This document shows positions 1-64,000 of a stretch of DNA of 64,000 nucleotides, piece after piece. The stretch is taken from the NCBI RefSeq assembly GCF_014174165.1, contig NZ_JABEQN010000003.1:62001-126000 (forward strand). Direction: 5' to 3'. Positions within the stretch are counted from its first letter, which is position 1; every line of letters starts with the position of its first letter. A program made the translations under genes and the position numbers. This stretch comes from Gluconacetobacter dulcium (GTDB lineage Bacteria > Pseudomonadota > Alphaproteobacteria > Acetobacterales > Acetobacteraceae). The notes beneath the pieces were generated by a model. The model did no database searches. It saw nothing but the letters and a program-made list of their open reading frames with translations, and was not told the origin of the DNA.

Positions 1-1
1 C

Positions 2-184
2 CCGTCGCACGCCGAGGCCGAACTGGGCTGGCGCCCCCGCCACGATTTCGAAACCGGTCTGCGCCGCACGGTGCAATGGTATCTGGAACATCGCGACTGG
101 TGGACCGCGCTCCAGGCCCGGCACGACAGCACGAAGCGCCTGGGAACGGCCACTGGGGTTGCCACGGGGACGGCCGCACCATGA
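2..184 (+). CDS. rfbB: dTDP-glucose 4,6-dehydratase, C-terminal end (partial)
   Basis: Only the last 60 codons are in the window; the gene begins to the left of it. The residues read [14 protein letters not shown], then a TVQWYL stretch and a tryptophan-rich end (RDWWTAL), which is the typical tail of RfbB, the NAD-dependent enzyme making dTDP-4-keto-6-deoxyglucose for rhamnose. Family membership is supported by the three rhamnose-pathway genes that follow directly. The last ~18 residues ([17 protein letters not shown]) look like a loose extension. Its TGA at 182-184 overlaps an ATG at 181 (ATGA), so translation may be coupled to rfbA. Confidence 0.8.
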
Positions 185-219
185 GCAGGAACGCGACGAG
201 GGCGGCGATGGACACGGGA

Positions 220-1092
220 ATGAAGGGCATTCTGCTGGCCGGCGGGTCGGGCACCCGGCTGCACCCGATGACGCTGGCCACCAGCAAGCAGTTGTTGCCG
301 GTCTACGACAAGCCGATGATCTATTATCCGCTCTCGACGCTGATGCTGGCCGGCATCCGCGATATCATGATCATCTCCACCCCCGACGACCTGCCGCAGT
401 TCCGGCGCCTGCTGGGCGACGGGTCGCGCTATGGCGTGCGCTTCAGCTACCGCGCCCAGCCCAGCCCGGACGGCATCGCCCAGGCCTTCCTGATCGCCGA
501 GGACTGGCTGGACGGCGCCCCCTGCGCCCTGGCGCTGGGCGATAACCTGATCTTCGCCGATCATCTCAGCACGCTGATGCAGCAGGCGGCCACGCGCGAC
601 AGCGGGGCCACCGTCTTCGCCTATCAGGTGCGCGACCCCGAACGCTACGGCGTGGTGAGCTTCGATGCCGAAGGTCGCGCCAGCGCGCTGGTCGAGAAAC
701 CCGCCAATCCGGCCTCCCCCTGGGCGGTCACAGGGCTGTATTTCTACGATGCCCGCGTCAGTACCTTCGCCCGCGAAATCCGCCCCTCGGCGCGGGGAGA
801 ACTGGAAATTACGGACCTGAACCGGATCTATCTCGAAGAAGGCTCGCTCCAGGTCGAAAAACTCGGCCGGGGCTGTGCGTGGCTGGATGCCGGCGTGCCC
901 GATGCCCTGCTTCAGGCCGGCATGTTCGTGCAGACCATCCAGTCCCGCCAGGGCATGTTGGTCGGCTCGCCGGCCGAGGTCGCCTTTCGCATGGGCTTTA
1001 TCGACGCCGGGCAGTTGCGCGTGATTGCCGGCGAGATTCCCAAGACCGAACTGGGTCGCGTGCTGCGCGACATCGCCGACGGAGCGCAGTAG
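220..1092 (+). CDS. rfbA: Glucose-1-phosphate thymidylyltransferase
   Basis: Makes dTDP-glucose from glucose-1-phosphate and dTTP, the first step of dTDP-L-rhamnose synthesis. The N-terminus [18 protein letters not shown] carries the nucleotide-binding GGSGTRLxP signature, followed by [20 protein letters not shown], the standard RfbA continuation. From the ATG at 220 the protein is 290 residues, the normal family length. Two in-frame ATGs lie upstream (181 and 208). The one at 181 overlaps the rfbB stop as ATGA and would add 13 residues, so it cannot be excluded. It is followed six bases later by rfbC, so the rfbBACD genes form one operon. Confidence 0.93.
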
Positions 1093-1098
1093 AGACCG

Positions 1099-1650
1099 AT
1101 GCAGATCGAACGCCTGGCCATTCCCGACATCCTGCTGCTGACGCCGCGCCGTTTCGCGGACGCACGCGGTTTTTTCTGCGAAACCTATAATATCCGCACG
1201 ATGGCTGACGCCGGCATTGCCCAGCCTTTCGTGCAGGACAATCACAGCCTGTCGCGCCAGCGCGGCGTGATCCGGGGGCTGCATTGCCAGCTTGCCCCCC
1301 ACGCCCAGGGCAAGCTGGTACGCTGCACGCGCGGCGCGATCTGGGATGTGGCGGTTGACGCCCGGCAGGATTCGCCCAGCTTCGGCCAATGGGTTTCGGC
1401 GGAACTCAGCGCGGAGAACGGATCGCAATTATGGATCCCGCCTGGTTTCCTGCATGGGTTCTGCACCCTGAGCGAGGACGTGGAGGTGCAGTATAAATGC
1501 ACCGATCTGTGGGACCGTGACTGCGAGCGTTCGGTGCGCTGGGATTCGGCGGAACTGGCGATTGCCTGGCCGGTGGCGGCCGGCGAGGCGATCCTGTCCG
1601 ACAAGGATGCCGAGGCCCCGGGCTTCTCCGCCGTGCGGGACTGGTTCTGA
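1099..1650 (+). CDS. rfbC: dTDP-4-dehydrorhamnose 3,5-epimerase
   Basis: Double epimerisation of dTDP-4-keto-6-deoxyglucose at C3 and C5. The 183-residue length is normal for RfbC cupin enzymes. Visible family motifs are the DARGFFCETYN stretch, FVQDNHSLSRQRGVIRGLH (containing the conserved substrate-binding histidine of the RGLH box) and IPPGFLHGFCTLSEDVEVQY. The stop codon overlaps the rfbD start by one base (TGATG). Part of the rfb operon. Confidence 0.95.
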   Translation: MQIERLAIPDILLLTPRRFADARGFFCETYNIRTMADAGIAQPFVQDNHSLSRQRGVIRGLHCQLAPHAQGKLVRCTRGAIWDVAVDARQDSPSFGQWVSAELSAENGSQLWIPPGFLHGFCTLSEDVEVQYKCTDLWDRDCERSVRWDSAELAIAWPVAAGEAILSDKDAEAPGFSAVRDWF

Positions 1651-2558
1651 TGGACACGGCGCCGGCCCGGCTTTCTCCGATTCTGGTCGTCGGCCGGTCC
1701 GGCCAGTTGGCCACCGCGCTGGGACGTGCCGACCGATCGGACATCCACTGTCTTGGCCGGCCGGATATTGATTTCGACCGACCGGAGACGCTGGCGGCGG
1801 CTTTTGCCGCGCTTTCCCCCGCCCTGGTCGTGAATGCCGCCGCCTGGACGGCGGTGGACGCGGCCGAAAGCGACCCCGAGGGCGCCGCGCGCGCCAATCG
1901 CGACGGCCCTGCCCTGCTGGCCCGGCTGTGCGCCGAACGCGGGATTCCGCTGATCCATGTCTCGACCGACTATGTGTTCGACGGCACCAAGGGCGCGCCG
2001 TATGTCGAGAGCGATCCGATCTCGCCCCGCACCGTGTATGGACGCAGCAAGGCGGAGGGCGAGCGCGCGATCCTGGCCGCCCATGGCCGGGCGATCATCC
2101 TGCGCACCGCCTGGGTCTATTCGCCCTATGGCCGGAATTTCGTGCGCACCATGCTGAATGCGGGAATGAAGAATCCCGTTCTGCGGGTGGTGGGCGACCA
2201 GCTTGGCAACCCGACCAGCGCCGATGATCTGGCGGACGCCATCCTGGCCATCATCGACAGGATCGACCGTACGGGCTGGCGCGATGACTATGCCGGCCTG
2301 TTCCATGCCGCCGGCGGCGGGGAGACGACCTGGCACGGGCTGGCGGTCGCGGCGTTGCGGGAGGCGGCGAAGGCCGGCCAGCCGATGCCGGAGGTTCTGG
2401 CCATCGGCACCGCCGACTGGCCGACCCCGGCCGCCCGGCCGCAGGATTCCCGCCTGGACTGCACCCGTCTGCACGACGTGTTCGGCATCCGCCTGCCCGA
2501 CTGGCGCGACGGCGTTGCCCGCAGCGTCGCGCGATTGATGGCGGTGCCTGCCGCCTGA
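1650..2558 (+). CDS. rfbD: dTDP-4-dehydrorhamnose reductase
   Basis: Final NAD(P)H-dependent reduction giving dTDP-L-rhamnose. It is a 302-residue extended SDR protein: a Rossmann start (ILVVGRSGQLATAL, a GxxGQL motif), then VNAAAWTAVDAAE, STDYVFDGTK and the YGRSKAEGE catalytic YxxxK. RTAWVYSPYGRNFVRTM and the LGNPTSADDLA segment are also typical of RfbD. It starts within the rfbC stop codon and ends the rfb operon; a perfect 28-bp palindrome follows 5 bases later. Confidence 0.95.
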   Translation: MDTAPARLSPILVVGRSGQLATALGRADRSDIHCLGRPDIDFDRPETLAAAFAALSPALVVNAAAWTAVDAAESDPEGAARANRDGPALLARLCAERGIPLIHVSTDYVFDGTKGAPYVESDPISPRTVYGRSKAEGERAILAAHGRAIILRTAWVYSPYGRNFVRTMLNAGMKNPVLRVVGDQLGNPTSADDLADAILAIIDRIDRTGWRDDYAGLFHAAGGGETTWHGLAVAALREAAKAGQPMPEVLAIGTADWPTPAARPQDSRLDCTRLHDVFGIRLPDWRDGVARSVARLMAVPAA

Positions 2559-2563
2559 TGGGC

Positions 2564-2591
2564 CGCCGCGACCGCCATGGCGGTCGCGGCG
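2564..2591 (+). terminator. Perfect 28-bp palindrome after rfbD
   Basis: The sequence CGCCGCGACCGCCA is followed immediately by its exact reverse complement, giving a 14-bp stem (in practice about 12 bp with a CATG-type loop). It lies five bases after the rfbD stop. There is no U-tract, so it is either a factor-dependent terminator, a mRNA-end stabiliser or a regulator site upstream of hldE. Confidence 0.45.
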
Positions 2592-2663
2592 ATTATGGAC
2601 TAACAATCGGCCCCACCCTCCGCTTGGGGGCGCCTTGGACCGGTTGCGAGATTCTGGCGTATC

Positions 2664-4097
2664 ATGATCGAAAATTTCAATTTTGGCCGTGTCGCCGTTC
2701 TCGGTGACCTGGTGCTCGACAGCTACATCAACGGCTCGGTGGGCAGGATTTCACCCGAAGCCCCGGTGCCGGTGCTGCTGCGCGCCCACCATACCGCCGT
2801 GCCGGGCGGAGCCGCCAATGTCGCGATGAATGCCGCCACCCTGGGCTGCACCGTGGAACTGATCGGCCTTGTGGGATGTGATGCCCCCGCCGACACGCTG
2901 AAGAAGACCCTGTCGGGAAGCCGGAACATCGACCTGTCCGGGATCGTGGCCGACCCGGCCTGGACCACGATCACCAAGACACGCGTCATCAGCGGCCGGC
3001 AGCAGATCGTACGGATCGACGAGGAATTTATCGACCCCATCGCGCAGGATACCCGGACCCGGCTGATCGACGCCGCCTGCCGGGCGGTCGGGCGCGCCGA
3101 CGTGCTGATCTGCTCCGACTACGCCAAAGGCGTGCTCTGCGACGACGTGCTGAAAGCCGTGATCGGCCATGCGCGGCAGCTTGGCGTACCGGTGATCGTC
3201 GACCCCAAGCGCAAGGATTTCGCCGCTTATCGCGGGGCCACGCTGGTGACGCCCAATCGGGGCGAAATCGCCGTTGCGACCGGGATGTCCCTGGGCAGCG
3301 ATGCCGATATCGAGCGAGCCGCCCGCGAAGTTTCCGACCAGTTCGGCGGTGACGTGCTGGTGACGCGCTCGGAAGAAGGCATGACCCTGGTGCGGCGGGA
3401 TGGACGGGTGACCCATGCCCGCGCGCGCAAGTCCGAGGTCTATGACGTTTCGGGTGCGGGCGATACCGTGGTGGCGACGATCGCGAGCGTGCTGTCGGCG
3501 GGCCAGGACCTGGAAACCGCGATCGTGATCGCGACCTGCGCCGCGTCCATCGTCGTCGGCAAGCTGGGCACCGCCACCGTGACCCGTCACGAACTCAGTG
3601 CCGCGCTGAGTGCCGAAATGCGCGAGGACGGCGCCCTGGTCTCCATCGACCGTGCCCGCGCCCTGACGGAGGGATGGCGGCATCATGGCGCGCGCATCGT
3701 CTTTACCAACGGCTGTTTCGACCTGATCCATCCCGGCCATATCTCCCTGATCCGCGCGGCGGCGCGGCAGGGAGACAAGCTGGTGGTGGCCCTGAACAGC
3801 GATGCGTCCGTCGCCCGCCTGAAAGGCCCCGCGCGGCCACTACAGGACGAGCAGGCCCGGGCGACCGTCATCGGCGCCCTGCGCGACGTGGACCTGGTCG
3901 TCATCTTCGACGAGGACACCCCGCTGGAGACGATCCGCGCCCTGCGGCCCGATATCATCGTCAAGGGCAGCGACTATCAGGAACATGAAGTCGTTGGCGG
4001 GGATATCGTGAAATCCTATGGCGGGTCGGTGGTTCTCGTCGATCTGGTCGCGGGACGTTCGACCACGTCGATCGTGCGGAAAATGCTGCCGGGATAG
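2664..4097 (+). CDS. hldE: Bifunctional heptose-7-phosphate kinase / heptose-1-phosphate adenylyltransferase
   Basis: Makes ADP-D-glycero-beta-D-manno-heptose in the cytoplasm. Residues 1 to about 320 form a PfkB/ribokinase-type kinase (GDLVLDSYINGSVGRISPEA near the start; the DVSGAGDTV anion-hole/catalytic motif at about residue 260). Residues from about 340 form a cytidylyltransferase-fold domain (TNGCFDLIHPGH, then VVALNSDASV and VDLVAGRSTTSIV). The length of 477 matches fused HldE. ADP-heptose goes to LPS core; here it is also the expected donor for the protein O-heptosyltransferase at 13.6 kb. It is separated from rfbD by about 105 bases and probably has its own promoter. Confidence 0.96.
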   Translation: MIENFNFGRVAVLGDLVLDSYINGSVGRISPEAPVPVLLRAHHTAVPGGAANVAMNAATLGCTVELIGLVGCDAPADTLKKTLSGSRNIDLSGIVADPAWTTITKTRVISGRQQIVRIDEEFIDPIAQDTRTRLIDAACRAVGRADVLICSDYAKGVLCDDVLKAVIGHARQLGVPVIVDPKRKDFAAYRGATLVTPNRGEIAVATGMSLGSDADIERAAREVSDQFGGDVLVTRSEEGMTLVRRDGRVTHARARKSEVYDVSGAGDTVVATIASVLSAGQDLETAIVIATCAASIVVGKLGTATVTRHELSAALSAEMREDGALVSIDRARALTEGWRHHGARIVFTNGCFDLIHPGHISLIRAAARQGDKLVVALNSDASVARLKGPARPLQDEQARATVIGALRDVDLVVIFDEDTPLETIRALRPDIIVKGSDYQEHEVVGGDIVKSYGGSVVLVDLVAGRSTTSIVRKMLPG

Positions 4098-4166
4098 AGC
4101 AGATCCTGTTTGGATGCAGGCATTCAAACAGATGAAGACGCGCGTAAAAACAATAAACCAGAGATC

Positions 4167-4192
4167 TTCCACCGAAGGGATTTTCGGTGGAA
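4167..4192. terminator. 10-bp hairpin downstream of hldE
   Basis: TTCCACCGAA and TTCGGTGGAA pair around a 6-base loop, 70 bases after the hldE stop. No run of T follows in either direction, so terminator function is a guess. It sits at the inner end of the transposase relic and could also be part of that element. Confidence 0.4.
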
Positions 4193-4217
4193 AAGTTCCA
4201 GCACCATAGGTGCGCTT

Positions 4218-4583
4218 TCACGTTGATATGGGAGATGTATGCTGCGGTGCCGATAAGCGCGTCGAAAGATCGACCATCGGGCAATATAGCCAGTCATACA
4301 GCCGCTCGCCCTTGGTGCCGTGTCCAACGGAACAGCGGACCCAGGCCGCCGGGCGTGGACGTGATGATTGGCATTCACGCCCAGAACGTAGCCCCGGCCC
4401 GCACGGCGCAAAGCCATTTCCAGTTCGCCGACGCCATGGACGCTGTCGCCGGCTACCCACCGGAACGACACATCGGCCGCAAGCGTACGGCCGATCATCG
4501 GAGTGGCCAGTGACGGTTTTCTGGCAAACTGAACATCGCCCGGCACACGGGATGCCGCCAGGCGGTCTGGCTTTTTCGTCCAT
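4218..4583 (-). pseudogene. IS701-type DDE transposase fragment, frameshifted
   Basis: Two minus-strand frames together give a transposase core. One frame reads (from about 4576 down) WTKKPDRLAASRVPGDVQF, then SLATPMIGRTLAADVSFRWV, AGDSVHGVGELEMALRRAG and YVLGVNANHHVH. This closely follows the central part of IS701-family transposases, including the W-x-x-GD-x-x-G block. A second frame then carries GHGTKGERLYDWLYCP, the KGxRxYDW block of the same proteins. Both ends of the gene and a start codon are missing and the frame changes, so it is a dead remnant. No intact terminal repeats or target duplications were seen. It explains most of the 600-base space between hldE and the next gene. Confidence 0.7.
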
Positions 4584-4594
4584 GCCTCAAGAAA

Positions 4595-4694
4595 AACCCA
4601 ACCGCATCGTCAAGGAACCTGCCGAATTTTTCAAAAATTACTTTATATTATACTTAAAAAATCGTATCATTTAACAATATGAAGGTTTTAAACT
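4595..4694 (+). promoter_or_regulatory. AT-rich promoter region of the secreted protein gene
   Basis: About 100 bases that are strikingly AT-rich in a GC-rich setting. They contain several possible -10 elements (TATATT, TATACT near 4645-4655), and a GAAGG ribosome site lies 9 bases before the ATG at 4695. The exact promoter cannot be chosen by eye. Confidence 0.4.
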
Positions 4695-5864
4695 ATGCGA
4701 TTTATCATATCAATAATATGGATTATTTTTCTCTATTCGGTTCCAACAAGCGCAATGGCGCAGGATCTACTTAGACAACTCTTTTCCGGTTCTGCCCACT
4801 TCGCGCAAATTGGGACTCTCGACTGGGGAGCCCGCCCCTATTCCAATCCCCAGGAGCAGGGCGGCTGGTTCTCGGTCGTTGGGAACGACTGGTACGTGTT
4901 CAACCGTAATCAGATCATGCAACCTGCTACCGGCTGTCGTCAGGATCACACCGCTGTCGTCGTCCGCGTGAGCCACGATCAGGGCAAACACTGGTCCAAT
5001 CCACCCGCCATCGCCGTGCTGCCCGGCACCAGCAGGACTGGCGATGGATGCGCCATCCTTGATGGCAGCACCTACTTTACTCCGCAGACGGCAACCTGGG
5101 ATATGATCGTACAATGCCTCGACAAGGAGAGTAAAGGTGGCTGGGCCCTGTGCCACTATAGTCGCAAAGCACTTACACCCCTCGGTCCATTTGTCGCCGA
5201 TCCGGCCAATCCCGTTGTACGAGGCAACCAACTCTGGTCGCAGATTTGCGCCGGCGGCGGAAAAGCCTGCGATCCGCTGTTAACCAGGGATGAAGGCACG
5301 CCGGACATCGTGGAGAAGCGCGGCGCCTATTTTTACGTAACGTTCCACGGCTTCGATTACCAGTCGAAACACAGCTATCGCGGCATCGCCAAGACGACCG
5401 ATTTCCATACATGGATTACCAATAGTGCGGACCTGCCCAACGACGCCATCCTTGCCCCCGCCAATTGCCAGACCTGGTCCAACGGCTGCGTGGGCGTGGG
5501 CGAGACATCCTCGATCACCTCAGGCGGCTATCACTATATTCTGGCCGAAGCTCCCAACAAGAGCCTGACCTGTACCGATGGACAGGACTGGGTGTTCGGC
5601 TTGGCGAGAGCCCCCGTCGGCCTGTGGCCGCGTTGGAATAGCGGCCAATGGGCCATTGCTACCCGGCCGCTACTCCAGGAAGCATGGCCGTCACCAAGCA
5701 CGCGGTGCGGTCTTCAATATGCCCGCTGGATCAAGGATGGAGAGAATATCTATATTGTCTATGAAGATTGGGGGCCTCATCGCGCATGGGTTGATCGGCG
5801 CCTGCTCAAACTTTTTCCAGGCGCCGGCCCACCAGTCCAGATCACACCCTTCGAACCAAGGTAA
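4695..5864 (+). CDS. Secreted Asp-box beta-propeller protein (glycosidase-like)
   Basis: A 389-residue protein of unknown exact function. The start MRFIISIIWIIFLYSVPTSA plus MAQ is a clear Sec signal peptide with an A-x-A type cleavage site near residue 22. RVSHDQGKHWSNP (about residue 95) is an Asp-box (SxDxGxxW) as in BNR/sialidase-type propellers. TRDEGTPDIVEKRGAYFYVTFH and TTDFHTWITNS resemble blade strands of GH43/GH117-like five-bladed propellers. Cysteines are frequent, in keeping with a periplasmic or extracellular site. Its lower-GC leader and position beside a transposase relic suggest acquisition by transfer. It may act on surface polysaccharide made by the neighbouring genes; no catalytic residues can be assigned. 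Confidence 0.6.
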   Translation: MRFIISIIWIIFLYSVPTSAMAQDLLRQLFSGSAHFAQIGTLDWGARPYSNPQEQGGWFSVVGNDWYVFNRNQIMQPATGCRQDHTAVVVRVSHDQGKHWSNPPAIAVLPGTSRTGDGCAILDGSTYFTPQTATWDMIVQCLDKESKGGWALCHYSRKALTPLGPFVADPANPVVRGNQLWSQICAGGGKACDPLLTRDEGTPDIVEKRGAYFYVTFHGFDYQSKHSYRGIAKTTDFHTWITNSADLPNDAILAPANCQTWSNGCVGVGETSSITSGGYHYILAEAPNKSLTCTDGQDWVFGLARAPVGLWPRWNSGQWAIATRPLLQEAWPSPSTRCGLQYARWIKDGENIYIVYEDWGPHRAWVDRRLLKLFPGAGPPVQITPFEPR

Positions 5865-5947
5865 TCATCCCCTGTCAGGGCATGGCCGATGCTATGCGGC
5901 AACGCAATTCGCCAGACTTCCGGACATCAAACCGACTCCCCAGCAAC

Positions 5948-6004
5948 ATCTCTGCTGTTACGCGCACATGAGCGCTCAACAGCAGAGATAGCAACAGCAG
6001 AGAT
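5948..6004 (-). terminator. Hairpin with duplicated arm at the gltB 3' end
   Basis: ATCTCTGCTGTT at 5948-5959 is complementary to AACAGCAGAGAT, which occurs twice (5978-5989 and 5993-6004), so two alternative 12-bp hairpins are possible. It begins 18 bases past the gltB stop on the minus strand and is also 84 bases past the plus-strand gene, so it probably serves convergent transcription. There is no good U-tract. Confidence 0.5.
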
Positions 6005-6021
6005 CAATACGACGCGCGGCC

Positions 6022-9000
6022 TTACGCGCTACGCGCCGCTTCGGTCGTCAGGTTATACCCGATCACCTTCGCATATTCGCGCGGCACCAATTGCCAGAAG
6101 CGCGGCAGGATATTCTCCCACTTGTGCAGCATCAGCGCGGCGTAGCGGCTGTGCGTCTCGCGCGCATGGGTCTCCACCAACCCGCGCAGAACCGCCTCCC
6201 ATTTCGGGTCGATCACACGGTTCCACAGCAGCGTATCGGGGTTGATCCGCTGCTCGAACGTGCCGTTCTCGTCATAGACGAAGGCCATGCCGCCGGTGAA
6301 ACCGGCGCCGAAATTGTCGCCCGCCTCACCCAGAATGACCACGGTACCGCCGGTCATGTATTCGCAGCCGTTCGACCCGCAGCCTTCCACGACCGCCGTG
6401 GCACCCGAATTGCGCACGGCAAAGCGCTCGCCCGCCTGCCCGGCGGCGTAGAGCGCCCCGGCCGTCGCGCCATACAGCACCGTGTTGCCGATAATGGCGT
6501 TCTCGTTCGACACCAGGTTCGACGACGGCGACTGCCGCACCACGATGGTCGCGCCCGACAGGCCCTTGCCGACATAATCGTTGGCGTCGCCCAGCACTTC
6601 CAGCTTCAGCCCCTGGACCGCGAACGCCCCCAGCGACTGGCCCGCCGAGCCGCGCAGGCGCACCGTCAGGTGCCCCGGCGCCAGCTTGGCCATGCCGAAC
6701 TGGCGCACGATCAGCGAGGAAATGCGCGTGCCGATCGCCCGGTGCGTGTTCTGCACGTTGTAGTGCAGTTGCATCTTCTCGCCATGGTCGAACAGCGGCC
6801 GCGCATCGGCGATCATCTGCGCATCCAGCGTCTCGGGCACCTCATTGCGCCCTTCGCGGGTGCAGTAGCGCGCATGCGGCCCCGGATCGGCCTGGGCCAG
6901 CAGCGAATTGAGGTCCAGATCGTCCAGATAATCCGCCCCGCGCGACACCTGCTTGAGCAGGTCCGTCCGCCCGATGATCTCGTTCAGCGACGAGAACCCG
7001 AGCGAGGCCAGGATGTTGCGCACGTCGTCGGCGATGAACGAGAACAGGTTGATCACCTTTTCCGGCGAGCCCTCGAACTTGGCGCGCAGCGCCTCGTCCT
7101 GAGTACAGACGCCGACCGGGCAGGTGTTGGAATGGCACTGCCGCACCATGATGCAGCCCATGGCGACCAGGCTGGCGGTGCCGATGCCGAATTCCTCGGC
7201 CCCCAGCATCGCCGCGATCACCACGTCGCGCCCGGTCTTCAGCCCGCCATCGGTACGCAGCTTCACCCGGTGGCGCAGGCGGTTCAGCATCAGCACCTGA
7301 TGCGCTTCCGCCAGCCCCAGTTCCCACGGTAGTCCGGCATATTTGACCGAACTCTGCGGGCTGGCCCCGGTGCCCCCGCTATGGCCGGAAATCAGGATCG
7401 CGTCGGCCTTGGCCTTGGCCACGCCGGCGGCGATGGTGCCGATGCCCGAGCGCGCGACCAGCTTCACCGTCACCGTGGCTTCGGGATTGATCTGCTTGAG
7501 GTCGTAGATGAGTTGCGCCAGATCCTCGATCGAATAGATGTCATGATGCGGCGGCGGCGAGATCAGCGTCACGCCGGGTGTCGCATGCCGCAGCTTCGCG
7601 ATCAGCCCCGTCACCTTGAAGCCGGGCAACTGCCCGCCCTCGCCGGGCTTGGCGCCCTGGGCCATCTTGATCTCGATCTCGCGGCAATCGTTCAGATACT
7701 GCGCCGTGACGCCGAAGCGCCCCGAGGCGATCTGCTTGATGGCCGAGGACGCATTGTCGCCGTTCGGGCGCGGCTTCGCGCGCGCGGGGTCTTCGCCCCC
7801 CTCGCCGGAATCCGACTTCGCGCCGATCCGGTTCATGGCGATCGACAGGGTCTCGTGCGCCTCGGGGCTCAGCGCCCCCAGCGAGATCCCCGGTGCGATC
7901 AGCCGCTTGCGCAACTGGGTGATGCTCTCGACCGCCTCGACGGGGATCGGCGTCCGTCCGCCACGGAAATCCAGCAGGTCGCGCAATGCCACCGGCGGCT
8001 GGCGCCGCACCGCATCGGCATAGCGGCGATAGATGGTGAAGCTGTCGGTCGCCACCGCCGTTTGCAGCATATGGATCAGGTTGCCGTCGAAGGCGTGGAC
8101 CTCGCCATGGCGGCGCATCTTGTACTGGCCGCCCACCGGCAGCGCGATCACCGTCTGGTCCCACGCGGTCCGATGGAAGCTCAGCACGTTGGTTGCGATG
8201 CCCGACAGGCCGATGCCGGAGATGCGCGAGGGCATGCCGGGGAAGAATTCCGCCGTCAGCGCCCGCGACAGGCCGATCGCCTCGAAATTATAGCCGCCGC
8301 GATAGGCCGAGACGATCGAGATGCCCATCTTGGACATCACCTTCAGCAGCCCCTTGTCCACCGCCTTGCGATAGCGTTCCACCGCCTCGCGCAGCGAGAT
8401 CTCGCCGAACAGGCCGCGCCGCTGCCGGTCGGCAATGCTTTCCTGCGCCAGGTAGGGGTTGATGCTGGTTGCGCCGACGCCGATCGTCACGGCGATCGCA
8501 TGCACGTCCAGCGCCTCGGCCGAGCGCACGTTCAGCGAGGTGAAGGTGCGCAGCGACTGGCGGACCAGATGCGTATGCACCGCCGCCGTCGCCAGGATCA
8601 TCGGGATATAGGCGCGGTCGCCCGACTGCGCCTGATCGGTCAGGAACAGGTGGGTGCAGCCTTCGCGCACCCGATCCTCGGCCTCGCGCCGGATGCGGGC
8701 GATCGCCTCGCGCAGCCCCGCCTCGCCTTCCGCCGCCGGAAAGGTGCAGTCGATCACGAAGCCGCTGTCACCGCAGAAATTGCGCAGCGCCTCGAATTCG
8801 CCGCTGGTCAGCACCGGGCTGGGCAGTTGCAGCAGGTCGCACTGGACCTCGGATTCCTCCAGGATGTTGCCCAGATTGCCCAGACGGGTCAGCAGGCTCA
8901 TCACCCGCGTCTCGCGCAGGCTGTCGATCGGCGGGTTGGTTACCTGGCTGAACGCCTGGCGGAAATAATGCGCCAGCCCCCGATAGCGCGAGGACAGCAC

Positions 9001-10569
9001 CGCCAGCGGCGCATCGTCGCCCATCGAGCCGATGGCCTCGGCCGCGGTCTCGACCATCGGGTGCAGGATGGTTTCCAGTTCCTCCAGGGTCGTGCCGACC
9101 GCCAGTTGCCGGCGGCGCAGTTCGTCCCGGCCGAACAGCACCGGCTCCTGCACGTCGGCCCGCACCACGGTGCCGATCTTCTGGATGTTCTTGACCCAGG
9201 TGCCGAAATCCCGGCGCCCGGCCAGCAGGTCCAGCAATGCCTCGTGGCCGTAGAGCTTGGCTTCCTGAAGGTCGAGGCCGATCATCTGCCCCGGCCCAAG
9301 CCGCCCGCGCCGCACGATGTCGGTCTCGGGCACCTTCACCATGCCGGTTTCCGAACCCACGATCAGCAGCCCGTCCGCCGTCACGGTATAGCGCAGGGGG
9401 CGCAGGCCGCTGCGGTCCAGCCCGGCCACGACCCAGCGCCCGTCGGTGGCGCACAGCGCCGCCGGGCCGTCCCACGGTTCCATCACCGCGTTGCAGTAGG
9501 CGTACAGATCCTGGTGCTTCTGCGGCATGCCCGAATTGCCGCCGACGCTGGCCGGCACCATCAGCGCCTTGACCATCGGCGCGTCGCGCCCGGCGAAGGT
9601 CAGCAGTTCGAACACATTGTCCAGCATCGCGGTGTCGGAGCCCGCGGCCTGCACCACCGGCTTGAGGTCTTCCATCACCGGGTCCAGCACCGGGTCGGCC
9701 AGCCGCGTCTCGTGGCTCTTCATCCAGTTGACGTTGCCCGAGATCGTGTTGATCTCGCCGTTATGCGCCAGCCGGCGGAAGGGCTGCGCCAGCTTCCAGG
9801 TCGGGAACGTGTTGGTCGAATACCGCTGGTGATAGATCGCAAACCGGCTGACGAAGCGCGTATCCAGCAGGTCGGGATAGAAATCCGTCAGGTTCTGGGC
9901 GAGGAACATGCCCTTGTAGATCACCGACCGGCAGGACATGGAGCAGATATACAGGTCGAGCGAATTGGCCTGCGCGCTCTTCTCGATCCGCCGGCGGATC
10001 ACATACAGGTCGCGCTCGAACGCTTCCTCGTCCCGCCCCGGCAGGTTGCGGATCATGATCTGCTCGATCTCGGGCCGGGTGGCATTGGCCTTCTCGCCGA
10101 TGCATGCCGTGTCGATCGGCACCTGGCGCCAGCCATAGATGCCGTAGCCGACGGCCAGGATCTCCGTCTCGATGATCTGGCGGCAACGCTCCTGCGCGGC
10201 CAGATCCGTCTTGGGCAGGAACACCATGCCGATGGCGATCTGCGTATCCACGCAGCCCTCGCCGCCGCTATGGATCGCCTCGGCAAAGAAATCCTGCGGA
10301 ATTTCCAGGTGAATGCCCGCGCCGTCACCGGTCTTGCCGTCGGCATCCACCGCGCCGCGATGCCACAGGGCCTTCAGGGCCGCGATCCCGGCTTCGACCA
10401 CCTCGCGCCGCTTGCGGCCGTCGAGCGAGGCGATCAGGCCGACGCCGCAGGCATCGCGCTCCTGCGTGGCGTCATACAGTCCGCTGATCGCCTGCGCGTT
10501 ATCCTGCCATTCGGCCACGAAGTCCTGGCCGGCATCCCGCGATCCGTGATCCTGGGTCAACTGGTCCAT
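6022..10569 (-). CDS. gltB: Glutamate synthase (NADPH) large subunit
   Basis: Transfers the amide nitrogen of glutamine to 2-oxoglutarate. The chain from the ATG at 10569 is 1515 residues. A propeptide of about 40 residues precedes Cys41 in ERDACGVGLIASL, the N-terminal nucleophile of the class II glutaminase domain after cleavage. Then come the central and FMN-binding synthase domains (GHSGGTGASPQSSVKYAGLP; LRTDGGLKTGRDVV), the 3Fe-4S cysteines in CIMVRQCHSNTCPVGVCTQD and the C-terminal glycine-rich beta-helix (GGTVVILGEAGDNFGAGFTG). A GTG at 10578 overlaps the gltD stop (GTGA) and is an alternative start three codons earlier. gltD lies immediately upstream, so one operon in gltD-gltB order. 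Confidence 0.97.
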   Translation of the reverse strand: MDQLTQDHGSRDAGQDFVAEWQDNAQAISGLYDATQERDACGVGLIASLDGRKRREVVEAGIAALKALWHRGAVDADGKTGDGAGIHLEIPQDFFAEAIHSGGEGCVDTQIAIGMVFLPKTDLAAQERCRQIIETEILAVGYGIYGWRQVPIDTACIGEKANATRPEIEQIMIRNLPGRDEEAFERDLYVIRRRIEKSAQANSLDLYICSMSCRSVIYKGMFLAQNLTDFYPDLLDTRFVSRFAIYHQRYSTNTFPTWKLAQPFRRLAHNGEINTISGNVNWMKSHETRLADPVLDPVMEDLKPVVQAAGSDTAMLDNVFELLTFAGRDAPMVKALMVPASVGGNSGMPQKHQDLYAYCNAVMEPWDGPAALCATDGRWVVAGLDRSGLRPLRYTVTADGLLIVGSETGMVKVPETDIVRRGRLGPGQMIGLDLQEAKLYGHEALLDLLAGRRDFGTWVKNIQKIGTVVRADVQEPVLFGRDELRRRQLAVGTTLEELETILHPMVETAAEAIGSMGDDAPLAVLSSRYRGLAHYFRQAFSQVTNPPIDSLRETRVMSLLTRLGNLGNILEESEVQCDLLQLPSPVLTSGEFEALRNFCGDSGFVIDCTFPAAEGEAGLREAIARIRREAEDRVREGCTHLFLTDQAQSGDRAYIPMILATAAVHTHLVRQSLRTFTSLNVRSAEALDVHAIAVTIGVGATSINPYLAQESIADRQRRGLFGEISLREAVERYRKAVDKGLLKVMSKMGISIVSAYRGGYNFEAIGLSRALTAEFFPGMPSRISGIGLSGIATNVLSFHRTAWDQTVIALPVGGQYKMRRHGEVHAFDGNLIHMLQTAVATDSFTIYRRYADAVRRQPPVALRDLLDFRGGRTPIPVEAVESITQLRKRLIAPGISLGALSPEAHETLSIAMNRIGAKSDSGEGGEDPARAKPRPNGDNASSAIKQIASGRFGVTAQYLNDCREIEIKMAQGAKPGEGGQLPGFKVTGLIAKLRHATPGVTLISPPPHHDIYSIEDLAQLIYDLKQINPEATVTVKLVARSGIGTIAAGVAKAKADAILISGHSGGTGASPQSSVKYAGLPWELGLAEAHQVLMLNRLRHRVKLRTDGGLKTGRDVVIAAMLGAEEFGIGTASLVAMGCIMVRQCHSNTCPVGVCTQDEALRAKFEGSPEKVINLFSFIADDVRNILASLGFSSLNEIIGRTDLLKQVSRGADYLDDLDLNSLLAQADPGPHARYCTREGRNEVPETLDAQMIADARPLFDHGEKMQLHYNVQNTHRAIGTRISSLIVRQFGMAKLAPGHLTVRLRGSAGQSLGAFAVQGLKLEVLGDANDYVGKGLSGATIVVRQSPSSNLVSNENAIIGNTVLYGATAGALYAAGQAGERFAVRNSGATAVVEGCGSNGCEYMTGGTVVILGEAGDNFGAGFTGGMAFVYDENGTFEQRINPDTLLWNRVIDPKWEAVLRGLVETHARETHSRYAALMLHKWENILPRFWQLVPREYAKVIGYNLTTEAARSA

Positions 10570-10574
10570 GTCCG

Positions 10575-12029
10575 TCACTCCGCCGCCTGGGCGCACTGGG
10601 CCGCCCGGTTTTCCAGCCAGCGATGCATCTGCGCCGCCGCATCCCGTCCATCGCGAATGGCCCACACCACCAGGCTGGCCCCGCGCACGATATCCCCCGC
10701 CGCGAACACGCCCGGCAGGCTGGTCATGAAGCTCTCATGGTCGACCCGCAGCGTGCCCCAGCGCGACACGGCAAGGCCCGGCTGGCCCCACAGGGTCGGC
10801 AGCGGCTCGGGGTCGAAGCCCAGCGCCTTGATCACCAGGTCGGCTTCCAGCACGAAGGCGCTGTCTTCCACCGGCTCCACGGACTGGCGGCCGCTGGCAT
10901 CGGGCATGCCCAGCTTCATGCGCACGGCGCGTACGCCGCTGACGGTATCATCCCCCAGGAACGCCTCGGGCGCCGCCAGCCAGACGAAGGACACGCCTTC
11001 TTCCTCGGCGTTCTTCACCTCGCGGATCGAGCCGGGCATGTTCGCGCGGTCGCGGCGATAGAGGCATTTGACCGATTTCGCGCCCTGGCGAATGGCGGTG
11101 CGCACGCAATCCATCGCCGTGTCGCCACCGCCGATCACCACCACCGACTTACCGGCGGCATTCAATGCGGCGCTCTCCTCAGGGGCGAACTCGTCGCCCA
11201 GCGACAGCCGGTTGGACATCGTCAGATAATCCAGCGCCTTGACGATGCCGCCCAGCCCCGCGCCCGGCCCGCCGATATCGCGCGATTTGTACACGCCCGT
11301 GGCGATCAGCACCGCGTCATGCCGCGCCTGCAAGGTCGCGAAAGAGAGCGTGCCCGCGCCGTCGCCGTCCGTGATGTCCACCCCGAGATGGAACTGGACG
11401 CCCGATTCCTCCAGATAGAGGTGACGGCGCGCGACGATGTCCTTTTCCAGCTTGAAGCCCGGAATGCCATAGATCATCAGGCCGCCGATCCGGTCGTACC
11501 GGTCATAGACATGCACCTGATAGCCCTGCTGGCGAAACTGCATCGCCGCCGCCAGGCCGCCGGGGCCGGCACCGACGATGCCGATCGAGGTTTCGCGCTC
11601 GAAGGGCGGACGGATCGGTTCGACCCAGCCGCTGGCGAAGGCGGTATCGGTGATGAAGCGTTCGACGGCGCCGATGGTGACGCTCTCGAACCCCTTCTCG
11701 ATCACGCAATTGCCTTCGCACAGCCGGTCCTGGGGGCAGATCCGGCCGCAGATCTCGGGGAAATTGTTGGTGGCGGAAGACAGCGCATATGCCTCCTCCA
11801 GCCGTCCCTCGGCCGTCATCTTCAGCCAGTCGGGGATGTTGTTGCCCAGCGGGCAATGGACCGAGCAGAACGGCACGCCGCATTGCGAGCAGCGGCTGGC
11901 CTGCTGCTCCGCCTTCTCGACCGCGAATGCGCGATAGATCTCGTCGAAATCGCCATTCCGCTCCGCGGCCGGCCGCTTGTCGGGCTGGCTTTGCGGCACG
12001 GAGACGAATTTCAGCATGTGCTCGACCAT
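10575..12029 (-). CDS. gltD: Glutamate synthase small subunit
   Basis: Supplies electrons from NADPH to GltB. It has 484 residues from the ATG at 12029, which has a strong purine-rich ribosome site (GGGGGGA) in front; the reading frame stays open further upstream but lacks homology-like sequence. N-terminal cysteine clusters CSQCGVPFCSVHCPLGN and CGRICPQDRLCEGNC hold the 4Fe-4S centres. GIVGAGPGGLAAAMQFRQQG binds FAD, VVVIGGGDTAMDCVRTAIRQ binds NADPH, and GVFAAGDIVRGASLVVWAI is the usual C-terminal FAD motif. The stop lies five bases before the gltB ATG. Confidence 0.97.
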   Translation of the reverse strand: MVEHMLKFVSVPQSQPDKRPAAERNGDFDEIYRAFAVEKAEQQASRCSQCGVPFCSVHCPLGNNIPDWLKMTAEGRLEEAYALSSATNNFPEICGRICPQDRLCEGNCVIEKGFESVTIGAVERFITDTAFASGWVEPIRPPFERETSIGIVGAGPGGLAAAMQFRQQGYQVHVYDRYDRIGGLMIYGIPGFKLEKDIVARRHLYLEESGVQFHLGVDITDGDGAGTLSFATLQARHDAVLIATGVYKSRDIGGPGAGLGGIVKALDYLTMSNRLSLGDEFAPEESAALNAAGKSVVVIGGGDTAMDCVRTAIRQGAKSVKCLYRRDRANMPGSIREVKNAEEEGVSFVWLAAPEAFLGDDTVSGVRAVRMKLGMPDASGRQSVEPVEDSAFVLEADLVIKALGFDPEPLPTLWGQPGLAVSRWGTLRVDHESFMTSLPGVFAAGDIVRGASLVVWAIRDGRDAAAQMHRWLENRAAQCAQAAE

Positions 12030-12185
12030 CGGTCCCCCCCTGGATAACGCCCGACCGTCACCTGCGGTACGTTGTGTTGGCGGAACACCTACGCCAGACA
12101 CATCCAGCATAAAAGACAGCATTGCTGCCATTTATACCAAAAAGGCCGCTCGGGAGCCGTCCGGGAGAATGAAGCCCCCGGTCAC

Positions 12186-12206
12186 ATTGGTCCGATTCGG
12201 ACCAAT
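12186..12206. promoter_or_regulatory. 21-bp inverted repeat, possible operator upstream of gltD
   Basis: ATTGGTCCGA and TCGGACCAAT are perfect 10-bp arms around a single T. It lies about 157 bases upstream of the gltD start and 30 bases past the stop of the gene at 12236, both on the minus strand. The one-base centre fits a dimeric repressor or activator site better than a terminator, and no T-run follows. The regulator is unknown. Confidence 0.45.
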
Positions 12207-12235
12207 TGACCATATAATGCTTTGAACATGCTTGT

Positions 12236-13159
12236 TTATGTAATTTTATATCCGCTCAGATAGGATGGAACAATCATTTCCATCGACGCGGGTTGAATGC
12301 CAAGCTGTTGCAGGCCGGGAGCGCCATCGGCCGCTACATTGTCGCTCGCGAGCATCGCAAGCTGGTCACGCGTCAGCATCCGTCCGGGCAGACGCTCCAG
12401 CCACATGGCCTGCCACCAGGCCAGGGCCGGAGGCACCGCGATCACCAGTCGGCGCCGGCCGACCGCCGCCACGATCAGCCGCGCGATCTCCTCCATCGTC
12501 CGGACCGCCGGGCCGCCGAATTCGAAGATCGCCCCGTCCTGCCCGCTGTCCGCCACCAGACGCCGTATCCCTTCGGCTACGTCGGCGACATGGACCGGTT
12601 GCAGGCGCGTCCGCGCGCCATAGACCGGCACCACCGGGCTGAACCGCGCGAGCGTGGCGAAGAGATTGGTGAAATGGTCCTCCGCCCCGAACAGGATGGA
12701 CGGCCGCACGATCGTCGCCTCCGGCATTGCCCGCAGCACCGCGTCCTCGCCGGCGGCCTTGCTGCGGCCATAGGCCGAGGGGCTGTCCGGCGCGGCCCCG
12801 ATGGCCGAGACATGCACCAGCCGTTCCACCCCCGCCGACGCCGCCAGACGGGCTACCTGCGCGGCGCCGTCCACATGCACGGCCTGGAACGTCGCCGGCC
12901 CGCGCTCGGCCAGGATACCGACGAGGTTCACCACCACCCTGGCGCCTTCCACGACCGGCACCAGCGAGGCGTGATTCAGGATCGAGGCGCCCAGCGGCAC
13001 GATCTGCCCCACATCGCCCAGCGGGCGCAGCGATGCCGCCCGGTCGGCGCGCCGCGCGGCCACCCGCACCACATAGCCGTCTTCGGCCAGGCGACGCACC
13101 ACATGGCGCCCCAGGAACCCTGAACCGCCGATTACCGCCGCCACTTTTCGCGTCGTCAT
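12236..13159 (-). CDS. NDUFA9-like NAD(P)-binding SDR protein
   Basis: A 307-residue atypical short-chain dehydrogenase of the group related to complex I subunit NDUFA9. The start VAAVIGGSGFLGRHVVRRLA is the dinucleotide-binding GGxGFLG motif. VVNLVGIL, HVSAIGA, YGRSKAAGEDAV (YxxxK) and TIVRPSILFGAEDHF follow in the family order, and the C-terminus (LTRDQLAMLASDNVA) is also typical. In alphaproteobacteria such proteins are thought to be tied to complex I or quinone metabolism, but no reaction can be stated. It sits upstream of gltDB on the same strand with a 206-base gap. Confidence 0.8.
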   Translation of the reverse strand: MTTRKVAAVIGGSGFLGRHVVRRLAEDGYVVRVAARRADRAASLRPLGDVGQIVPLGASILNHASLVPVVEGARVVVNLVGILAERGPATFQAVHVDGAAQVARLAASAGVERLVHVSAIGAAPDSPSAYGRSKAAGEDAVLRAMPEATIVRPSILFGAEDHFTNLFATLARFSPVVPVYGARTRLQPVHVADVAEGIRRLVADSGQDGAIFEFGGPAVRTMEEIARLIVAAVGRRRLVIAVPPALAWWQAMWLERLPGRMLTRDQLAMLASDNVAADGAPGLQQLGIQPASMEMIVPSYLSGYKIT

Positions 13160-13275
13160 GTCCCGCCCCTGTCCTGTTTTTTCCTATTCTCTAGCACAAT
13201 GCCTGCGCCATGCGGCCGGACCCGCCTCTTCTCCCCACCCATGCAATAAAAACGACCCGAATCGTTCCCCCCATG

Positions 13276-13304
13276 TTGACCGCCCCCCATGGGCAGAGTA
13301 AACG
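13276..13304 (+). promoter_or_regulatory. Promoter of tRNA-Leu copy 1
   Basis: TTGACC (13276-13281), a 17-base spacer and TAAACG (13299-13304) precede the tRNA by 33 bases. The same hexamers and spacer length occur in front of the second copy, although the spacer sequence differs, which supports both boxes being functional. Confidence 0.65.
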
Positions 13305-13337
13305 CCCTTCACCACCCCGGAAACGGGGAGCCTCTGT

Positions 13338-13424
13338 GCCCAGATGGCGGAATTGGTAGACGCGCAGGTTTCAGGTACCTGTGGCCGCAAGGTCGTGGAA
13401 GTTCGAGTCTTCTTCTGGGCACCA
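13338..13424 (+). tRNA. tRNA-Leu (anticodon CAG), copy 1
   Basis: An 87-base class II tRNA with encoded CCA. The acceptor stem is GCCCAGA with TCTGGGC, the D-arm contains AATTGGTAGACGC, and the anticodon stem CAGGT/ACCTG encloses TTCAGGT, giving CAG. It has a long variable arm and the T-arm GTTCGAGTC. It is identical to the copy at 17171-17257. A short hairpin CCCCGGAAACGGGG lies in the leader of both copies. Confidence 0.97.
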
Positions 13425-13613
13425 TCCATTTCGATGGATCACGATCGACCCGTCACGGTGTGACCGGTCGACTTCTCCCCTCCCCTTCTGAATACCCGAT
13501 GAGGCGCGGCGCGGCGATGCCCGCGATCCGTTCCGTCCGAACAGCCTTATGATTTTGTTTACCCAGCGGTGTTGTATCTAAAAAAACAACCGATCGCGGA
13601 CGGGTATTGGCCG

Positions 13614-14903
13614 ATGTTCGACCTCTCTTTTTCCGAACGTGCCGACCGGGGCGTGCCATCGCCGGACGTGCCTGCCCCCACGCCCTTTGGCCATGCCGCC
13701 GCCACGCCGCCGACGCAGAAGGGGGCCGAGGGGATCGTCTTCGATTTCAATCTGGGATGTCGCGTGCTGCTGCCCGCCAGGGAGGATGGACGGACATGGC
13801 ACATCCGCCTGTCGGATCTGGATACCGGCAACATCCTGTTCGAACGGCGCGGCATGGAAAGCGGCCTGGTTCGCTCCAGCAAACGCTGGTACGTGCGATT
13901 CGAGATCGAGGTCTGGGTGGAAGACCCGGCCGGCGGGGGCGAAACGCCGGTTCTGCGCCATGCCATGGATCTGCGCGATCGGACCGTCGTGATCCAGTTT
14001 TCCGTCGGCACCCTTGGCGACACGCTGGCCTGGATGCCCTACGCTGCGCGATTCGCGGAGCAGCACGGCGCGCGGGTCGTCTGCGCCCTGTCCGGCCTGA
14101 TCCGGCCGCTTTTCGAGACGGCGTATCCGCATATCCTTTTCCTCACGCCGGAGGAACTCGACCCGCGGGAGATCACGCAGTCCGCCTATGCCACCTATTA
14201 TCTCGGGCTATTCTTCGACGACGTGGCGCATGACTGGCATCCGATCGATTTCCGCCAGGTCGGCCTGCACAAGACGGCGGCCTATATCCTCGGGGTCAGC
14301 CGGGACGAGGAACCGGCCAGGATCGCGTTCGCCGACCCCGGCCGGCCGCTGGCCGAGCCTTATGTCTGCATCGCGGTCCAGGCATCGTCGCAATGCAAAT
14401 ACTGGAACAACCCGTTCGGCTGGGCGGAGGTCATCGCCTGGCTGAAGGGGCAGGGCTATCGCGTCGTGTGCATCGACCGCAAACCCGTCCACGGCACCGG
14501 CCTAGTGTGGAACCACATCCCCTTCGGGGTCGAGGACCAGACGGGCGACCGCCCGCTGACCGAGCGCGCGTGGTGGCTGAAACATGCGGCTCTGTTCATC
14601 GGCGGCAGTTCCGGCCTGGCGTGGCTGGCCTGGTCCGCCGGGTGCCCGGTGACGATGATTTCGGGCTTCACGCATCCCGACAACGAATTCGCGACACCCG
14701 GCCGCGTCATCAACTGGCACACCTGCAACGCCTGCTGGAACGACCCCCGCGAACGGTTCGACCATCAGGACTTCCTGTGGTGCCCGCGACATCGCGACAC
14801 GGACCGCCAGTTCGAATGCACCCGGCTTATTCCGTCGGCTTACGTGATCCGGGTGATCGAGCGGCTTCTGCCGCCCGGACCACGTAAACCCACTGAACGA
14901 TGA
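13614..14903 (+). CDS. Autotransporter-type protein O-heptosyltransferase (TibC/Aah family)
   Basis: Predicted to transfer heptose from ADP-heptose to serines of strand-loop-strand repeat proteins in the cytoplasm. It has 429 residues from the ATG at 13614; a GTG at 13569 would add 15. The N-terminal domain has GIVFDFNLGCRVLLP and LSDLDTGNILFERRG, followed by VIQFSVGTLGDTLAWMPYAA, the GT-B start typical of BAHT enzymes. The C-terminal domain has SSQCKYWNNPFGWAEVI and FIGGSSGLAWLAW, and ends with four cysteines (TCNACWND, LWCPRH, FECTRL) that match the iron-binding cysteine set of TibC. The next gene, 15 bases downstream, encodes a repeat protein of exactly the acceptor type. hldE, which makes the donor, is 10 kb upstream. 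Confidence 0.85.
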   Translation: MFDLSFSERADRGVPSPDVPAPTPFGHAAATPPTQKGAEGIVFDFNLGCRVLLPAREDGRTWHIRLSDLDTGNILFERRGMESGLVRSSKRWYVRFEIEVWVEDPAGGGETPVLRHAMDLRDRTVVIQFSVGTLGDTLAWMPYAARFAEQHGARVVCALSGLIRPLFETAYPHILFLTPEELDPREITQSAYATYYLGLFFDDVAHDWHPIDFRQVGLHKTAAYILGVSRDEEPARIAFADPGRPLAEPYVCIAVQASSQCKYWNNPFGWAEVIAWLKGQGYRVVCIDRKPVHGTGLVWNHIPFGVEDQTGDRPLTERAWWLKHAALFIGGSSGLAWLAWSAGCPVTMISGFTHPDNEFATPGRVINWHTCNACWNDPRERFDHQDFLWCPRHRDTDRQFECTRLIPSAYVIRVIERLLPPGPRKPTER

Positions 14904-14918
14904 AAGGCGGAACCGGCC

Positions 14919-17057
14919 ATGGCTACCGTATCCTCGACGATCCCCCAGCCCCCACCGACGATCACCAATACGGCCACGACCATTTCGGGCGGGACGTGGA
15001 CGGCGTCGCTCGATCCCAGCGGCGCCACCGTCTATAGCAGCGGTTCCACAACCGTCAGCGGTCCGGTCAATCTGTGGGGGACCGCCATCCTCAACGTGAA
15101 CAGCGGCGCCGTCGTCTCCGGCCTGACCGCCGTCGCCCGCTTCGGCAACGTCGGCCCGACGATCAATGTCAGCGCCGGCGGCACCATCGAGAATTCCTAT
15201 ACCGCGAACGGCTATCTCAACGTCTATTCCGGTGGCATCACGCAGAACAATACCTACGAATCGGAAGTCACCAAGATCTATTCCGGCGGTTCGTCCACCA
15301 AAGACGTTTTCACCGAATCCGATATGTCGGGCTGGACATCGGGCACGCTCAACGGCACCGCCTTCGCCGGCGGCGACGGCACCAGCTCCGTCTATGTCTA
15401 TGCCGGCGGCAGCATCGCGGCGCCCAGCGTCGTCAACCAGTCCCTGACGGTCAACAAGGGCGCCTCCTACGAGTCCGCGACCACGCCGGCCGCGCCGCCG
15501 GTGATCACCAATACCGCCACGACCATTTCGGGCGGAATTTGGACCGCCTCGCGCGATCCCAGCGGCGCCACCGTCTATAGCAGCGGTTCCACCACCGTCG
15601 CCGGTCCGGTCAATCTGTGGGGGACCGCCATCCTCAACGTGACCAGCGGCGCCGTCGTCTCCGGCCTGACCGCCGTCGCCCCCTACGGCAACGTCGGCCC
15701 GACGATCAATGTCAGCGCCGGCGGCACCATCGAGAATTCCTATACCGCAAACGGCTATCTCAACGTCTATTCCGGTGGCGTCACGCAGAACAATACCTAC
15801 GAATCGGAAGTCACCAACATCCTTTCCGGCGGTTCGTCCACCAACGATGTCTTCACCGAATCCTATATGTCTGGCTGGACATCGGGCATGCTCAACGGCA
15901 CCGCCTTCGCCGGCGGCGACGGAACCGCCAGCGTCACCGTCGCCGCCGGCGGCAGCATCTCGGCGCCGACCGTCGTCAACCAGGCCCTGACGGTCAACAA
16001 GGGTGCCTCCTACGAAGCCTGCTTCCTGGCCGGCACCATGATCCGGACGCCGACCGGCGACGTGGCGGTGGAAGAGCTTTCGACCGGCGACACCATCCTG
16101 GCCTATGTTGACGGCCAACCGGTCGCGCGCACGATCGTCTGGGCCGGCATGGCGCGCGTCCATGTCCGTCCGCGCCCGGCCGGGGACGAAGCCGGCTGGC
16201 CGCTGCGCATCGTGAAGGACGCCTTCGCCGACGGCGTGCCTTACAAGGACATGCTGATCACCTCGGAACATTGCCTGTTCTTCGACGGGGCATTCGTGCC
16301 GGCCCGCATGTTGGTCAACGGACAGTCGATCTTCTACGACCGCTCCATCCCCGCCTATGCCTATTACCATATCGAGACCGAGGGCCATGCCGTCGTCATG
16401 GCCGACGGCGTGCTGACCGAAAGCTATCTGGATACCGGAAACCGCGAGGTCTTCCGGCAGCATGGGCGGATCGCCAGCCTGGCCCCCGACCGCGCCCTGA
16501 CCTGGAACGACGCGGCCTGCCCGCTGGATGTCAGCCGCGCCTTCGTCGAGCCCCTGTTCCGGCGGATCGCGGCCCGCGCCGCGCAGATCGGCGCGCCGAC
16601 GCGCGGGTCGGACCACGTCCTGACCGACGAGATGGACCTGCATCTGGTCACCGGCGCGGGCGCCATCATCCGGCCCGTCCGCCAGAACGGCGCGCACGTC
16701 ATGTTCATGCTCCCCGCCGATATCCAGGAGGTCCACATCGTCTCGCGCGCCAGCAGGCCCAGCGATGTCATCGGCCCCTTCGTCGATGACCGCCGCCATC
16801 TGGGCGTGCTGATCGGCGAGATCACGCTCTTTGAAGGCAGCCACTCGACCGAGGTAACCGCCCATCTGAGCGCGAACGAACGGCATGGCTGGAGCACCTC
16901 CGGACAGGAGAGGCTGCGCTGGACCACGGGGAACGCCATCCTGCCGCTGGGCGCGCGTCGATCGGAGCGCATGGCCCTGCTGGCCCTGGAGGTCAGGGCG
17001 GGCGGGCCGTACTTCGTCCCCGAGACGGATGCGGACGCCGTCGCGCGCATCGCCTGA
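14919..17057 (+). CDS. Strand-loop-strand repeat surface protein with C-terminal Hint domain
   Basis: A 712-residue protein. Residues about 15-365 are serine/threonine/glycine-rich beta-helix repeats (SGGT, NVSAGGTIEN, YLNVYSGGITQNN) like the passenger repeats of heptosylated autotransporters, arranged as two nearly identical 171-residue blocks. From Cys368 (ACFLAGTMIRTPTGDVAVEE) a Hint domain of the Hint_2 type begins; DMLITSEHCLFFDGAFVPA, YYHIETEGHAVVMADG and ESYLDTGNREVF are its hallmark stretches. No signal peptide and no autotransporter beta-barrel are present, so export must be by another route. Probable acceptor of the heptosyltransferase just upstream, with which it forms an operon. 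Self-processing by the Hint domain is possible but unproven. Confidence 0.85.
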   Translation: MATVSSTIPQPPPTITNTATTISGGTWTASLDPSGATVYSSGSTTVSGPVNLWGTAILNVNSGAVVSGLTAVARFGNVGPTINVSAGGTIENSYTANGYLNVYSGGITQNNTYESEVTKIYSGGSSTKDVFTESDMSGWTSGTLNGTAFAGGDGTSSVYVYAGGSIAAPSVVNQSLTVNKGASYESATTPAAPPVITNTATTISGGIWTASRDPSGATVYSSGSTTVAGPVNLWGTAILNVTSGAVVSGLTAVAPYGNVGPTINVSAGGTIENSYTANGYLNVYSGGVTQNNTYESEVTNILSGGSSTNDVFTESYMSGWTSGMLNGTAFAGGDGTASVTVAAGGSISAPTVVNQALTVNKGASYEACFLAGTMIRTPTGDVAVEELSTGDTILAYVDGQPVARTIVWAGMARVHVRPRPAGDEAGWPLRIVKDAFADGVPYKDMLITSEHCLFFDGAFVPARMLVNGQSIFYDRSIPAYAYYHIETEGHAVVMADGVLTESYLDTGNREVFRQHGRIASLAPDRALTWNDAACPLDVSRAFVEPLFRRIAARAAQIGAPTRGSDHVLTDEMDLHLVTGAGAIIRPVRQNGAHVMFMLPADIQEVHIVSRASRPSDVIGPFVDDRRHLGVLIGEITLFEGSHSTEVTAHLSANERHGWSTSGQERLRWTTGNAILPLGARRSERMALLALEVRAGGPYFVPETDADAVARIA
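14961..15473 (+). repeat. Internal 513-bp direct repeat, unit 1
   Basis: First of two nearly identical 513-bp blocks in the repeat-protein gene (171 codons each). Differences are scattered point changes with no length difference, which indicates a recent duplication or ongoing gene conversion. The offset between units is 543 bp, so a 30-bp linker separates them. Confidence 0.9.
15504..16016 (+). repeat. Internal 513-bp direct repeat, unit 2
   Basis: Second copy of the block beginning ATCACCAATA. It ends immediately before the codons of the Hint domain. Unequal recombination with unit 1 would add or remove 181 codons in frame. Confidence 0.9.
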
Positions 17058-17095
17058 CGGATCGGCGGGGCGGCGTCCTGTCCTGTAAGGAATTA

Positions 17096-17128
17096 TGAAC
17101 ATACGGAGTTGACCGCTCCGTATGTTCA
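17096..17128. promoter_or_regulatory. 13-bp inverted repeat enclosing the -35 box of tRNA-Leu copy 2
   Basis: TGAACATACGGAG and CTCCGTATGTTCA are perfect 13-bp arms around TTGACCG, so the -35 hexamer is the loop and the right arm fills most of the promoter spacer. It also lies 39 bases past the stop of the Hint gene and could act as its terminator hairpin. The first tRNA-Leu promoter has only a weak 6-bp version (CCCATG/CATGGG). Confidence 0.6.
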
Positions 17129-17137
17129 GGTTAAACG
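17109..17137 (+). promoter_or_regulatory. Promoter of tRNA-Leu copy 2
   Basis: TTGACC (17109-17114), 17 bases, TAAACG (17132-17137), 33 bases before the tRNA; the same arrangement as copy 1. Confidence 0.65.
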
Positions 17138-17170
17138 CCCCTCACCACCCCGGAAACGGGGGCCTTCTAA

Positions 17171-17257
17171 GCCCAGATGGCGGAATTGGTAGACGCGCAG
17201 GTTTCAGGTACCTGTGGCCGCAAGGTCGTGGAAGTTCGAGTCTTCTTCTGGGCACCA
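17171..17257 (+). tRNA. tRNA-Leu (anticodon CAG), copy 2
   Basis: Identical in all 87 bases to the copy at 13338-13424, exactly 3833 bases further on. The near-identity runs from the -10 box through the CCA (about 126 bp) and stops soon after it, so the duplicated unit is promoter end plus tRNA. Confidence 0.97.
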
Positions 17258-17477
17258 TCTCTTCAGCCGGATCAGCGACATCGCCCGCTCGGGCGTCACG
17301 AGGCCCTCGGGCGTTTGCCCCCCCCCTCGCGCAACGGCACTTCCGATATTATATGTCCGTCACTGCCCCGGCAGCCGCGCATGCCGGCATACCGGCGCCG
17401 ACATGCGTCTTGCGGATTGGAATCATGGACCGTTCTTTCATTTTCCGTCGTCATGCCCGCCGCGCGGGGGCCCACGC

Positions 17478-18107
17478 ATGATCGCCACCGCGCCCACGAT
17501 CCATCTGCATCGCGGCGATCTGCCGGACGACGTGACCTTCCACGGCCTCATCGCCGTCGATACCGAGACGATGGGACTGAAGCCGCATCGCGACCGCCTG
17601 TGTCTGGTGCAGATCTCGGCCGGGGACAATTCCGCCCATCTGGTGCAGATCCTGCCCGGTACCCCCTGCCCCAACCTCGCCCGGCTGATGGCCGACCCCG
17701 CCATCACCAAGCTGATGCATTTCGCGCGGTTCGACGTGGCGATCCTTCAGCACGCGCTCGGCATCACCGTCGCGCCGGTCATCTGCACCAAGATCGCCTC
17801 CAAACTGGTCCGCACCTTCACCGACCGCCACGGACTGGCGCAACTCTGCCGCGAATTGCTGGGGGTGGACCTGAGCAAGCAGCAGCAGACATCGGACTGG
17901 GGTGCCCCGGACCTGACGCCCGAGCAGAAAGCCTACGCCGCGTCGGACGTGCTGTATCTGCATGCGCTCTGGGCCACGCTGGAAGCACTCCTGCACCGCG
18001 AGGGCCGGCGCGACCTGGCCCAGGCCTGCTACGATTTTCTGCCCGCCCGCGCGCGGCTGGACCTGCTGGGATACGAAGAGCCGGACATCTTCGCCCACCG
18101 GGCATGA
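17478..18107 (+). CDS. rnd: Ribonuclease D-like 3'-5' exonuclease
   Basis: A 209-residue protein holding only the DEDDy exonuclease domain: AVDTETMGL (DxE), HFARFDVAIL and YAASDVLYLHAL (YxxxD). It lacks the C-terminal HRDC domains of E. coli RNase D, as is common for short alphaproteobacterial versions. Its expected job is 3' trimming of tRNA and other small RNAs. The start is set at the ATG at 17478; the frame stays open upstream through the tRNA, which is not coding. kdsD follows 70 bases later on the same strand. Confidence 0.88.
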   Translation: MIATAPTIHLHRGDLPDDVTFHGLIAVDTETMGLKPHRDRLCLVQISAGDNSAHLVQILPGTPCPNLARLMADPAITKLMHFARFDVAILQHALGITVAPVICTKIASKLVRTFTDRHGLAQLCRELLGVDLSKQQQTSDWGAPDLTPEQKAYAASDVLYLHALWATLEALLHREGRRDLAQACYDFLPARARLDLLGYEEPDIFAHRA

Positions 18108-18177
18108 AACCCCTTTCCCCCGCGCGCTCCATCGTTCCGTTTGACCTGGACCGCCGCCATGGCAATACACCTCTGGC

Positions 18178-19227
18178 ATGACCCAATCCGCCCCTCCCAT
18201 CGGTAGTGCTTCCGATTCCGGCCAGTCCGACGCGGACATCGCGGCCGCGTGCCGGGTGCTGGCGCGCGAGACCGACGGGCTGATGCAGATGGCGGCCGCC
18301 CTGCGCGCGCCCGCGCGCGACGGCGACGAGACGCCGCCCCTGGGCGAGACATTCACGCGGACGATCGCGGCCTTCTCCACCCTGGCCGGGCGCGTCGTCG
18401 TTACCGGTATCGGCAAGTCCGGGCAGATCGGCCGCAAGATCCAGTCCACGTTGGCCTCCACGGGCACGCCATCGGTCTTCGTCCACCCGTCGGAAGCCTC
18501 GCACGGCGACCTGGGGATGCTCCAGCCGGGCGATGCGGTGCTGGCCCTGTCCAATTCGGGCGAAACGGCGGAACTGGCCGACATCGTGGCGCATACGCGG
18601 CGCTACGGGCTGCTGCTGGTGGCGATCACGACACGCATCGAATCCACGCTGGCGCGCGCCGCCGACATCCCCCTCATCATCCCCGATGCGCCGGAAGCCT
18701 GCCCGATGGGCCTGGCCCCCACTACCTCGTCGATGATGCAACTGGCGCTGGGCGATGCCCTGGCGGTGGTCCTGCTGGAGCGGCGGGGATTCTCCGCGAC
18801 CGAGTTCAGCATCTTTCATCCCGGCGGGCGGCTGGGCACCCGGCTGCGCCGCGTCGCCGACCTGATGCATCGCGGCGGCATCATGCCGCTGGGCACGCCG
18901 GACACCTCGCTGCGCCAGGTCATCATGGAAATGACGCGCAAGGCGTTCGGCTGCATGGGCGTGGTCGGCGCCGACGGCAGGCTGTGCGGGCTGATCACCG
19001 ACGGCGATCTGCGCCGCGTCCTGGACCGCGACCTGGACCGTACCCGCGCGGCGGAGATCATGAACACCGAGCCCCTGACCACCGGGCCGGACGTGCTGGC
19101 GGCCGAGGCGCTGCGGCTGATGAACGCGCGCGCCCGCCCGATCACCAGCCTGTTCGTGCTGGATGGCGACAGGGTGCCGGTCGGCATCCTCCATGTTCAT
19201 GACCTGCTGCGCGCGGGCGTGGCATGA
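18178..19227 (+). CDS. kdsD: D-arabinose 5-phosphate isomerase (KpsF/GutQ family)
   Basis: Converts ribulose 5-phosphate to arabinose 5-phosphate, the first step to Kdo for lipopolysaccharide. The 349 residues comprise an SIS domain (VVVTGIGKSGQIGRKIQSTL, SVFVHPSEASHGDLGML, LALSNSGETAEL), the PTTSSMMQLALGDALA segment, and two CBS repeats in the C-terminal third (LMHRGGIMPLG; GLITDGDLRRVL). This is the standard KdsD layout. The stop overlaps the lptC start as ATGA, opening the kdsD-lptC-lptA-lptB-rpoN-hpf gene block known in many alphaproteobacteria. Confidence 0.95.
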   Translation: MTQSAPPIGSASDSGQSDADIAAACRVLARETDGLMQMAAALRAPARDGDETPPLGETFTRTIAAFSTLAGRVVVTGIGKSGQIGRKIQSTLASTGTPSVFVHPSEASHGDLGMLQPGDAVLALSNSGETAELADIVAHTRRYGLLLVAITTRIESTLARAADIPLIIPDAPEACPMGLAPTTSSMMQLALGDALAVVLLERRGFSATEFSIFHPGGRLGTRLRRVADLMHRGGIMPLGTPDTSLRQVIMEMTRKAFGCMGVVGADGRLCGLITDGDLRRVLDRDLDRTRAAEIMNTEPLTTGPDVLAAEALRLMNARARPITSLFVLDGDRVPVGILHVHDLLRAGVA

Positions 19228-19997
19228 GTGCGCCCCCGCCCTCCGACGGCAAAGGCCCGCCCCGGCGCGAGGATTTCGCGCGCTCCGCCGATCAGGTCGC
19301 GCGGCAGCGGTCGGCGCTGCGCCAGGATACGTCCCGGCTGCGGCGGGTGCTCCGGCCCGACGACATCGCCCGGCGCCAGCGTCTGGTCCGCTGGGCCAAA
19401 TGGGCCTTGCCGGCGACGGCCCTGCTGCTGCTGGGGTCGATCGCGGTGTGGCCGGCCGTGGACCGGCTGATCAACATGCAGCGCGGCGCCCTGCGCGAGA
19501 TGGAAAACCTGCGCGTGTCCAGCGGCAGCATGCTCGGCGCCGTCTATCGGGGACTGGACGAGCACGACCGGCCATTCATGATCACCGCCGACCAGGCCCA
19601 GCAGATCGGGCCGGACCGCATCAACCTGACCCGCCCGGCCGCCGACACCCAGACCCAGGGCGGGGACTGGATGATGGTCAGCGCGGCCCAGGGCGTGTAT
19701 CTGCAACGGGAACAGGTACTGGATCTGACGCAGGACGTATCGCTCTACCGCGAGGACGGCGTGATCATGACCGGGGTCACCGCCGATATGGATCTCAGGC
19801 AGGGCATCATCGCCTCCGACCAGTGGGTGCATGCCGAAGGCCCGTTCGGCATGCTGGACGCGCAGGGCTTCCTGCTGTCGCAGCATGATGGGGTCGCCCA
19901 GTTCCGTGGTCCGGGGCGGCTGATCCTGAACGATGACGCCCATGCCGGCCCCGCGCCGGCCCCTCCCCAAGCCTCCCAGACGGAGCCCAGTCGATGA
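19224..19997 (+). CDS. lptC: LPS export protein LptC
   Basis: Bitopic inner-membrane component passing lipopolysaccharide from LptB2FG to LptA. It has 257 residues: a charged cytoplasmic head of about 55 residues, one membrane helix (WALPATALLLLGSIAVWPAV) and a periplasmic beta-jellyroll (MVSAAQGVYLQREQVLDLTQ, GVIMTGVTADMDLRQGII, SDQWVHAEGPFGMLDAQGF). The family is poorly conserved, but fold cues and the position between kdsD and lptA fix the call. Overlaps both neighbours by four bases (ATGA). Confidence 0.88.
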   Translation: MSAPPPSDGKGPPRREDFARSADQVARQRSALRQDTSRLRRVLRPDDIARRQRLVRWAKWALPATALLLLGSIAVWPAVDRLINMQRGALREMENLRVSSGSMLGAVYRGLDEHDRPFMITADQAQQIGPDRINLTRPAADTQTQGGDWMMVSAAQGVYLQREQVLDLTQDVSLYREDGVIMTGVTADMDLRQGIIASDQWVHAEGPFGMLDAQGFLLSQHDGVAQFRGPGRLILNDDAHAGPAPAPPQASQTEPSR

Positions 19998-20965
19998 CCG
20001 CCCCCGCAAAGGTCGCCTCCGCGTTCCTGTTCCTCGGCGCCTCGGCGTTCCTTCTTCCCATGGGCCTTCCTATGGGCGGCGCGCGCGCCCAGGCCATCGA
20101 CCTGTCGCATGGCGGCCAGATCAACGTCACGGCGGCCGGCGGATTCGACTGGGACCAGAAGACCCAGACCGTTACCGCCTATGACAAGGCGCAGGCCACC
20201 AGAGGCAACGTCACCGTGACCGCCGACCGGCTGATCGCCTTCTACCGCAAGAAGGCCGCGACCGGCGCGGCCGCCCCTGCCCAGCCCGCGGCCCAGCCCG
20301 CCGCCGATGGCGCGCAGGGCATGGAGGCCGGATCGGGCGCCAATGAGGTCTATCGTCTCAACGCGCTGGGGCATGTCCATATCTTCACCGATACCGATCA
20401 GGCGTGGGGCGACAAGGCGGTCTACGACATCGACCAGGCGGTCATGGTCCTGACCGGCAAGGGGCTGAAACTGACCACCCCGCAGGATGTCCTGACGGCC
20501 CGGGATTCGATGGAATATTATTCCCAGACCCGGATGTCGGTCGGCAGGGGCGATGCCACGGTCACCACCAATGACGGGCGGCAGATCCGGGCCGATGTGC
20601 TGGTCGGCTACAGCGCGCCGAACCAGCCGGCGGCGCAACCTGCCTCCCCGCAACCCGCCGGGCATGGCTCGGAGCCATTGACCGGTTCGGGGAAGCTGGA
20701 AAAAGTGAACGCATTCGGCCATGTGTTCGTCCGCACGCAGACCGAGACCGTGACCGGCGACCGTGGCGTCTACGTTCCCGACACGGGAATCGCGCGGATT
20801 GTCGGCAACGTGCATATCACGCGGGGCCAGAACCAGATCAGCGGAGCGGCGGCAATCGTGAACATGCGCACCGGAATCGCCACGATGACCGAACGGCCGG
20901 GCGGACGGGTCAGCGGCCTGATCGTCCCCAACGAGGCCAATCCCCCTCCTGCCGGAACCCACTGA
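19994..20965 (+). CDS. lptA: LPS transport periplasmic protein LptA
   Basis: Forms the periplasmic bridge for lipopolysaccharide. A signal peptide ends near ARAQA. OstA-type repeats follow: VTAAGGFDWDQKTQTVTAYD, NVTVTADRLIAFYRKK, RLNALGHVHIFTDTDQAWGD, LTGKGLKLTTPQDVLTA and ITRGQNQISGAAAIVNM. At 323 residues it is much longer than the about 185 of E. coli LptA. The extra length is largely two Ala/Pro/Gln-rich inserts (residues about 92-115 and 207-225) that would loop out of the jellyroll. The stop shares one base with lptB. Confidence 0.9.
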   Translation: MTAPAKVASAFLFLGASAFLLPMGLPMGGARAQAIDLSHGGQINVTAAGGFDWDQKTQTVTAYDKAQATRGNVTVTADRLIAFYRKKAATGAAAPAQPAAQPAADGAQGMEAGSGANEVYRLNALGHVHIFTDTDQAWGDKAVYDIDQAVMVLTGKGLKLTTPQDVLTARDSMEYYSQTRMSVGRGDATVTTNDGRQIRADVLVGYSAPNQPAAQPASPQPAGHGSEPLTGSGKLEKVNAFGHVFVRTQTETVTGDRGVYVPDTGIARIVGNVHITRGQNQISGAAAIVNMRTGIATMTERPGGRVSGLIVPNEANPPPAGTH

Positions 20966-21756
20966 TGAACGACATCCCCTACGCCCTGTCCGACGAGGCG
21001 AAAAATGCCGCCGGGGCTTCCTTCGGCAGCGCCCTCAGCGGATTGATCGCCAACGGCATCGGCAAGAGCTACAAGAAGCGCCCCGTCGTCCGGAACGTCT
21101 CGATCCAGGTCAATCGCGGCGAGGCCGTCGGCCTCCTGGGACCCAACGGCGCGGGCAAGACCACCAGCTTCTACATGATCGTGGGGCTGGTCCAGCCCGA
21201 CAGCGGCTCGATCACCCTGGACGGCACCGACATCACGCGCCTGCCGATGTATCGCCGTGCCCGCCTGGGCATCGGCTACCTGCCGCAGGAAGCCAGCATC
21301 TTCCGGGGCCTGAATGTCGAGCAGAACATCATGGCGGCGCTGGAAGTCGTGGAGTCCGATCCCGACCGGCGCGAGGAAATGCTGACCGGCCTGCTGGGCG
21401 AGTTCGGGATTTCTCACCTGCGCCGTTCGCCTTCGCTGGCGCTCTCGGGCGGCGAGCGGCGGCGGCTGGAAATCGCCCGCGCCCTGGCCAGCCAGCCGCA
21501 TTACATCCTGCTCGACGAACCCCTGGCCGGCATCGACCCGATCGCGGTGGGTGAAATCCGCGATCTGGTCTCGCACCTCAAGGATCGCGGGATCGGCGTG
21601 CTGATCACCGACCACAATGTCCGCGAGACGCTGGAAGTGATCGACCGCGCCTATATCATGCATAGCGGCCAGGTACTGATGGAAGGCCGCCCCGAGGAGA
21701 TCGTCGCCAACGAGGACGTGCGGCGCGTCTATCTTGGAGAAAATTTTTCCCTCTGA
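20965..21756 (+). CDS. lptB: LPS export ABC transporter ATPase LptB
   Basis: Cytoplasmic ATPase powering lipopolysaccharide extraction. It has 263 residues with Walker A GPNGAGKTT, Q-loop region GYLPQEASIFRGLNVEQNI, signature LSGGERRRLEIARAL and Walker B YILLDEPLAGIDP, then VLITDHNVRETLEVIDRAYI. It has about 25 extra residues at the N-terminus compared with E. coli. It starts in the lptA stop codon (TGATG) and is followed nine bases later by rpoN. Confidence 0.97.
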   Translation: MNDIPYALSDEAKNAAGASFGSALSGLIANGIGKSYKKRPVVRNVSIQVNRGEAVGLLGPNGAGKTTSFYMIVGLVQPDSGSITLDGTDITRLPMYRRARLGIGYLPQEASIFRGLNVEQNIMAALEVVESDPDRREEMLTGLLGEFGISHLRRSPSLALSGGERRRLEIARALASQPHYILLDEPLAGIDPIAVGEIRDLVSHLKDRGIGVLITDHNVRETLEVIDRAYIMHSGQVLMEGRPEEIVANEDVRRVYLGENFSL

Positions 21757-21765
21757 CCGGCCGTC

Positions 21766-23136
21766 ATGACGATCGGACCCAAGCTTGCCCTCCGGCAGGC
21801 CCAATCCCTGGTCATGACGCCGCAGTTGCGGCAGGCGATCCTGCTGCTGCAACTCTCCAATCTCGACGCCTGGTCCGTGGTCGAGCAGGAGATGGAGCGC
21901 AACCCCCTGCTGGAGCGCCCCGAGCCGGCCGACGTGCCATTGCCGGCCTTCGAGGGCATACCGCGCCAACCCGTTCTGCCCACGCTCGGCGCGTCCCGGA
22001 CTCCGGGCACATGGCACGATTCGCAGGATGGGTTGGCCGGCCCCGCCCCCCCGCTGCACGAACGGCTGGCGGAGCAGGTGCGGCTGTCACCCTTCGATGC
22101 CGACGAGCGGCGGATCGCCGCCCACCTGATCACCCTGCTGGATGCCGACGGCCGGCTGGCCACGCCTTCCGCTGATATCGCCCAGGCGCTCGGCTTCGCC
22201 CCCCAGGGCACCGGAGCGGCGCGGGTCGAGCGGGTGCGCCTGGCCATGATGCAGTTCGACCCGACCGGCCTGTTCGCCCACGATCTGGGCGAGTGCCTGG
22301 CCGCGCAACTGCGCGAGCGCGACCGGCTGGACCCGGCGATGGCCATGCTGCTGCGGCACCTGGACCTGCTGGCCCGGCGCGACCTGCGCCGGCTGCGCAC
22401 CCTGTGCGGCGTCGATCAGGACGATCTGACGGCCATGATCGCGGAAATCCGCGCCCTGTCGCCCCGCCCGGCGCTGGATGCGACGGCACCCGAAGCCTGC
22501 ATCATCGTACCGGACATCCTGATGCTGCCGGCGGCGGACGATGACTGGATCATCGAACTCAATCCCGACACCATGCCGCGCGTGGTGGTCAATTCGGCCC
22601 TGACCCTGCGCACCACGCTGCGGGCCGCCGACCGGCCCTTCCTGACCGAACGCCTGGCCAGCGCCAACTGGCTGGTCCGCGCGCTTCAGCAGCGGGCCGA
22701 AACCATCATCCGCGTGGCCACCGCCATCATGCGCCGCCAGAGCGAGTTCCTGGCCCATGGGGTCAGTCACCTGCGGCCGCTGGTGCTCCGCGATATCGCC
22801 GAGGCGGTCGGGCTGCATGAAAGCACCGTGAGCCGGGTGACGGCGAACAAATACATCGCCACCCCACGCGGCCTGTTCGAACTGAAATATTTCTTCACCA
22901 CCGCCATCGCTGGGCGCACGGGCAGCGGCGACCATAGCGCCGAGGCCGTGCGGCACCGGATCAAGGCCCTGATTTCACGGGAATCCGATCGGGACATCCT
23001 CTCCGACGATGCAATTGTGAACGAATTAAGAAAGGAAGGAATAGACATCTCTCGCCGAACCGTGGCCAAATACCGCGATGCGCTGAGGATACCCAATTCG
23101 GCGCAGAGAAAACGGGAAAAGGCTTTCGAAGCCTGA
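21766..23136 (+). CDS. rpoN: RNA polymerase sigma-54 factor
   Basis: Directs RNA polymerase to -24/-12 promoters that need an AAA+ activator. It has 456 residues. The glutamine/leucine-rich region I is LALRQAQSLVMTPQLRQAIL and so on, then an acidic linker, the core-binding domain, the HTH (ADIAEAVGLHESTVSRVTANK has the same pattern in this protein as RDIAEAVGLHESTVSRVT) and the C-terminal RpoN box SRRTVAKYRDAL. The RpoN box begins with S where A is usual. The position after lptB is the conserved alphaproteobacterial one. Confidence 0.96.
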   Translation: MTIGPKLALRQAQSLVMTPQLRQAILLLQLSNLDAWSVVEQEMERNPLLERPEPADVPLPAFEGIPRQPVLPTLGASRTPGTWHDSQDGLAGPAPPLHERLAEQVRLSPFDADERRIAAHLITLLDADGRLATPSADIAQALGFAPQGTGAARVERVRLAMMQFDPTGLFAHDLGECLAAQLRERDRLDPAMAMLLRHLDLLARRDLRRLRTLCGVDQDDLTAMIAEIRALSPRPALDATAPEACIIVPDILMLPAADDDWIIELNPDTMPRVVVNSALTLRTTLRAADRPFLTERLASANWLVRALQQRAETIIRVATAIMRRQSEFLAHGVSHLRPLVLRDIAEAVGLHESTVSRVTANKYIATPRGLFELKYFFTTAIAGRTGSGDHSAEAVRHRIKALISRESDRDILSDDAIVNELRKEGIDISRRTVAKYRDALRIPNSAQRKREKAFEA

Positions 23137-23223
23137 CGCCATGCCCGGTGGAACGCGCATTATGGACCGCCGGCACGGTTCCGTCCGGTTTCGGACGCTC
23201 CTCTATGCAAGGGGTGATGTCAC

Positions 23224-23811
23224 ATGCAGATCAATGTCGCTGGCAAACAGATCGACCTCTCCGACGCCCTGAAAAACCGTGTTACGGGCCATCTCGACCG
23301 GCTTGCCGACAAATATTTCGATCGCGCCCTGGAAGCCCAGGTCACCTTCAGCCGCGCGCGGTCCTTCTTTACCTGTGATATCAATCTTCACGCCGCGCGG
23401 GGCCTGACCCTGCGGGGCGAGGGCGAGGGCACGGATGCCCATGGCGCCTTCGACGATGCCGCCGAACACATGGCCCGCCGCCTGCGCCGCTATCGCGAGC
23501 GGGTCAACGACCATATCCGCACCCTGCCCCGCCGCAAATCACCGGAAATGGGACGCAGCTACATCCTCCGCCCCTCTGACGATTCCGGGCTGGCGGCGGA
23601 CGGCGCGGCGCAGGATTCCGGCGCCCACGCCACCATCATTGCCGAACGCCCGTCGGAAATCGCCACGCTGAGCGTCAGCGAGGCGGTGATGCGCCTCGAT
23701 CTGGCGGCCTCTACCCTGCTGATGTTCCGCAACAGCATCAGCGAGCAGATCAACGTGATCTATCGCCGGCAGGACGGCAATATCGGCTGGCTGGACCCTT
23801 CCCCCGGCTGA
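23224..23811 (+). CDS. hpf: Long-form ribosome hibernation promoting factor
   Basis: Binds the 30S decoding centre and promotes inactive 100S ribosomes in stationary phase. It has 195 residues: an N-terminal S30AE domain (MQINVAGKQIDLSDALKNRV; HMARRLRRYRERVNDHI), a variable linker, and the C-terminal dimerisation domain of long HPFs (SVSEAVMRLDLAASTLLMFR, NVIYRRQDGNIGWLDP). The ATG at 23224 has a GGGGTGATG stretch in front. Follows rpoN as in many proteobacteria. Confidence 0.95.
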   Translation: MQINVAGKQIDLSDALKNRVTGHLDRLADKYFDRALEAQVTFSRARSFFTCDINLHAARGLTLRGEGEGTDAHGAFDDAAEHMARRLRRYRERVNDHIRTLPRRKSPEMGRSYILRPSDDSGLAADGAAQDSGAHATIIAERPSEIATLSVSEAVMRLDLAASTLLMFRNSISEQINVIYRRQDGNIGWLDPSPG

Positions 23812-23825
23812 CGCCGGGGGCAACC

Positions 23826-23862
23826 CCGCTGCCGGGACGATCGGGAATCGTCCCGCCAGCGG
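23826..23862 (+). terminator. Hairpin downstream of hpf
   Basis: CCGCTGCCGGGACGAT pairs with ATCGTCCCGCCAGCGG (one mismatch) around CGGGA, 14 bases past the hpf stop. It ends the kdsD-to-hpf block and lies between convergent genes. There is no U-tract. Confidence 0.6.
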
Positions 23863-23884
23863 ACGGTGCGGCAGGGGGAGCGGC

Positions 23885-24148
23885 TCAGTGCAGCAGGGCG
23901 GGCACCATCTCGTGTTGCAGGATCGCCTCCACGGCCGTCTGCTGGTCCTCGGTCAGGGCCATCGGGGTTCCGTCCGCCGCGTGGATGGCGAACGCGTCTT
24001 CTCCCTCGATGATCACGGGCTTGATGTAGGCGACCCGCGAAACCCCGAGTGCCCGCATCTGGATATCCGTCAGATGACGCACATCGGCGGCGATCGGCGT
24101 ATGGTCGGCCTGAAGCACGACCTGCCCGTTCTGTGTCGTAATTCTCAT
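23885..24148 (-). CDS. DUF1150-type small protein
   Basis: An 87-residue protein (LTDIQMRALGVSRVAYIKPV, EGEDAFAIHAADGTPM) of the DUF1150 family found in alphaproteobacteria, commonly beside hsp20 genes as here. Function unknown. It lies 132 bases downstream of hsp20 on the same strand and is probably cotranscribed from the heat-shock promoter. Confidence 0.8.
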   Translation of the reverse strand: MRITTQNGQVVLQADHTPIAADVRHLTDIQMRALGVSRVAYIKPVIIEGEDAFAIHAADGTPMALTEDQQTAVEAILQHEMVPALLH

Positions 24149-24280
24149 GATCCGATCCTCCGTAAGGACGATTCCCCATCATGCGGCGATCGTCCCGTTG
24201 GCCAGCGCGCCCGTCATGTCATTGTTCGCGGGCTGCCGGCCATGTCGATAGCTGGAGATCATTCACGGCCCGTGGGCCGC

Positions 24281-24769
24281 TCAATCGTCCTCAAGCGCCC
24301 GCACGACACGCTGTGGGCGGGCCTTCGGCAGGTCGATCTCGGTCGGTGCGCCGCCCGAACGGCCCTGCGTGATCTCGATCAGCTTCACGCGGACTTCCGG
24401 CTGCGGCCTTACCAGATCGATATGGAGCAGGCCGTTATCAAGCCACGCCCCGCTGACCTCGATCCCCTCGGCCAGCACGAACGCCTTCTGGAACTGCCGG
24501 GCGGCAATGCCCCGATGCAGGAAAACGCGCCCCTGCGTGTCGTCGGTCTGCCGTCCACGGATGACGAGCTGATTGTCTTCCTGCGTGATTTGCAGATCGT
24601 CCATCACGAACCCCGCGACCGCCAGCGAGATCCGGAGCGACGTGGCGTTCAGTTGCTCGATATTATATGGGGGATAGCCATCGGCCGCCCCTTTCGACGC
24701 ACGTTCCAACATCTGTTCCAGATGGTCAAACCCCAGAAACATGGGGGATCCAAAAAGTCTACCCGACAT
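24281..24769 (-). CDS. Small heat shock protein, Hsp20/IbpA type
   Basis: ATP-independent holdase that binds unfolding proteins. It has 162 residues from the ATG at 24769, with ribosome site GAGGAGG five bases before it. The N-terminus (SGRLFGSPMFLGFDHLEQML) is IbpA-like. The alpha-crystallin domain covers about residues 35-130 (YNIEQL, LRISLAVAGFVMDDLQI, LVIRGRQ, FLHRGIAARQFQKAFVLAEG), and the tail carries a short variable extension. Regulation is visible: a sigma-32-like promoter at 24833-24860 and a ROSE-like leader that hides the ribosome site. Confidence 0.94.
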   Translation of the reverse strand: MSGRLFGSPMFLGFDHLEQMLERASKGAADGYPPYNIEQLNATSLRISLAVAGFVMDDLQITQEDNQLVIRGRQTDDTQGRVFLHRGIAARQFQKAFVLAEGIEVSGAWLDNGLLHIDLVRPQPEVRVKLIEITQGRSGGAPTEIDLPKARPQRVVRALEDD

Positions 24770-24825
24770 CAAGGCCTCCTCAACCGAGCGAGACGATCAC
24801 GCGGACCCGCCTTCGGCGCCCGCGT
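24770..24825 (-). promoter_or_regulatory. ROSE-like RNA thermometer in the hsp20 leader
   Basis: Read on the minus strand, the leader forms two hairpins. The first (24799-24825) is a GC-rich ACGCGG/CCGCGT stem with an inner CGCC-GAA-GGCG. The second (about 24775-24793) pairs CUCGCUC with the GAGGAG of the ribosome site around a GGUU loop, leaving one G of UCGCU unpaired opposite the Shine-Dalgarno. A UYGCU segment with a bulged G pairing to AGGA is the defining element of ROSE thermometers of rhizobial and other alpha/gammaproteobacterial hsp20 genes. The sequence pairing is seen directly; thermal control is inferred. Confidence 0.75.
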
Positions 24826-24832
24826 CGTCATG

Positions 24833-24860
24833 ATATGGGACGCCCGGCCCGTTCCGCAAG
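24833..24860 (-). promoter_or_regulatory. Sigma-32 (RpoH) type promoter of hsp20
   Basis: On the minus strand CTTGCG (24860-24855), 15 bases, then CCCATAT (24839-24833). This is close to the heat-shock consensus CTTGAA-N13-15-CCCATNT. The predicted start is around 24825, just where the ROSE-like leader begins. Confidence 0.7.
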
Positions 24861-24945
24861 ACCGCGTGGGAACGCCGCGCCGCCATGCCGCCTGACGCGC
24901 GCGTTCCCACTGGCGCGCGCGCGCCAGGATCGCTACATCGCCCCT

Positions 24946-25485
24946 ATGATCAGTCACGACGAAATCGCCGCCGCCACGCCCATGCCGATCCTGGTGGCCC
25001 CGCAGGCCATCCTGCGCCAGAAGACCCGCCTGGTCCGGCCCGAGGACGAGCCGATGCTGCGCGATGCCCTGCCCCGCATGTTCGCCGCGATGTACGCGGC
25101 GCCGGGCATCGGTCTGGCCGCCCCGCAGGTCGGCATGGGCCTGCGCTTCGCCATCGTCGATCTGGGCGAGGAGCGGCAGCGCGAACCGCTGGTCCTGATC
25201 AATCCCGAAGTGATCGCGGAATCGGAGACCCTCGTCTCACGCGAGGAAGGGTGCCTGTCGCTGCCCAACCAGTATGCCGAGGTCGTCCGCCCCCAGCAGG
25301 TGCGCGTCCGCTACCGTAGCCTGGACGGTACCGAGCAGGAGATGGAGGCCGACGATCTGCTGGCCACCTGCATCCAGCACGAGATCGACCATCTGGAGGG
25401 CATCCTCTTCGTCGATCATCTCTCCACGCTCAAGCGCAACATGATCATGCGGCGCCTGGCCAAGGAACAGCGCCAGAAACGATAA
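24946..25485 (+). CDS. def: Peptide deformylase
   Basis: Metal-dependent removal of the N-formyl group from nascent proteins. It has 179 residues with all three motifs: [18 protein letters not shown] (metal-binding Cys) and QHEIDHLEG (metal-binding His residues and catalytic Glu). The start is set at [10 protein letters not shown]; the frame is open much further upstream but that part overlaps the hsp20 control region. It is followed 16 bases later by fmt, the usual pairing of the formylation cycle. Confidence 0.95.
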
Positions 25486-25501
25486 AGGCTGGAGACCCGT
25501 C

Positions 25502-26419
25502 ATGCGCCTGGCCTTCATGGGTACCCCCGATTTCGCGGTGCCCGCCCTGCTCGCCCTCCACGCGGCGGGGCACGAGATCGCCGCCGTCTACAGCCAGCCG
25601 CCCCGGCCGGCCGGGCGCGGCCAGTCGGTCCGCCTGTCGCCCGTCCATCAGGCCGCCGAGACGCTCGGCCTGCCGGTGCGCACACCCGCGCGCCTGCGGA
25701 CCAACGCGGACGAGCACGCCGCCTTCCGCGACCTGAACCTCGATGCCGCCGTGGTCGCCGCCTATGGGCTGATCCTGCCGGCGGCGATGCTTGATGCCCC
25801 GCGCCTGGGCTGCCTGAACATCCATGCCAGCCTGCTGCCGCGCTGGCGTGGCGCGGCCCCGATCCAGGCCGCGATCCTGGCCGGCGACAGCGAGAGCGGC
25901 GTCACCATCATGCGGATGGACGAAGGGCTGGATACCGGCGCGATGCTGCTGTCCGACCAGGTGGCGCTGACACCGGCCACCACCGCCACCACGCTGCATG
26001 ACGCGCTCGCCGCCATGGGCGCCCGCCTGATCGTGACGACCCTGAACCAGCCGGTCGGCCCCGGCCAGCCCCAGCCGGAACAGGGCGTTACCTACGCCGG
26101 CCGCCTGACGCGCGAGGACGGGCGCATCGACTGGTCGCGCGACGCCGCCGCGCTGGACCGGCAGATCCGGGCGCTGACCCCCTGGCCCGGCACCTTTACC
26201 ACCTTGGACGGGCAGGTTCTGAAGATCGGCGGTGCCGCCCTTGTTTCAGCCCCCCGTTCCGCGCCGCCGGGGACCATTCTCGACGACGCGCTGACCGTGG
26301 CCTGCGGACAGGGTGCCCTCCGCGTCACGCGCATTCAGCGGCCCGGTCGCGGCATGATGGATGCCGGTTCGTTCCTGCGTGGCCAACCGGTACCGGCCGG
26401 GACGGTCCTGGGCTCGTGA
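25502..26419 (+). CDS. fmt: Methionyl-tRNA formyltransferase
   Basis: Formylates initiator Met-tRNA from 10-formyl-THF. It has 305 residues. N-terminal catalytic domain [52 protein letters not shown] (folate-binding SLLPxxRG), and [13 protein letters not shown] with the catalytic D. The C-terminal OB domain is about residues 205-305. GTGA overlap with truA, so def-fmt-truA is one operon. Confidence 0.97.
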
Positions 26420-27225
26420 CCGCCGACGCGGGCACCGCGCCAGAACCGGCCGTGGAACGCTGGGCCGTCCGGATTGAATATGACGGCCGCCCCTTCGTCG
26501 GCTGGCAGCGCCAGATCACCGGCCTGTCCGTGCAGCAGGTGCTGGAAGAGGCGGCGGGCCGTCTGGCGGCTGGCCGGCCCGTCACCAGCATCACCGCCGG
26601 CCGCACCGATGCCGGCGTGCATGCGACCGGTCAGGTCGCGCATCTGGATTTCCCCATGGGTACCGGACTGACGGGGTCGAAGGTCCGTGACGCGCTGAAT
26701 TTCCATATGAAGCCCCACCCGGTCGCCATCCTTCAGGCCATGCCGGTCGATAGCGCATGGAACGCCCGGTTTTCCGCCAACCGCCGATTCTATCGCTACC
26801 GGATCGTGAACCGGCGCGGCCGGCTGGCGCTCGACGACGGCCGTGTCTGGCTGGTCAAGCGCGCCCTCGACATCGACGCGATGAACGAGGCGGCGCGGCA
26901 TCTTCTGGGCCGCCACGATTTCACGTCCTTCCGTGCCAGCGCCTGCCAGGCCAAAAGCCCGCTGCGCACGCTGGACCGGCTGGCGGTGATGCGCCACGGC
27001 GAAGAGATCACGATCGAAGCCGACGCGCGTTCCTTCCTGCACCATCAGGTCCGCAACATGGTGGGTACGCTGAAACTGGTGGGCGAAGGCACCTGGGCAC
27101 CCGAGCGCGTCGGCGAGGCCCTGCGCGCCTGCGACCGCCGCGCCGCCGGCCCCACGGCGCCGCCGGACGGGCTGTACCTGACCGGTGTCGGCTACGATCC
27201 CGACCCCTTCAGCGTGGCGTGCTGA
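26416..27225 (+). CDS. truA: tRNA pseudouridine38-40 synthase
   Basis: Modifies U38-40 in the anticodon arm. It has 269 residues with a GTG start that overlaps the fmt stop. [37 protein letters not shown] (catalytic Asp in GRTDAGVHA), [26 protein letters not shown] and [19 protein letters not shown] are all diagnostic of TruA. Confidence 0.96.
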
Positions 27226-27279
27226 TCGCTCCGGCCCGCGCCGCCGGGGATCTTTCCCCGGCCGCCCGCGACATGCGGC

Positions 27280-27918
27280 CTATCGGCCGCCGTGCGCCGA
27301 CGGCAGCGCCAGAAAATCCTGCCACGGCGCATAATGCGGCGGCAGCACGGACGAGATCCCGCTCAGCGCCATGATGGCGGCGGCGATCGCCAGGACCACC
27401 AGCAGCGCCCGCCATGCCCCCAGCGCCAGCCCCACCCGCGCGACGAACCAGGTGAGCCAGAGATTATAGGCGAATATGACCCCGTTCAGCAGCAGCGCCG
27501 AATGCATCATGCTCACCCCGGCGGGCATGAGGCCGGCGATCACCCCGACCGCCGCGAGCATCACGAACAGCACCAGCCAGTCGCACCACAGGGCCGCCGC
27601 CATGTAGCGCGGCCACAGGGCCTCGCGCCCCCACAGGCGCGCCAGCTGGTGGGTCAGGACCACCGGCGTCAGAACCAGGCACAGCGAGAACACGATCTTG
27701 GCGGCGCTCAGCATCGTCGGTGCCTGCGCCAGCGTCAGCACACCGCCGACCAGCCACAGGGCGACGCGGGGCGCCAGCGCCGCGAGCACGGCATCGGGGG
27801 TGGTGCCGAAACAGCTCATGCCGTCACGCCGGCCACGGCCCAGCAGCATCATGCCCCGGAAGATGCCCCCAGCGGAGCCGGGCATCGGTCGGGGCGGTGC
27901 GCCGCGTCCCTGCGTCAT
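27280..27918 (-). CDS. Hypothetical multi-span membrane protein
   Basis: A 212-residue protein with about five hydrophobic segments (LWLVGGVLTLAQAPTML, IVFSLCLVLTPVVLTHQL, WLVLFVMLAAVGVIAGLMP, LLNGVIFAYNLWLTWFV, LLVVLAIAAAIMALSGI). The first ~40 residues are Gly/Arg/Pro-rich and cytoplasmic. I do not recognise a family with confidence. The start ATG at 27918 overlaps the dapE stop (ATGA), so it is translated as the last gene of the dapD-dapE unit. Function unknown. Confidence 0.75.
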   Translation of the reverse strand: MTQGRGAPPRPMPGSAGGIFRGMMLLGRGRRDGMSCFGTTPDAVLAALAPRVALWLVGGVLTLAQAPTMLSAAKIVFSLCLVLTPVVLTHQLARLWGREALWPRYMAAALWCDWLVLFVMLAAVGVIAGLMPAGVSMMHSALLLNGVIFAYNLWLTWFVARVGLALGAWRALLVVLAIAAAIMALSGISSVLPPHYAPWQDFLALPSAHGGR

Positions 27919-29060
27919 CCCATCAGCCTTTCGATAAACGCCGCGTAGATATCGGTCAGCGTCCGCAGGTCGGTGACGGACACATTTTCGTTCGCCTTGT
28001 GCATGCTGGCGCCCACCAGGCCAAATTCGGCGACCGGGCAATAGCGGCTGATGAAGCGCGCATCCGACGTGCCCCCACCCGTATCCAGCCGGGGCTGGTG
28101 CCCCGTCACGTCCTGCACGGCCTCGACCAGTTGGCCCAGTTGTGGTGTGGGCGGGGTCAGGAACGATTCACCGCTGACACGGATGTCGATCTCCGCCCCC
28201 GGCGCACGCGCCCGGACGGTCTCGGTGATCCACCGTGCCAGGTCCTTGCCCGTGTGCAGGTCGTTGAAGCGGATGTTCAGCCGGGCCGTTGCCCTGGCCG
28301 GAATGACGTTGGTGGCCGTGTTGCCCACATCGACGCTGGTGACCTGCACGCTCGACGGCTCGAACCATTCCGACCCCTTGTCCAGCGGATGGGCCGTCAG
28401 GTCCGACAGGATCGCCATCAGACGGTGGATCGGGTTGTCGGCCCGCTGCGGGTAGGCGACGTGCCCCTGGATGCCATGGACGACGATGCGCGCGTTCAGG
28501 CTGCCGCGCCGCCCGATCTTGACCACATCGCCCATATGCTCGGGGTTCGTCGGCTCGCCGACGATGCAGAAATCGGGGATCTGGCCATTGGCCGCCATCC
28601 ATTCCAGCACCTTCACGGTGCCGTAGGTGGCGGGGCCTTCCTCATCGCCGGTAATCAGCAGGCTGATCGAGCCGTTCAGCGGCCTGCCGCCCCCCAGGTG
28701 CCGCGCCACCGCGCTGACGAAGGCGGCGATCCCGCCCTTCATGTCGCAGGCGCCGCGTCCGTACAGCACGTCGCCCCGCACGGCGGCGTCGAACGGCCCC
28801 GTGGTCCAGCCCTCGTCGCCCGGCGGCACTACGTCGGTATGGCCGGCGAAGCAGAGATGCGGCCCCTCCATGCCCAGCCGGGCGAACAGGTTGGCCGTGC
28901 GCTCCGCCCCCTCGCCGAACGGCAGGTCGACGACATCGAACCCCAGCCGGCGCAGCACGTCGCCCAGCACGCCGATCGCCCCGCCGCGATCGGGCGTGAT
29001 GGACGGCGCGCGGATCAGTTCCTGCGCCAGATGCAGCGCATCGACCAGTTCCGGCTCCAT
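27915..29060 (-). CDS. dapE: Succinyl-diaminopimelate desuccinylase
   Basis: Zinc hydrolase of the lysine/diaminopimelate pathway. It has 381 residues. Metal-site motifs LCFAGHTDVVPPGD (His, Asp), GRGACDMKGGIAAF (Asp), LITGDEEG (catalytic and metal Glu), CIVGEPTN, and the C-terminal GASMHKANENV with the last His ligand. It begins 12 bases after the stop of dapD, which makes the substrate-side succinylation, so the two are consecutive steps in one operon. Confidence 0.96.
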   Translation of the reverse strand: MEPELVDALHLAQELIRAPSITPDRGGAIGVLGDVLRRLGFDVVDLPFGEGAERTANLFARLGMEGPHLCFAGHTDVVPPGDEGWTTGPFDAAVRGDVLYGRGACDMKGGIAAFVSAVARHLGGGRPLNGSISLLITGDEEGPATYGTVKVLEWMAANGQIPDFCIVGEPTNPEHMGDVVKIGRRGSLNARIVVHGIQGHVAYPQRADNPIHRLMAILSDLTAHPLDKGSEWFEPSSVQVTSVDVGNTATNVIPARATARLNIRFNDLHTGKDLARWITETVRARAPGAEIDIRVSGESFLTPPTPQLGQLVEAVQDVTGHQPRLDTGGGTSDARFISRYCPVAEFGLVGASMHKANENVSVTDLRTLTDIYAAFIERLMG

Positions 29061-29071
29061 GACGGGGCCGG

Positions 29072-29917
29072 TCAATCGCGCAGCAATTCGTTGATCGAGG
29101 TCTTGGCGCGCGTGCGCTCGTCCACGCGCTTGACGATCACGGCGCAGGCCAGCGACGGCAGCGGCGCGCCATCCGGCCCGGTCGGCTGGCGCGGCGGCAG
29201 CGTGCCGGGCACCACGACCGAGTAGGCCGGCACACGGCCCACGAACACCTCGCCCGTCGCCCGATCGACGATCTTGGTCGAGGCGCCGAGAAACACGCCC
29301 ATCGACAGGACGCTTCCCCGCTCCACGATCACGCCCTCGGCCACTTCCGACCGCGCGCCGATGAAGCAGTCGTCCTCGATGATCACGGGCGCGGCCTGCA
29401 ACGGCTCCAGCACGCCGCCGATGCCCACGCCGCCGCTGATGTGGCAGTTGCGCCCGATCTGGGCGCAGCTTCCGATCGTGACCCACGTATCGACCATCGT
29501 GCCGCTTTCGACGCGCGCGCCGGCATTGACGAAGCTGGGCATGAGCACCACGCCGGGCGCGACATAGGCCGAACGCCGGACGATCGCGCCGGGCACGGCA
29601 CGGAATCCGGCCTCGGCAAAGCGCGCCGGGTCCCAGTCCGCGAACTTCAGCGGCACCTTGTCGTAGAACGGCGCGGGAGCGCCCGGCATCACCGCGCTGT
29701 CATTCAGCCGGAACGACAGCAGCACCGCCTTCTTGAGCCATTCATTGACCACCCAGCCGGAATCGGACGGGGCGGCGACGCGCAGCGTGCCGGCATCCAG
29801 CCCGGCCAGCGCCTGCTCGACCGCCGCGCGGTCGGCACCCGTCGTCGCGGAGGACAGGGTATCGCGCCGTTCCCACACCGCCTCGATATGGGTCCGAAGG
29901 GCGTGTTCGTCGTTCAT
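29072..29917 (-). CDS. dapD: Tetrahydrodipicolinate N-succinyltransferase
   Basis: Acylates tetrahydrodipicolinate with succinyl-CoA. It has 281 residues: an alpha-helical N-terminal part, then a left-handed beta-helix of hexapeptide repeats ([53 protein letters not shown]) and the conserved [18 protein letters not shown] loop. About 140 bases separate it from argB upstream, leaving room for its own promoter. Confidence 0.97.
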
Positions 29918-30056
29918 ATTCCTGCAATCCTCTGTCCGCGCCGGCCCGGCCGGCGCCCATTTTCGCCATGTGTTTCGCTATGTGGCGGGACCATGCGAAG
30001 GATGCCCCCTCGTGTCAACGCATCTTGCGATGCGTCGCCACCGGCCCCGCCTTGCC

Positions 30057-30986
30057 TTACTCGCCGCGGATCAGCGTACCCGGGCCGGCCTCGGTGAACA
30101 GTTCCAGCAGGCAGGCATGCGGCACCCGCCCGTCGAGGATCACCGCCGCCCTGGCACCGGCACGCACCGCTTCCAGGCAGGTTTCCACCTTCGGGATCAT
30201 GCCGCCGCTGATCATGCCGCTGGCGATGCCGCGCCGTGCTTCCTCGGCCGTCAGTTCGGGGATCAGGTCGCCGTTTTCGTCCAGCACGCCGGGCACGTCG
30301 GTCAGCATCAGCAACCGCGTGGCATGCACGGCACCGGCGATCGCGCCGGCCGCCGTGTCGGCGTTGATATTGTAGGTCTCGCCCTTCTCGCCGATGCCCA
30401 CGGGGGCCACGACCGGAATCAGCCCCGACCCCGACAACGCATAGAGCACGCGGGGGTCGATGCGCACCGGCTCGCCCACGAAGCCCAAATCCAGCACCTG
30501 CTCGATCTGGCTGTCGGCATCGCGCACCGTGCGGCGCAGGCGGCGCGCGGTGATCAGCCCGCCATCCTTGCCCGAAATGCCCACGGCCAGCGCCCCGGCC
30601 TGATTGATCAGCCCGGCGACCTGCTTGTTGACCTTGCCCGCCAGGACCATCTCGATCACATCGACCATCGCCGCGTCGGTCACGCGCAGGCCGTCGACGA
30701 AGGTCGAGGGAATCTGCAACCGGTTGAGCATGGCGCTGATCTGCGGGCCGCCCCCATGGACCACCACGGGATTGACCCCGACCAGCTTCAGCAGCGCGAT
30801 GTCATGTCCGAAGGCGTTGGACAGGGAATCGTCCACCATGGCGTGGCCGCCATATTTGACCACGATCGTATCGCCGGCATAGCGACGCAGGAACGGCAGC
30901 GCCTGGGCCAGCACGGCGGCGCGCTCCTGGGCGTCCTTCATCGTCTGGACGATATCGCCGGTAGTCTCGCTTGTCGGTTGGCTCAT
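30057..30986 (-). CDS. argB: Acetylglutamate kinase
   Basis: Second step of arginine synthesis. It has 309 residues. [12 protein letters not shown] (phosphate-binding Lys and Gly-Gly), [38 protein letters not shown], and [20 protein letters not shown] are all present, with the C-terminal [16 protein letters not shown] typical of ArgB. It is 28 bases downstream of engB in the long minus-strand cluster. Confidence 0.97.
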
Positions 30987-31014
30987 CGGGTCGTGCCCTG
31001 TCTTGTGCTCGTGA

Positions 31015-31701
31015 TCAGGATGAAACCGTTTCGTCCGCCGGCGGCAGGGCCAGACTGGCCAGCCCGGCCCGCAGTTCGGGTATGCCCAGTCCGCTCTCGC
31101 TGCTGGTCAGCAATATCTCCGGATAGGCCGCGGGATGCTGGCGCGCCAGATCGGCCACCTGGGCGCGCTTGGCCTCCAGCGGGCCGGGCTTGAGCGCATC
31201 GCACTTGGTCAGGACGATCTCGAACGTCACGGCGGCACGGTCCAGCAGGGTCATGATCTCGCGATCCGACGCCTTGATCTCGATCCGCGAATCCAGCAGC
31301 AGGATGACGCGCTGAAGCGTCGGCCGTCCGCGCAGATACGCGAACATCATGCCCTGCCAGTCTTCCTTCACGTCCTTCGCGGCCTTGGCGTAGCCATAGC
31401 CCGGCATGTCCACCAGCGTCAGCCGGTCGCCGAGGTTGAAGAAATTGAGCTGCTTGGTGCGCCCCGGCTCGGACGAGGCGCGCGCCAGCGCCTTGCGCCC
31501 GGTCAGGGCGTTGATCAGGCTGGACTTGCCGACATTCGACCGGCCGGCGAACGCGATTTCCGGCACGGTGATCGGCGGAAGCTGCTCCAGCTTCTGTGCC
31601 CCGAAGAAAAAATCGCACGGCCCGGCAAACAGCAGCCGCCCCGCTTCGCGCAGGCGCTCCTGCTCCTCGGGCGAGGGCGCGGGGGTGACGAACTCCGACA
31701 T
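31015..31701 (-). CDS. engB: Ribosome biogenesis GTPase EngB (YihA/YsxC)
   Basis: Essential GTPase in 50S assembly. It has 228 residues. G1 [15 protein letters not shown]2 in [14 protein letters not shown]3 [13 protein letters not shown]4 LTKCDAL and G5 LTSSESG follow in order. The first ~45 residues (with [14 protein letters not shown]) match the N-terminal extension of alphaproteobacterial EngB. It lies 10 bases after yidC. Confidence 0.96.
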
Positions 31702-31711
31702 CAGACCAACC

Positions 31712-33493
31712 TTATTTCCGCTTCGCCGGCTTTTGCGCGGGCGCAGGCACGGGTGCGGCCGGCCGGGTCGCGCCCTGGATACGACGCTGGATGACCATCT
31801 GCTGCGCCATCGTCAGCAGGTTGTTCCAGCAATAATAGATGACCAGGCCAGCCGGCTGACGCGCCATGAAGAAGGTGAACAGCACCGGCATCACCTGGAA
31901 CACGCGCTGCTGCGCGGGGTCCATCGGTGCCGGGTTCAGCTTCTGTTGCAGGAACATCGTCACCCCGAACAGGATCGGCCACACGCCCAGTTGCAGGTAG
32001 GGCGACAGCACGTTCGGGTCCCACGGGATCAGGCCGAAGAGATTGAACAGATTGGTCAGGTCCGGTGCGGACAGATCGTGAATCCAGCCGAAGAACGGCG
32101 CATGCCGCATTTCGATGGTGATGTACAGATCCTTGTACAGGCTCCAGAACACCGGAATCTGCACGATCATCGGCAGGCAGCCGGCGGCCGGATTGACGCC
32201 TTCGGTCTTGTACAGCGCCATCATGTGCTGGTTCATCGCCATCTGGTCGCCCTTGTACCGCTCGCGGATCTCCTGCACCTTGGGCTGGAGCTTGCGCATC
32301 CGGGCCATGGAGCGGAACTGCCGCGTCGCCAGCGGGAAGAAGAGCGCCTTGACCAGCAGCGTGAAGGCCATCAGCGCCAGGCCGAAATTGCCCAGCAACG
32401 TGTTCAGGTAATCGAGCACATAGAAGATCGGCCGCGTCAGGAACGCGAACCAGCCGAAATCGACGGCCTTCCAGAAATCGGGGATATGCAGGCTGGACTG
32501 ATACTGCTCCAGCAGGTTGACTTCCTTGGCGCCGGCGAACACATGGCTGGCCGTCGAGGCCGTCGCACCCGCCCCGACCACGGTCGGCGTCTGCGCGATG
32601 AAGCCGACCTGATAGACGCCCGCGCCGCCATTGGCCTGATAGCCATAGCTGCCGGTCACCGGCACGCCCTGCTGGGGCACCACGGCGGTCAGCCAGTATT
32701 TGTCGGTAATGCCGGCCCATCCGCCCTGCCCGGCCTTGGTCCAGGACGTGTTGCCCGGCGGTGTCGCGCCGGTGCGCAGGCTCTTGTAGCTGCTTTCGTC
32801 CAGCCGGCCGTCAACGACCGAAATCGGCCCTTCATGCACCAGATACCCGCCGGTTTCCTCGGGCGTGTAGGCGCGGTTGACGCGGGCGAACGGGTAGAGC
32901 GACACCGGCTGGGCCGAATGGTTCACGATCCGCTGCTCGATCGCGAACATGTAGTGCGCGTCGATGCCGACGACGATCTGGAAGGTTACGCCTTCGCCAT
33001 TGTCCCACGACAGCGTGACCGGGTGGTCGGCCGTCAGCTTCGGCGCGTCGGCGGTCCAGACGGTGGTGGCGTCGGGCACGCGCACCTGGCCGCCGGCCAG
33101 GTTCATCCAGCCGATCTCGACGTAATTGGGCTGCGGGTCGTGCGCGGCTTCGAGGATGCGCACCAGCGGGCTGCCGGCGGCCACCGTCTCGTGATAGTCG
33201 CGCAGCACCATGTCATCCAGCCGCGCGCCCAGCAGGTCGATCGACCCGCGCACGGCCGGGGCGTCGATCTCCAGCCGCGTTTCCGCCTGCGGCGAGGCCA
33301 CCGAAACCGGCTGCGAACTCACGCCCGCGACAGGGGCCGCCGGACGGCGCGCGTCGGACGGCGGCGTCTGCCGGTTGGTCTGCGCAGCCTGCTGCGCGAC
33401 CTCCTGATGGGTCTGCTTCGGCATGAAATATTCGAAGCCAACCAGGACCATGGCGGAAAGCAACGTCGCCACGATTAAGCGCTTGGTATCCAT
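31712..33493 (-). CDS. yidC: Membrane protein insertase YidC
   Basis: Inserts and folds inner-membrane proteins. It has 593 residues: an N-terminal helix (LIVATLLSAMVLVGFEYFMP), a large periplasmic beta-sandwich domain (to about residue 360), then five membrane helices (WFAFLTRPIFYVLDYL, GLALMAFTLLVKALFFPLA with the conserved Arg just after, LPMIVQIPVFWSLYKDLYIT and others). The C-terminus is Pro/Ala/Lys-rich. The ATG shares one base with the yidD stop. The rpmH-rnpA-yidD-yidC order is the classic one. Confidence 0.97.
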   Translation of the reverse strand: MDTKRLIVATLLSAMVLVGFEYFMPKQTHQEVAQQAAQTNRQTPPSDARRPAAPVAGVSSQPVSVASPQAETRLEIDAPAVRGSIDLLGARLDDMVLRDYHETVAAGSPLVRILEAAHDPQPNYVEIGWMNLAGGQVRVPDATTVWTADAPKLTADHPVTLSWDNGEGVTFQIVVGIDAHYMFAIEQRIVNHSAQPVSLYPFARVNRAYTPEETGGYLVHEGPISVVDGRLDESSYKSLRTGATPPGNTSWTKAGQGGWAGITDKYWLTAVVPQQGVPVTGSYGYQANGGAGVYQVGFIAQTPTVVGAGATASTASHVFAGAKEVNLLEQYQSSLHIPDFWKAVDFGWFAFLTRPIFYVLDYLNTLLGNFGLALMAFTLLVKALFFPLATRQFRSMARMRKLQPKVQEIRERYKGDQMAMNQHMMALYKTEGVNPAAGCLPMIVQIPVFWSLYKDLYITIEMRHAPFFGWIHDLSAPDLTNLFNLFGLIPWDPNVLSPYLQLGVWPILFGVTMFLQQKLNPAPMDPAQQRVFQVMPVLFTFFMARQPAGLVIYYCWNNLLTMAQQMVIQRRIQGATRPAAPVPAPAQKPAKRK

Positions 33494-33819
33494 CAGCGAC
33501 CGGCCAGACTCTCGTTATCTGTGGGAAGAACAGCGGGGGAAGAACTGCGGGGGGAAGGACAGCAGGAGGCATGCGCCTGCTGTCGGGTGGGCACGGGATC
33601 GTATCCGCCGATATTCCACGGATTGCAACGCAAGATCCGCCAACCGGCCAGAATTGCGCCCCGCAACGGGCCATATGTACGGATCGCGTCCTGCGCATAT
33701 TCGCTGCACGAGGGCACGAAACGGCAATTCGGCCCCAGAAGCGGGCTGACGAACCGCTGATAGACGCGAATCGCCCCGACCAGAGTCCAGACCGTCGCGG
33801 CCCGGACCGGACGGATCAT
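33493..33819 (-). CDS. yidD: Membrane protein insertion efficiency factor YidD
   Basis: A 108-residue small membrane-associated protein thought to assist YidC. The family core is intact: [54 protein letters not shown]. About 25 residues rich in Ser/Pro after that core ([17 protein letters not shown]) are longer than in most homologues. Overlaps rnpA by four bases. Confidence 0.95.
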
Positions 33820-34169
33820 TCCGCCCCCCGCACGCCGGCCTTGCGCAAGGCCCGCCGCAGGTCTTCGACCAGGGCGGAGAACGCGCGCCCGCGCGTCCCG
33901 TCACGGCCGATCACGACCAGATCGACACCCGTCAATTGCTGCTCGCGCGTGACGACGATCCGCACGGCTTCGCGCAGGCGGCGGCGCGTGCGATTGCGAA
34001 TGACGGCGTTGCCGACTTTCTTCGTTACGGTGAACCCGACCCGTGCCGGATCGGCATCGTCACGGCCCAATGCCTGGAGCACCAGCCCAGGGCACGGCAC
34101 CTTGCGCCCCTTGGATGCAATCCGGAGGAACTCGGCACGCTTCTTGAGACGGACGGAACGGTCGGCCAC
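33816..34169 (-). CDS. rnpA: Ribonuclease P protein component
   Basis: Basic protein cofactor of RNase P. It has 117 residues. [20 protein letters not shown] at the start, [20 protein letters not shown] and RRLREAVR (the RNR motif) are diagnostic. The usual partner rpmH is 78 bases upstream on the same strand. Confidence 0.96.
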
Positions 34170-34247
34170 TCTTCGCAGCCCCCTCTAACGCGCTATCCGG
34201 ACCCGGATCGGAAGAACCGGGCCCTGAACGCGACCAGACCTGACGGA

Positions 34248-34382
34248 TCAGGCGGACAGGCGCTTGCGGCCCTTGGAACGGCGATTGGCGATGACCCGAC
34301 GGCCACCGACGGTTTCCATACGGGCGCGGAAGCCGTGACGGCGCTTGCGGACCAGCTTGGACGGTTGATACGTGCGCTTCAC
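34248..34382 (-). CDS. rpmH: 50S ribosomal protein L34
   Basis: A 44-residue basic protein: (V/M)[18 protein letters not shown], then [20 protein letters not shown] and KRLSA. All conserved L34 positions are present. The start codon is GTG at 34382 with GGGGAG in front. First gene of the minus-strand rpmH-to-dapE cluster; its promoter should lie in the 140 bases up to 34523. Confidence 0.95.
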
Positions 34383-34523
34383 GACGCGACTCCCCGATTG
34401 ACAAGAATAAACGCGACGCGGCTATATCCACGACGCGCCGGAGCAGCCCGAAGGCCGCCTGACCTGAGGCGCGCCTTATACGTCCCGTTTCCCCGCGCGT
34501 CAACGTGCAAGAAAAGAGCCTCC

Positions 34524-34790
34524 ATGCAAGGCCCAGACCCGCTTCCGGACGACAATCATTCCGCCCCTGCCCTCGGCACCGGCCCCTCGGACACCCAGGC
34601 CGATTCGGTGCCCGCCCCGGCATCGCGCGCCAAGGTGCTGCACGATATACGCGGCCAGTTGTCGCCGGCCATGCTCGCCGCCGACCGGCTGAGCCTGCAC
34701 GCCGACCCCAAGGTGCGCGAACTGGCCGACCAGATCGTCCGGTCCATAGAACAGGCCGCCCTGCGCCTGAAAGACATCCCCCGATCCTGA
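34524..34790 (+). CDS. Small DHp-like (histidine kinase phosphoacceptor helix) protein
   Basis: An 88-residue protein. The first 33 residues are Pro/Ala/Asp-rich and look disordered. The rest is one long amphipathic helical pair: KVLHDIRGQLSPAMLAADRL followed by VRELADQIVRSIEQAALRL. The HDIRGQLSP segment resembles the phosphoacceptor H-box of histidine kinases (H-[DE]-[IL]-[RK]-x-x-L-[ST]-P), but no ATPase domain follows. It may be a phosphotransfer or dimerisation module, or only a helical look-alike. It has a strong palindromic hairpin after it, suggesting a monocistronic gene. Confidence 0.6.
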   Translation: MQGPDPLPDDNHSAPALGTGPSDTQADSVPAPASRAKVLHDIRGQLSPAMLAADRLSLHADPKVRELADQIVRSIEQAALRLKDIPRS

Positions 34791-34827
34791 CCACCCAGGC
34801 CGGCGACCGAGCAGGCGGGTGCCTCCA

Positions 34828-34853
34828 TCCAGCGCGCGCCGGCGCGCGCTGGA
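34828..34853 (+). terminator. 26-bp perfect palindrome after the DHp-like gene
   Basis: TCCAGCGCGCGCC followed at once by its exact reverse complement, 37 bases past the stop at 34790. Very GC-rich, no U-tract; a terminator or REP-like element. Confidence 0.45.
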
Positions 34854-34890
34854 ACGGGCCGCCCTTGCCTGCCTCGGCGGCCCGGTTCGT

Positions 34891-35001
34891 GGCCGGAGAC
34901 GCGGGCTGGTGAGCGAGCGCGCAGCGCAGCGCCCGGCGCGTGGTCCGGGCACGAAGCGCCGGGAACGCGCGCCGGATCGCCGCCAGCGCCCGTCTCCGGC
35001 C
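34891..35001. repeat. Long-range imperfect inverted repeat in intergenic DNA
   Basis: GGCCGGAGACGCGGGCTGG (34891-34909) pairs with 34983-35001 at 17 of 19 positions. The 73 bases between them are themselves full of GCGC-type short palindromes. Nothing coding is apparent from 34854 to 35012. Confidence 0.5.
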
Positions 35002-35012
35002 GCAAATCCGGT

Positions 35013-35201
35013 TCAGAACATCGAGAAGTAGAGCACGACCATGTCGATGAGGAACGCGCTGAGCAGACCGCAGCAGATCAGCCCGACCACCATCCGGTCA
35101 CGCGCATCGATCCATGCCGGATCGTCATGATGCAGGGCAACCGTGTGCCATGCGCCGTTCGCGAAAGACCGTTTCGGTCCCGCCATACCGATATGGAACA
35201 T
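35013..35201 (-). CDS. Small single-span membrane protein
   Basis: A 62-residue predicted protein with a hydrophilic first half (AGPKRSFANGAWHTVALHHD; DPAWIDARDRM) and one C-terminal membrane helix (VGLICCGLLSAFLIDMVVLY). The ATG at 35201 has a good ribosome site (GGGGGAGG, about 5 bases before), which is the main support for it being real. No family recognised. The 240 bases upstream, to gcvP, show no other gene. Confidence 0.5.
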   Translation of the reverse strand: MFHIGMAGPKRSFANGAWHTVALHHDDPAWIDARDRMVVGLICCGLLSAFLIDMVVLYFSMF

Positions 35202-35442
35202 ATGAGCCTCCCCCGGACCGTCCCTTCTTCTCTGCCGCGCGCGGCGGCGGGTTCGTCCGGATGCATCATGACCATGGACCCTGACGGGCCGGCTGCCAAA
35301 GGCGATTCGGGGTCAGTCGCAATCTCTTGAAACAAAATGCCCGTTGCCCGGCGCCAGACGCACGGCAGCCGGGCCAGGCCCGGCGCCGCACGCATGACAC
35401 GCCGGTGGAACGGCGCGCCGCGTCAGGTCAGGCGAGGTCGGG

Positions 35443-38331
<2,889 letters not shown>

Positions 38332-38439
38332 TATTCTCCGCGACAGAAACAGAAACGGTGTCGAGAAACTGTTTTAACGAACCATCCACCGGCACCCCGA
38401 AACGCGGGACCGCGCATCGGCGCGCCGGCGGGCCGGTCT

Positions 38440-38805
38440 TCAGCCGATCAGGGCGGCGTAGCCGTCGGCGTCCAGCAGCGCGGCGAGCTGCCCGGCATCG
38501 GCGATGCGCAGCTTCAGAATCCAGCCTTCGGCCTCCGGGTCGCGGTTGACCAGCGACGGATCGTCCGACAGCGCCGCGTTGAACCCGACGACGGTGCCCG
38601 ACACGGGGGCATAGATGTCCGACGCGGCCTTGACCGATTCCACCACGGCGGCGCTGTCGCCCTGCGCGACCTCGGTGCCTTCGTCCTTCGCCTCGACGAA
38701 GACCAGTTCGCCCAGTTCCTCGGCGGCATGGGCGGTGATGCCGACGATGGCGACATCACCCTCGACGCGCAGCCACTCATGTTCTTTCGTGTAATAGACG
38801 GTCAT
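38440..38805 (-). CDS. gcvH: Glycine cleavage system H protein
   Basis: Lipoyl-carrier protein of the complex. It has 121 residues; YTKEHEWLRVEGDVAIVGIT at the start and the lipoylation lysine in AAVVESVKAASDIYAPVSG are intact. Lies 36 bases downstream of gcvT. Confidence 0.97.
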   Translation of the reverse strand: MTVYYTKEHEWLRVEGDVAIVGITAHAAEELGELVFVEAKDEGTEVAQGDSAAVVESVKAASDIYAPVSGTVVGFNAALSDDPSLVNRDPEAEGWILKLRIADAGQLAALLDADGYAALIG

Positions 38806-38841
38806 GTTCCGATCTCCATCCAGCAGGTCAGCGTTTGAAAT

Positions 38842-39975
38842 TCAGCGTTTGAAACCGGGGGCCACGAACGGCAGCGCCGCCACGGTGGCCGGCAGATAGC
38901 GCCCGCGCAGTTCGGCGAACAGGGGCGTGCCCGTCGCGGCGAACGCCGTTTCCACGTAGCCCATGGCGACCGGCCCGCCGAAGGTCGGGCCGAACGCGCC
39001 GGAGGTTACATGCCCGACCGGCTGCGTGCCCGCCTCGTCGGCGAACAGGCGCGCCCCGCCCCGTACCGGCGCGCGGCCCTCGACCGCGATGCCCACGCGG
39101 CGCCGGCTTACGCCGCCTTCGATCTGTCCCAGAATGATGTCGGCGCCGGGGAAGCCCCCCGCCCGCGCCCCACCGGCACGGCGGGTTTTCTGGATCGACC
39201 ATTCCAGCGCGCCCTCGACCGGCGTCGTCTCGCGGTCGATATCCGATCCATACAGGCACAATCCGGCTTCCAGCCGCAGGCTGTCGCGCGCGCCCAGTCC
39301 GGCCGGCGCCACCTCGGGCTCGGCCAGCAGCGCCTCGGCCACCCGCACGGCGGCATCGGCCGCCATGCCGAGTTCGAACCCGTCCTCGCCCGTGTAGCCG
39401 GACCGCGATGCCACGCAGGGCACGCCCGCCACCTCGAACGCCGCCACATCCATGAAGCGCATCTCCGCCGACGCGGGCGCCAGACGCGCCAGCACGGCCC
39501 CGGCCTGCGGTCCCTGCAACGCGATCAGCGCCCGATCGGGCAGCGGCTCGACAATGCAATCCTCGCCCAGCGCGGTTGCGATATGCGCCAGATCCGCATC
39601 CTTGCAGGCCGCGTTGACCACCAGGATCAGCGTATCGCCCAGCCGCGAGACCATCAGGTCGTCAAGGATGCCGCCCTTGCCGTCGGTCAACTGCGTATAA
39701 CGCTGGCGCCCCGTCTTCAGCGACAGGATGTCGGCCGGCACCAGCCGCTCCAGCGCCAGCGCCGCGTCCTCGACCCGCCCCGAGCGCGCATGCAGATGCG
39801 CCTGCCCCATGTGCGACACGTCGAACAGGCCGGCGGCATTGCGCGTGTGCTGGTGCTCGGCCATCACGCCGGCGCGGTACTGCACCGGCATTTCATAGCC
39901 CGCGAACGGCACCATGCGTCCGCCCAGCGACAGGTGCAGGTCATAAAGCGGCGTGCGCAGCAGCGAATCGCTCAT
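38842..39975 (-). CDS. gcvT: Glycine cleavage system T protein (aminomethyltransferase)
   Basis: Transfers the methylene group to tetrahydrofolate and releases ammonia. It has 377 residues from MSDSLLRTPLYDLHLSLGGR; the frame is open further upstream through the leader but that part is non-coding. FAGYEMPVQYRAGVMAEH, LFDVSHMGQ, VASRSGYTGEDGFEL and LRLEAGLCLYGSDID are the family motifs. First gene of gcvTHP, directly behind a glycine riboswitch. Confidence 0.96.
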   Translation of the reverse strand: MSDSLLRTPLYDLHLSLGGRMVPFAGYEMPVQYRAGVMAEHQHTRNAAGLFDVSHMGQAHLHARSGRVEDAALALERLVPADILSLKTGRQRYTQLTDGKGGILDDLMVSRLGDTLILVVNAACKDADLAHIATALGEDCIVEPLPDRALIALQGPQAGAVLARLAPASAEMRFMDVAAFEVAGVPCVASRSGYTGEDGFELGMAADAAVRVAEALLAEPEVAPAGLGARDSLRLEAGLCLYGSDIDRETTPVEGALEWSIQKTRRAGGARAGGFPGADIILGQIEGGVSRRRVGIAVEGRAPVRGGARLFADEAGTQPVGHVTSGAFGPTFGGPVAMGYVETAFAATGTPLFAELRGRYLPATVAALPFVAPGFKR

Positions 39976-40104
39976 GCCGCCCTCCGGGCGCCGGCAGCGC
40001 CATGCGCGAGGGACGGATCGCACCGATCCGAACATGAGAAAACAAGGAAAGACGGCCAACGTGACATGAACAGAGCCTCCTGAACCCACAACCGGATCCG
40101 AATG

Positions 40105-40258
40105 CCCCTTCTGTCGGTTTGCCTGAGATCGCTATCCCGTCGGCGGACGCGCGAGGCGCCTCTCTCCAGAAGTCGAAGCCGGGCGGTCCTTTGGCCTGAG
40201 AGTTTCCGGGGCGGTTGCTCCTTCGGCGCCGGCTCTCGCCAGTCTCTCCCGCGTCAGC
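40105..40258 (-). promoter_or_regulatory. Tandem glycine riboswitch
   Basis: On the minus strand aptamer 1 (about 40258-40178) reads CGGGAGAGACTGG, then GCCGAAGGAGCAA and ACTCTCAGGCCAAAGGACCG. Aptamer 2 (about 40172-40105) reads CTGGAGAGAGGCGCC, then GCCGACGGGATAGCGATCTC and AGGCAAACCGACAG. These are the conserved cores of the two glycine-binding domains of the gcvT RNA. It ends about 130 bases before the gcvT start, so glycine is expected to switch gcvTHP on. Confidence 0.92.
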
Positions 40259-40386
40259 ATCCGGATGCTTCGCATATGTTGCGCAATCAAGTCAATCGTC
40301 CTCACACCGCCGCGAGGGGTGGATCGCAGGCCCCCGGCGCCCTACCCTTGCCCCCCGGACACAAGACGACAAGGAGGCGCGTGACC

Positions 40387-40692
40387 ATGGACGCCACACC
40401 ACTGACCATCCTCGCGGAATTCACCACAACCGACGAAAACCGCGCGAAATTTCTGGAACTCTGCGCTTACGACGCCGAACGCTCGGTCGCCGACGAGCCC
40501 GGCTGCCATGCCTTCGATGTCCTGTTGCCCGAGGACGCACCGCATACCGTCATCCTGCACGAGATCTATACCGACCGCGCGGCATTCGACAGCCACCTGA
40601 AGACCCCGCATTTCAAGGTCTTCGACGACGCGGTGCGCGACCTGGGTATCCAGACCGTCGCGGTGCGTCTGCTGGCGACACACCGCGCCTGA
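40387..40692 (+). CDS. Antibiotic biosynthesis monooxygenase (ABM) domain protein
   Basis: A 101-residue dimeric alpha-beta barrel type protein similar to YgiN-like quinol monooxygenases. LTILAEFTTTDENRAKFLEL, DEPGCHAFDVL, ILHEIYTDRAAFDSHLKTPH and FKVFDD are the standard ABM segments. ATG at 40387 (an in-frame GTG lies two codons earlier) with AAGGAGG upstream. It faces oxyR. Substrate unknown; a role in quinone or reactive-aldehyde metabolism is only a guess from the family. Confidence 0.85.
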   Translation: MDATPLTILAEFTTTDENRAKFLELCAYDAERSVADEPGCHAFDVLLPEDAPHTVILHEIYTDRAAFDSHLKTPHFKVFDDAVRDLGIQTVAVRLLATHRA

Positions 40693-40779
40693 GCGCGACC
40701 AGCCCGTCCCGGCCGGCTGTATCGAAGCCGGCGGGATCGGCTGGTCGGCCGCGATGGGGCGGCAGGCGCCGGGGCGGAT

Positions 40780-41733
40780 TTATCGCCCCGGCTTTTTGCT
40801 GGCCGGTCTTTTGGGGCTTGTACCCAGCTCCTGGGCCAGTTGCGCGAAGAGCGGGGCGCGCGGGTCGGTGGCGCGCCACCACAGCCCGATGGTCCGGCCG
40901 ATTTCGGGCGATGCGAACGGTATGGCGCGGGAGAAGCCGCGAGCCTCGGTGTCGGTATCGACCGCCAGCGCCGGCATGACGGCGATTCCCTCGCCGGCAT
41001 CGACCATGTAGCGCAGCATTTCCACGCTGGTCGCGATCGGGCCGTCGAGACCCGGATGGAGCGGGACGGACGGATCGCACAACGAGACGGTCTGGTCGCG
41101 CAGGCAATGGCCGGGATCGAGGAGCATCAGGTCGGCACTGTCGAGATCGGCGGACGACAGCGCGGATTTCGCGGCCAGCGGGTGGGTACGGGGGACCAGG
41201 ACGCGAAACGGCTCGAAGAACAGGACGGCGGTGGCGATGCCGGTGTCCGGCGCGGGCATCGCCGCGATAACGATATCCAGCGTGTAATCGAGCAGGTGCC
41301 GCGTCAGGTCCGCCGTCCGGTCCTCGGTGAGGCGCAGCGCGATGTCCGGATGGGCGGCGCGAATGTGCCGCAGCAGCGTGGGCATGTAATACGGCGCCAA
41401 TGTCGGAATGATGCCCAGCGCCAGGGGGCCGGCCAGCGTGTGCCCGGTGCCGTGCGCCTGCTCCATCAGGACATGCGCGTCGCGGACGATGCGTTCGACC
41501 AGGGGGATCAGGGCCGCGCCCCGCCGGGTCGGACGGGTGCCGCGGCGCCCGCGCTCGAAGAGCGTGCAGCCCAGCAGGGCTTCGACCTTGCGGATCTGCT
41601 CGCTGAGGCCGGGCTGGCTGACGCCGCAGGCATGCGCGGCCTGCCCGAAATGGCCGGTGCGGCTGACCGCGAGGACATAATCGAGATCGCGCAAAGTCAG
41701 GCCGGCGAGGGAGCGCGAGGGAGGGAAGGACAT
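40780..41733 (-). CDS. oxyR: Hydrogen peroxide sensor OxyR (LysR family)
   Basis: A 317-residue LysR-type regulator: N-terminal winged HTH (LRDLDYVLAVSRTGHFGQAA, GVSQPGLSEQIRKVEALLG) and a LysR sensor domain. The segment LLDPGHCLRDQTVSLCD carries the two redox cysteines of OxyR in their normal context (GHCLRDQ...C), which separates it from other LysR proteins. The start is taken at MSFPPSRS; an upstream TTG would add seven residues but would lie inside the operator. Divergent from katA with a shared OxyR site. Confidence 0.92.
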   Translation of the reverse strand: MSFPPSRSLAGLTLRDLDYVLAVSRTGHFGQAAHACGVSQPGLSEQIRKVEALLGCTLFERGRRGTRPTRRGAALIPLVERIVRDAHVLMEQAHGTGHTLAGPLALGIIPTLAPYYMPTLLRHIRAAHPDIALRLTEDRTADLTRHLLDYTLDIVIAAMPAPDTGIATAVLFFEPFRVLVPRTHPLAAKSALSSADLDSADLMLLDPGHCLRDQTVSLCDPSVPLHPGLDGPIATSVEMLRYMVDAGEGIAVMPALAVDTDTEARGFSRAIPFASPEIGRTIGLWWRATDPRAPLFAQLAQELGTSPKRPASKKPGR

Positions 41734-41736
41734 ACG

Positions 41737-41773
41737 ATAGGTGTAGCCTATCAATTTTATAATGAGAATCGAT
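41737..41773. promoter_or_regulatory. OxyR operator between oxyR and katA
   Basis: ATAG-N7-CTAT-N7-ATAA-N7-CGAT across 37 bases. This reproduces the four-tract OxyR consensus (ATAG-N7-CTAT twice, 7 apart) with only two changes, both in the outer katA-side tracts. It starts three bases from the oxyR start codon and is followed by a -10-like TATAAA toward katA, so it should repress oxyR and activate katA. Confidence 0.85.
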
Positions 41774-41834
41774 TTTATCTATAAATCATGGGGCGGTAGG
41801 CAGGGATCGTATTCTTTCCGGAGAGGAAAACGCC

Positions 41835-43289
41835 ATGTCCGACCAGAGTGTCCGCCCCGTCCTGACCACCAGTGCCGGCGCGCCCGTCCCCGACAACCAG
41901 AACAGCAAGAGCGCCGGCCGGCACGGCCCGCTGCTGCTGGAAAACTATCAGTTGCTGCAAAAGCTGGCCCATCAGAACCGAGAACGCATTCCCGAGCGGG
42001 TGGTGCATGCCAAGGGGTCCGGCGCGTATGGCCGCTTTACCGTCACCGGGGATGTCACACGCTATACGAATGCCGCGATCTTCGGCGAGATCGGCAGGAC
42101 GACCGAGGTACTGGCCCGGTTTTCCACCGTTGCCGGAGAGCGGGGGGCCGCGGATGCCGAGCGGGACGTGCGTGGTTTCGCGCTGAAATTCTACACCGAC
42201 GAAGGCAACTGGGACCTGGTGGGGAACAATACGCCGGTCTTCTTCATTCGCGACCCGATGAAATTTCCCGATTTCATCCATACGCAGAAGCGTCATCCGC
42301 GTACCAACATGCGCTCGGCGACGGCGATGTGGGATTTCTGGTCCCTGAGCCCGGAAAGCCTGCATCAGGTCGCGATCCTGTTCTCGGACCGTGGGTTGCC
42401 GCGCGGGTATCGCTTCATGAACGGCTACGGCAGCCATACCTATTCGTTCTGGAACGATGCGGGCGAGCGGTTCTGGGTGAAGTTCCATTTCACGACCCGG
42501 CAGGGGCATCGCCACTGGACCAATGACGAGGCCGCCGGCATTGTCGGCCAGGATCGGGAAAGCGCGCAGCGCGACCTGTATGACGCCATCGAGGGCGGCG
42601 ATTTCCCACGCTGGACGCTGTCGGTCCAGATCATGGCGGAGGCCGATGCCGCGCGGCAAACCTTCGATCCGTTCGACCTGACCAAGGTCTGGCCGCATGC
42701 GGATTTCCCGCTGGTCGAGGTGGGCGTGCTGGAACTGAACCGCAACCCGGCGCATTATTTCGCGGAAATCGAGCAGGCGTCGTTCTCGCCGTCCAATATC
42801 GTGCGCGGAATCGGCTATTCGCCCGACAAGGTCTTGCAGGCACGCCTGTTCGCCTATGCCGACGCCCATCGTTATCGCGTCGGCACGCATTATGAGAGCC
42901 TGCCGGTCAACCAGCCGAAATGCCCGGTTCGGACCTATCATGCCGACGGGGCGATGCGTTTCGACGCGCCGCGCGGAACCGATGCGTATTACGAGCCGAA
43001 CTCGTTCGGCGGCCCGGTGGAGGACGCGCGGGCGAAGGAACCGCCGCTGATGCTGGACGGAGCGGCGGGATATTACGACCATCGCACGGGCAATGACGAT
43101 TACAGCCAGCCCGCCGCCCTGTTCCGCCTGTTCGACGATGCGCAGAAACAGCGTTTCTTCGCGAATATCGCCGCCGCGATGCAAGGCGTTCCGGCCGATA
43201 TCGTCGAACGCCAGTTGGGGCATTTCGCCAAGGCCGATCCGGCCTGGGCGGAGGGCGTGCGCCTGGCGTTGGCGCGCGCTGCCGGCTGA
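41835..43289 (+). CDS. katA: Monofunctional haem catalase
   Basis: Dismutates hydrogen peroxide. It has 484 residues, a clade 3 small-subunit catalase. Visible sites: the distal His in [18 protein letters not shown], the Asn in [20 protein letters not shown], and the proximal haem tyrosine in [24 protein letters not shown] lies just before the ATG. Controlled by OxyR through the site at 41737-41773. Confidence 0.97.
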
Positions 43290-43386
43290 TCTCCGGGATT
43301 CATCTCTGAATTTCGGAGTCAGGACACCGTATTAGCAGCGGTGGGGAGAGCCCTGGTCATGCTCTCCCTCCCCCAGGCATCCGATC

Positions 43387-44256
43387 CTACTTCGACGCCG
43401 GCAGATGTTTGGCGATATAGGGCGGCAGGTTGAAGGCGCCGGCATGGATCTCCGGCGTCCAGTAACCGGTCGTCCCCAGGATGCCCGCCTGCTCGGCCCG
43501 CGCGCGGATCGTCTCGACCGCATGCAGGGCCGGGTTGGTTCCCTTCGCCGCCACACCCAGCGTCATGAAGCCGCCGACATAGGTCGGCACCGCCGCCACA
43601 TAGGCCGAGACATGCGGAAAGAACTGCGCCCGGCGCAGGCTGGTCTCGCGCAGTTCGTCCGCCTGCATGAACGGCACGCCGCACTGGTTCACGATGATGC
43701 CGTTGGGCGTCAGGATTCGGGCGCAATGCGCGTAGAACGCATCGGTGAACAGTACCTCGCCCACCCCGATCGGATCGGTGCTGTCGACGATGATGACATC
43801 GACCGAGCCGCTTTCCGCCTTGGCGACGTAGTCGATGCCGTCGCCCACGATCACGTCGGCGCGCGGGTCGGTCCAAGCATCGCCGGCGATGCCCGGCAGG
43901 AACTGTTTGGACAGTTCGATCACCGCCCCGTCGATCTCGACCATCACGGCACGTTCGACGCCACGATGCTGCAACACGCGGCGCAGCACGCCACCATCGC
44001 CGGCACCGATGATCAGCACGCTCTTCGCATCGCCATGGGCCAGCACCGGCACATGCGTCAGCATTTCCTGATAGACGAACTCGTCACCCTCGGTGATCTG
44101 GATCACCCCGTCGAGCACGAGTACGCGGCCATGCGTCTCGCTTTCGAAAACAACGATATCCTGGAAGGGGCTTTTGGTACGGGCCAGTTCCTTGCGAACA
44201 CGGAAACGCTGCTGCCAGCCGTCATAGAGTGTTTCGCCGATCCATGCGTCGGTCAT
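43387..44256 (-). CDS. speE: Spermidine synthase
   Basis: Transfers aminopropyl from decarboxylated SAM to putrescine. It has 289 residues: FQDIVVFESETHGRVLVLDG, QITEGDEFVYQEMLTHVP, LIIGAGDGGVLRRVLQHRGV (SAM site), EIDGAVIELSKQFLP and VIIVDSTDPIGVGEVLF. It lies downstream of speD, which supplies its substrate, but a strong terminator stands between them, so it may be expressed separately. Confidence 0.96.
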   Translation of the reverse strand: MTDAWIGETLYDGWQQRFRVRKELARTKSPFQDIVVFESETHGRVLVLDGVIQITEGDEFVYQEMLTHVPVLAHGDAKSVLIIGAGDGGVLRRVLQHRGVERAVMVEIDGAVIELSKQFLPGIAGDAWTDPRADVIVGDGIDYVAKAESGSVDVIIVDSTDPIGVGEVLFTDAFYAHCARILTPNGIIVNQCGVPFMQADELRETSLRRAQFFPHVSAYVAAVPTYVGGFMTLGVAAKGTNPALHAVETIRARAEQAGILGTTGYWTPEIHAGAFNLPPYIAKHLPASK

Positions 44257-44290
44257 TGCCTGTGTCTCCCCGGCACGAAAATGGACACAT

Positions 44291-44318
44291 AAAAAAAGGC
44301 CGGACGAATCCGGCCCTT
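44291..44318 (-). terminator. Rho-independent terminator after speD
   Basis: On the minus strand GGCCGGA, loop TTCG, TCCGGCC, then seven T. About 70 bases past the speD stop and about 35 before the speE start. A textbook intrinsic terminator. Confidence 0.88.
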
Positions 44319-44383
44319 AAACTCCTGCGCGGCCTGACGCCGCACCGGACGGTCGGGCGCCGGCCAGGCCGGCACCCTCGCCA

Positions 44384-44845
44384 TCAGGCGACCCGGCCGC
44401 GACGCTGCTCGTCCACGACCACCCGGTCCGCCTGGAACAGGCGCTGCATCACCGGGATCGCCAGGTGCGGGTCGCACGCGCCGCACATGAAGATGTCGAC
44501 GGCGGCGAAATTCCGCTCCGGCCACGTGTGGATCGAAATGTGGCTCTCGGCCAGCACCACCACGCCCGACACGCCGCCATTGGGCGTGAAGTGATGGAAG
44601 TGGCTGTGCAGGATCGTCGCCCCCGCCGTCACCGCCGCTTCGCACAGCGTACGGTCGATCTTCTCCGGATCATCGAGATTCCGGGCGTCCCAGAGGTCGA
44701 CGAGAAGATGCGTCCCCGCAAACTTCATCCCGTCCCGCTCGACGAAATAATCCTTCCGATCCTCGTCAGACGAAGACGGAGCTGAAGACATCTGGATATT
44801 GCTCGGGAGTTCCGAGACCATCCCCAGCTGAGCAAGTGCGTTCAT
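44384..44845 (-). CDS. speD: S-adenosylmethionine decarboxylase proenzyme
   Basis: Pyruvoyl enzyme giving decarboxylated SAM. It has 153 residues from the second of two adjacent start codons (MNALAQLG). The self-cleavage serine is in LAESHISIHTWPE; GTHLLVDLWDARNLDD, ATILHSHFHHF and IFMCGACDPHLAI (active-site Cys) complete the class 1B pattern. An N-terminal Ser-rich segment (about 25 residues) is an extension. Confidence 0.95.
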   Translation of the reverse strand: MNALAQLGMVSELPSNIQMSSAPSSSDEDRKDYFVERDGMKFAGTHLLVDLWDARNLDDPEKIDRTLCEAAVTAGATILHSHFHHFTPNGGVSGVVVLAESHISIHTWPERNFAAVDIFMCGACDPHLAIPVMQRLFQADRVVVDEQRRGRVA

Positions 44846-44887
44846 CACGTACCCCCAAACCAGTAGACAGCCTGTTGGGCGGGATCG

Positions 44888-44906
44888 CCCCCTTGGGCCA
44901 AGGGGG
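44888..44906 (-). promoter_or_regulatory. Stable hairpin in the speD leader
   Basis: CCCCCTTGG and CCAAGGGGG flank a single G, about 43 bases upstream of the speD start. A weak promoter (TTGCGT, 17 bases, TATCAG, minus strand) lies just beyond it, so the hairpin would be near the 5' end of the transcript. Function unknown. Confidence 0.35.
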
Positions 44907-45005
44907 CCGCTGATAAGGCGTTCCCCCTGTCAACGCAAGAACTTTTGCCCCCTAACCCCGTTTTTTTTCGTCCCTTTCACACAAGCTTCTTTCTCCGGGC
45001 GGCAT

Positions 45006-47936
<2,931 letters not shown>

Positions 47937-48219
47937 GATGTCCGCATCTCCGTTCTGCTCCGGCATGACGGAGCGCATCGTTCACACTCTGTTCTGCCGG
48001 ATTCCGCCGCCGTCGCCAAGATCCAGCCCCCGGAAAAGACCGCCGCGCGGCGTCCGGCCGGCGCGGGCGGGCCACATGCAGGTATCATCCGGCGGCCATC
48101 TGGGTTAGGATCGCGGGTGAGTCCCGTCCCCCAACCGCACCGGTCCGGGTGGACGGTTTTTTTTGAGGGGGCGGCGCTCTGGTGCGCGGCCCCGGACCGG
48201 ACAGCGGCAGGGCAGTACT

Positions 48220-48795
48220 ATGGCGGGTAGCGTCAACAAGGTCATCCTCGTGGGCAATCTGGGGAAGGACCCGGAAGTCAGGAACAGCCAGAACGGCGCC
48301 AAGATCGTCTCGCTGACGCTGGCCACCAGCGACAGCTGGAACGACAAGGCATCGGGCGAGCGGCGCGAGAAGACCGAGTGGCATCGCGTCGTCATCTTCA
48401 ACGAGCGCATCGCCGACGTTGCCGAGCGTTTCCTGCGCAAGGGCCGCAAAATCTATCTGGAAGGCTCGCTCCAGACCCGCAAATGGACCGACCAGTCGGG
48501 GCAGGAACGCTATACGACCGAAGTGGTCGTGGACCGTTTCCGTGGCGAGCTGGTGCTGCTGGACAGCAACCGCGGCGGCGAAGGCGGCGATGATGCCGGC
48601 GGCGGATATGGCGGTGGCGGTTATGGCGGCGGCGGCGGATACGGCGCGCCGGCGGCGGCTCCGCGCCAGATCGGCGGCGGACGCGGCAACGCGGGCGGCG
48701 GCAGCCATGGCGGCCCCGGCGCGCCGGCCGGCGGTGGCGGCTGGGACGCCCCGCACGGTGGCGGCAGCGACCTGGACGACGAAATTCCGTTCTGA
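48220..48795 (+). CDS. ssb: Single-stranded DNA-binding protein
   Basis: A 191-residue tetrameric SSB. The OB-fold occupies residues 1 to about 110 ([60 protein letters not shown]). A long Gly-rich linker (about 70 residues) follows, then the acidic tip DLDDEIPF that binds partner proteins. The ATG at 48220 is preceded by GCGGCAGGGCA. Confidence 0.97.
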
Positions 48796-48814
48796 GGCGG
48801 GCCTCCGCCCGGCC

Positions 48815-48834
48815 CGAGGCCCTGTCGGGCCTCG
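48815..48834 (+). terminator. Hairpin downstream of ssb
   Basis: CGAGGCCC, loop TGTC, GGGCCTCG; 19 bases past the ssb stop. A T5 run follows only 13 bases later, so it is an imperfect intrinsic terminator. Confidence 0.5.
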
Positions 48835-48937
48835 TCGCCGGGCGCGGTTTTTCCCCGGCCGGCACTCTATGCTAGGGTGGTCTCATCCACCTGCGCCGGA
48901 CCAGTTCCCGCCATCCGGCGCGCCCGGCGCAAGAGAG

Positions 48938-48962
48938 ATGGCACTGACATGACGGATATGCC

Positions 48963-48966
<4 letters not shown>
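48938..48966 (+). promoter_or_regulatory. Two overlapping mini-ORFs leading into gyrA
   Basis: ATG at 48938 opens a four-codon frame (MALT, stop 48950-48952). ATG at 48949 overlaps that stop and opens a five-codon frame (MTDMP, stop 48964-48966). That stop in turn overlaps the TTG start of gyrA at 48963. The overlaps are ATGA and TTGA, the geometry of translational coupling. Whether ribosomes use them is inference. Confidence 0.4.
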
Positions 48967-51756
<2,790 letters not shown>

Positions 51757-51764
<8 letters not shown>

Positions 51765-52266
51765 TACCGGGCCGCGCACGGGCTTCTATCCCGGCACGTT
51801 CGACCCGGTGACCACCGGTCATCTGGATATCGTCGAGCGTGCGGCGCGGCTGGTTGACCGGCTGATCATCGGTGTGGCGGAAAATTCCGGCAAGCAGCCA
51901 TTGATGCCGCTGGACGAGCGCATCACCTGCGTCACGGAGGAAACCCGTCCCATCGCCGAACGGACGGGCAGCCAGATCTCGGTCATCGGGTTCAGCAACC
52001 TGCTGGTCGAGGAGGCGCGCACCCATGGGGCGACCCTGATCGTGCGCGGGCTGCGGGTGGTCACCGATTTCGATTACGAGGTCCAGATGTTCGGCATGAA
52101 CCATCATCTGGCCCCCGATATCGAGACGGTGTTCCTGATGGCCACCGAGCGCAGCCAATATATCTCTTCGCGGCTGGTGAAGGAGGTCGCCCGCCTGGGC
52201 GGCGACATCACCAGCTTCGTTCCCCCCTTCACCCGCCAGCGCATCCTGGCGCGGCTGGGGGGATAA
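51757..52266 (+). CDS. coaD: Phosphopantetheine adenylyltransferase
   Basis: Fourth step of coenzyme A synthesis. It has 169 residues: [20 protein letters not shown] with the TxGH nucleotide motif, [40 protein letters not shown] and [17 protein letters not shown]. The ATG at 51757 lies inside the end of gyrA, so translation is probably coupled. Confidence 0.96.
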
Positions 52267-52321
52267 CGCCGGTCGCGCGGCCCCTTGCCGCGCGGCACGC
52301 AAGCAAACTGGAATACGAACG

Positions 52322-52807
52322 ATGTCTGACACCGCACCGAAGGCCGACCTGATCGACGTGGAGCTGAAGACCGGCCATGTGATCATCCAGCTCCGCCCCG
52401 ACCTGGCGCCGCTGGCTGCCGAGCGGATTCGCACGCTGGCCGCCGAGGGGTTCTACGACAACACGCCCTTCCACCGCGTCATCCATGGCTTCATGGCGCA
52501 GGGCGGCGACCCGACCGGCACCGGCACCAGCGGCAGCCACCTGCCCGACCTGAAGGCCGAATTCACCCGTGCGGCGAAGTTCGAGCGCGGCACGGTCGGC
52601 ATGGCCCGCACCATGAACCCCGACAGCGCGAACAGCCAGTTCTTCATCATGTTCGAGCCCTCGCCCCATCTGGACGGTCAGTACACCATCGTCGGCCAGG
52701 TGGTCGAAGGCATGGAGCATATCGACCAGGTCAAGCGCGGCGCGGGCCAGAGCGGCGTGGTGCAGGACCCCGATCGCATCATTTCCATGCGTCCGGTCGC
52801 GGCCTGA
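52322..52807 (+). CDS. ppiB: Cyclophilin-type peptidyl-prolyl isomerase
   Basis: A 161-residue cytoplasmic cyclophilin without a signal peptide. FYDNTPFHRVIHGFMAQGGD holds the catalytic Arg, followed by GTVGMARTMNPDSANSQFFI and GQYTIVGQVVEGMEHID. It is the last chromosomal gene before the integrated element. Confidence 0.95.
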   Translation: MSDTAPKADLIDVELKTGHVIIQLRPDLAPLAAERIRTLAAEGFYDNTPFHRVIHGFMAQGGDPTGTGTSGSHLPDLKAEFTRAAKFERGTVGMARTMNPDSANSQFFIMFEPSPHLDGQYTIVGQVVEGMEHIDQVKRGAGQSGVVQDPDRIISMRPVAA

Positions 52808-52896
52808 GCGACAAAGCGCATCGCGTCAGCCGCTTTGATGGTTGACTTGACCGCCTGAAGCCGGTACCCGGGGCCGCACCGCCAAGCGGTCCCGGT

Positions 52897-52935
52897 GAGC
52901 CGGTAGCTCAGTCGGTAGAGCATTCGACTTTTAAT
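52897..52935 (+). pseudogene. tRNA-Lys(TTT) 5' half, cut at the anticodon loop (attL)
   Basis: GAGCCGG acceptor strand, D-arm TAGCTCAGTCGGTAGAGC, and anticodon 5' stem TTCGA with loop CTTTTAA are those of tRNA-Lys with anticodon TTT. After 52935 the sequence turns to AGCTCACAAACCCC, which cannot form the 3' anticodon stem, T-arm or acceptor. The integrase 150 bases further makes this the left attachment site, with crossover in the anticodon loop. Unlike most tRNA-integrating elements, the 3' half is not restored on this side. Confidence 0.85.
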
Positions 52936-53022
52936 AGCTCACAAACCCCCTCCCCCAGATGCAAAACGTAGCTAACCAGTTGATATAGCTGGCGGTTGTC
53001 CTTTTTCTGGACTGGCAGCACG

Positions 53023-53045
53023 TTTAACAAAGCCCTAGCAAAGCA
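53023..53045 (+). promoter_or_regulatory. Candidate integrase arm-type sites, left pair
   Basis: TTTAACAAAGC (53023-53033) and CTAGCAAAGCA (53035-53045), sharing A-x-CAAAGC. The same two words flank the far side of the integrase gene. Their place between the att core and int suits arm-type sites. Confidence 0.45.
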
Positions 53046-53088
53046 GTTTTTAGTGCGCTTCGGGCTCAGTTAGATCAAGGGGTTAAGC

Positions 53089-54393
53089 GTGGCGAAGCAA
53101 AGTAGCAGCAAAGACGGGCGACCGTTAACAGGGCAACCTAAACAGCCCTTCACACTTTATCAGCAATCGAACACGAAAAACTGGCTCGTCCGGTTCTCCA
53201 TCAAAGGCCAAGGCCAGCAACGCAAAAGCCTGGGCACAGACGACTACCATCAAGCCTATGCGCTTGCCTCTCGGTACTATCACGAGTGTCTGATACGCGC
53301 CGAGCAGGGTCTGGCAGTTAAGACCAAAATCGTCAGCGGAATCGCAGACGATTGGATAGCGGTCGGCAAGCTCACAAATCCAGAGAAGACGGCTCTGACC
53401 CGATATATCGTTGGCTTCTGGGGTGAGGATAAACCCGAGTCGATCACGAGTCGGACAATCCCAAAGTTCCAGAGATGGCGTGAGACCTACTGGATTGACG
53501 GTCCGGGTCGCGACATCAAATACGTGGAGTATGAGCGAGACGGCAAACTGATCCGCCGCCCCCCTACCCGCAAAATCCCATCAGAATCCACCCGACATTC
53601 AGAAGAGGTCGTTCTTCGAAAGTTTCTCAAGTTCTGCCTCAACGAAGGATACATCAATCGCATACCAGACTTCGAAAAAACGAAGGTCTCGATCAACGCC
53701 CGTCCGAGTTTCACAGAAGACGAGATGACGACCCTGATTAATCATTTAATCAGCAACGTCACGAGATCAAACGGCGACCAAAAGAGACACTACGACGCTC
53801 ATATGCTCTTCACCTATGTGGAGACAATGCGTGGCTCAGGTATGCGACCTACCGAATGCCAGCGACTGCGCTGGGGGGATTTCAAAGGGATTAACTTCCT
53901 TGACCCTGGAGAGCGGTCTCCCGATGAGTTTGGCATACAGGTTTACGGTAAAGGAAAAGAAGGTCGAACGCTGGTGCCGTGGCATAACGTCGCGTTCTTT
54001 CTCAATACGCTCTACCTCTTACAGGTAGCTCGCGGCCTTCCCATGGAAAAGACATCGTTGGTGTGGCGGCAGGCCGACGGCGATCATGTGAAGACGTTCA
54101 ATGAGCAGCTTGTCGAGGCCCTTACAGAATGCGGTCTGCGGACCGATTATAGAGGACATCGACGCACCTCATACTCGTTCCGTCATTACTACATCACCCG
54201 TATGCTAAATGAGGGAGCGGATATTCATCTCATCGCGCGCAACGCAGGCACCAGCGTGAAGATGATCGAAGAATGGTACGCACATCGAGCCGTTGAACAG
54301 CACGCAGATAAACTCCGTCCGGCTTCGACGGCCATAGACTTTTCCAAGGGTTCGAACCGCGACCCCCAGATAGAGTTTACGATTAAAGAATAA
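53089..54393 (+). CDS. int: Tyrosine-type site-specific integrase
   Basis: Catalyses integration and excision at the tRNA-Lys site. It has 434 residues, GTG start. The N-terminal arm-binding part contains KNWLVRFSIKGQGQQRKSLG. The catalytic domain carries Arg about 252 (GSGMRPTECQRLRWGD), the HxxR box in SFRHYYITRML (about 364-374) and the nucleophile Tyr about 396 in MIEEWYAHR. The lower-GC composition contrasts with the chromosome to the left. A perfect intrinsic terminator follows. Confidence 0.93.
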   Translation: MAKQSSSKDGRPLTGQPKQPFTLYQQSNTKNWLVRFSIKGQGQQRKSLGTDDYHQAYALASRYYHECLIRAEQGLAVKTKIVSGIADDWIAVGKLTNPEKTALTRYIVGFWGEDKPESITSRTIPKFQRWRETYWIDGPGRDIKYVEYERDGKLIRRPPTRKIPSESTRHSEEVVLRKFLKFCLNEGYINRIPDFEKTKVSINARPSFTEDEMTTLINHLISNVTRSNGDQKRHYDAHMLFTYVETMRGSGMRPTECQRLRWGDFKGINFLDPGERSPDEFGIQVYGKGKEGRTLVPWHNVAFFLNTLYLLQVARGLPMEKTSLVWRQADGDHVKTFNEQLVEALTECGLRTDYRGHRRTSYSFRHYYITRMLNEGADIHLIARNAGTSVKMIEEWYAHRAVEQHADKLRPASTAIDFSKGSNRDPQIEFTIKE

Positions 54394-54421
54394 TCCCCAG
54401 ACCCAAACCGCCTGCACCCCA

Positions 54422-54453
54422 AGCCCAGCGAGCTTCACTCGCTGGGCTTTTTT
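54422..54453 (+). terminator. Rho-independent terminator after the integrase
   Basis: AGCCCAGCGAG, loop CTTCA, CTCGCTGGGCT, followed by a run of T. Eleven-bp perfect stem 29 bases past the int stop. Confidence 0.9.
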
Positions 54454-54537
54454 GTTTCCAGCATCCCAGCTTGCCGAGTGTGCCGACCTCCAGCGAGCGA
54501 CGCTCTCAGGGCGTTACAGCGCCATATCGACCCTTTT

Positions 54538-54563
54538 GCTTTGTTAAACCACCTAGCAAAGCA
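54538..54563 (+). promoter_or_regulatory. Candidate integrase arm-type sites, right pair
   Basis: GCTTTGTTAAA (54538-54548, reverse complement of the 53023 word) and CTAGCAAAGCA (54553-54563, identical to 53035). The remaining part of the 364-base space 54394-54757 holds the int terminator, a GGTTTT/AAAACC hairpin near 54580 and the promoter side of the next gene. Confidence 0.4.
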
Positions 54564-54757
54564 AAAAACTTTCAGCCGGTTTTTTGGTAGAAAACCGCCA
54601 TTTTCTCTCCAATGAGCATTTCTTTAAACCAGTGGAATGCAAGTAAAAAACTCTTTTTAATGACCGGATACTATGTCATCTACAATCTCATCAGGACGAA
54701 ACAACGTCTGATCTTGGTAGAAGCCAAGTATTTCTACATATAAGCAAGGAGGCCGTA

Positions 54758-55642
54758 ATGGCTAAAGTAACCCCGCACGCGGATACCATTGTTGTGTCCA
54801 AGGAAAACGTCACGACTGAGGCGGATAGGGCACTCGGTAGCCTCAATGCCATCCTGACACTGTCAAATCTCACGCTCGATGAAGAGACCAAAACTCTTTA
54901 CCTCAAAGGCAAAGAGTTTGCGGCTCTCTGCTACGCAGAAGAAGAACGAGCACGTGATCGGTTGATTAACCAGATTGCGAATGCTTATGCGCTTGGACGC
55001 AAGCTGTTCGAGATGTCGAGCGGAGATCGTAACATGCTTTACGCTACTCATGGGCTTGCCGCGCCGACCGAAGGTCAAAACAAATGGCTTCCCGTGATCC
55101 GAATGTATTTCGGTCGTTTCGATGGCGACAAAACGATCAACCTTCCGGTGATTGGGAAATATCCCAAGTTCATTCGGAATCCGAGCCAGGACAAGAATGC
55201 GGCGGTACTTGCATACCTCGACCGAAATAACGTCGAGGTCAAAAAGGCGGCTGGCTTCATCCGTGATTTCAAGGAGACCGATAGCAACGACAAGGCTTAT
55301 CCGAAAGGTCTTGTAGGGATCAGAAAGGCCGAGAGGGATATCAATAATCCTTCTCTCACAGATCGTAAGATCAAACGTGCAGATGCCCTACAAAGTAAGG
55401 CCAAAACCTTGCCTGCGAAGCCGATTGGGTCTCTGACATCAGACACGCTCGTAGTGGTTTACGGCATGAAGGTCGAGGGAGAGTTTCGCATCCTCGGGGA
55501 GTTGTCTCAGGCGATGTCTATGGCTCTCAAAGCTGTCGAGGCCACAAATGCTCGTCTCCCAGAGGAGAAAAAGCAGCCTCCACTAACGGTACTAGAGGGA
55601 GGTCCCGAGGCAGCGGAGGCGACTCCGGAGGAAGCTGTCTAA
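54758..55642 (+). CDS. Prophage protein of unknown function (294 aa)
   Basis: Not recognised. Mostly helical and charged, with an alanine/glutamate-rich middle (EFAALCYAEEERARDRLINQ) and an acidic, proline-containing tail (GGPEAAEATPEEAV). No membrane segment. The ATG has an excellent ribosome site (AGGAGG). It is first in a three-gene run transcribed away from int; the next gene begins in its stop codon. Position suggests an early or replication/regulatory role, but there is no sequence proof. Confidence 0.75.
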   Translation: MAKVTPHADTIVVSKENVTTEADRALGSLNAILTLSNLTLDEETKTLYLKGKEFAALCYAEEERARDRLINQIANAYALGRKLFEMSSGDRNMLYATHGLAAPTEGQNKWLPVIRMYFGRFDGDKTINLPVIGKYPKFIRNPSQDKNAAVLAYLDRNNVEVKKAAGFIRDFKETDSNDKAYPKGLVGIRKAERDINNPSLTDRKIKRADALQSKAKTLPAKPIGSLTSDTLVVVYGMKVEGEFRILGELSQAMSMALKAVEATNARLPEEKKQPPLTVLEGGPEAAEATPEEAV

Positions 55643-56322
55643 TGGGCAATCCGTATGCCACGGAGGACGAGGGCAGCGTTGCTGCCCTCGCTCCTGTCCA
55701 TAACTGCCTGCATGCGCTCCGTTCTATCGAGAAGCATACAGTGACGTGGGATGCGCTCGTTAACCTCGGCGTCCTCACCGCGAAGCAGATGACTGTCGAG
55801 AAAGACACGTACGAGCAGAGCAAACGAGATCGGTATCAGGACCAAAGGTCATACCCCGATCTTTCCGGCGAAGCGGAGGCGTACTTTAAGAAGACGTCAG
55901 AAGCAGTGGCGTTTTTCGCTAACAAGAAACGCGCGGAAGGCCGTCGCAAACGAAGTACAGCGGCCAAGACCTCTGCTGGTCATGCAAAGCGAGTGAGAGA
56001 CGAAAAGGCTCTTGTTCGCAAGCACGAAACGGCTCTCGAAGATGCCCAAGGCATCTGGGATGAAATGACTCCAGATGAGCGTTCATTCTTCCGGGAGCCG
56101 CGAGAAGGCGAGATAGAGGCAACTCTTCATATGCCGGTGATGGTCAGAAGAAGCGAATATGAGCTTACTGGCTCGGGAGAAAGTGAAAAAGAGATCCTGA
56201 ATAGGACTATGATCAGTATCGTTGAGGACTACCTTAGAAGGTATGAAAAGCCCTTGATAGAGGAACGTGGCCGACTTCTCGACGCCAAAGAGAGGTTTTC
56301 CAAACTGAGACGTGACGACTGA
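55642..56322 (+). CDS. Prophage charged helical protein (226 aa)
   Basis: Not recognised. Rich in Lys, Arg and Glu, with a long probable coiled coil in the middle (FFANKKRAEGRRKRSTAAKT; AKRVRDEKALVRKHETALED). The ATG overlaps the upstream stop by one base (TAATG), so it is translated with that gene and the two products may act together. A GC-rich hairpin follows the stop. Confidence 0.75.
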   Translation: MGNPYATEDEGSVAALAPVHNCLHALRSIEKHTVTWDALVNLGVLTAKQMTVEKDTYEQSKRDRYQDQRSYPDLSGEAEAYFKKTSEAVAFFANKKRAEGRRKRSTAAKTSAGHAKRVRDEKALVRKHETALEDAQGIWDEMTPDERSFFREPREGEIEATLHMPVMVRRSEYELTGSGESEKEILNRTMISIVEDYLRRYEKPLIEERGRLLDAKERFSKLRRDD

Positions 56323-56328
56323 ACAAAG

Positions 56329-56351
56329 GCCCGTGACAACTTGTCACGGGC
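56329..56351 (+). terminator. Hairpin after the 226-aa gene
   Basis: GCCCGTGACAA and TTGTCACGGGC, 11-bp arms with a one-base centre, then CTTTC. It also contains the palindrome GACAACTTGTC, repeated at 56391-56401, so part of it may be a protein-binding site. Confidence 0.55.
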
Positions 56352-56390
56352 TTTCATCGTTCTAGAAACCTGTTAATGATGAAAAGGGAC

Positions 56391-56401
56391 GACAACTTGT
56401 C
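56391..56401. promoter_or_regulatory. Second copy of the palindrome GACAACTTGTC
   Basis: Identical to 56335-56345, centres 56 bases apart, immediately upstream of the gene at 56422. A candidate operator pair. Confidence 0.35.
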
Positions 56402-56421
56402 ATCGAGCAAAGGTAGATGTC

Positions 56422-56826
56422 ATGGGAAGAGCACCAACTAAGTTTTCGTTCCTCAAAGACGTGGAGATCGTCGCAAAGAAGACGGGCGTTCAGAAGAGCC
56501 CGCGTGACGCTTTCATCGCAGCCATCGATAAGCAAATCGATGCCGCTGAAACTCTCCGTGACGGCAAAGACCTACAGACGGGCAAGAAGGCTTCACGCCT
56601 TTGGTTCAAGACGGACTTTGCGGGAAACATCACGACCGATATCCGCTATGGCGCTAGGACCATTGATCTGCCGGGCATGACCAAGGGCAAGACGTTCAAG
56701 GTTGGTCAGGGCTACGACACTCTGATCGGCTTCTACGAGAAAGTCCGGGAGAGCGCGGAAGCTGGCGAGTTCGATGATATCCTGATCAAGATGTCCTCGG
56801 AGATCGCTAGCCGTCTCGGTCGGTAA
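56422..56826 (+). CDS. Prophage protein of unknown function (134 aa)
   Basis: Not recognised. Soluble, basic N-terminus (MGRAPTKFSFLKDVEIVAKK), a FAGNITTDIRYGARTIDLPG stretch that looks like a beta-hairpin, and a helical C-terminus. The ATG lies 20 bases past the palindrome at 56391. The 693 bases after it hold no gene. Confidence 0.7.
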   Translation: MGRAPTKFSFLKDVEIVAKKTGVQKSPRDAFIAAIDKQIDAAETLRDGKDLQTGKKASRLWFKTDFAGNITTDIRYGARTIDLPGMTKGKTFKVGQGYDTLIGFYEKVRESAEAGEFDDILIKMSSEIASRLGR

Positions 56827-57170
56827 GCTGTGACCTGACGCAACGACGCCCACAGAACCCCTGAGAGCCCCGTGTGCTGGATTAGTGCTCGGGGCAGCAC
56901 ACACGCTGCCGGATACAGCTTGACCGTCTCAGCGGGCTTCTGAGGGCGTTGCAGAGGGCGCCCGGCCTCCCTACGCGCCTGCGGCCAAGAGGTATGCGGC
57001 TGCGCCGCAAGCGTACTGGATGCCTGCGGCAGACAGGACGCGCTAGCGTCGTGCGAAGCACCCGGTGGTTATGAGCGATAGCTCAAGCACTCGGATGGAG
57101 CCACGAGCATGAGCGATAGCGAATGCGAAGTGGCACCAAGCCGTTTGCGATTTGTGAGTTTTGTTTTGAT
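56827..57170. other. GC-rich non-coding block inside the prophage
   Basis: Roughly 300 bases with chromosome-like GC in otherwise AT-rich prophage DNA. No convincing gene. It contains short hairpins (GCGGCTGCGCCGC near 56998) and the word ATGAGCGATAGC twice (about 57070 and 57110). Possible scar of inserted host DNA or a structured RNA. Confidence 0.35.
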
Positions 57171-57182
57171 GGGGTGGTATAC

Positions 57183-57200
57183 TATATACTATAGTATATA
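57183..57200. promoter_or_regulatory. 18-bp AT palindrome
   Basis: TATATACTATAGTATATA, perfect dyad, at the sharp boundary from GC-rich to AT-rich DNA and just before three 14-bp repeats. Confidence 0.4.
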
Positions 57201-57206
57201 TGATGC

Positions 57207-57351
57207 TACTCTATTAAAATAAAGCTCACGCTTCCTTAAAGTATATTGTTCTACTCTATTAAAATCTGAAAATGATCCGGTACGGATTTCCATATTCCAG
57301 TGATATATCCAGAATGAATGAAGATGTCTTTTTGTGTTACTCTATTAAAAT
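57207..57351 (+). repeat. Three direct copies of TACTCTATTAAAAT
   Basis: Exact 14-bp copies at 57207-57220, 57252-57265 and 57338-57351, spaced 45 and 86 bases apart, in non-coding DNA. They could be iterons, regulator sites or phage promoters. Confidence 0.6.
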
Positions 57352-57399
57352 AATGACGCGAAGACGCCTCAGATTATAAATAGAAATACAAGAAGAAGC

Positions 57400-57520
57400 A
57401 GACCCCACCAAGATATGCTTCCCAATAAATAAACATATGAAAAGCCGATTGATTAGCTGGTCCTGTGGTGGGGTCTTCCAGCTAGTTGGTCGGCTTTTCC
57501 TATTTTGAAAGACTCCACCA
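57400..57520 (+). ncRNA. Predicted pseudoknot/switch RNA upstream of the 119-aa gene
   Basis: Segment B (57439-57460) pairs with B' (57478-57499) over 22 positions with a few G-U pairs. The 17-base loop holds A' (57466-57476, TGGTGGGGTCT). A' is the exact complement of A (57400-57410) and, with one G-U, of A'' (57510-57520), which ends on the A of the next start codon. The order A-B-A'-B'-A'' allows an H-type pseudoknot or a switch between two pairings. B' runs into TTTTCCTATTTT, so termination is also possible. No known RNA family is recognised. Confidence 0.6.
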
Positions 57521-57879
57521 TGTCTAATGTCATAGAATTTTATAACAAGCGGGATGAAGCCCGCAAAGCATTACAGGACTTCGCACTCAAGCATCACGAC
57601 GAATGCGGCACTTCGACCATATATGACGATTTCATAACATTCGACGAGATATGGACCGGTGGCCCTCACGAAGCAAATATGCGCCGTGCGGTCGATTGCG
57701 AGGAATACTACACTGTCAAATTTTCAACATTAGATGAATCCAGAAAACATCACTACGATATAGACGCTCTCATACAGAGATATTGTCGTTTGCGAGACAC
57801 AGTAGAGGCTCATGAGAATGGTGACGATTCTTTGATGTTCTTTCTGTCATGGACTCCGAACAAAGGAGACGCATCATGA
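57520..57879 (+). CDS. Prophage protein of unknown function (119 aa), behind the structured leader
   Basis: Not recognised. Soluble, acidic, histidine- and tyrosine-rich (NKRDEARKALQDFALKHHDE; FDEIWTGGPHEANMRRAVDC). There is no Shine-Dalgarno in front of the ATG at 57520, which instead overlaps segment A'' of the RNA structure. A TTG at 57505 would add five residues. Its stop overlaps the next start (ATGA), so both genes would be affected by translation control. Confidence 0.65.
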   Translation: MSNVIEFYNKRDEARKALQDFALKHHDECGTSTIYDDFITFDEIWTGGPHEANMRRAVDCEEYYTVKFSTLDESRKHHYDIDALIQRYCRLRDTVEAHENGDDSLMFFLSWTPNKGDAS

Positions 57880-58391
57880 ACGAAGACATCAAGGCATATT
57901 TGATAGGACGTTACACAAAGTCCAGAGAACGCCAACTCGCAAAAGGCATAGACTTCCAGATCACAGAAGAACAATACCTCGAAATGTTTGCACGCAAGAA
58001 GTCAGCACTGACCAGACTCACCAGACAACATGACGCTTACCTGCTCGGTAAGACAGACCGGCCAATGTTTAAGGTCGATATCTGTTTGACATGGAAACCC
58101 GGCTTTGCACGAACAGGCGCAGCAATGACCATCGAAACAGCCGGCCTCTACACAAGCCAGAACAGCAAAGTGAACAACAGACTTCGCGCCGGTGAGAAGA
58201 AGACCGACGAGGCAAAGGCAAAACTCAAAAAGCCGAAGAGCAACGAACACAAGAAATCCATTGGCGAAAGTTGCAAAGGAAAGCCGAAGGCAACATGGAG
58301 CCCGGAACGCAAAGCAGCGAGAGCGGCAAAGATGAAGGGGCGGAAGAGAGGCCCATACAACAAGACGACATCAGGAGACATCCGAATATGA
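57876..58391 (+). CDS. Prophage protein with NUMOD3-like basic C-terminus
   Basis: 171 residues. The first 90 are unfamiliar (ITEEQYLEMFARKKSALTRL). From about residue 110 it is strongly basic, and KSNEHKKSIGESCKGKPKAT then WSPERKAARAAKMKGRK resembles the NUMOD3 DNA-binding repeat seen in GIY-YIG and HNH homing endonucleases. No nuclease motif is visible, so it may be a DNA-binding relic or regulator. The start overlaps the upstream stop (ATGA); the end overlaps the convergent gene by 21 bases. Confidence 0.6.
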   Translation: MNEDIKAYLIGRYTKSRERQLAKGIDFQITEEQYLEMFARKKSALTRLTRQHDAYLLGKTDRPMFKVDICLTWKPGFARTGAAMTIETAGLYTSQNSKVNNRLRAGEKKTDEAKAKLKKPKSNEHKKSIGESCKGKPKATWSPERKAARAAKMKGRKRGPYNKTTSGDIRI

Positions 58392-59162
58392 AATATGAAG
58401 AAACGGCATCATCTCACTCGTTATTTCTCCTTTTAGCCTTTTTGATAACTCGCTTTTCTTCTTTTCAAGTTCCAATGTACTCGCCGCCACATAATCGTCA
58501 CCAAATACATAGCAGGCGCGCCAATTTAGGATTTCCTGTCCCATATAGTTGTGAATGTCATATCCCAGGTCATAGACGTCCCTAGCGAATTCACCCATCT
58601 TATGGCTAATAGATTCGTCATACAAAAAAATCATTTTATTCAGAGCAATCTCACATTTGTTTTTTGAACCATCCAGGCAATCCCTTACAAGTCCTATATT
58701 ATTAGCGCCACGGTCCGTTATTTCATCGATAACTTCAGACCCAGGATAATTATATAAAATATCAAACTCTTCATCAGTAGTAATTTTTGTATAATCGTCG
58801 ACTTTCAGACTGAGGTCATGGCAGTAAGCAAAAAAATCTACGAAAACATTATATACATCGTGCCTTTTTTCAAAAAGATCGAGTCTAAACTTTCCCCTAG
58901 CGATCTCCTTTTGCTCCCGTGCTATTTCCTTCTGTTCCCTTGCTATAAAGAACTGCTGACGCGCAACAAGGAATAACATGATCCCTGGGATCATGGATGT
59001 GAATATAGTCGTAAACTTAGCAACCTTGTCGATGCCGAATGTATCGACGAAAGTCGCGAAAATCATGACGAATATCAAAAACGTACCGACAAAAATCGGA
59101 TATTTCATAAACGACGCTATGCGACTGAACCATGTCCTAATACGTGACCTTGACACTTTCAT
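58371..59162 (-). CDS. Membrane protein with cytoplasmic helical domain (263 aa)
   Basis: Two membrane helices near the N-terminus (YPIFVGTFLIFVMIFATFVD; FTSMIPGIMLFLVARQQFFI), then a duplicated heptad-like stretch IAREQKEIAREQKEIARGK and FRLDLFEKRHDVYNVFVDFF, a segment common in bacterial small membrane proteins of unknown role. Very AT-rich. It is the only well-supported long minus-strand gene of the prophage left arm and is divergent from a second two-helix protein, so it may be a cargo (lysogenic conversion or defence) gene. No catalytic motif seen. Confidence 0.65.
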   Translation of the reverse strand: MKVSRSRIRTWFSRIASFMKYPIFVGTFLIFVMIFATFVDTFGIDKVAKFTTIFTSMIPGIMLFLVARQQFFIAREQKEIAREQKEIARGKFRLDLFEKRHDVYNVFVDFFAYCHDLSLKVDDYTKITTDEEFDILYNYPGSEVIDEITDRGANNIGLVRDCLDGSKNKCEIALNKMIFLYDESISHKMGEFARDVYDLGYDIHNYMGQEILNWRACYVFGDDYVAASTLELEKKKSELSKRLKGEITSEMMPFLHISYSDVS

Positions 59163-59297
59163 GCTCTCCGCACTTCATCTTATTGACTTAGCCTAGAGAG
59201 CATAAAGCGTCTAGGTTGCTTGCGTTATGGTTAGATATATACGATCATTAATCCGCATTCGAGAAGGTTGTCATTAGATTAGGAATACATATACATC

Positions 59298-59933
59298 ATG
59301 ACGCAGCCGAAGTTAGAGCGATACGTTCAGAATATTAGCCTCGTCACGCTGGTTGTAATCGAAGGTCTACGTCTACGAAACTATATGCTGACACAAAACG
59401 CCGAAGTGAACGGAACAATCGCCGATTGGGCGTCAGCTTCGGCCTCATTCTTAGCAGTAATAGTCGCTTGTATCGCAGCGATGTGGGCCAAACGAGCCTC
59501 CGATAGAACTGAAGAGATATCCAAGAGAAGTCTTGATGTTGATGAGTTTGCTTCTGTCAATGAAATATTGAGAAGATTGAGCGACGACGCCATTGCTTGT
59601 TATGAAAAAACTCAGGAACACCAAGTAGGATACGAGTACAGAGAAAAAGCCCTGATTGATTTTATCGGTTCTGTTGGAAATATATATATCGCTTTAGAAA
59701 AACTCAACGTGAGTCGGAATAATACGATAAAGTGCAGACATGCCATAAAATCTTATCTTGGCGAAAACATAAACTCTCTGATAGAAAAAGTAGGATATAA
59801 AGACCTTTTAACAAACAATATGAGAAGTATTTATTCATACATGATCCATCATTCCATGGAACGAATAATGGCGAAACATAACTCTATAGCGCCAACCCTA
59901 GAAAGGAATGGCTGGGAGATCACAAAACAATAA
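59298..59933 (+). CDS. Two-helix membrane protein (211 aa)
   Basis: Not recognised. N-terminal hydrophobic segments (NISLVTLVVIEGLRL; WASASASFLAVIVACIAAMW), then a cytoplasmic helical domain (FASVNEILRRLSDDAIACYE, RNNTIKCRHAIKSYLGENIN). The topology mirrors the divergent gene at 58371-59162, 135 bases away, which suggests a functional pair. AT-rich, unlike the chromosome. Confidence 0.65.
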   Translation: MTQPKLERYVQNISLVTLVVIEGLRLRNYMLTQNAEVNGTIADWASASASFLAVIVACIAAMWAKRASDRTEEISKRSLDVDEFASVNEILRRLSDDAIACYEKTQEHQVGYEYREKALIDFIGSVGNIYIALEKLNVSRNNTIKCRHAIKSYLGENINSLIEKVGYKDLLTNNMRSIYSYMIHHSMERIMAKHNSIAPTLERNGWEITKQ

Positions 59934-59982
59934 CTTGATTATGAACTAAATACCTCAAGAAACCCGAATAAGAAAGGACATT

Positions 59983-60525
59983 ATGACGTGCATTGTAGGA
60001 TACATGGAAAATGACAAGGTTATCATTGGAGCCGATTCACTAGGCTCCAATGGACATTCGAAGACTATATACGTGGAATCAAAAGCCTTCATCAATGGTC
60101 CAATGATTATCGGATATACGACCTCATTTCGAATGGGCCAGATACTCGAATACCATTTAGTAATCCCGGAACAACTCTCAAGTCAGACAGACATGGCCTT
60201 TATGGTTATGAGTTTTGTGCCAGCAGTGAGACACACTTTATCAACACATGGTTTTACACCCGCAAGTGAAAAAGACGCAGATGCAGGCGTTCAGTTCTTA
60301 GTCGGCTATAAGGGTCAACTCTACGAAATATCGAGCGATTTTCAAGTATCGAAGACTGTGGACCCATTCGCATCCGTGGGATCGGGATATCAGTTTGCAC
60401 TTGGATCACTGGCATCGACTCAAGAGTTGGACATACCTGTTTCCGATAAGGTCAGGATCGCACTAGAGGTAGCAGAACGATATACCACGACAGTCTCTGG
60501 ACCATTTAACTACCGAACTAAATAA
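59983..60525 (+). CDS. Phage-encoded Ntn-hydrolase (HslV/proteasome-like) protein
   Basis: 180 residues. The start MTCIVGYMENDKVIIGADSL matches proteasome-beta/HslV-type N-terminal nucleophile proteins: after Met removal Thr2 would be the nucleophile, and GADS supplies the usual Asp. FINGPMIIGYTTSFRMGQIL and FASVGSGYQFALGSLAS follow the same fold order (GSGxxFALG is the late-strand motif). Such proteins occur singly in phage genomes with unknown substrates. It could be a prohead or scaffold protease or an inactive relative. AAGAAAGGA precedes the ATG. Confidence 0.7.
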   Translation: MTCIVGYMENDKVIIGADSLGSNGHSKTIYVESKAFINGPMIIGYTTSFRMGQILEYHLVIPEQLSSQTDMAFMVMSFVPAVRHTLSTHGFTPASEKDADAGVQFLVGYKGQLYEISSDFQVSKTVDPFASVGSGYQFALGSLASTQELDIPVSDKVRIALEVAERYTTTVSGPFNYRTK

Positions 60526-60551
60526 AATAAGTTAAACCAAAGGAGATTAAT

Positions 60552-60746
60552 ATGAAAATAGAATCAAAAGAAACAATCACACTAACCATTGATGATCCTG
60601 ATCTTATCAAAAAAATGAAAGAACAGAACTTGGTAAGTCCGTATGACACTGACAACTTGTTCGTAAACTATCTATTGGAAATCAGAGATGATGCCGAAAG
60701 ATCCGGACTAATCGAGAACAAGTTTGCTCATGTGTTGAATAAATAA
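60552..60746 (+). CDS. Small prophage protein (64 aa)
   Basis: Not recognised. Acidic and soluble (ETITLTIDDPDLIKKMKEQN), ribosome site AAAGGAG ten bases before the ATG. It lies 26 bases after the Ntn-hydrolase gene and probably forms one transcript with it, ending at the hairpin at 60836. Confidence 0.6.
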   Translation: MKIESKETITLTIDDPDLIKKMKEQNLVSPYDTDNLFVNYLLEIRDDAERSGLIENKFAHVLNK

Positions 60747-60835
60747 ATATATTCAGACAGTCATGGCTATGCCGTGGTGTCTCTCGAGAGCAAATGATTG
60801 TCGCCGGGAAGCTGGATCATTTGCGGACAAATTTG

Positions 60836-60870
60836 TTAAAGGGATGTGACTGGTAATCACATCCCTTTAA
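60836..60870. terminator. 14-bp bidirectional terminator hairpin
   Basis: TTAAAGGGATGTGA, loop CTGGTAA, TCACATCCCTTTAA. Located between convergent genes ending at 60746 and 60885, with T/A-rich flanks on both sides. A second hairpin (GCAAATGAT/ATCATTTGC) lies just before it, near 60790-60824. Confidence 0.75.
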
Positions 60871-60884
60871 CCATGATGCTACGA

Positions 60885-61289
60885 TTATAACAGAGAAGCA
60901 CACGCAGCGCCGAGGCTACGCCAAACAGCTATTGGAAGCTGAGGGCTAATCGCAGCAAGCTGATCTGCTTGTGTATCATAAGCACCCGGCCTATGAGGTC
61001 CATCGGTATTTCGCCATTGAGACCAAGCGTCCTGAACCGACGTCAGCGACCACAATCCGGGCGGCCCCTGTGTTGTAGCGACAGTTGGTCCACCAGGACC
61101 ATCCACAGGAACGATTTTCGTCATCCCACTATATTGGCCAGAGATAAAAGACGCTGCGACCATATAAAAAATAGCGTCACCTGCCAATATACCCTCGTTC
61201 CGAAGGTCAGCTCTCGGTATAGACCTAACTAACCCTTTGATATTATGATCAAGGTCAGCCAAAAGATCAGTCATTACTGTAGGTAACAA
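60885..61289 (-). CDS. Prophage protein of unknown function (134 aa)
   Basis: Not recognised. It has glycine/proline-rich segments (VPVDGPGGPTVATTQGPPGL) and an alanine-rich, weakly hydrophobic C-terminus (LPIAVWRSLGAACASLL). Oriented against the structural genes. The 200 bases between its start and the 50-residue gene contain no convincing gene (a 62-codon frame at 61306 was judged doubtful). Confidence 0.5.
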   Translation of the reverse strand: MLPTVMTDLLADLDHNIKGLVRSIPRADLRNEGILAGDAIFYMVAASFISGQYSGMTKIVPVDGPGGPTVATTQGPPGLWSLTSVQDAWSQWRNTDGPHRPGAYDTQADQLAAISPQLPIAVWRSLGAACASLL

Positions 61290-61490
61290 GATACAAACTC
61301 CTCAAATGAGCAAGTATTCGCGTTCGCAGCCCAATGTGGCACTGCGGATGCCTGCCTCCTCACGTGAATCTCGGCAGGCGCTTTCATGCTTATCAAGCGC
61401 CGGCAGCGGTGACAATGGAAATCGGAACCAGGGGACAACTCCAGATTCCGAAATAAATATATTGGTAAACCGCATTCAAGAGGCCATTAT

Positions 61491-61643
61491 ATGAAAATAA
61501 AAATGATTAAACCTTACGGTAAAAAATACGAAGAGGGTCGAATATACCTCGTTCGATCTCAAGTTGGTACCAAACTCGTTGAAAATAACTATGCCGTCGT
61601 CTTGGATGCCTACGAATCCATCCCCGACAAGATAACCAAATAA
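61491..61643 (+). CDS. Small phage protein before the neck genes (50 aa)
   Basis: Reads MKIKMIKPYGKKYEEGRIYL, then a VRSQVGTKLVENNYAVVLD segment and ESIPDKITK. The ATG at 61491 has an AGAGG site 8 bases upstream; a second ATG four codons on is possible. Short KPYGKxY-x-G-x-A/L proteins of this type occur just upstream of head-tail connector genes in tailed phages, so it is placed in the structural operon. Ten bases separate it from the connector gene. Confidence 0.65.
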   Translation: MKIKMIKPYGKKYEEGRIYLVRSQVGTKLVENNYAVVLDAYESIPDKITK

Positions 61644-61653
61644 GGGGAATGCG

Positions 61654-62304
61654 ATGATATCCAACCTAAAAGGAACCAAGCCTCCCCTAGTCATAGATGT
61701 TGATGACTTGATGGACTATTGCGCGGTCCTCGACCCCTCGCAAGCGACCTTGATCCAAGCCCTGGCACAGACGGCTCAGGATTACGTACAGGACCGCATA
61801 GGTGACTTTCTCGTCTATACGCCCATCACATGGGTCATCGCCAAAGGCGAGATGGCCCAAGACGACTACTTCTTCCGTTCGTTCCTCAGCAGCGGCACAG
61901 GGGTCTTCGGCTTCGGCACGAACCAGGGCCAGTGGATCAACCTACCAACCGGCGCACAGAGCATCACAGGCGTTACGGCAGCCATGTGGGGCGGCACTGA
62001 CCTCCCACTGACCGAGGGCGTCGATTTCTTCGCTGATATCACGACCGACCCTGCCCGTATCCAAATGTCGTTCAACTACAACCTGAACGACCTGTACCGC
62101 ACCCATAGCCACATGGTCATCAGCTATATCGGCGGGATCGCACCAGACGCATCCAGCATCCCCGCCAACCTGACGCTCGCGATACGGGAAATGACGAAAC
62201 GTTTTTATAAGAACCGTGGCGCTGACGAGATCGGCCTCACGAACAGCTTCATCGACTCCCTGTTGGATCTTCATCAACGCTTCTCGTTCGGGGTGCGCGT
62301 ATGA
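61654..62304 (+). CDS. Phage head-tail connector (gp6-like)
   Basis: 216 residues. LDPSQATLIQALAQTAQDYV plus QDRIGDFL is the helical start typical of gp6-type connector (adaptor) proteins, which form the ring under the portal. A beta-rich insertion (INLPTGAQSITGVTAAMWGG) and a helical end (IPANLTLAIREMTKRFYKNR) follow. First of four neck genes that overlap head-to-tail. GC rises again from here compared with the genes before. Confidence 0.7.
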   Translation: MISNLKGTKPPLVIDVDDLMDYCAVLDPSQATLIQALAQTAQDYVQDRIGDFLVYTPITWVIAKGEMAQDDYFFRSFLSSGTGVFGFGTNQGQWINLPTGAQSITGVTAAMWGGTDLPLTEGVDFFADITTDPARIQMSFNYNLNDLYRTHSHMVISYIGGIAPDASSIPANLTLAIREMTKRFYKNRGADEIGLTNSFIDSLLDLHQRFSFGVRV

Positions 62305-62675
62305 CAAGCAGCATCATTGATGAGGGTAAGTTCCTACAAAAGCTCACATTTTGGGATTGGGAACAGGCCGAGACAGAAGATGGCCGTGGCAACACCAAGC
62401 AGTTGACCAACCCCAGATACGAGTATGGCGAACTCTTCGACGTAAACCCCTTCCCTGTCGTCAATGGCGTCCAAGAGAACATGAGGGATTTCACGTCGAT
62501 CCTCAGAACCCGCTACCGCTCCGACCTCAACGCCTTCACCTACGTCTCCCAGCAGGTCCGCCAGCCCGATAGGTCGGTCATCACGGTCTATTATCAGGTG
62601 GTCAGGCAAATGGCCGTCGAACAGGAAAACAGATACCTGACGTGCCACCTGTCGAAGCAGACGGGCGCTCCCTGA
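62301..62675 (+). CDS. Phage head closure / head-tail adaptor protein
   Basis: 124 residues, mostly beta (EYGELFDVNPFPVVNGVQEN, RTRYRSDLNAFTYVSQQVRQ, VITVYYQVVRQM), the profile of gp16/head-closure adaptors. ATGA overlap with the connector gene. The identity rests on gene order and length more than on motifs. Confidence 0.6.
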   Translation: MTSSIIDEGKFLQKLTFWDWEQAETEDGRGNTKQLTNPRYEYGELFDVNPFPVVNGVQENMRDFTSILRTRYRSDLNAFTYVSQQVRQPDRSVITVYYQVVRQMAVEQENRYLTCHLSKQTGAP

Positions 62676-63079
62676 TGCCGACGATCAGATTCCAACTCAG
62701 TGATCCCGGCCAGCTTATCCTGAACAAGGACGCTCTGAAGAAAGAGCTTCGCCTGATCGGTAACGAGGTCAAGAAGAAGACGCAGGCCCTCATCCGAGCC
62801 CAGGCGAGCAAGAGCCCTCATAAAGCGAGCCAGCCAGGCCAAGCGCCAGCAAGCTGGACCGGGAACCTCGCCAAGCTCATCCGGGTCCAGGTCAAAAACA
62901 ACAAGGTGACGATCATCGACACCGCGAGATACGCGACCGCCCTGGAAGCAGGAGCAACTCTGAACAATGGATCAGTCGTTGCTCCCCGTCCCTATCTCTC
63001 GACCGTCCTCGATCAAATGCGCCCCGAAATCGAAAAACGACTTGAAGCCATCCTACAACTCAAAATGGAGAAGCCATGA
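62675..63079 (+). CDS. HK97 gp10-like tail completion protein
   Basis: 134 residues. KKELRLIGNEVKKKTQALIR, APASWTGNLAKLIRVQ and the ARYATALEAGATLNNGSVVA plus PRPYLSTVLDQM block are typical of gp10-like proteins that finish the tail-head interface (Y-A-x-x-x-E-x-G ... PRPF/Y-L). The start is in the upstream stop codon (TGATG). Confidence 0.8.
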   Translation: MPTIRFQLSDPGQLILNKDALKKELRLIGNEVKKKTQALIRAQASKSPHKASQPGQAPASWTGNLAKLIRVQVKNNKVTIIDTARYATALEAGATLNNGSVVAPRPYLSTVLDQMRPEIEKRLEAILQLKMEKP

Positions 63080-63642
63080 CAGCACCAATACCCAGAACAG
63101 TCGATGTGATTAAGAGAATACGAGACAAGACAAAATACTTCAAAAAGGTCTCTGGTATCGCGGATATCAACCGTATGATGAACCAGCAGACCATCAATCA
63201 GACTGATATGCCATTCGCAGGTGTATGGGTTCCAATGACTACGGCATCTGAAAACGAGAATATGCCGGGTTATATGGCCTACGAGACAACAACCTATCAG
63301 GTGGTCGTTGTTCTCGACATGACAACCGATGACACCGGATACCAAGCAGCCAGCGATGCCTTCGATCTCGCAAGAGCAGATTTGAAGGGATGCTTGATGG
63401 GCTGGGACATCTGCCCTGAACGATCAAACGGCTATCCGATGTCCTATAGCGGCGGATCAATGGTATCGAGCCTTGATAGTTCGAACAGCCGCGCGGTCTA
63501 TCACTTCGACTTCGATATCACATTCGTCATCAGCGACGACGATATCTATCAAGATGATGACCTACCAGACCTCACATCAATCAACACGACAATGACGATA
63601 AGCGGGAACCCCGGACCATTCCCCAGCATCCAGATCAAATGA
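63076..63642 (+). CDS. Phage tail terminator-like protein
   Basis: 188 residues in the position of the tail terminator, directly before the sheath gene. Beta-strand/helix pattern with TTYQVVVVLDMTTDDTGYQA, then FDLARADLKGCLMGWDICPE and AVYHFDFDITFVISDDDIY, compatible with Mu gp37-like terminators. ATGA overlap with the previous gene. Function inferred mainly from order. Confidence 0.6.
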   Translation: MTAPIPRTVDVIKRIRDKTKYFKKVSGIADINRMMNQQTINQTDMPFAGVWVPMTTASENENMPGYMAYETTTYQVVVVLDMTTDDTGYQAASDAFDLARADLKGCLMGWDICPERSNGYPMSYSGGSMVSSLDSSNSRAVYHFDFDITFVISDDDIYQDDDLPDLTSINTTMTISGNPGPFPSIQIK

Positions 63643-63759
63643 AGATACGAAACAGGTAACGGCAAGCCAATAATAGCCGTTACTTTATCCATCTCCGCTA
63701 AATACCAAACAAAGTTTAGCTAACTCTCTTTGTTTGTATTTTTTAGGAGATATATCTTC

Positions 63760-64000
63760 ATGTCCATTTCAACCAATATACCACTTAGTTTTCCAATACC
63801 GGGAACATGGATTACCGTTTCTAGCGCAGGATCATCGACCAGCACGCAGACCTACACGGTTGTTATCATCGCAACCGCGTCACAAGGGACAACCAATACA
63901 CCTGTCCTGGCGAGTACGACATCAGGTGTTCAAAGCGTATATGGCGCGACCTCTGACCTCGCAAAAGCCTATACGAGATATCGTGCTGTTGATCCCATCA
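63760..64000 (+). CDS. Phage contractile tail sheath protein, N-terminal part (partial)
   Basis: The first 80 codons are in the window: MSISTNIPLSFPIPGTWITV, VVIIATASQGTTNTPVLAST, GVQSVYGATSDLAKAYTRYR. The SFNNIP-like start with a conserved P-G-x-x, the V-I-I-A-T-A-S-Q-G strand and the A-x-x-L-F/A-K-A-Y region are the beginning of Mu gpL-type sheath proteins. AGGAGA lies 9 bases before the ATG. It marks the phage as contractile-tailed (myovirus-like). The gene continues past the right edge. Confidence 0.7.
   Translation, partial: MSISTNIPLSFPIPGTWITVSSAGSSTSTQTYTVVIIATASQGTTNTPVLASTTSGVQSVYGATSDLAKAYTRYRAVDPI

Follow-up and report, generated by a model that had tools for sequence, protein, structure and literature searches.

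Results

The prophage and the operon downstream of the leader

The window, a stretch of 64,000 nucleotides from Gluconacetobacter dulcium, contains a prophage, and the leader analyzed here lies within it, 3 kb downstream of the integrase gene. The prophage is present in IMG/VR as a 36.8-kb contig, where five query proteins were identical. Further along it, terminase, capsid, tape measure, baseplate and lysozyme genes were recognized. When 29 prophage proteins or parts of them were compared with PHROGs, none was named a repressor, and many were of no known function.

Two genes on the plus strand follow the leader. The first (57520..57879, 119 aa) had no match in Pfam, PHROGs or NCBIfam and was matched in one of 397 genomes, its own; a single weak match in an Actinomycetes MAG (28%) was discarded as not useful. 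The second (57876..58391, 171 aa) overlaps the first by ATGA. It has its own Shine-Dalgarno-like stretch (-9.3 kcal/mol) and therefore need not follow the 119-aa gene. Its homologues are rare: they were found in 2 of 397, 0 of 49, 0 of 19 and 3 of 308 genomes (its own included where searched) and in two viral contigs.

Other features of the stretch were also recorded. Three TACTCTATTAAAAT repeats (57207-57220, 57252-57265 and 57338-57351) lie upstream of the leader, the third abutting the -35-like box; they are absent from the related prophage L185, and we read them as operator or origin repeats. An AT-rich imperfect palindrome with 38-nt arms (57154-57229) lies directly 3' of a GC-rich non-coding stretch. 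Two members of phrog_31551, a family of unknown function, are found one at each prophage end (56422-56826 and, beyond the window, 88579-89091 in window numbering, L157:10579-11088). The prophage gene at 59983-60525 matched the peptidase HslV family (phrog_1040), with a weak match to proteasome subunits as well. Elsewhere, there are a glycine riboswitch (Rfam RF00504) on the minus strand at 40174-40261 and two tRNA-Leu(CAG) genes (13338-13424 and 17171-17257), 3.8 kb apart and with equal model scores.

Anatomy of the leader

The leader and its upstream boxes lie between 57349 and 57520 on the plus strand. First come two promoter-like boxes, AATAATGAC (57349-57357) and TATAAATA (57375-57382). 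The same boxes recur in two related prophages, L185 and L196, in a region where blastn gives no DNA alignment. We infer that the boxes act as a promoter, and a sigma-70 consensus scan did not report 57349-57382 as one. An ATAAATA motif starts 24 nt upstream of seqA (AGACCCCACCA, 57400..57410), the upstream target, which is located in the loop of a small predicted hairpin (hairpin 1, 57395..57421). Upstream-target hairpins were also predicted in L185, L196 and a further leader, L188.

Hairpin 2 (57439..57499) consists of 22 uninterrupted pairs (arms 57439-57460 and 57478-57499) and a 17-nt loop (57461-57477), which contains the antisense segment seqB (57466..57476). seqB is the exact complement of seqA over 11 nt. 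The loop also pairs over 12 nt, with one G-U, with the downstream target seqC (AAGACTCCACCA, 57509..57520), whose last base is the A of the ATG. seqA and seqC are 28 and 9 nt away from the hairpin 2 stem, respectively. The hairpin and its upstream match were thus as given in the preliminary description, and the match at the start codon proved one base longer. A U-rich CUAUUUU lies directly 3' of hairpin 2, and the best anti-Shine-Dalgarno pairing at the 57520 start was -4.9 kcal/mol.

Four of the 22 stem pairs are G-U on the plus strand, and none is A-C, which would be G-U on the other strand. Where the stem departs from a perfect DNA palindrome, it does so in all four cases by a G-U on the plus strand, which is therefore the strand to read; the single departure in the seqC pairing is likewise G-U on it. 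Plus-strand hairpin 2 folded below all of 200 shuffles (z -5.7). The minus strand of 57395-57540 folded modestly below its shuffles (z -2.3, 5 of 200 as good). No promoter-like site was found on the minus strand from 57230 to 57700 by the consensus scan, which also missed the proposed plus-strand promoter.

Chance and uniqueness of the pairings

The flanks were dinucleotide-shuffled 20,000 times with the loop fixed. Six shuffles reached 11 nt upstream, four reached 11 nt downstream with one G-U allowed, and none reached both. By duplex energy, 4 of 1000 shuffles were as good as the upstream pairing, which is therefore less extreme by this measure, and 0 of 1000 were as good as the downstream pairing.

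A two-sided test required a stem of at least 11 and a pairing of 9 nt on each side. Hairpin 2 was the only hairpin in the window to pass. For controls, a 14-base loop pattern was used to collect at least 120 viral stretches; one of them (L122) was this same prophage, and the other 119 served as controls. The loop sequence is over-represented in these 119 stretches, which makes them a harsher control. Together with the other fetched loci they comprised 2.39 million strand-bases, in which eight hairpins passed and none reached 11+11. Among 20 later-fetched stretches, one repeat-rich place in L186 exceeded 11+11, but with a 10-bp stem. In its own 4.41-Mb genome, AGACYCCACCA occurs at three sites only, namely seqA, seqC and the loop complement; the reversed control pattern occurs at one. 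A blast search of the leader DNA against 100 relatives gave, besides its own genome, only short matches (best E 0.007, 18 nt), and a search against phages gave none.

According to nested cofolding, a model that cannot represent loop contacts, binding brings no energy gain in the window (+3.5 and +3.8 kcal/mol) and a gain of -0.5 to -16.2 kcal/mol in L185 and L196. In the latter two, seqA is mostly paired within hairpin 1.

Homologous leaders and compensatory changes

L185 was found through its integrase and is 80% identical to the window over 3.3 kb of DNA covering the integrase and the next two genes. L196 was also found through its integrase, and L212 is an identical copy of it in another genome (0 mismatches in 10 kb). 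In L185 and L196 the 119-aa gene is absent and the homologue of the 57876 gene lies directly 3' of the leader; in alignment, the 57876 protein and these homologues share 40-42% identity. Both leaders have a hairpin with the loop segment TGGTTGGTCCC, the upstream target GGGACCAACCA and the downstream target GGACTAACCA, which ends just before the ATG, at the same place as seqC in the window.

The loop segments of L185 and L196 differ from that of the window at 4 of 11 positions. The changes are compensated at four of the four positions in seqA and at three of the four in seqC, where the outermost position is the exception. Duplex energies of cognate pairs were -16.9 to -23.0 kcal/mol, and those of non-cognate pairs -10.7 to -12.1 kcal/mol. 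The earlier claim of one loop with two partners, one of them on the start region, was thereby strengthened, but the competing cis pseudoknot attached to it became one possibility among others.

A fourth homologous leader, L218, also has a homologue of the 57876 gene as the first gene 3' of the RNA. It carries a 14-bp hairpin 3' of the same kind of box. No upstream partner was found for its loop (758 of 1000 shuffles were as good); downstream there is a 9-bp exact match inside a broken duplex, equalled by 4 of 1000 shuffles. Both partners were kept in three of the four distinct homologous leaders (window, L185 and L196), and two-partner competition is therefore not a fixed feature. The expectation that homologous prophages would keep the complementarity was borne out for L185 and L196, through compensation, and failed for the upstream partner in L218.

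The starts of L185 and L196 have clear Shine-Dalgarno sequences (-10.4 and -10.3 kcal/mol, respectively), overlapped by the seqC partner. The earlier observation that the gene lacks such a sequence was roughly right at 57520, but does not extend to these two. The predicted outer stem of L185 and L196 reaches the Shine-Dalgarno sequence, so its opening could activate translation. This bears on the alternative that the short RNA is an activator, in which a terminated leader RNA would act in trans to make the long transcript translatable. A prophage leader RNA of this kind, Gifsy-1 IsrK, with short and long forms and an activator role in trans, is described in the passages on it in PMC4825925, and the seqA region of phage P4 itself matches the Rfam isrK model (RF01394). 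The window did not match this model, whereas the P4 control did. The leader resembles IsrK in being a prophage leader RNA and probably differs in the activator role. Moreover, seqC lies on the start region in the window, L185 and L196 alike, where pairing should block ribosomes. We therefore consider activation improbable.

Further leaders in front of other genes

L186 comes from a species of the same genus and adjoins a 46% identical integrase; it was flagged by the two-sided scan. On its minus strand, ACGATCCACCA is followed by a hairpin with the loop GTCTGTGGTGGATCGT, a U run and then the beginning of a gene for a 543-aa protein that matches a VapE-like domain. A one-sided scan of 16 regions led to L188 and L190. 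In L188, the entire loop (GAACTGCAATTTC) is complementary to the leader, and a 532-aa gene lies 35 nt downstream. L190 has a 14-nt match with one G-U, and a 533-aa DUF5906 gene also lies 35 nt downstream. L188 and L190 encode proteins that share 30% identity, and the L188 gene is counted here with the VapE/DUF5906 type; their loops and targets are wholly different, each loop matching its own target. We presume that the VapE/DUF5906-type genes after these three leaders point to a link with replication.

The upstream pairings of L186, L188 and L190 beat 1000 of 1000 shuffles. L186 has a weak downstream partner of 8 bp, within codons 8-10 and equalled by 4 of 1000 shuffles; L188 and L190 have none. 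Such a leader precedes all three genes, a partly circular count given that these genes were reached through the scans, and no further homologue of them was found among the 25 stretches searched.

In 0.53 million strand-bases, the one-sided scan gave nine unique places that lie between genes and have an ORF starting no more than 150 nt away. They include the window, L185 and L196 as well as AT-rich or repeat-like places (L187 and L196 +6307). The controls gave four hits, three of them unique, in 2.14 million strand-bases. The enrichment of nine versus three is descriptive, as it was counted after some members were known.

Several candidates were rejected. The complementarities of L197 are GTGCCGATAA repeats, which are iteron-like. 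The place at 13439-13622 of L186 has a longer two-sided pairing (21 and 13 nt), but it is a AGGGAGATA-type repeat with a weak 10-bp stem. The inverted structure at L190 +17234 and its mirror are repeat-rich and not at a start codon. Six regions with a homologue of the 56422 gene (L200-L205), which lay outside the one-sided scan, showed scattered two-sided matches, and none was accepted. Low-score Rfam matches to microRNA families at the leader were dismissed as AT-rich chance.

Other structures were noted in these regions. A tRNA gene, a usual kind of integration site, lies directly 5' of the integrase gene in both L186 (9782-9854) and L190 (9671-9742). The AGGGAGATA-type direct and inverted repeats of L186 (13439-13622) are near the VapE-like gene and look origin-like. 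Nested inverted repeats lie upstream of a DUF5906 gene in L190 (minus strand 2656-2890, with a mirror on the plus strand at 17189-17345), with TGGGGGTTTT/AAAACCCCCA partners flanking two hairpins on both sides. Hairpin loops complementary to their flanks, of the GCCCTAAAGTTA type, were seen on the minus strand of L190 (7596-7700) and in L191 (14145-14187). The hairpins at L190 minus 7622 and L191 +14145 precede 186- and 202-aa genes, respectively. Judged by its start sequence, the 186-aa gene of L190 looks like a resolvase gene, and these hairpins may be recombinase sites.

Features shared by the seven leaders

L185, L196, L186, L188 and L190 were all found by scanning hairpin loops against their flanks near a gene start, without RNA sequence similarity. 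Six of the seven leaders come from genomes of one bacterial family. An accepted leader was present in 4 of 13 other genomes with integrase-homologue regions, so the leader is not universal beside integrase homologues. The order target, antisense, target within one leader was found in the window, L185 and L196, with a weaker downstream part in L186, and was not found in L218, L188 or L190. The downstream target is at the translation start of the first gene in the window, L185 and L196.

ATAAATA precedes seqA by 19-28 nt, or in L218 precedes the hairpin, in all seven leaders; its background frequency per position was 0.0004 when whole loci were counted and 0.0025 when the count was limited to 600 nt, and the rule was noticed after the leaders had been collected. 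When the box and the following 17 nt were used as a pattern against 2.9 million viral contigs, only the two known contigs were found.

A U-rich stretch is present 3' of the hairpins of L186, L188 and L190. The run of the hairpin into such a stretch, noted earlier for the window, holds there but is not kept in L185, L196 and L218. A role as intrinsic terminator common to all the hairpins was accordingly rejected.

Six of the seven leaders have a loop that pairs with the upstream target of the same leader, and among them there are five specificities. When five loops were combined with five upstream targets, cognate pairs had -19.3 to -23.2 kcal/mol and non-cognate pairs -0.2 to -12.5 kcal/mol. 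Loops and partners thus change together, and in three leaders one partner is at the start codon. Both facts speak against DNA-level inverted or direct repeats, that is, operator, recombinase or origin sites whose RNA pairing would be incidental, as do the departures from the palindrome, which are G-U on one strand throughout (four of four in the stem, plus one in seqC). Such matches do arise from repeats elsewhere, as in the iteron-like L197 and the AGGGAGATA-type place of L186 with its 21 and 13 nt, and the window itself has its three TACTCTATTAAAAT repeats upstream. On balance, an explanation by DNA repeats appears very improbable.

The same data bear on a switch in cis, in which the loop would pair within the same molecule either with seqA, as a kissing contact or pseudoknot, or with seqC, and so toggle the start region. 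Both partners are on the same transcript, at 28 and 9 nt from the stem; the 28-nt linker would allow pairing with seqA, and the outer stem predicted in L185 and L196 reaches the Shine-Dalgarno sequence. Such a switch resembles the pseudoknot control of replication genes in IncI-alpha and IncB plasmids, where a separate antisense RNA competes. By geometry, however, pairing with seqC in the window would strain a 9-nt linker across a 22-bp stem, and pairing with seqA over all 11 bp would likewise put strain on a loop linker of 1 nt. The number of partners varies, with L218, L188 and L190 having one partner only, and a purely cis device leaves the five non-matching specificities unexplained. We regard the cis switch as unlikely, though less so than activation. 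The five specificities, none matching another, suit an immunity or incompatibility RNA acting in trans better, and the earlier wording of a competing pseudoknot is narrower than the evidence supports.

Discussion

The pairings in the window are real, non-random and conserved by compensation, and they are explained in kind by the immunity RNAs of phages P4 and P1. We think it probable that the leader encodes an antisense RNA by which the operon is repressed, mostly in trans; it would be a new, differently folded variant of the P4/C4 type. In this model, the leader region would be transcribed as the 5' end of a prophage operon and would supply the operon's own antisense RNA, with the transcript starting just 3' of the ATAAATA box. 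The transcript would carry, in order, seqA in a small hairpin, the long hairpin displaying seqB, and seqC at the first start codon. Termination or processing of the leader might free copies of the seqB hairpin, which could then make loop contacts with the seqA and seqC sites of other leader transcripts, whether nascent or full-length. At seqC, such pairing would block the translation start of the operon; at seqA, it might cause an early transcript stop or mark the transcript for decay. The outcome would be self-repression that also strikes any incoming relative sharing these letters, and hence immunity or incompatibility of the kind seen in P4 and P1. Action in trans is preferred over action in cis because the specificities diversify, because the 9-nt seqC linker stands against a 22-bp stem, and because P1 and P4 provide a precedent.

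In favor of the antisense reading, we counted that no repressor was named among the scanned prophage proteins. Against it, we counted the leaders with a single partner (L218 without the upstream one, L188 and L190 without the downstream one), the presence of an accepted leader in no more than 4 of the 13 other genomes with integrase-homologue regions, the silence of the sigma-70 scan on the promoter, the nested-fold energies and the pairing of seqA in hairpin 1 of L185 and L196. The Shine-Dalgarno-like stretch of the second gene, the lack of known function of the window's regulated proteins and the failure of the hairpin scan to pick up the known P4 RNA were also counted against it.

More tentatively, the leaders may form an undescribed, fast-diversifying family of antisense hairpins that provides RNA immunity or copy control to integrative elements and prophages. 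Such a family would have at least five orthogonal specificities reached by concerted change of loop and target. Its fold would be independent of C4/CI, and P4-type immunity would then have been invented twice, by convergence or with deep divergence. Prophage immunity based on RNA alone is known from a small number of coli phages and their relatives. If the family is real, it would provide a second, structurally different RNA-immunity set with natural specificities, in which the evolution of new specificities could be tested. It would further reveal whether control by loop antisense is widespread but overlooked, its sequences changing too fast for homology searches.

Comparison with known antisense systems

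A search of open-licence full texts found no literature on such RNAs in this bacterial group. Stem-loop antisense RNAs also operate in plasmids. The control systems of IncI-alpha, IncB and IncFII plasmids and the attenuation system of pT181 use a stem-loop antisense RNA with kissing contacts or pseudoknots, and the present leader likewise presents its antisense in a hairpin loop. In those systems the antisense RNA comes from the opposite strand, whereas seqB and its targets share one strand. Through such kissing contacts, plasmid RNAs control rep genes and set incompatibility, according to the passages on them in PMC10724649.

The preliminary description knew of no RNA family like this one, but the same layout exists in the CI RNA of P4, in the passages of PMC4825925 that deal with it, and in the C4 RNA of P1, as annotated in the phage record. 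The P4 CI RNA pairs with seqA and seqC (PMC4825925), so that, as here, an upstream target, an antisense RNA and a downstream target are located in one leader. When 4.6 kb of P4 was submitted to an exact 8-nt triple test, 8463 was found to match 8651 and 8384; two other triples appeared, one of them the origin repeats. The middle segment at 8463 lies inside the Rfam C4 match. The P4 RNA was missed by the hairpin scan and recovered by the exact-triple test. Unlike P4, the window, L185 and L196 have one long hairpin with one antisense stretch in its loop.

The P1 record places targets a1 and b1 upstream of the C4 RNA (48343-48419) and targets a2 and b2 downstream. icd starts at 48470 and is followed by ant1, which overlaps it, just as genes 1 and 2 of the window overlap. 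An exact test at 7 nt on 500 bases of P1 recovered both annotated segments; at 9 nt, the exact test gave no triple in the window, where the G-U breaks the match. In P1, C4 carries a pair of short antisense segments, whose targets measure 7-8 nt, whereas the present leader has one segment of 11-12 nt. The P1 C4 RNA has a multi-stem fold. P1 has ant, whereas no antirepressor family was recognized among the downstream genes in the window.

The leaders were compared with Rfam models. As a positive control, the P4 CI RNA scored 74.9 bits with the C4 model (RF01695). This model gave no match in the window at the gathering score and none in 57130-57700 up to E=10; at the gathering score it gave none in L185, L196, L186, L190 and L218. 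The Rfam scan proposed earlier for the window found no family of any kind at its leader at the gathering score, and the same held for the leaders of L185, L196, L186, L190 and L218. The fold is new as far as it was compared by these Rfam models. The leader would thus work like the P4 and P1 control systems, yet by the model test it falls outside the C4 family.
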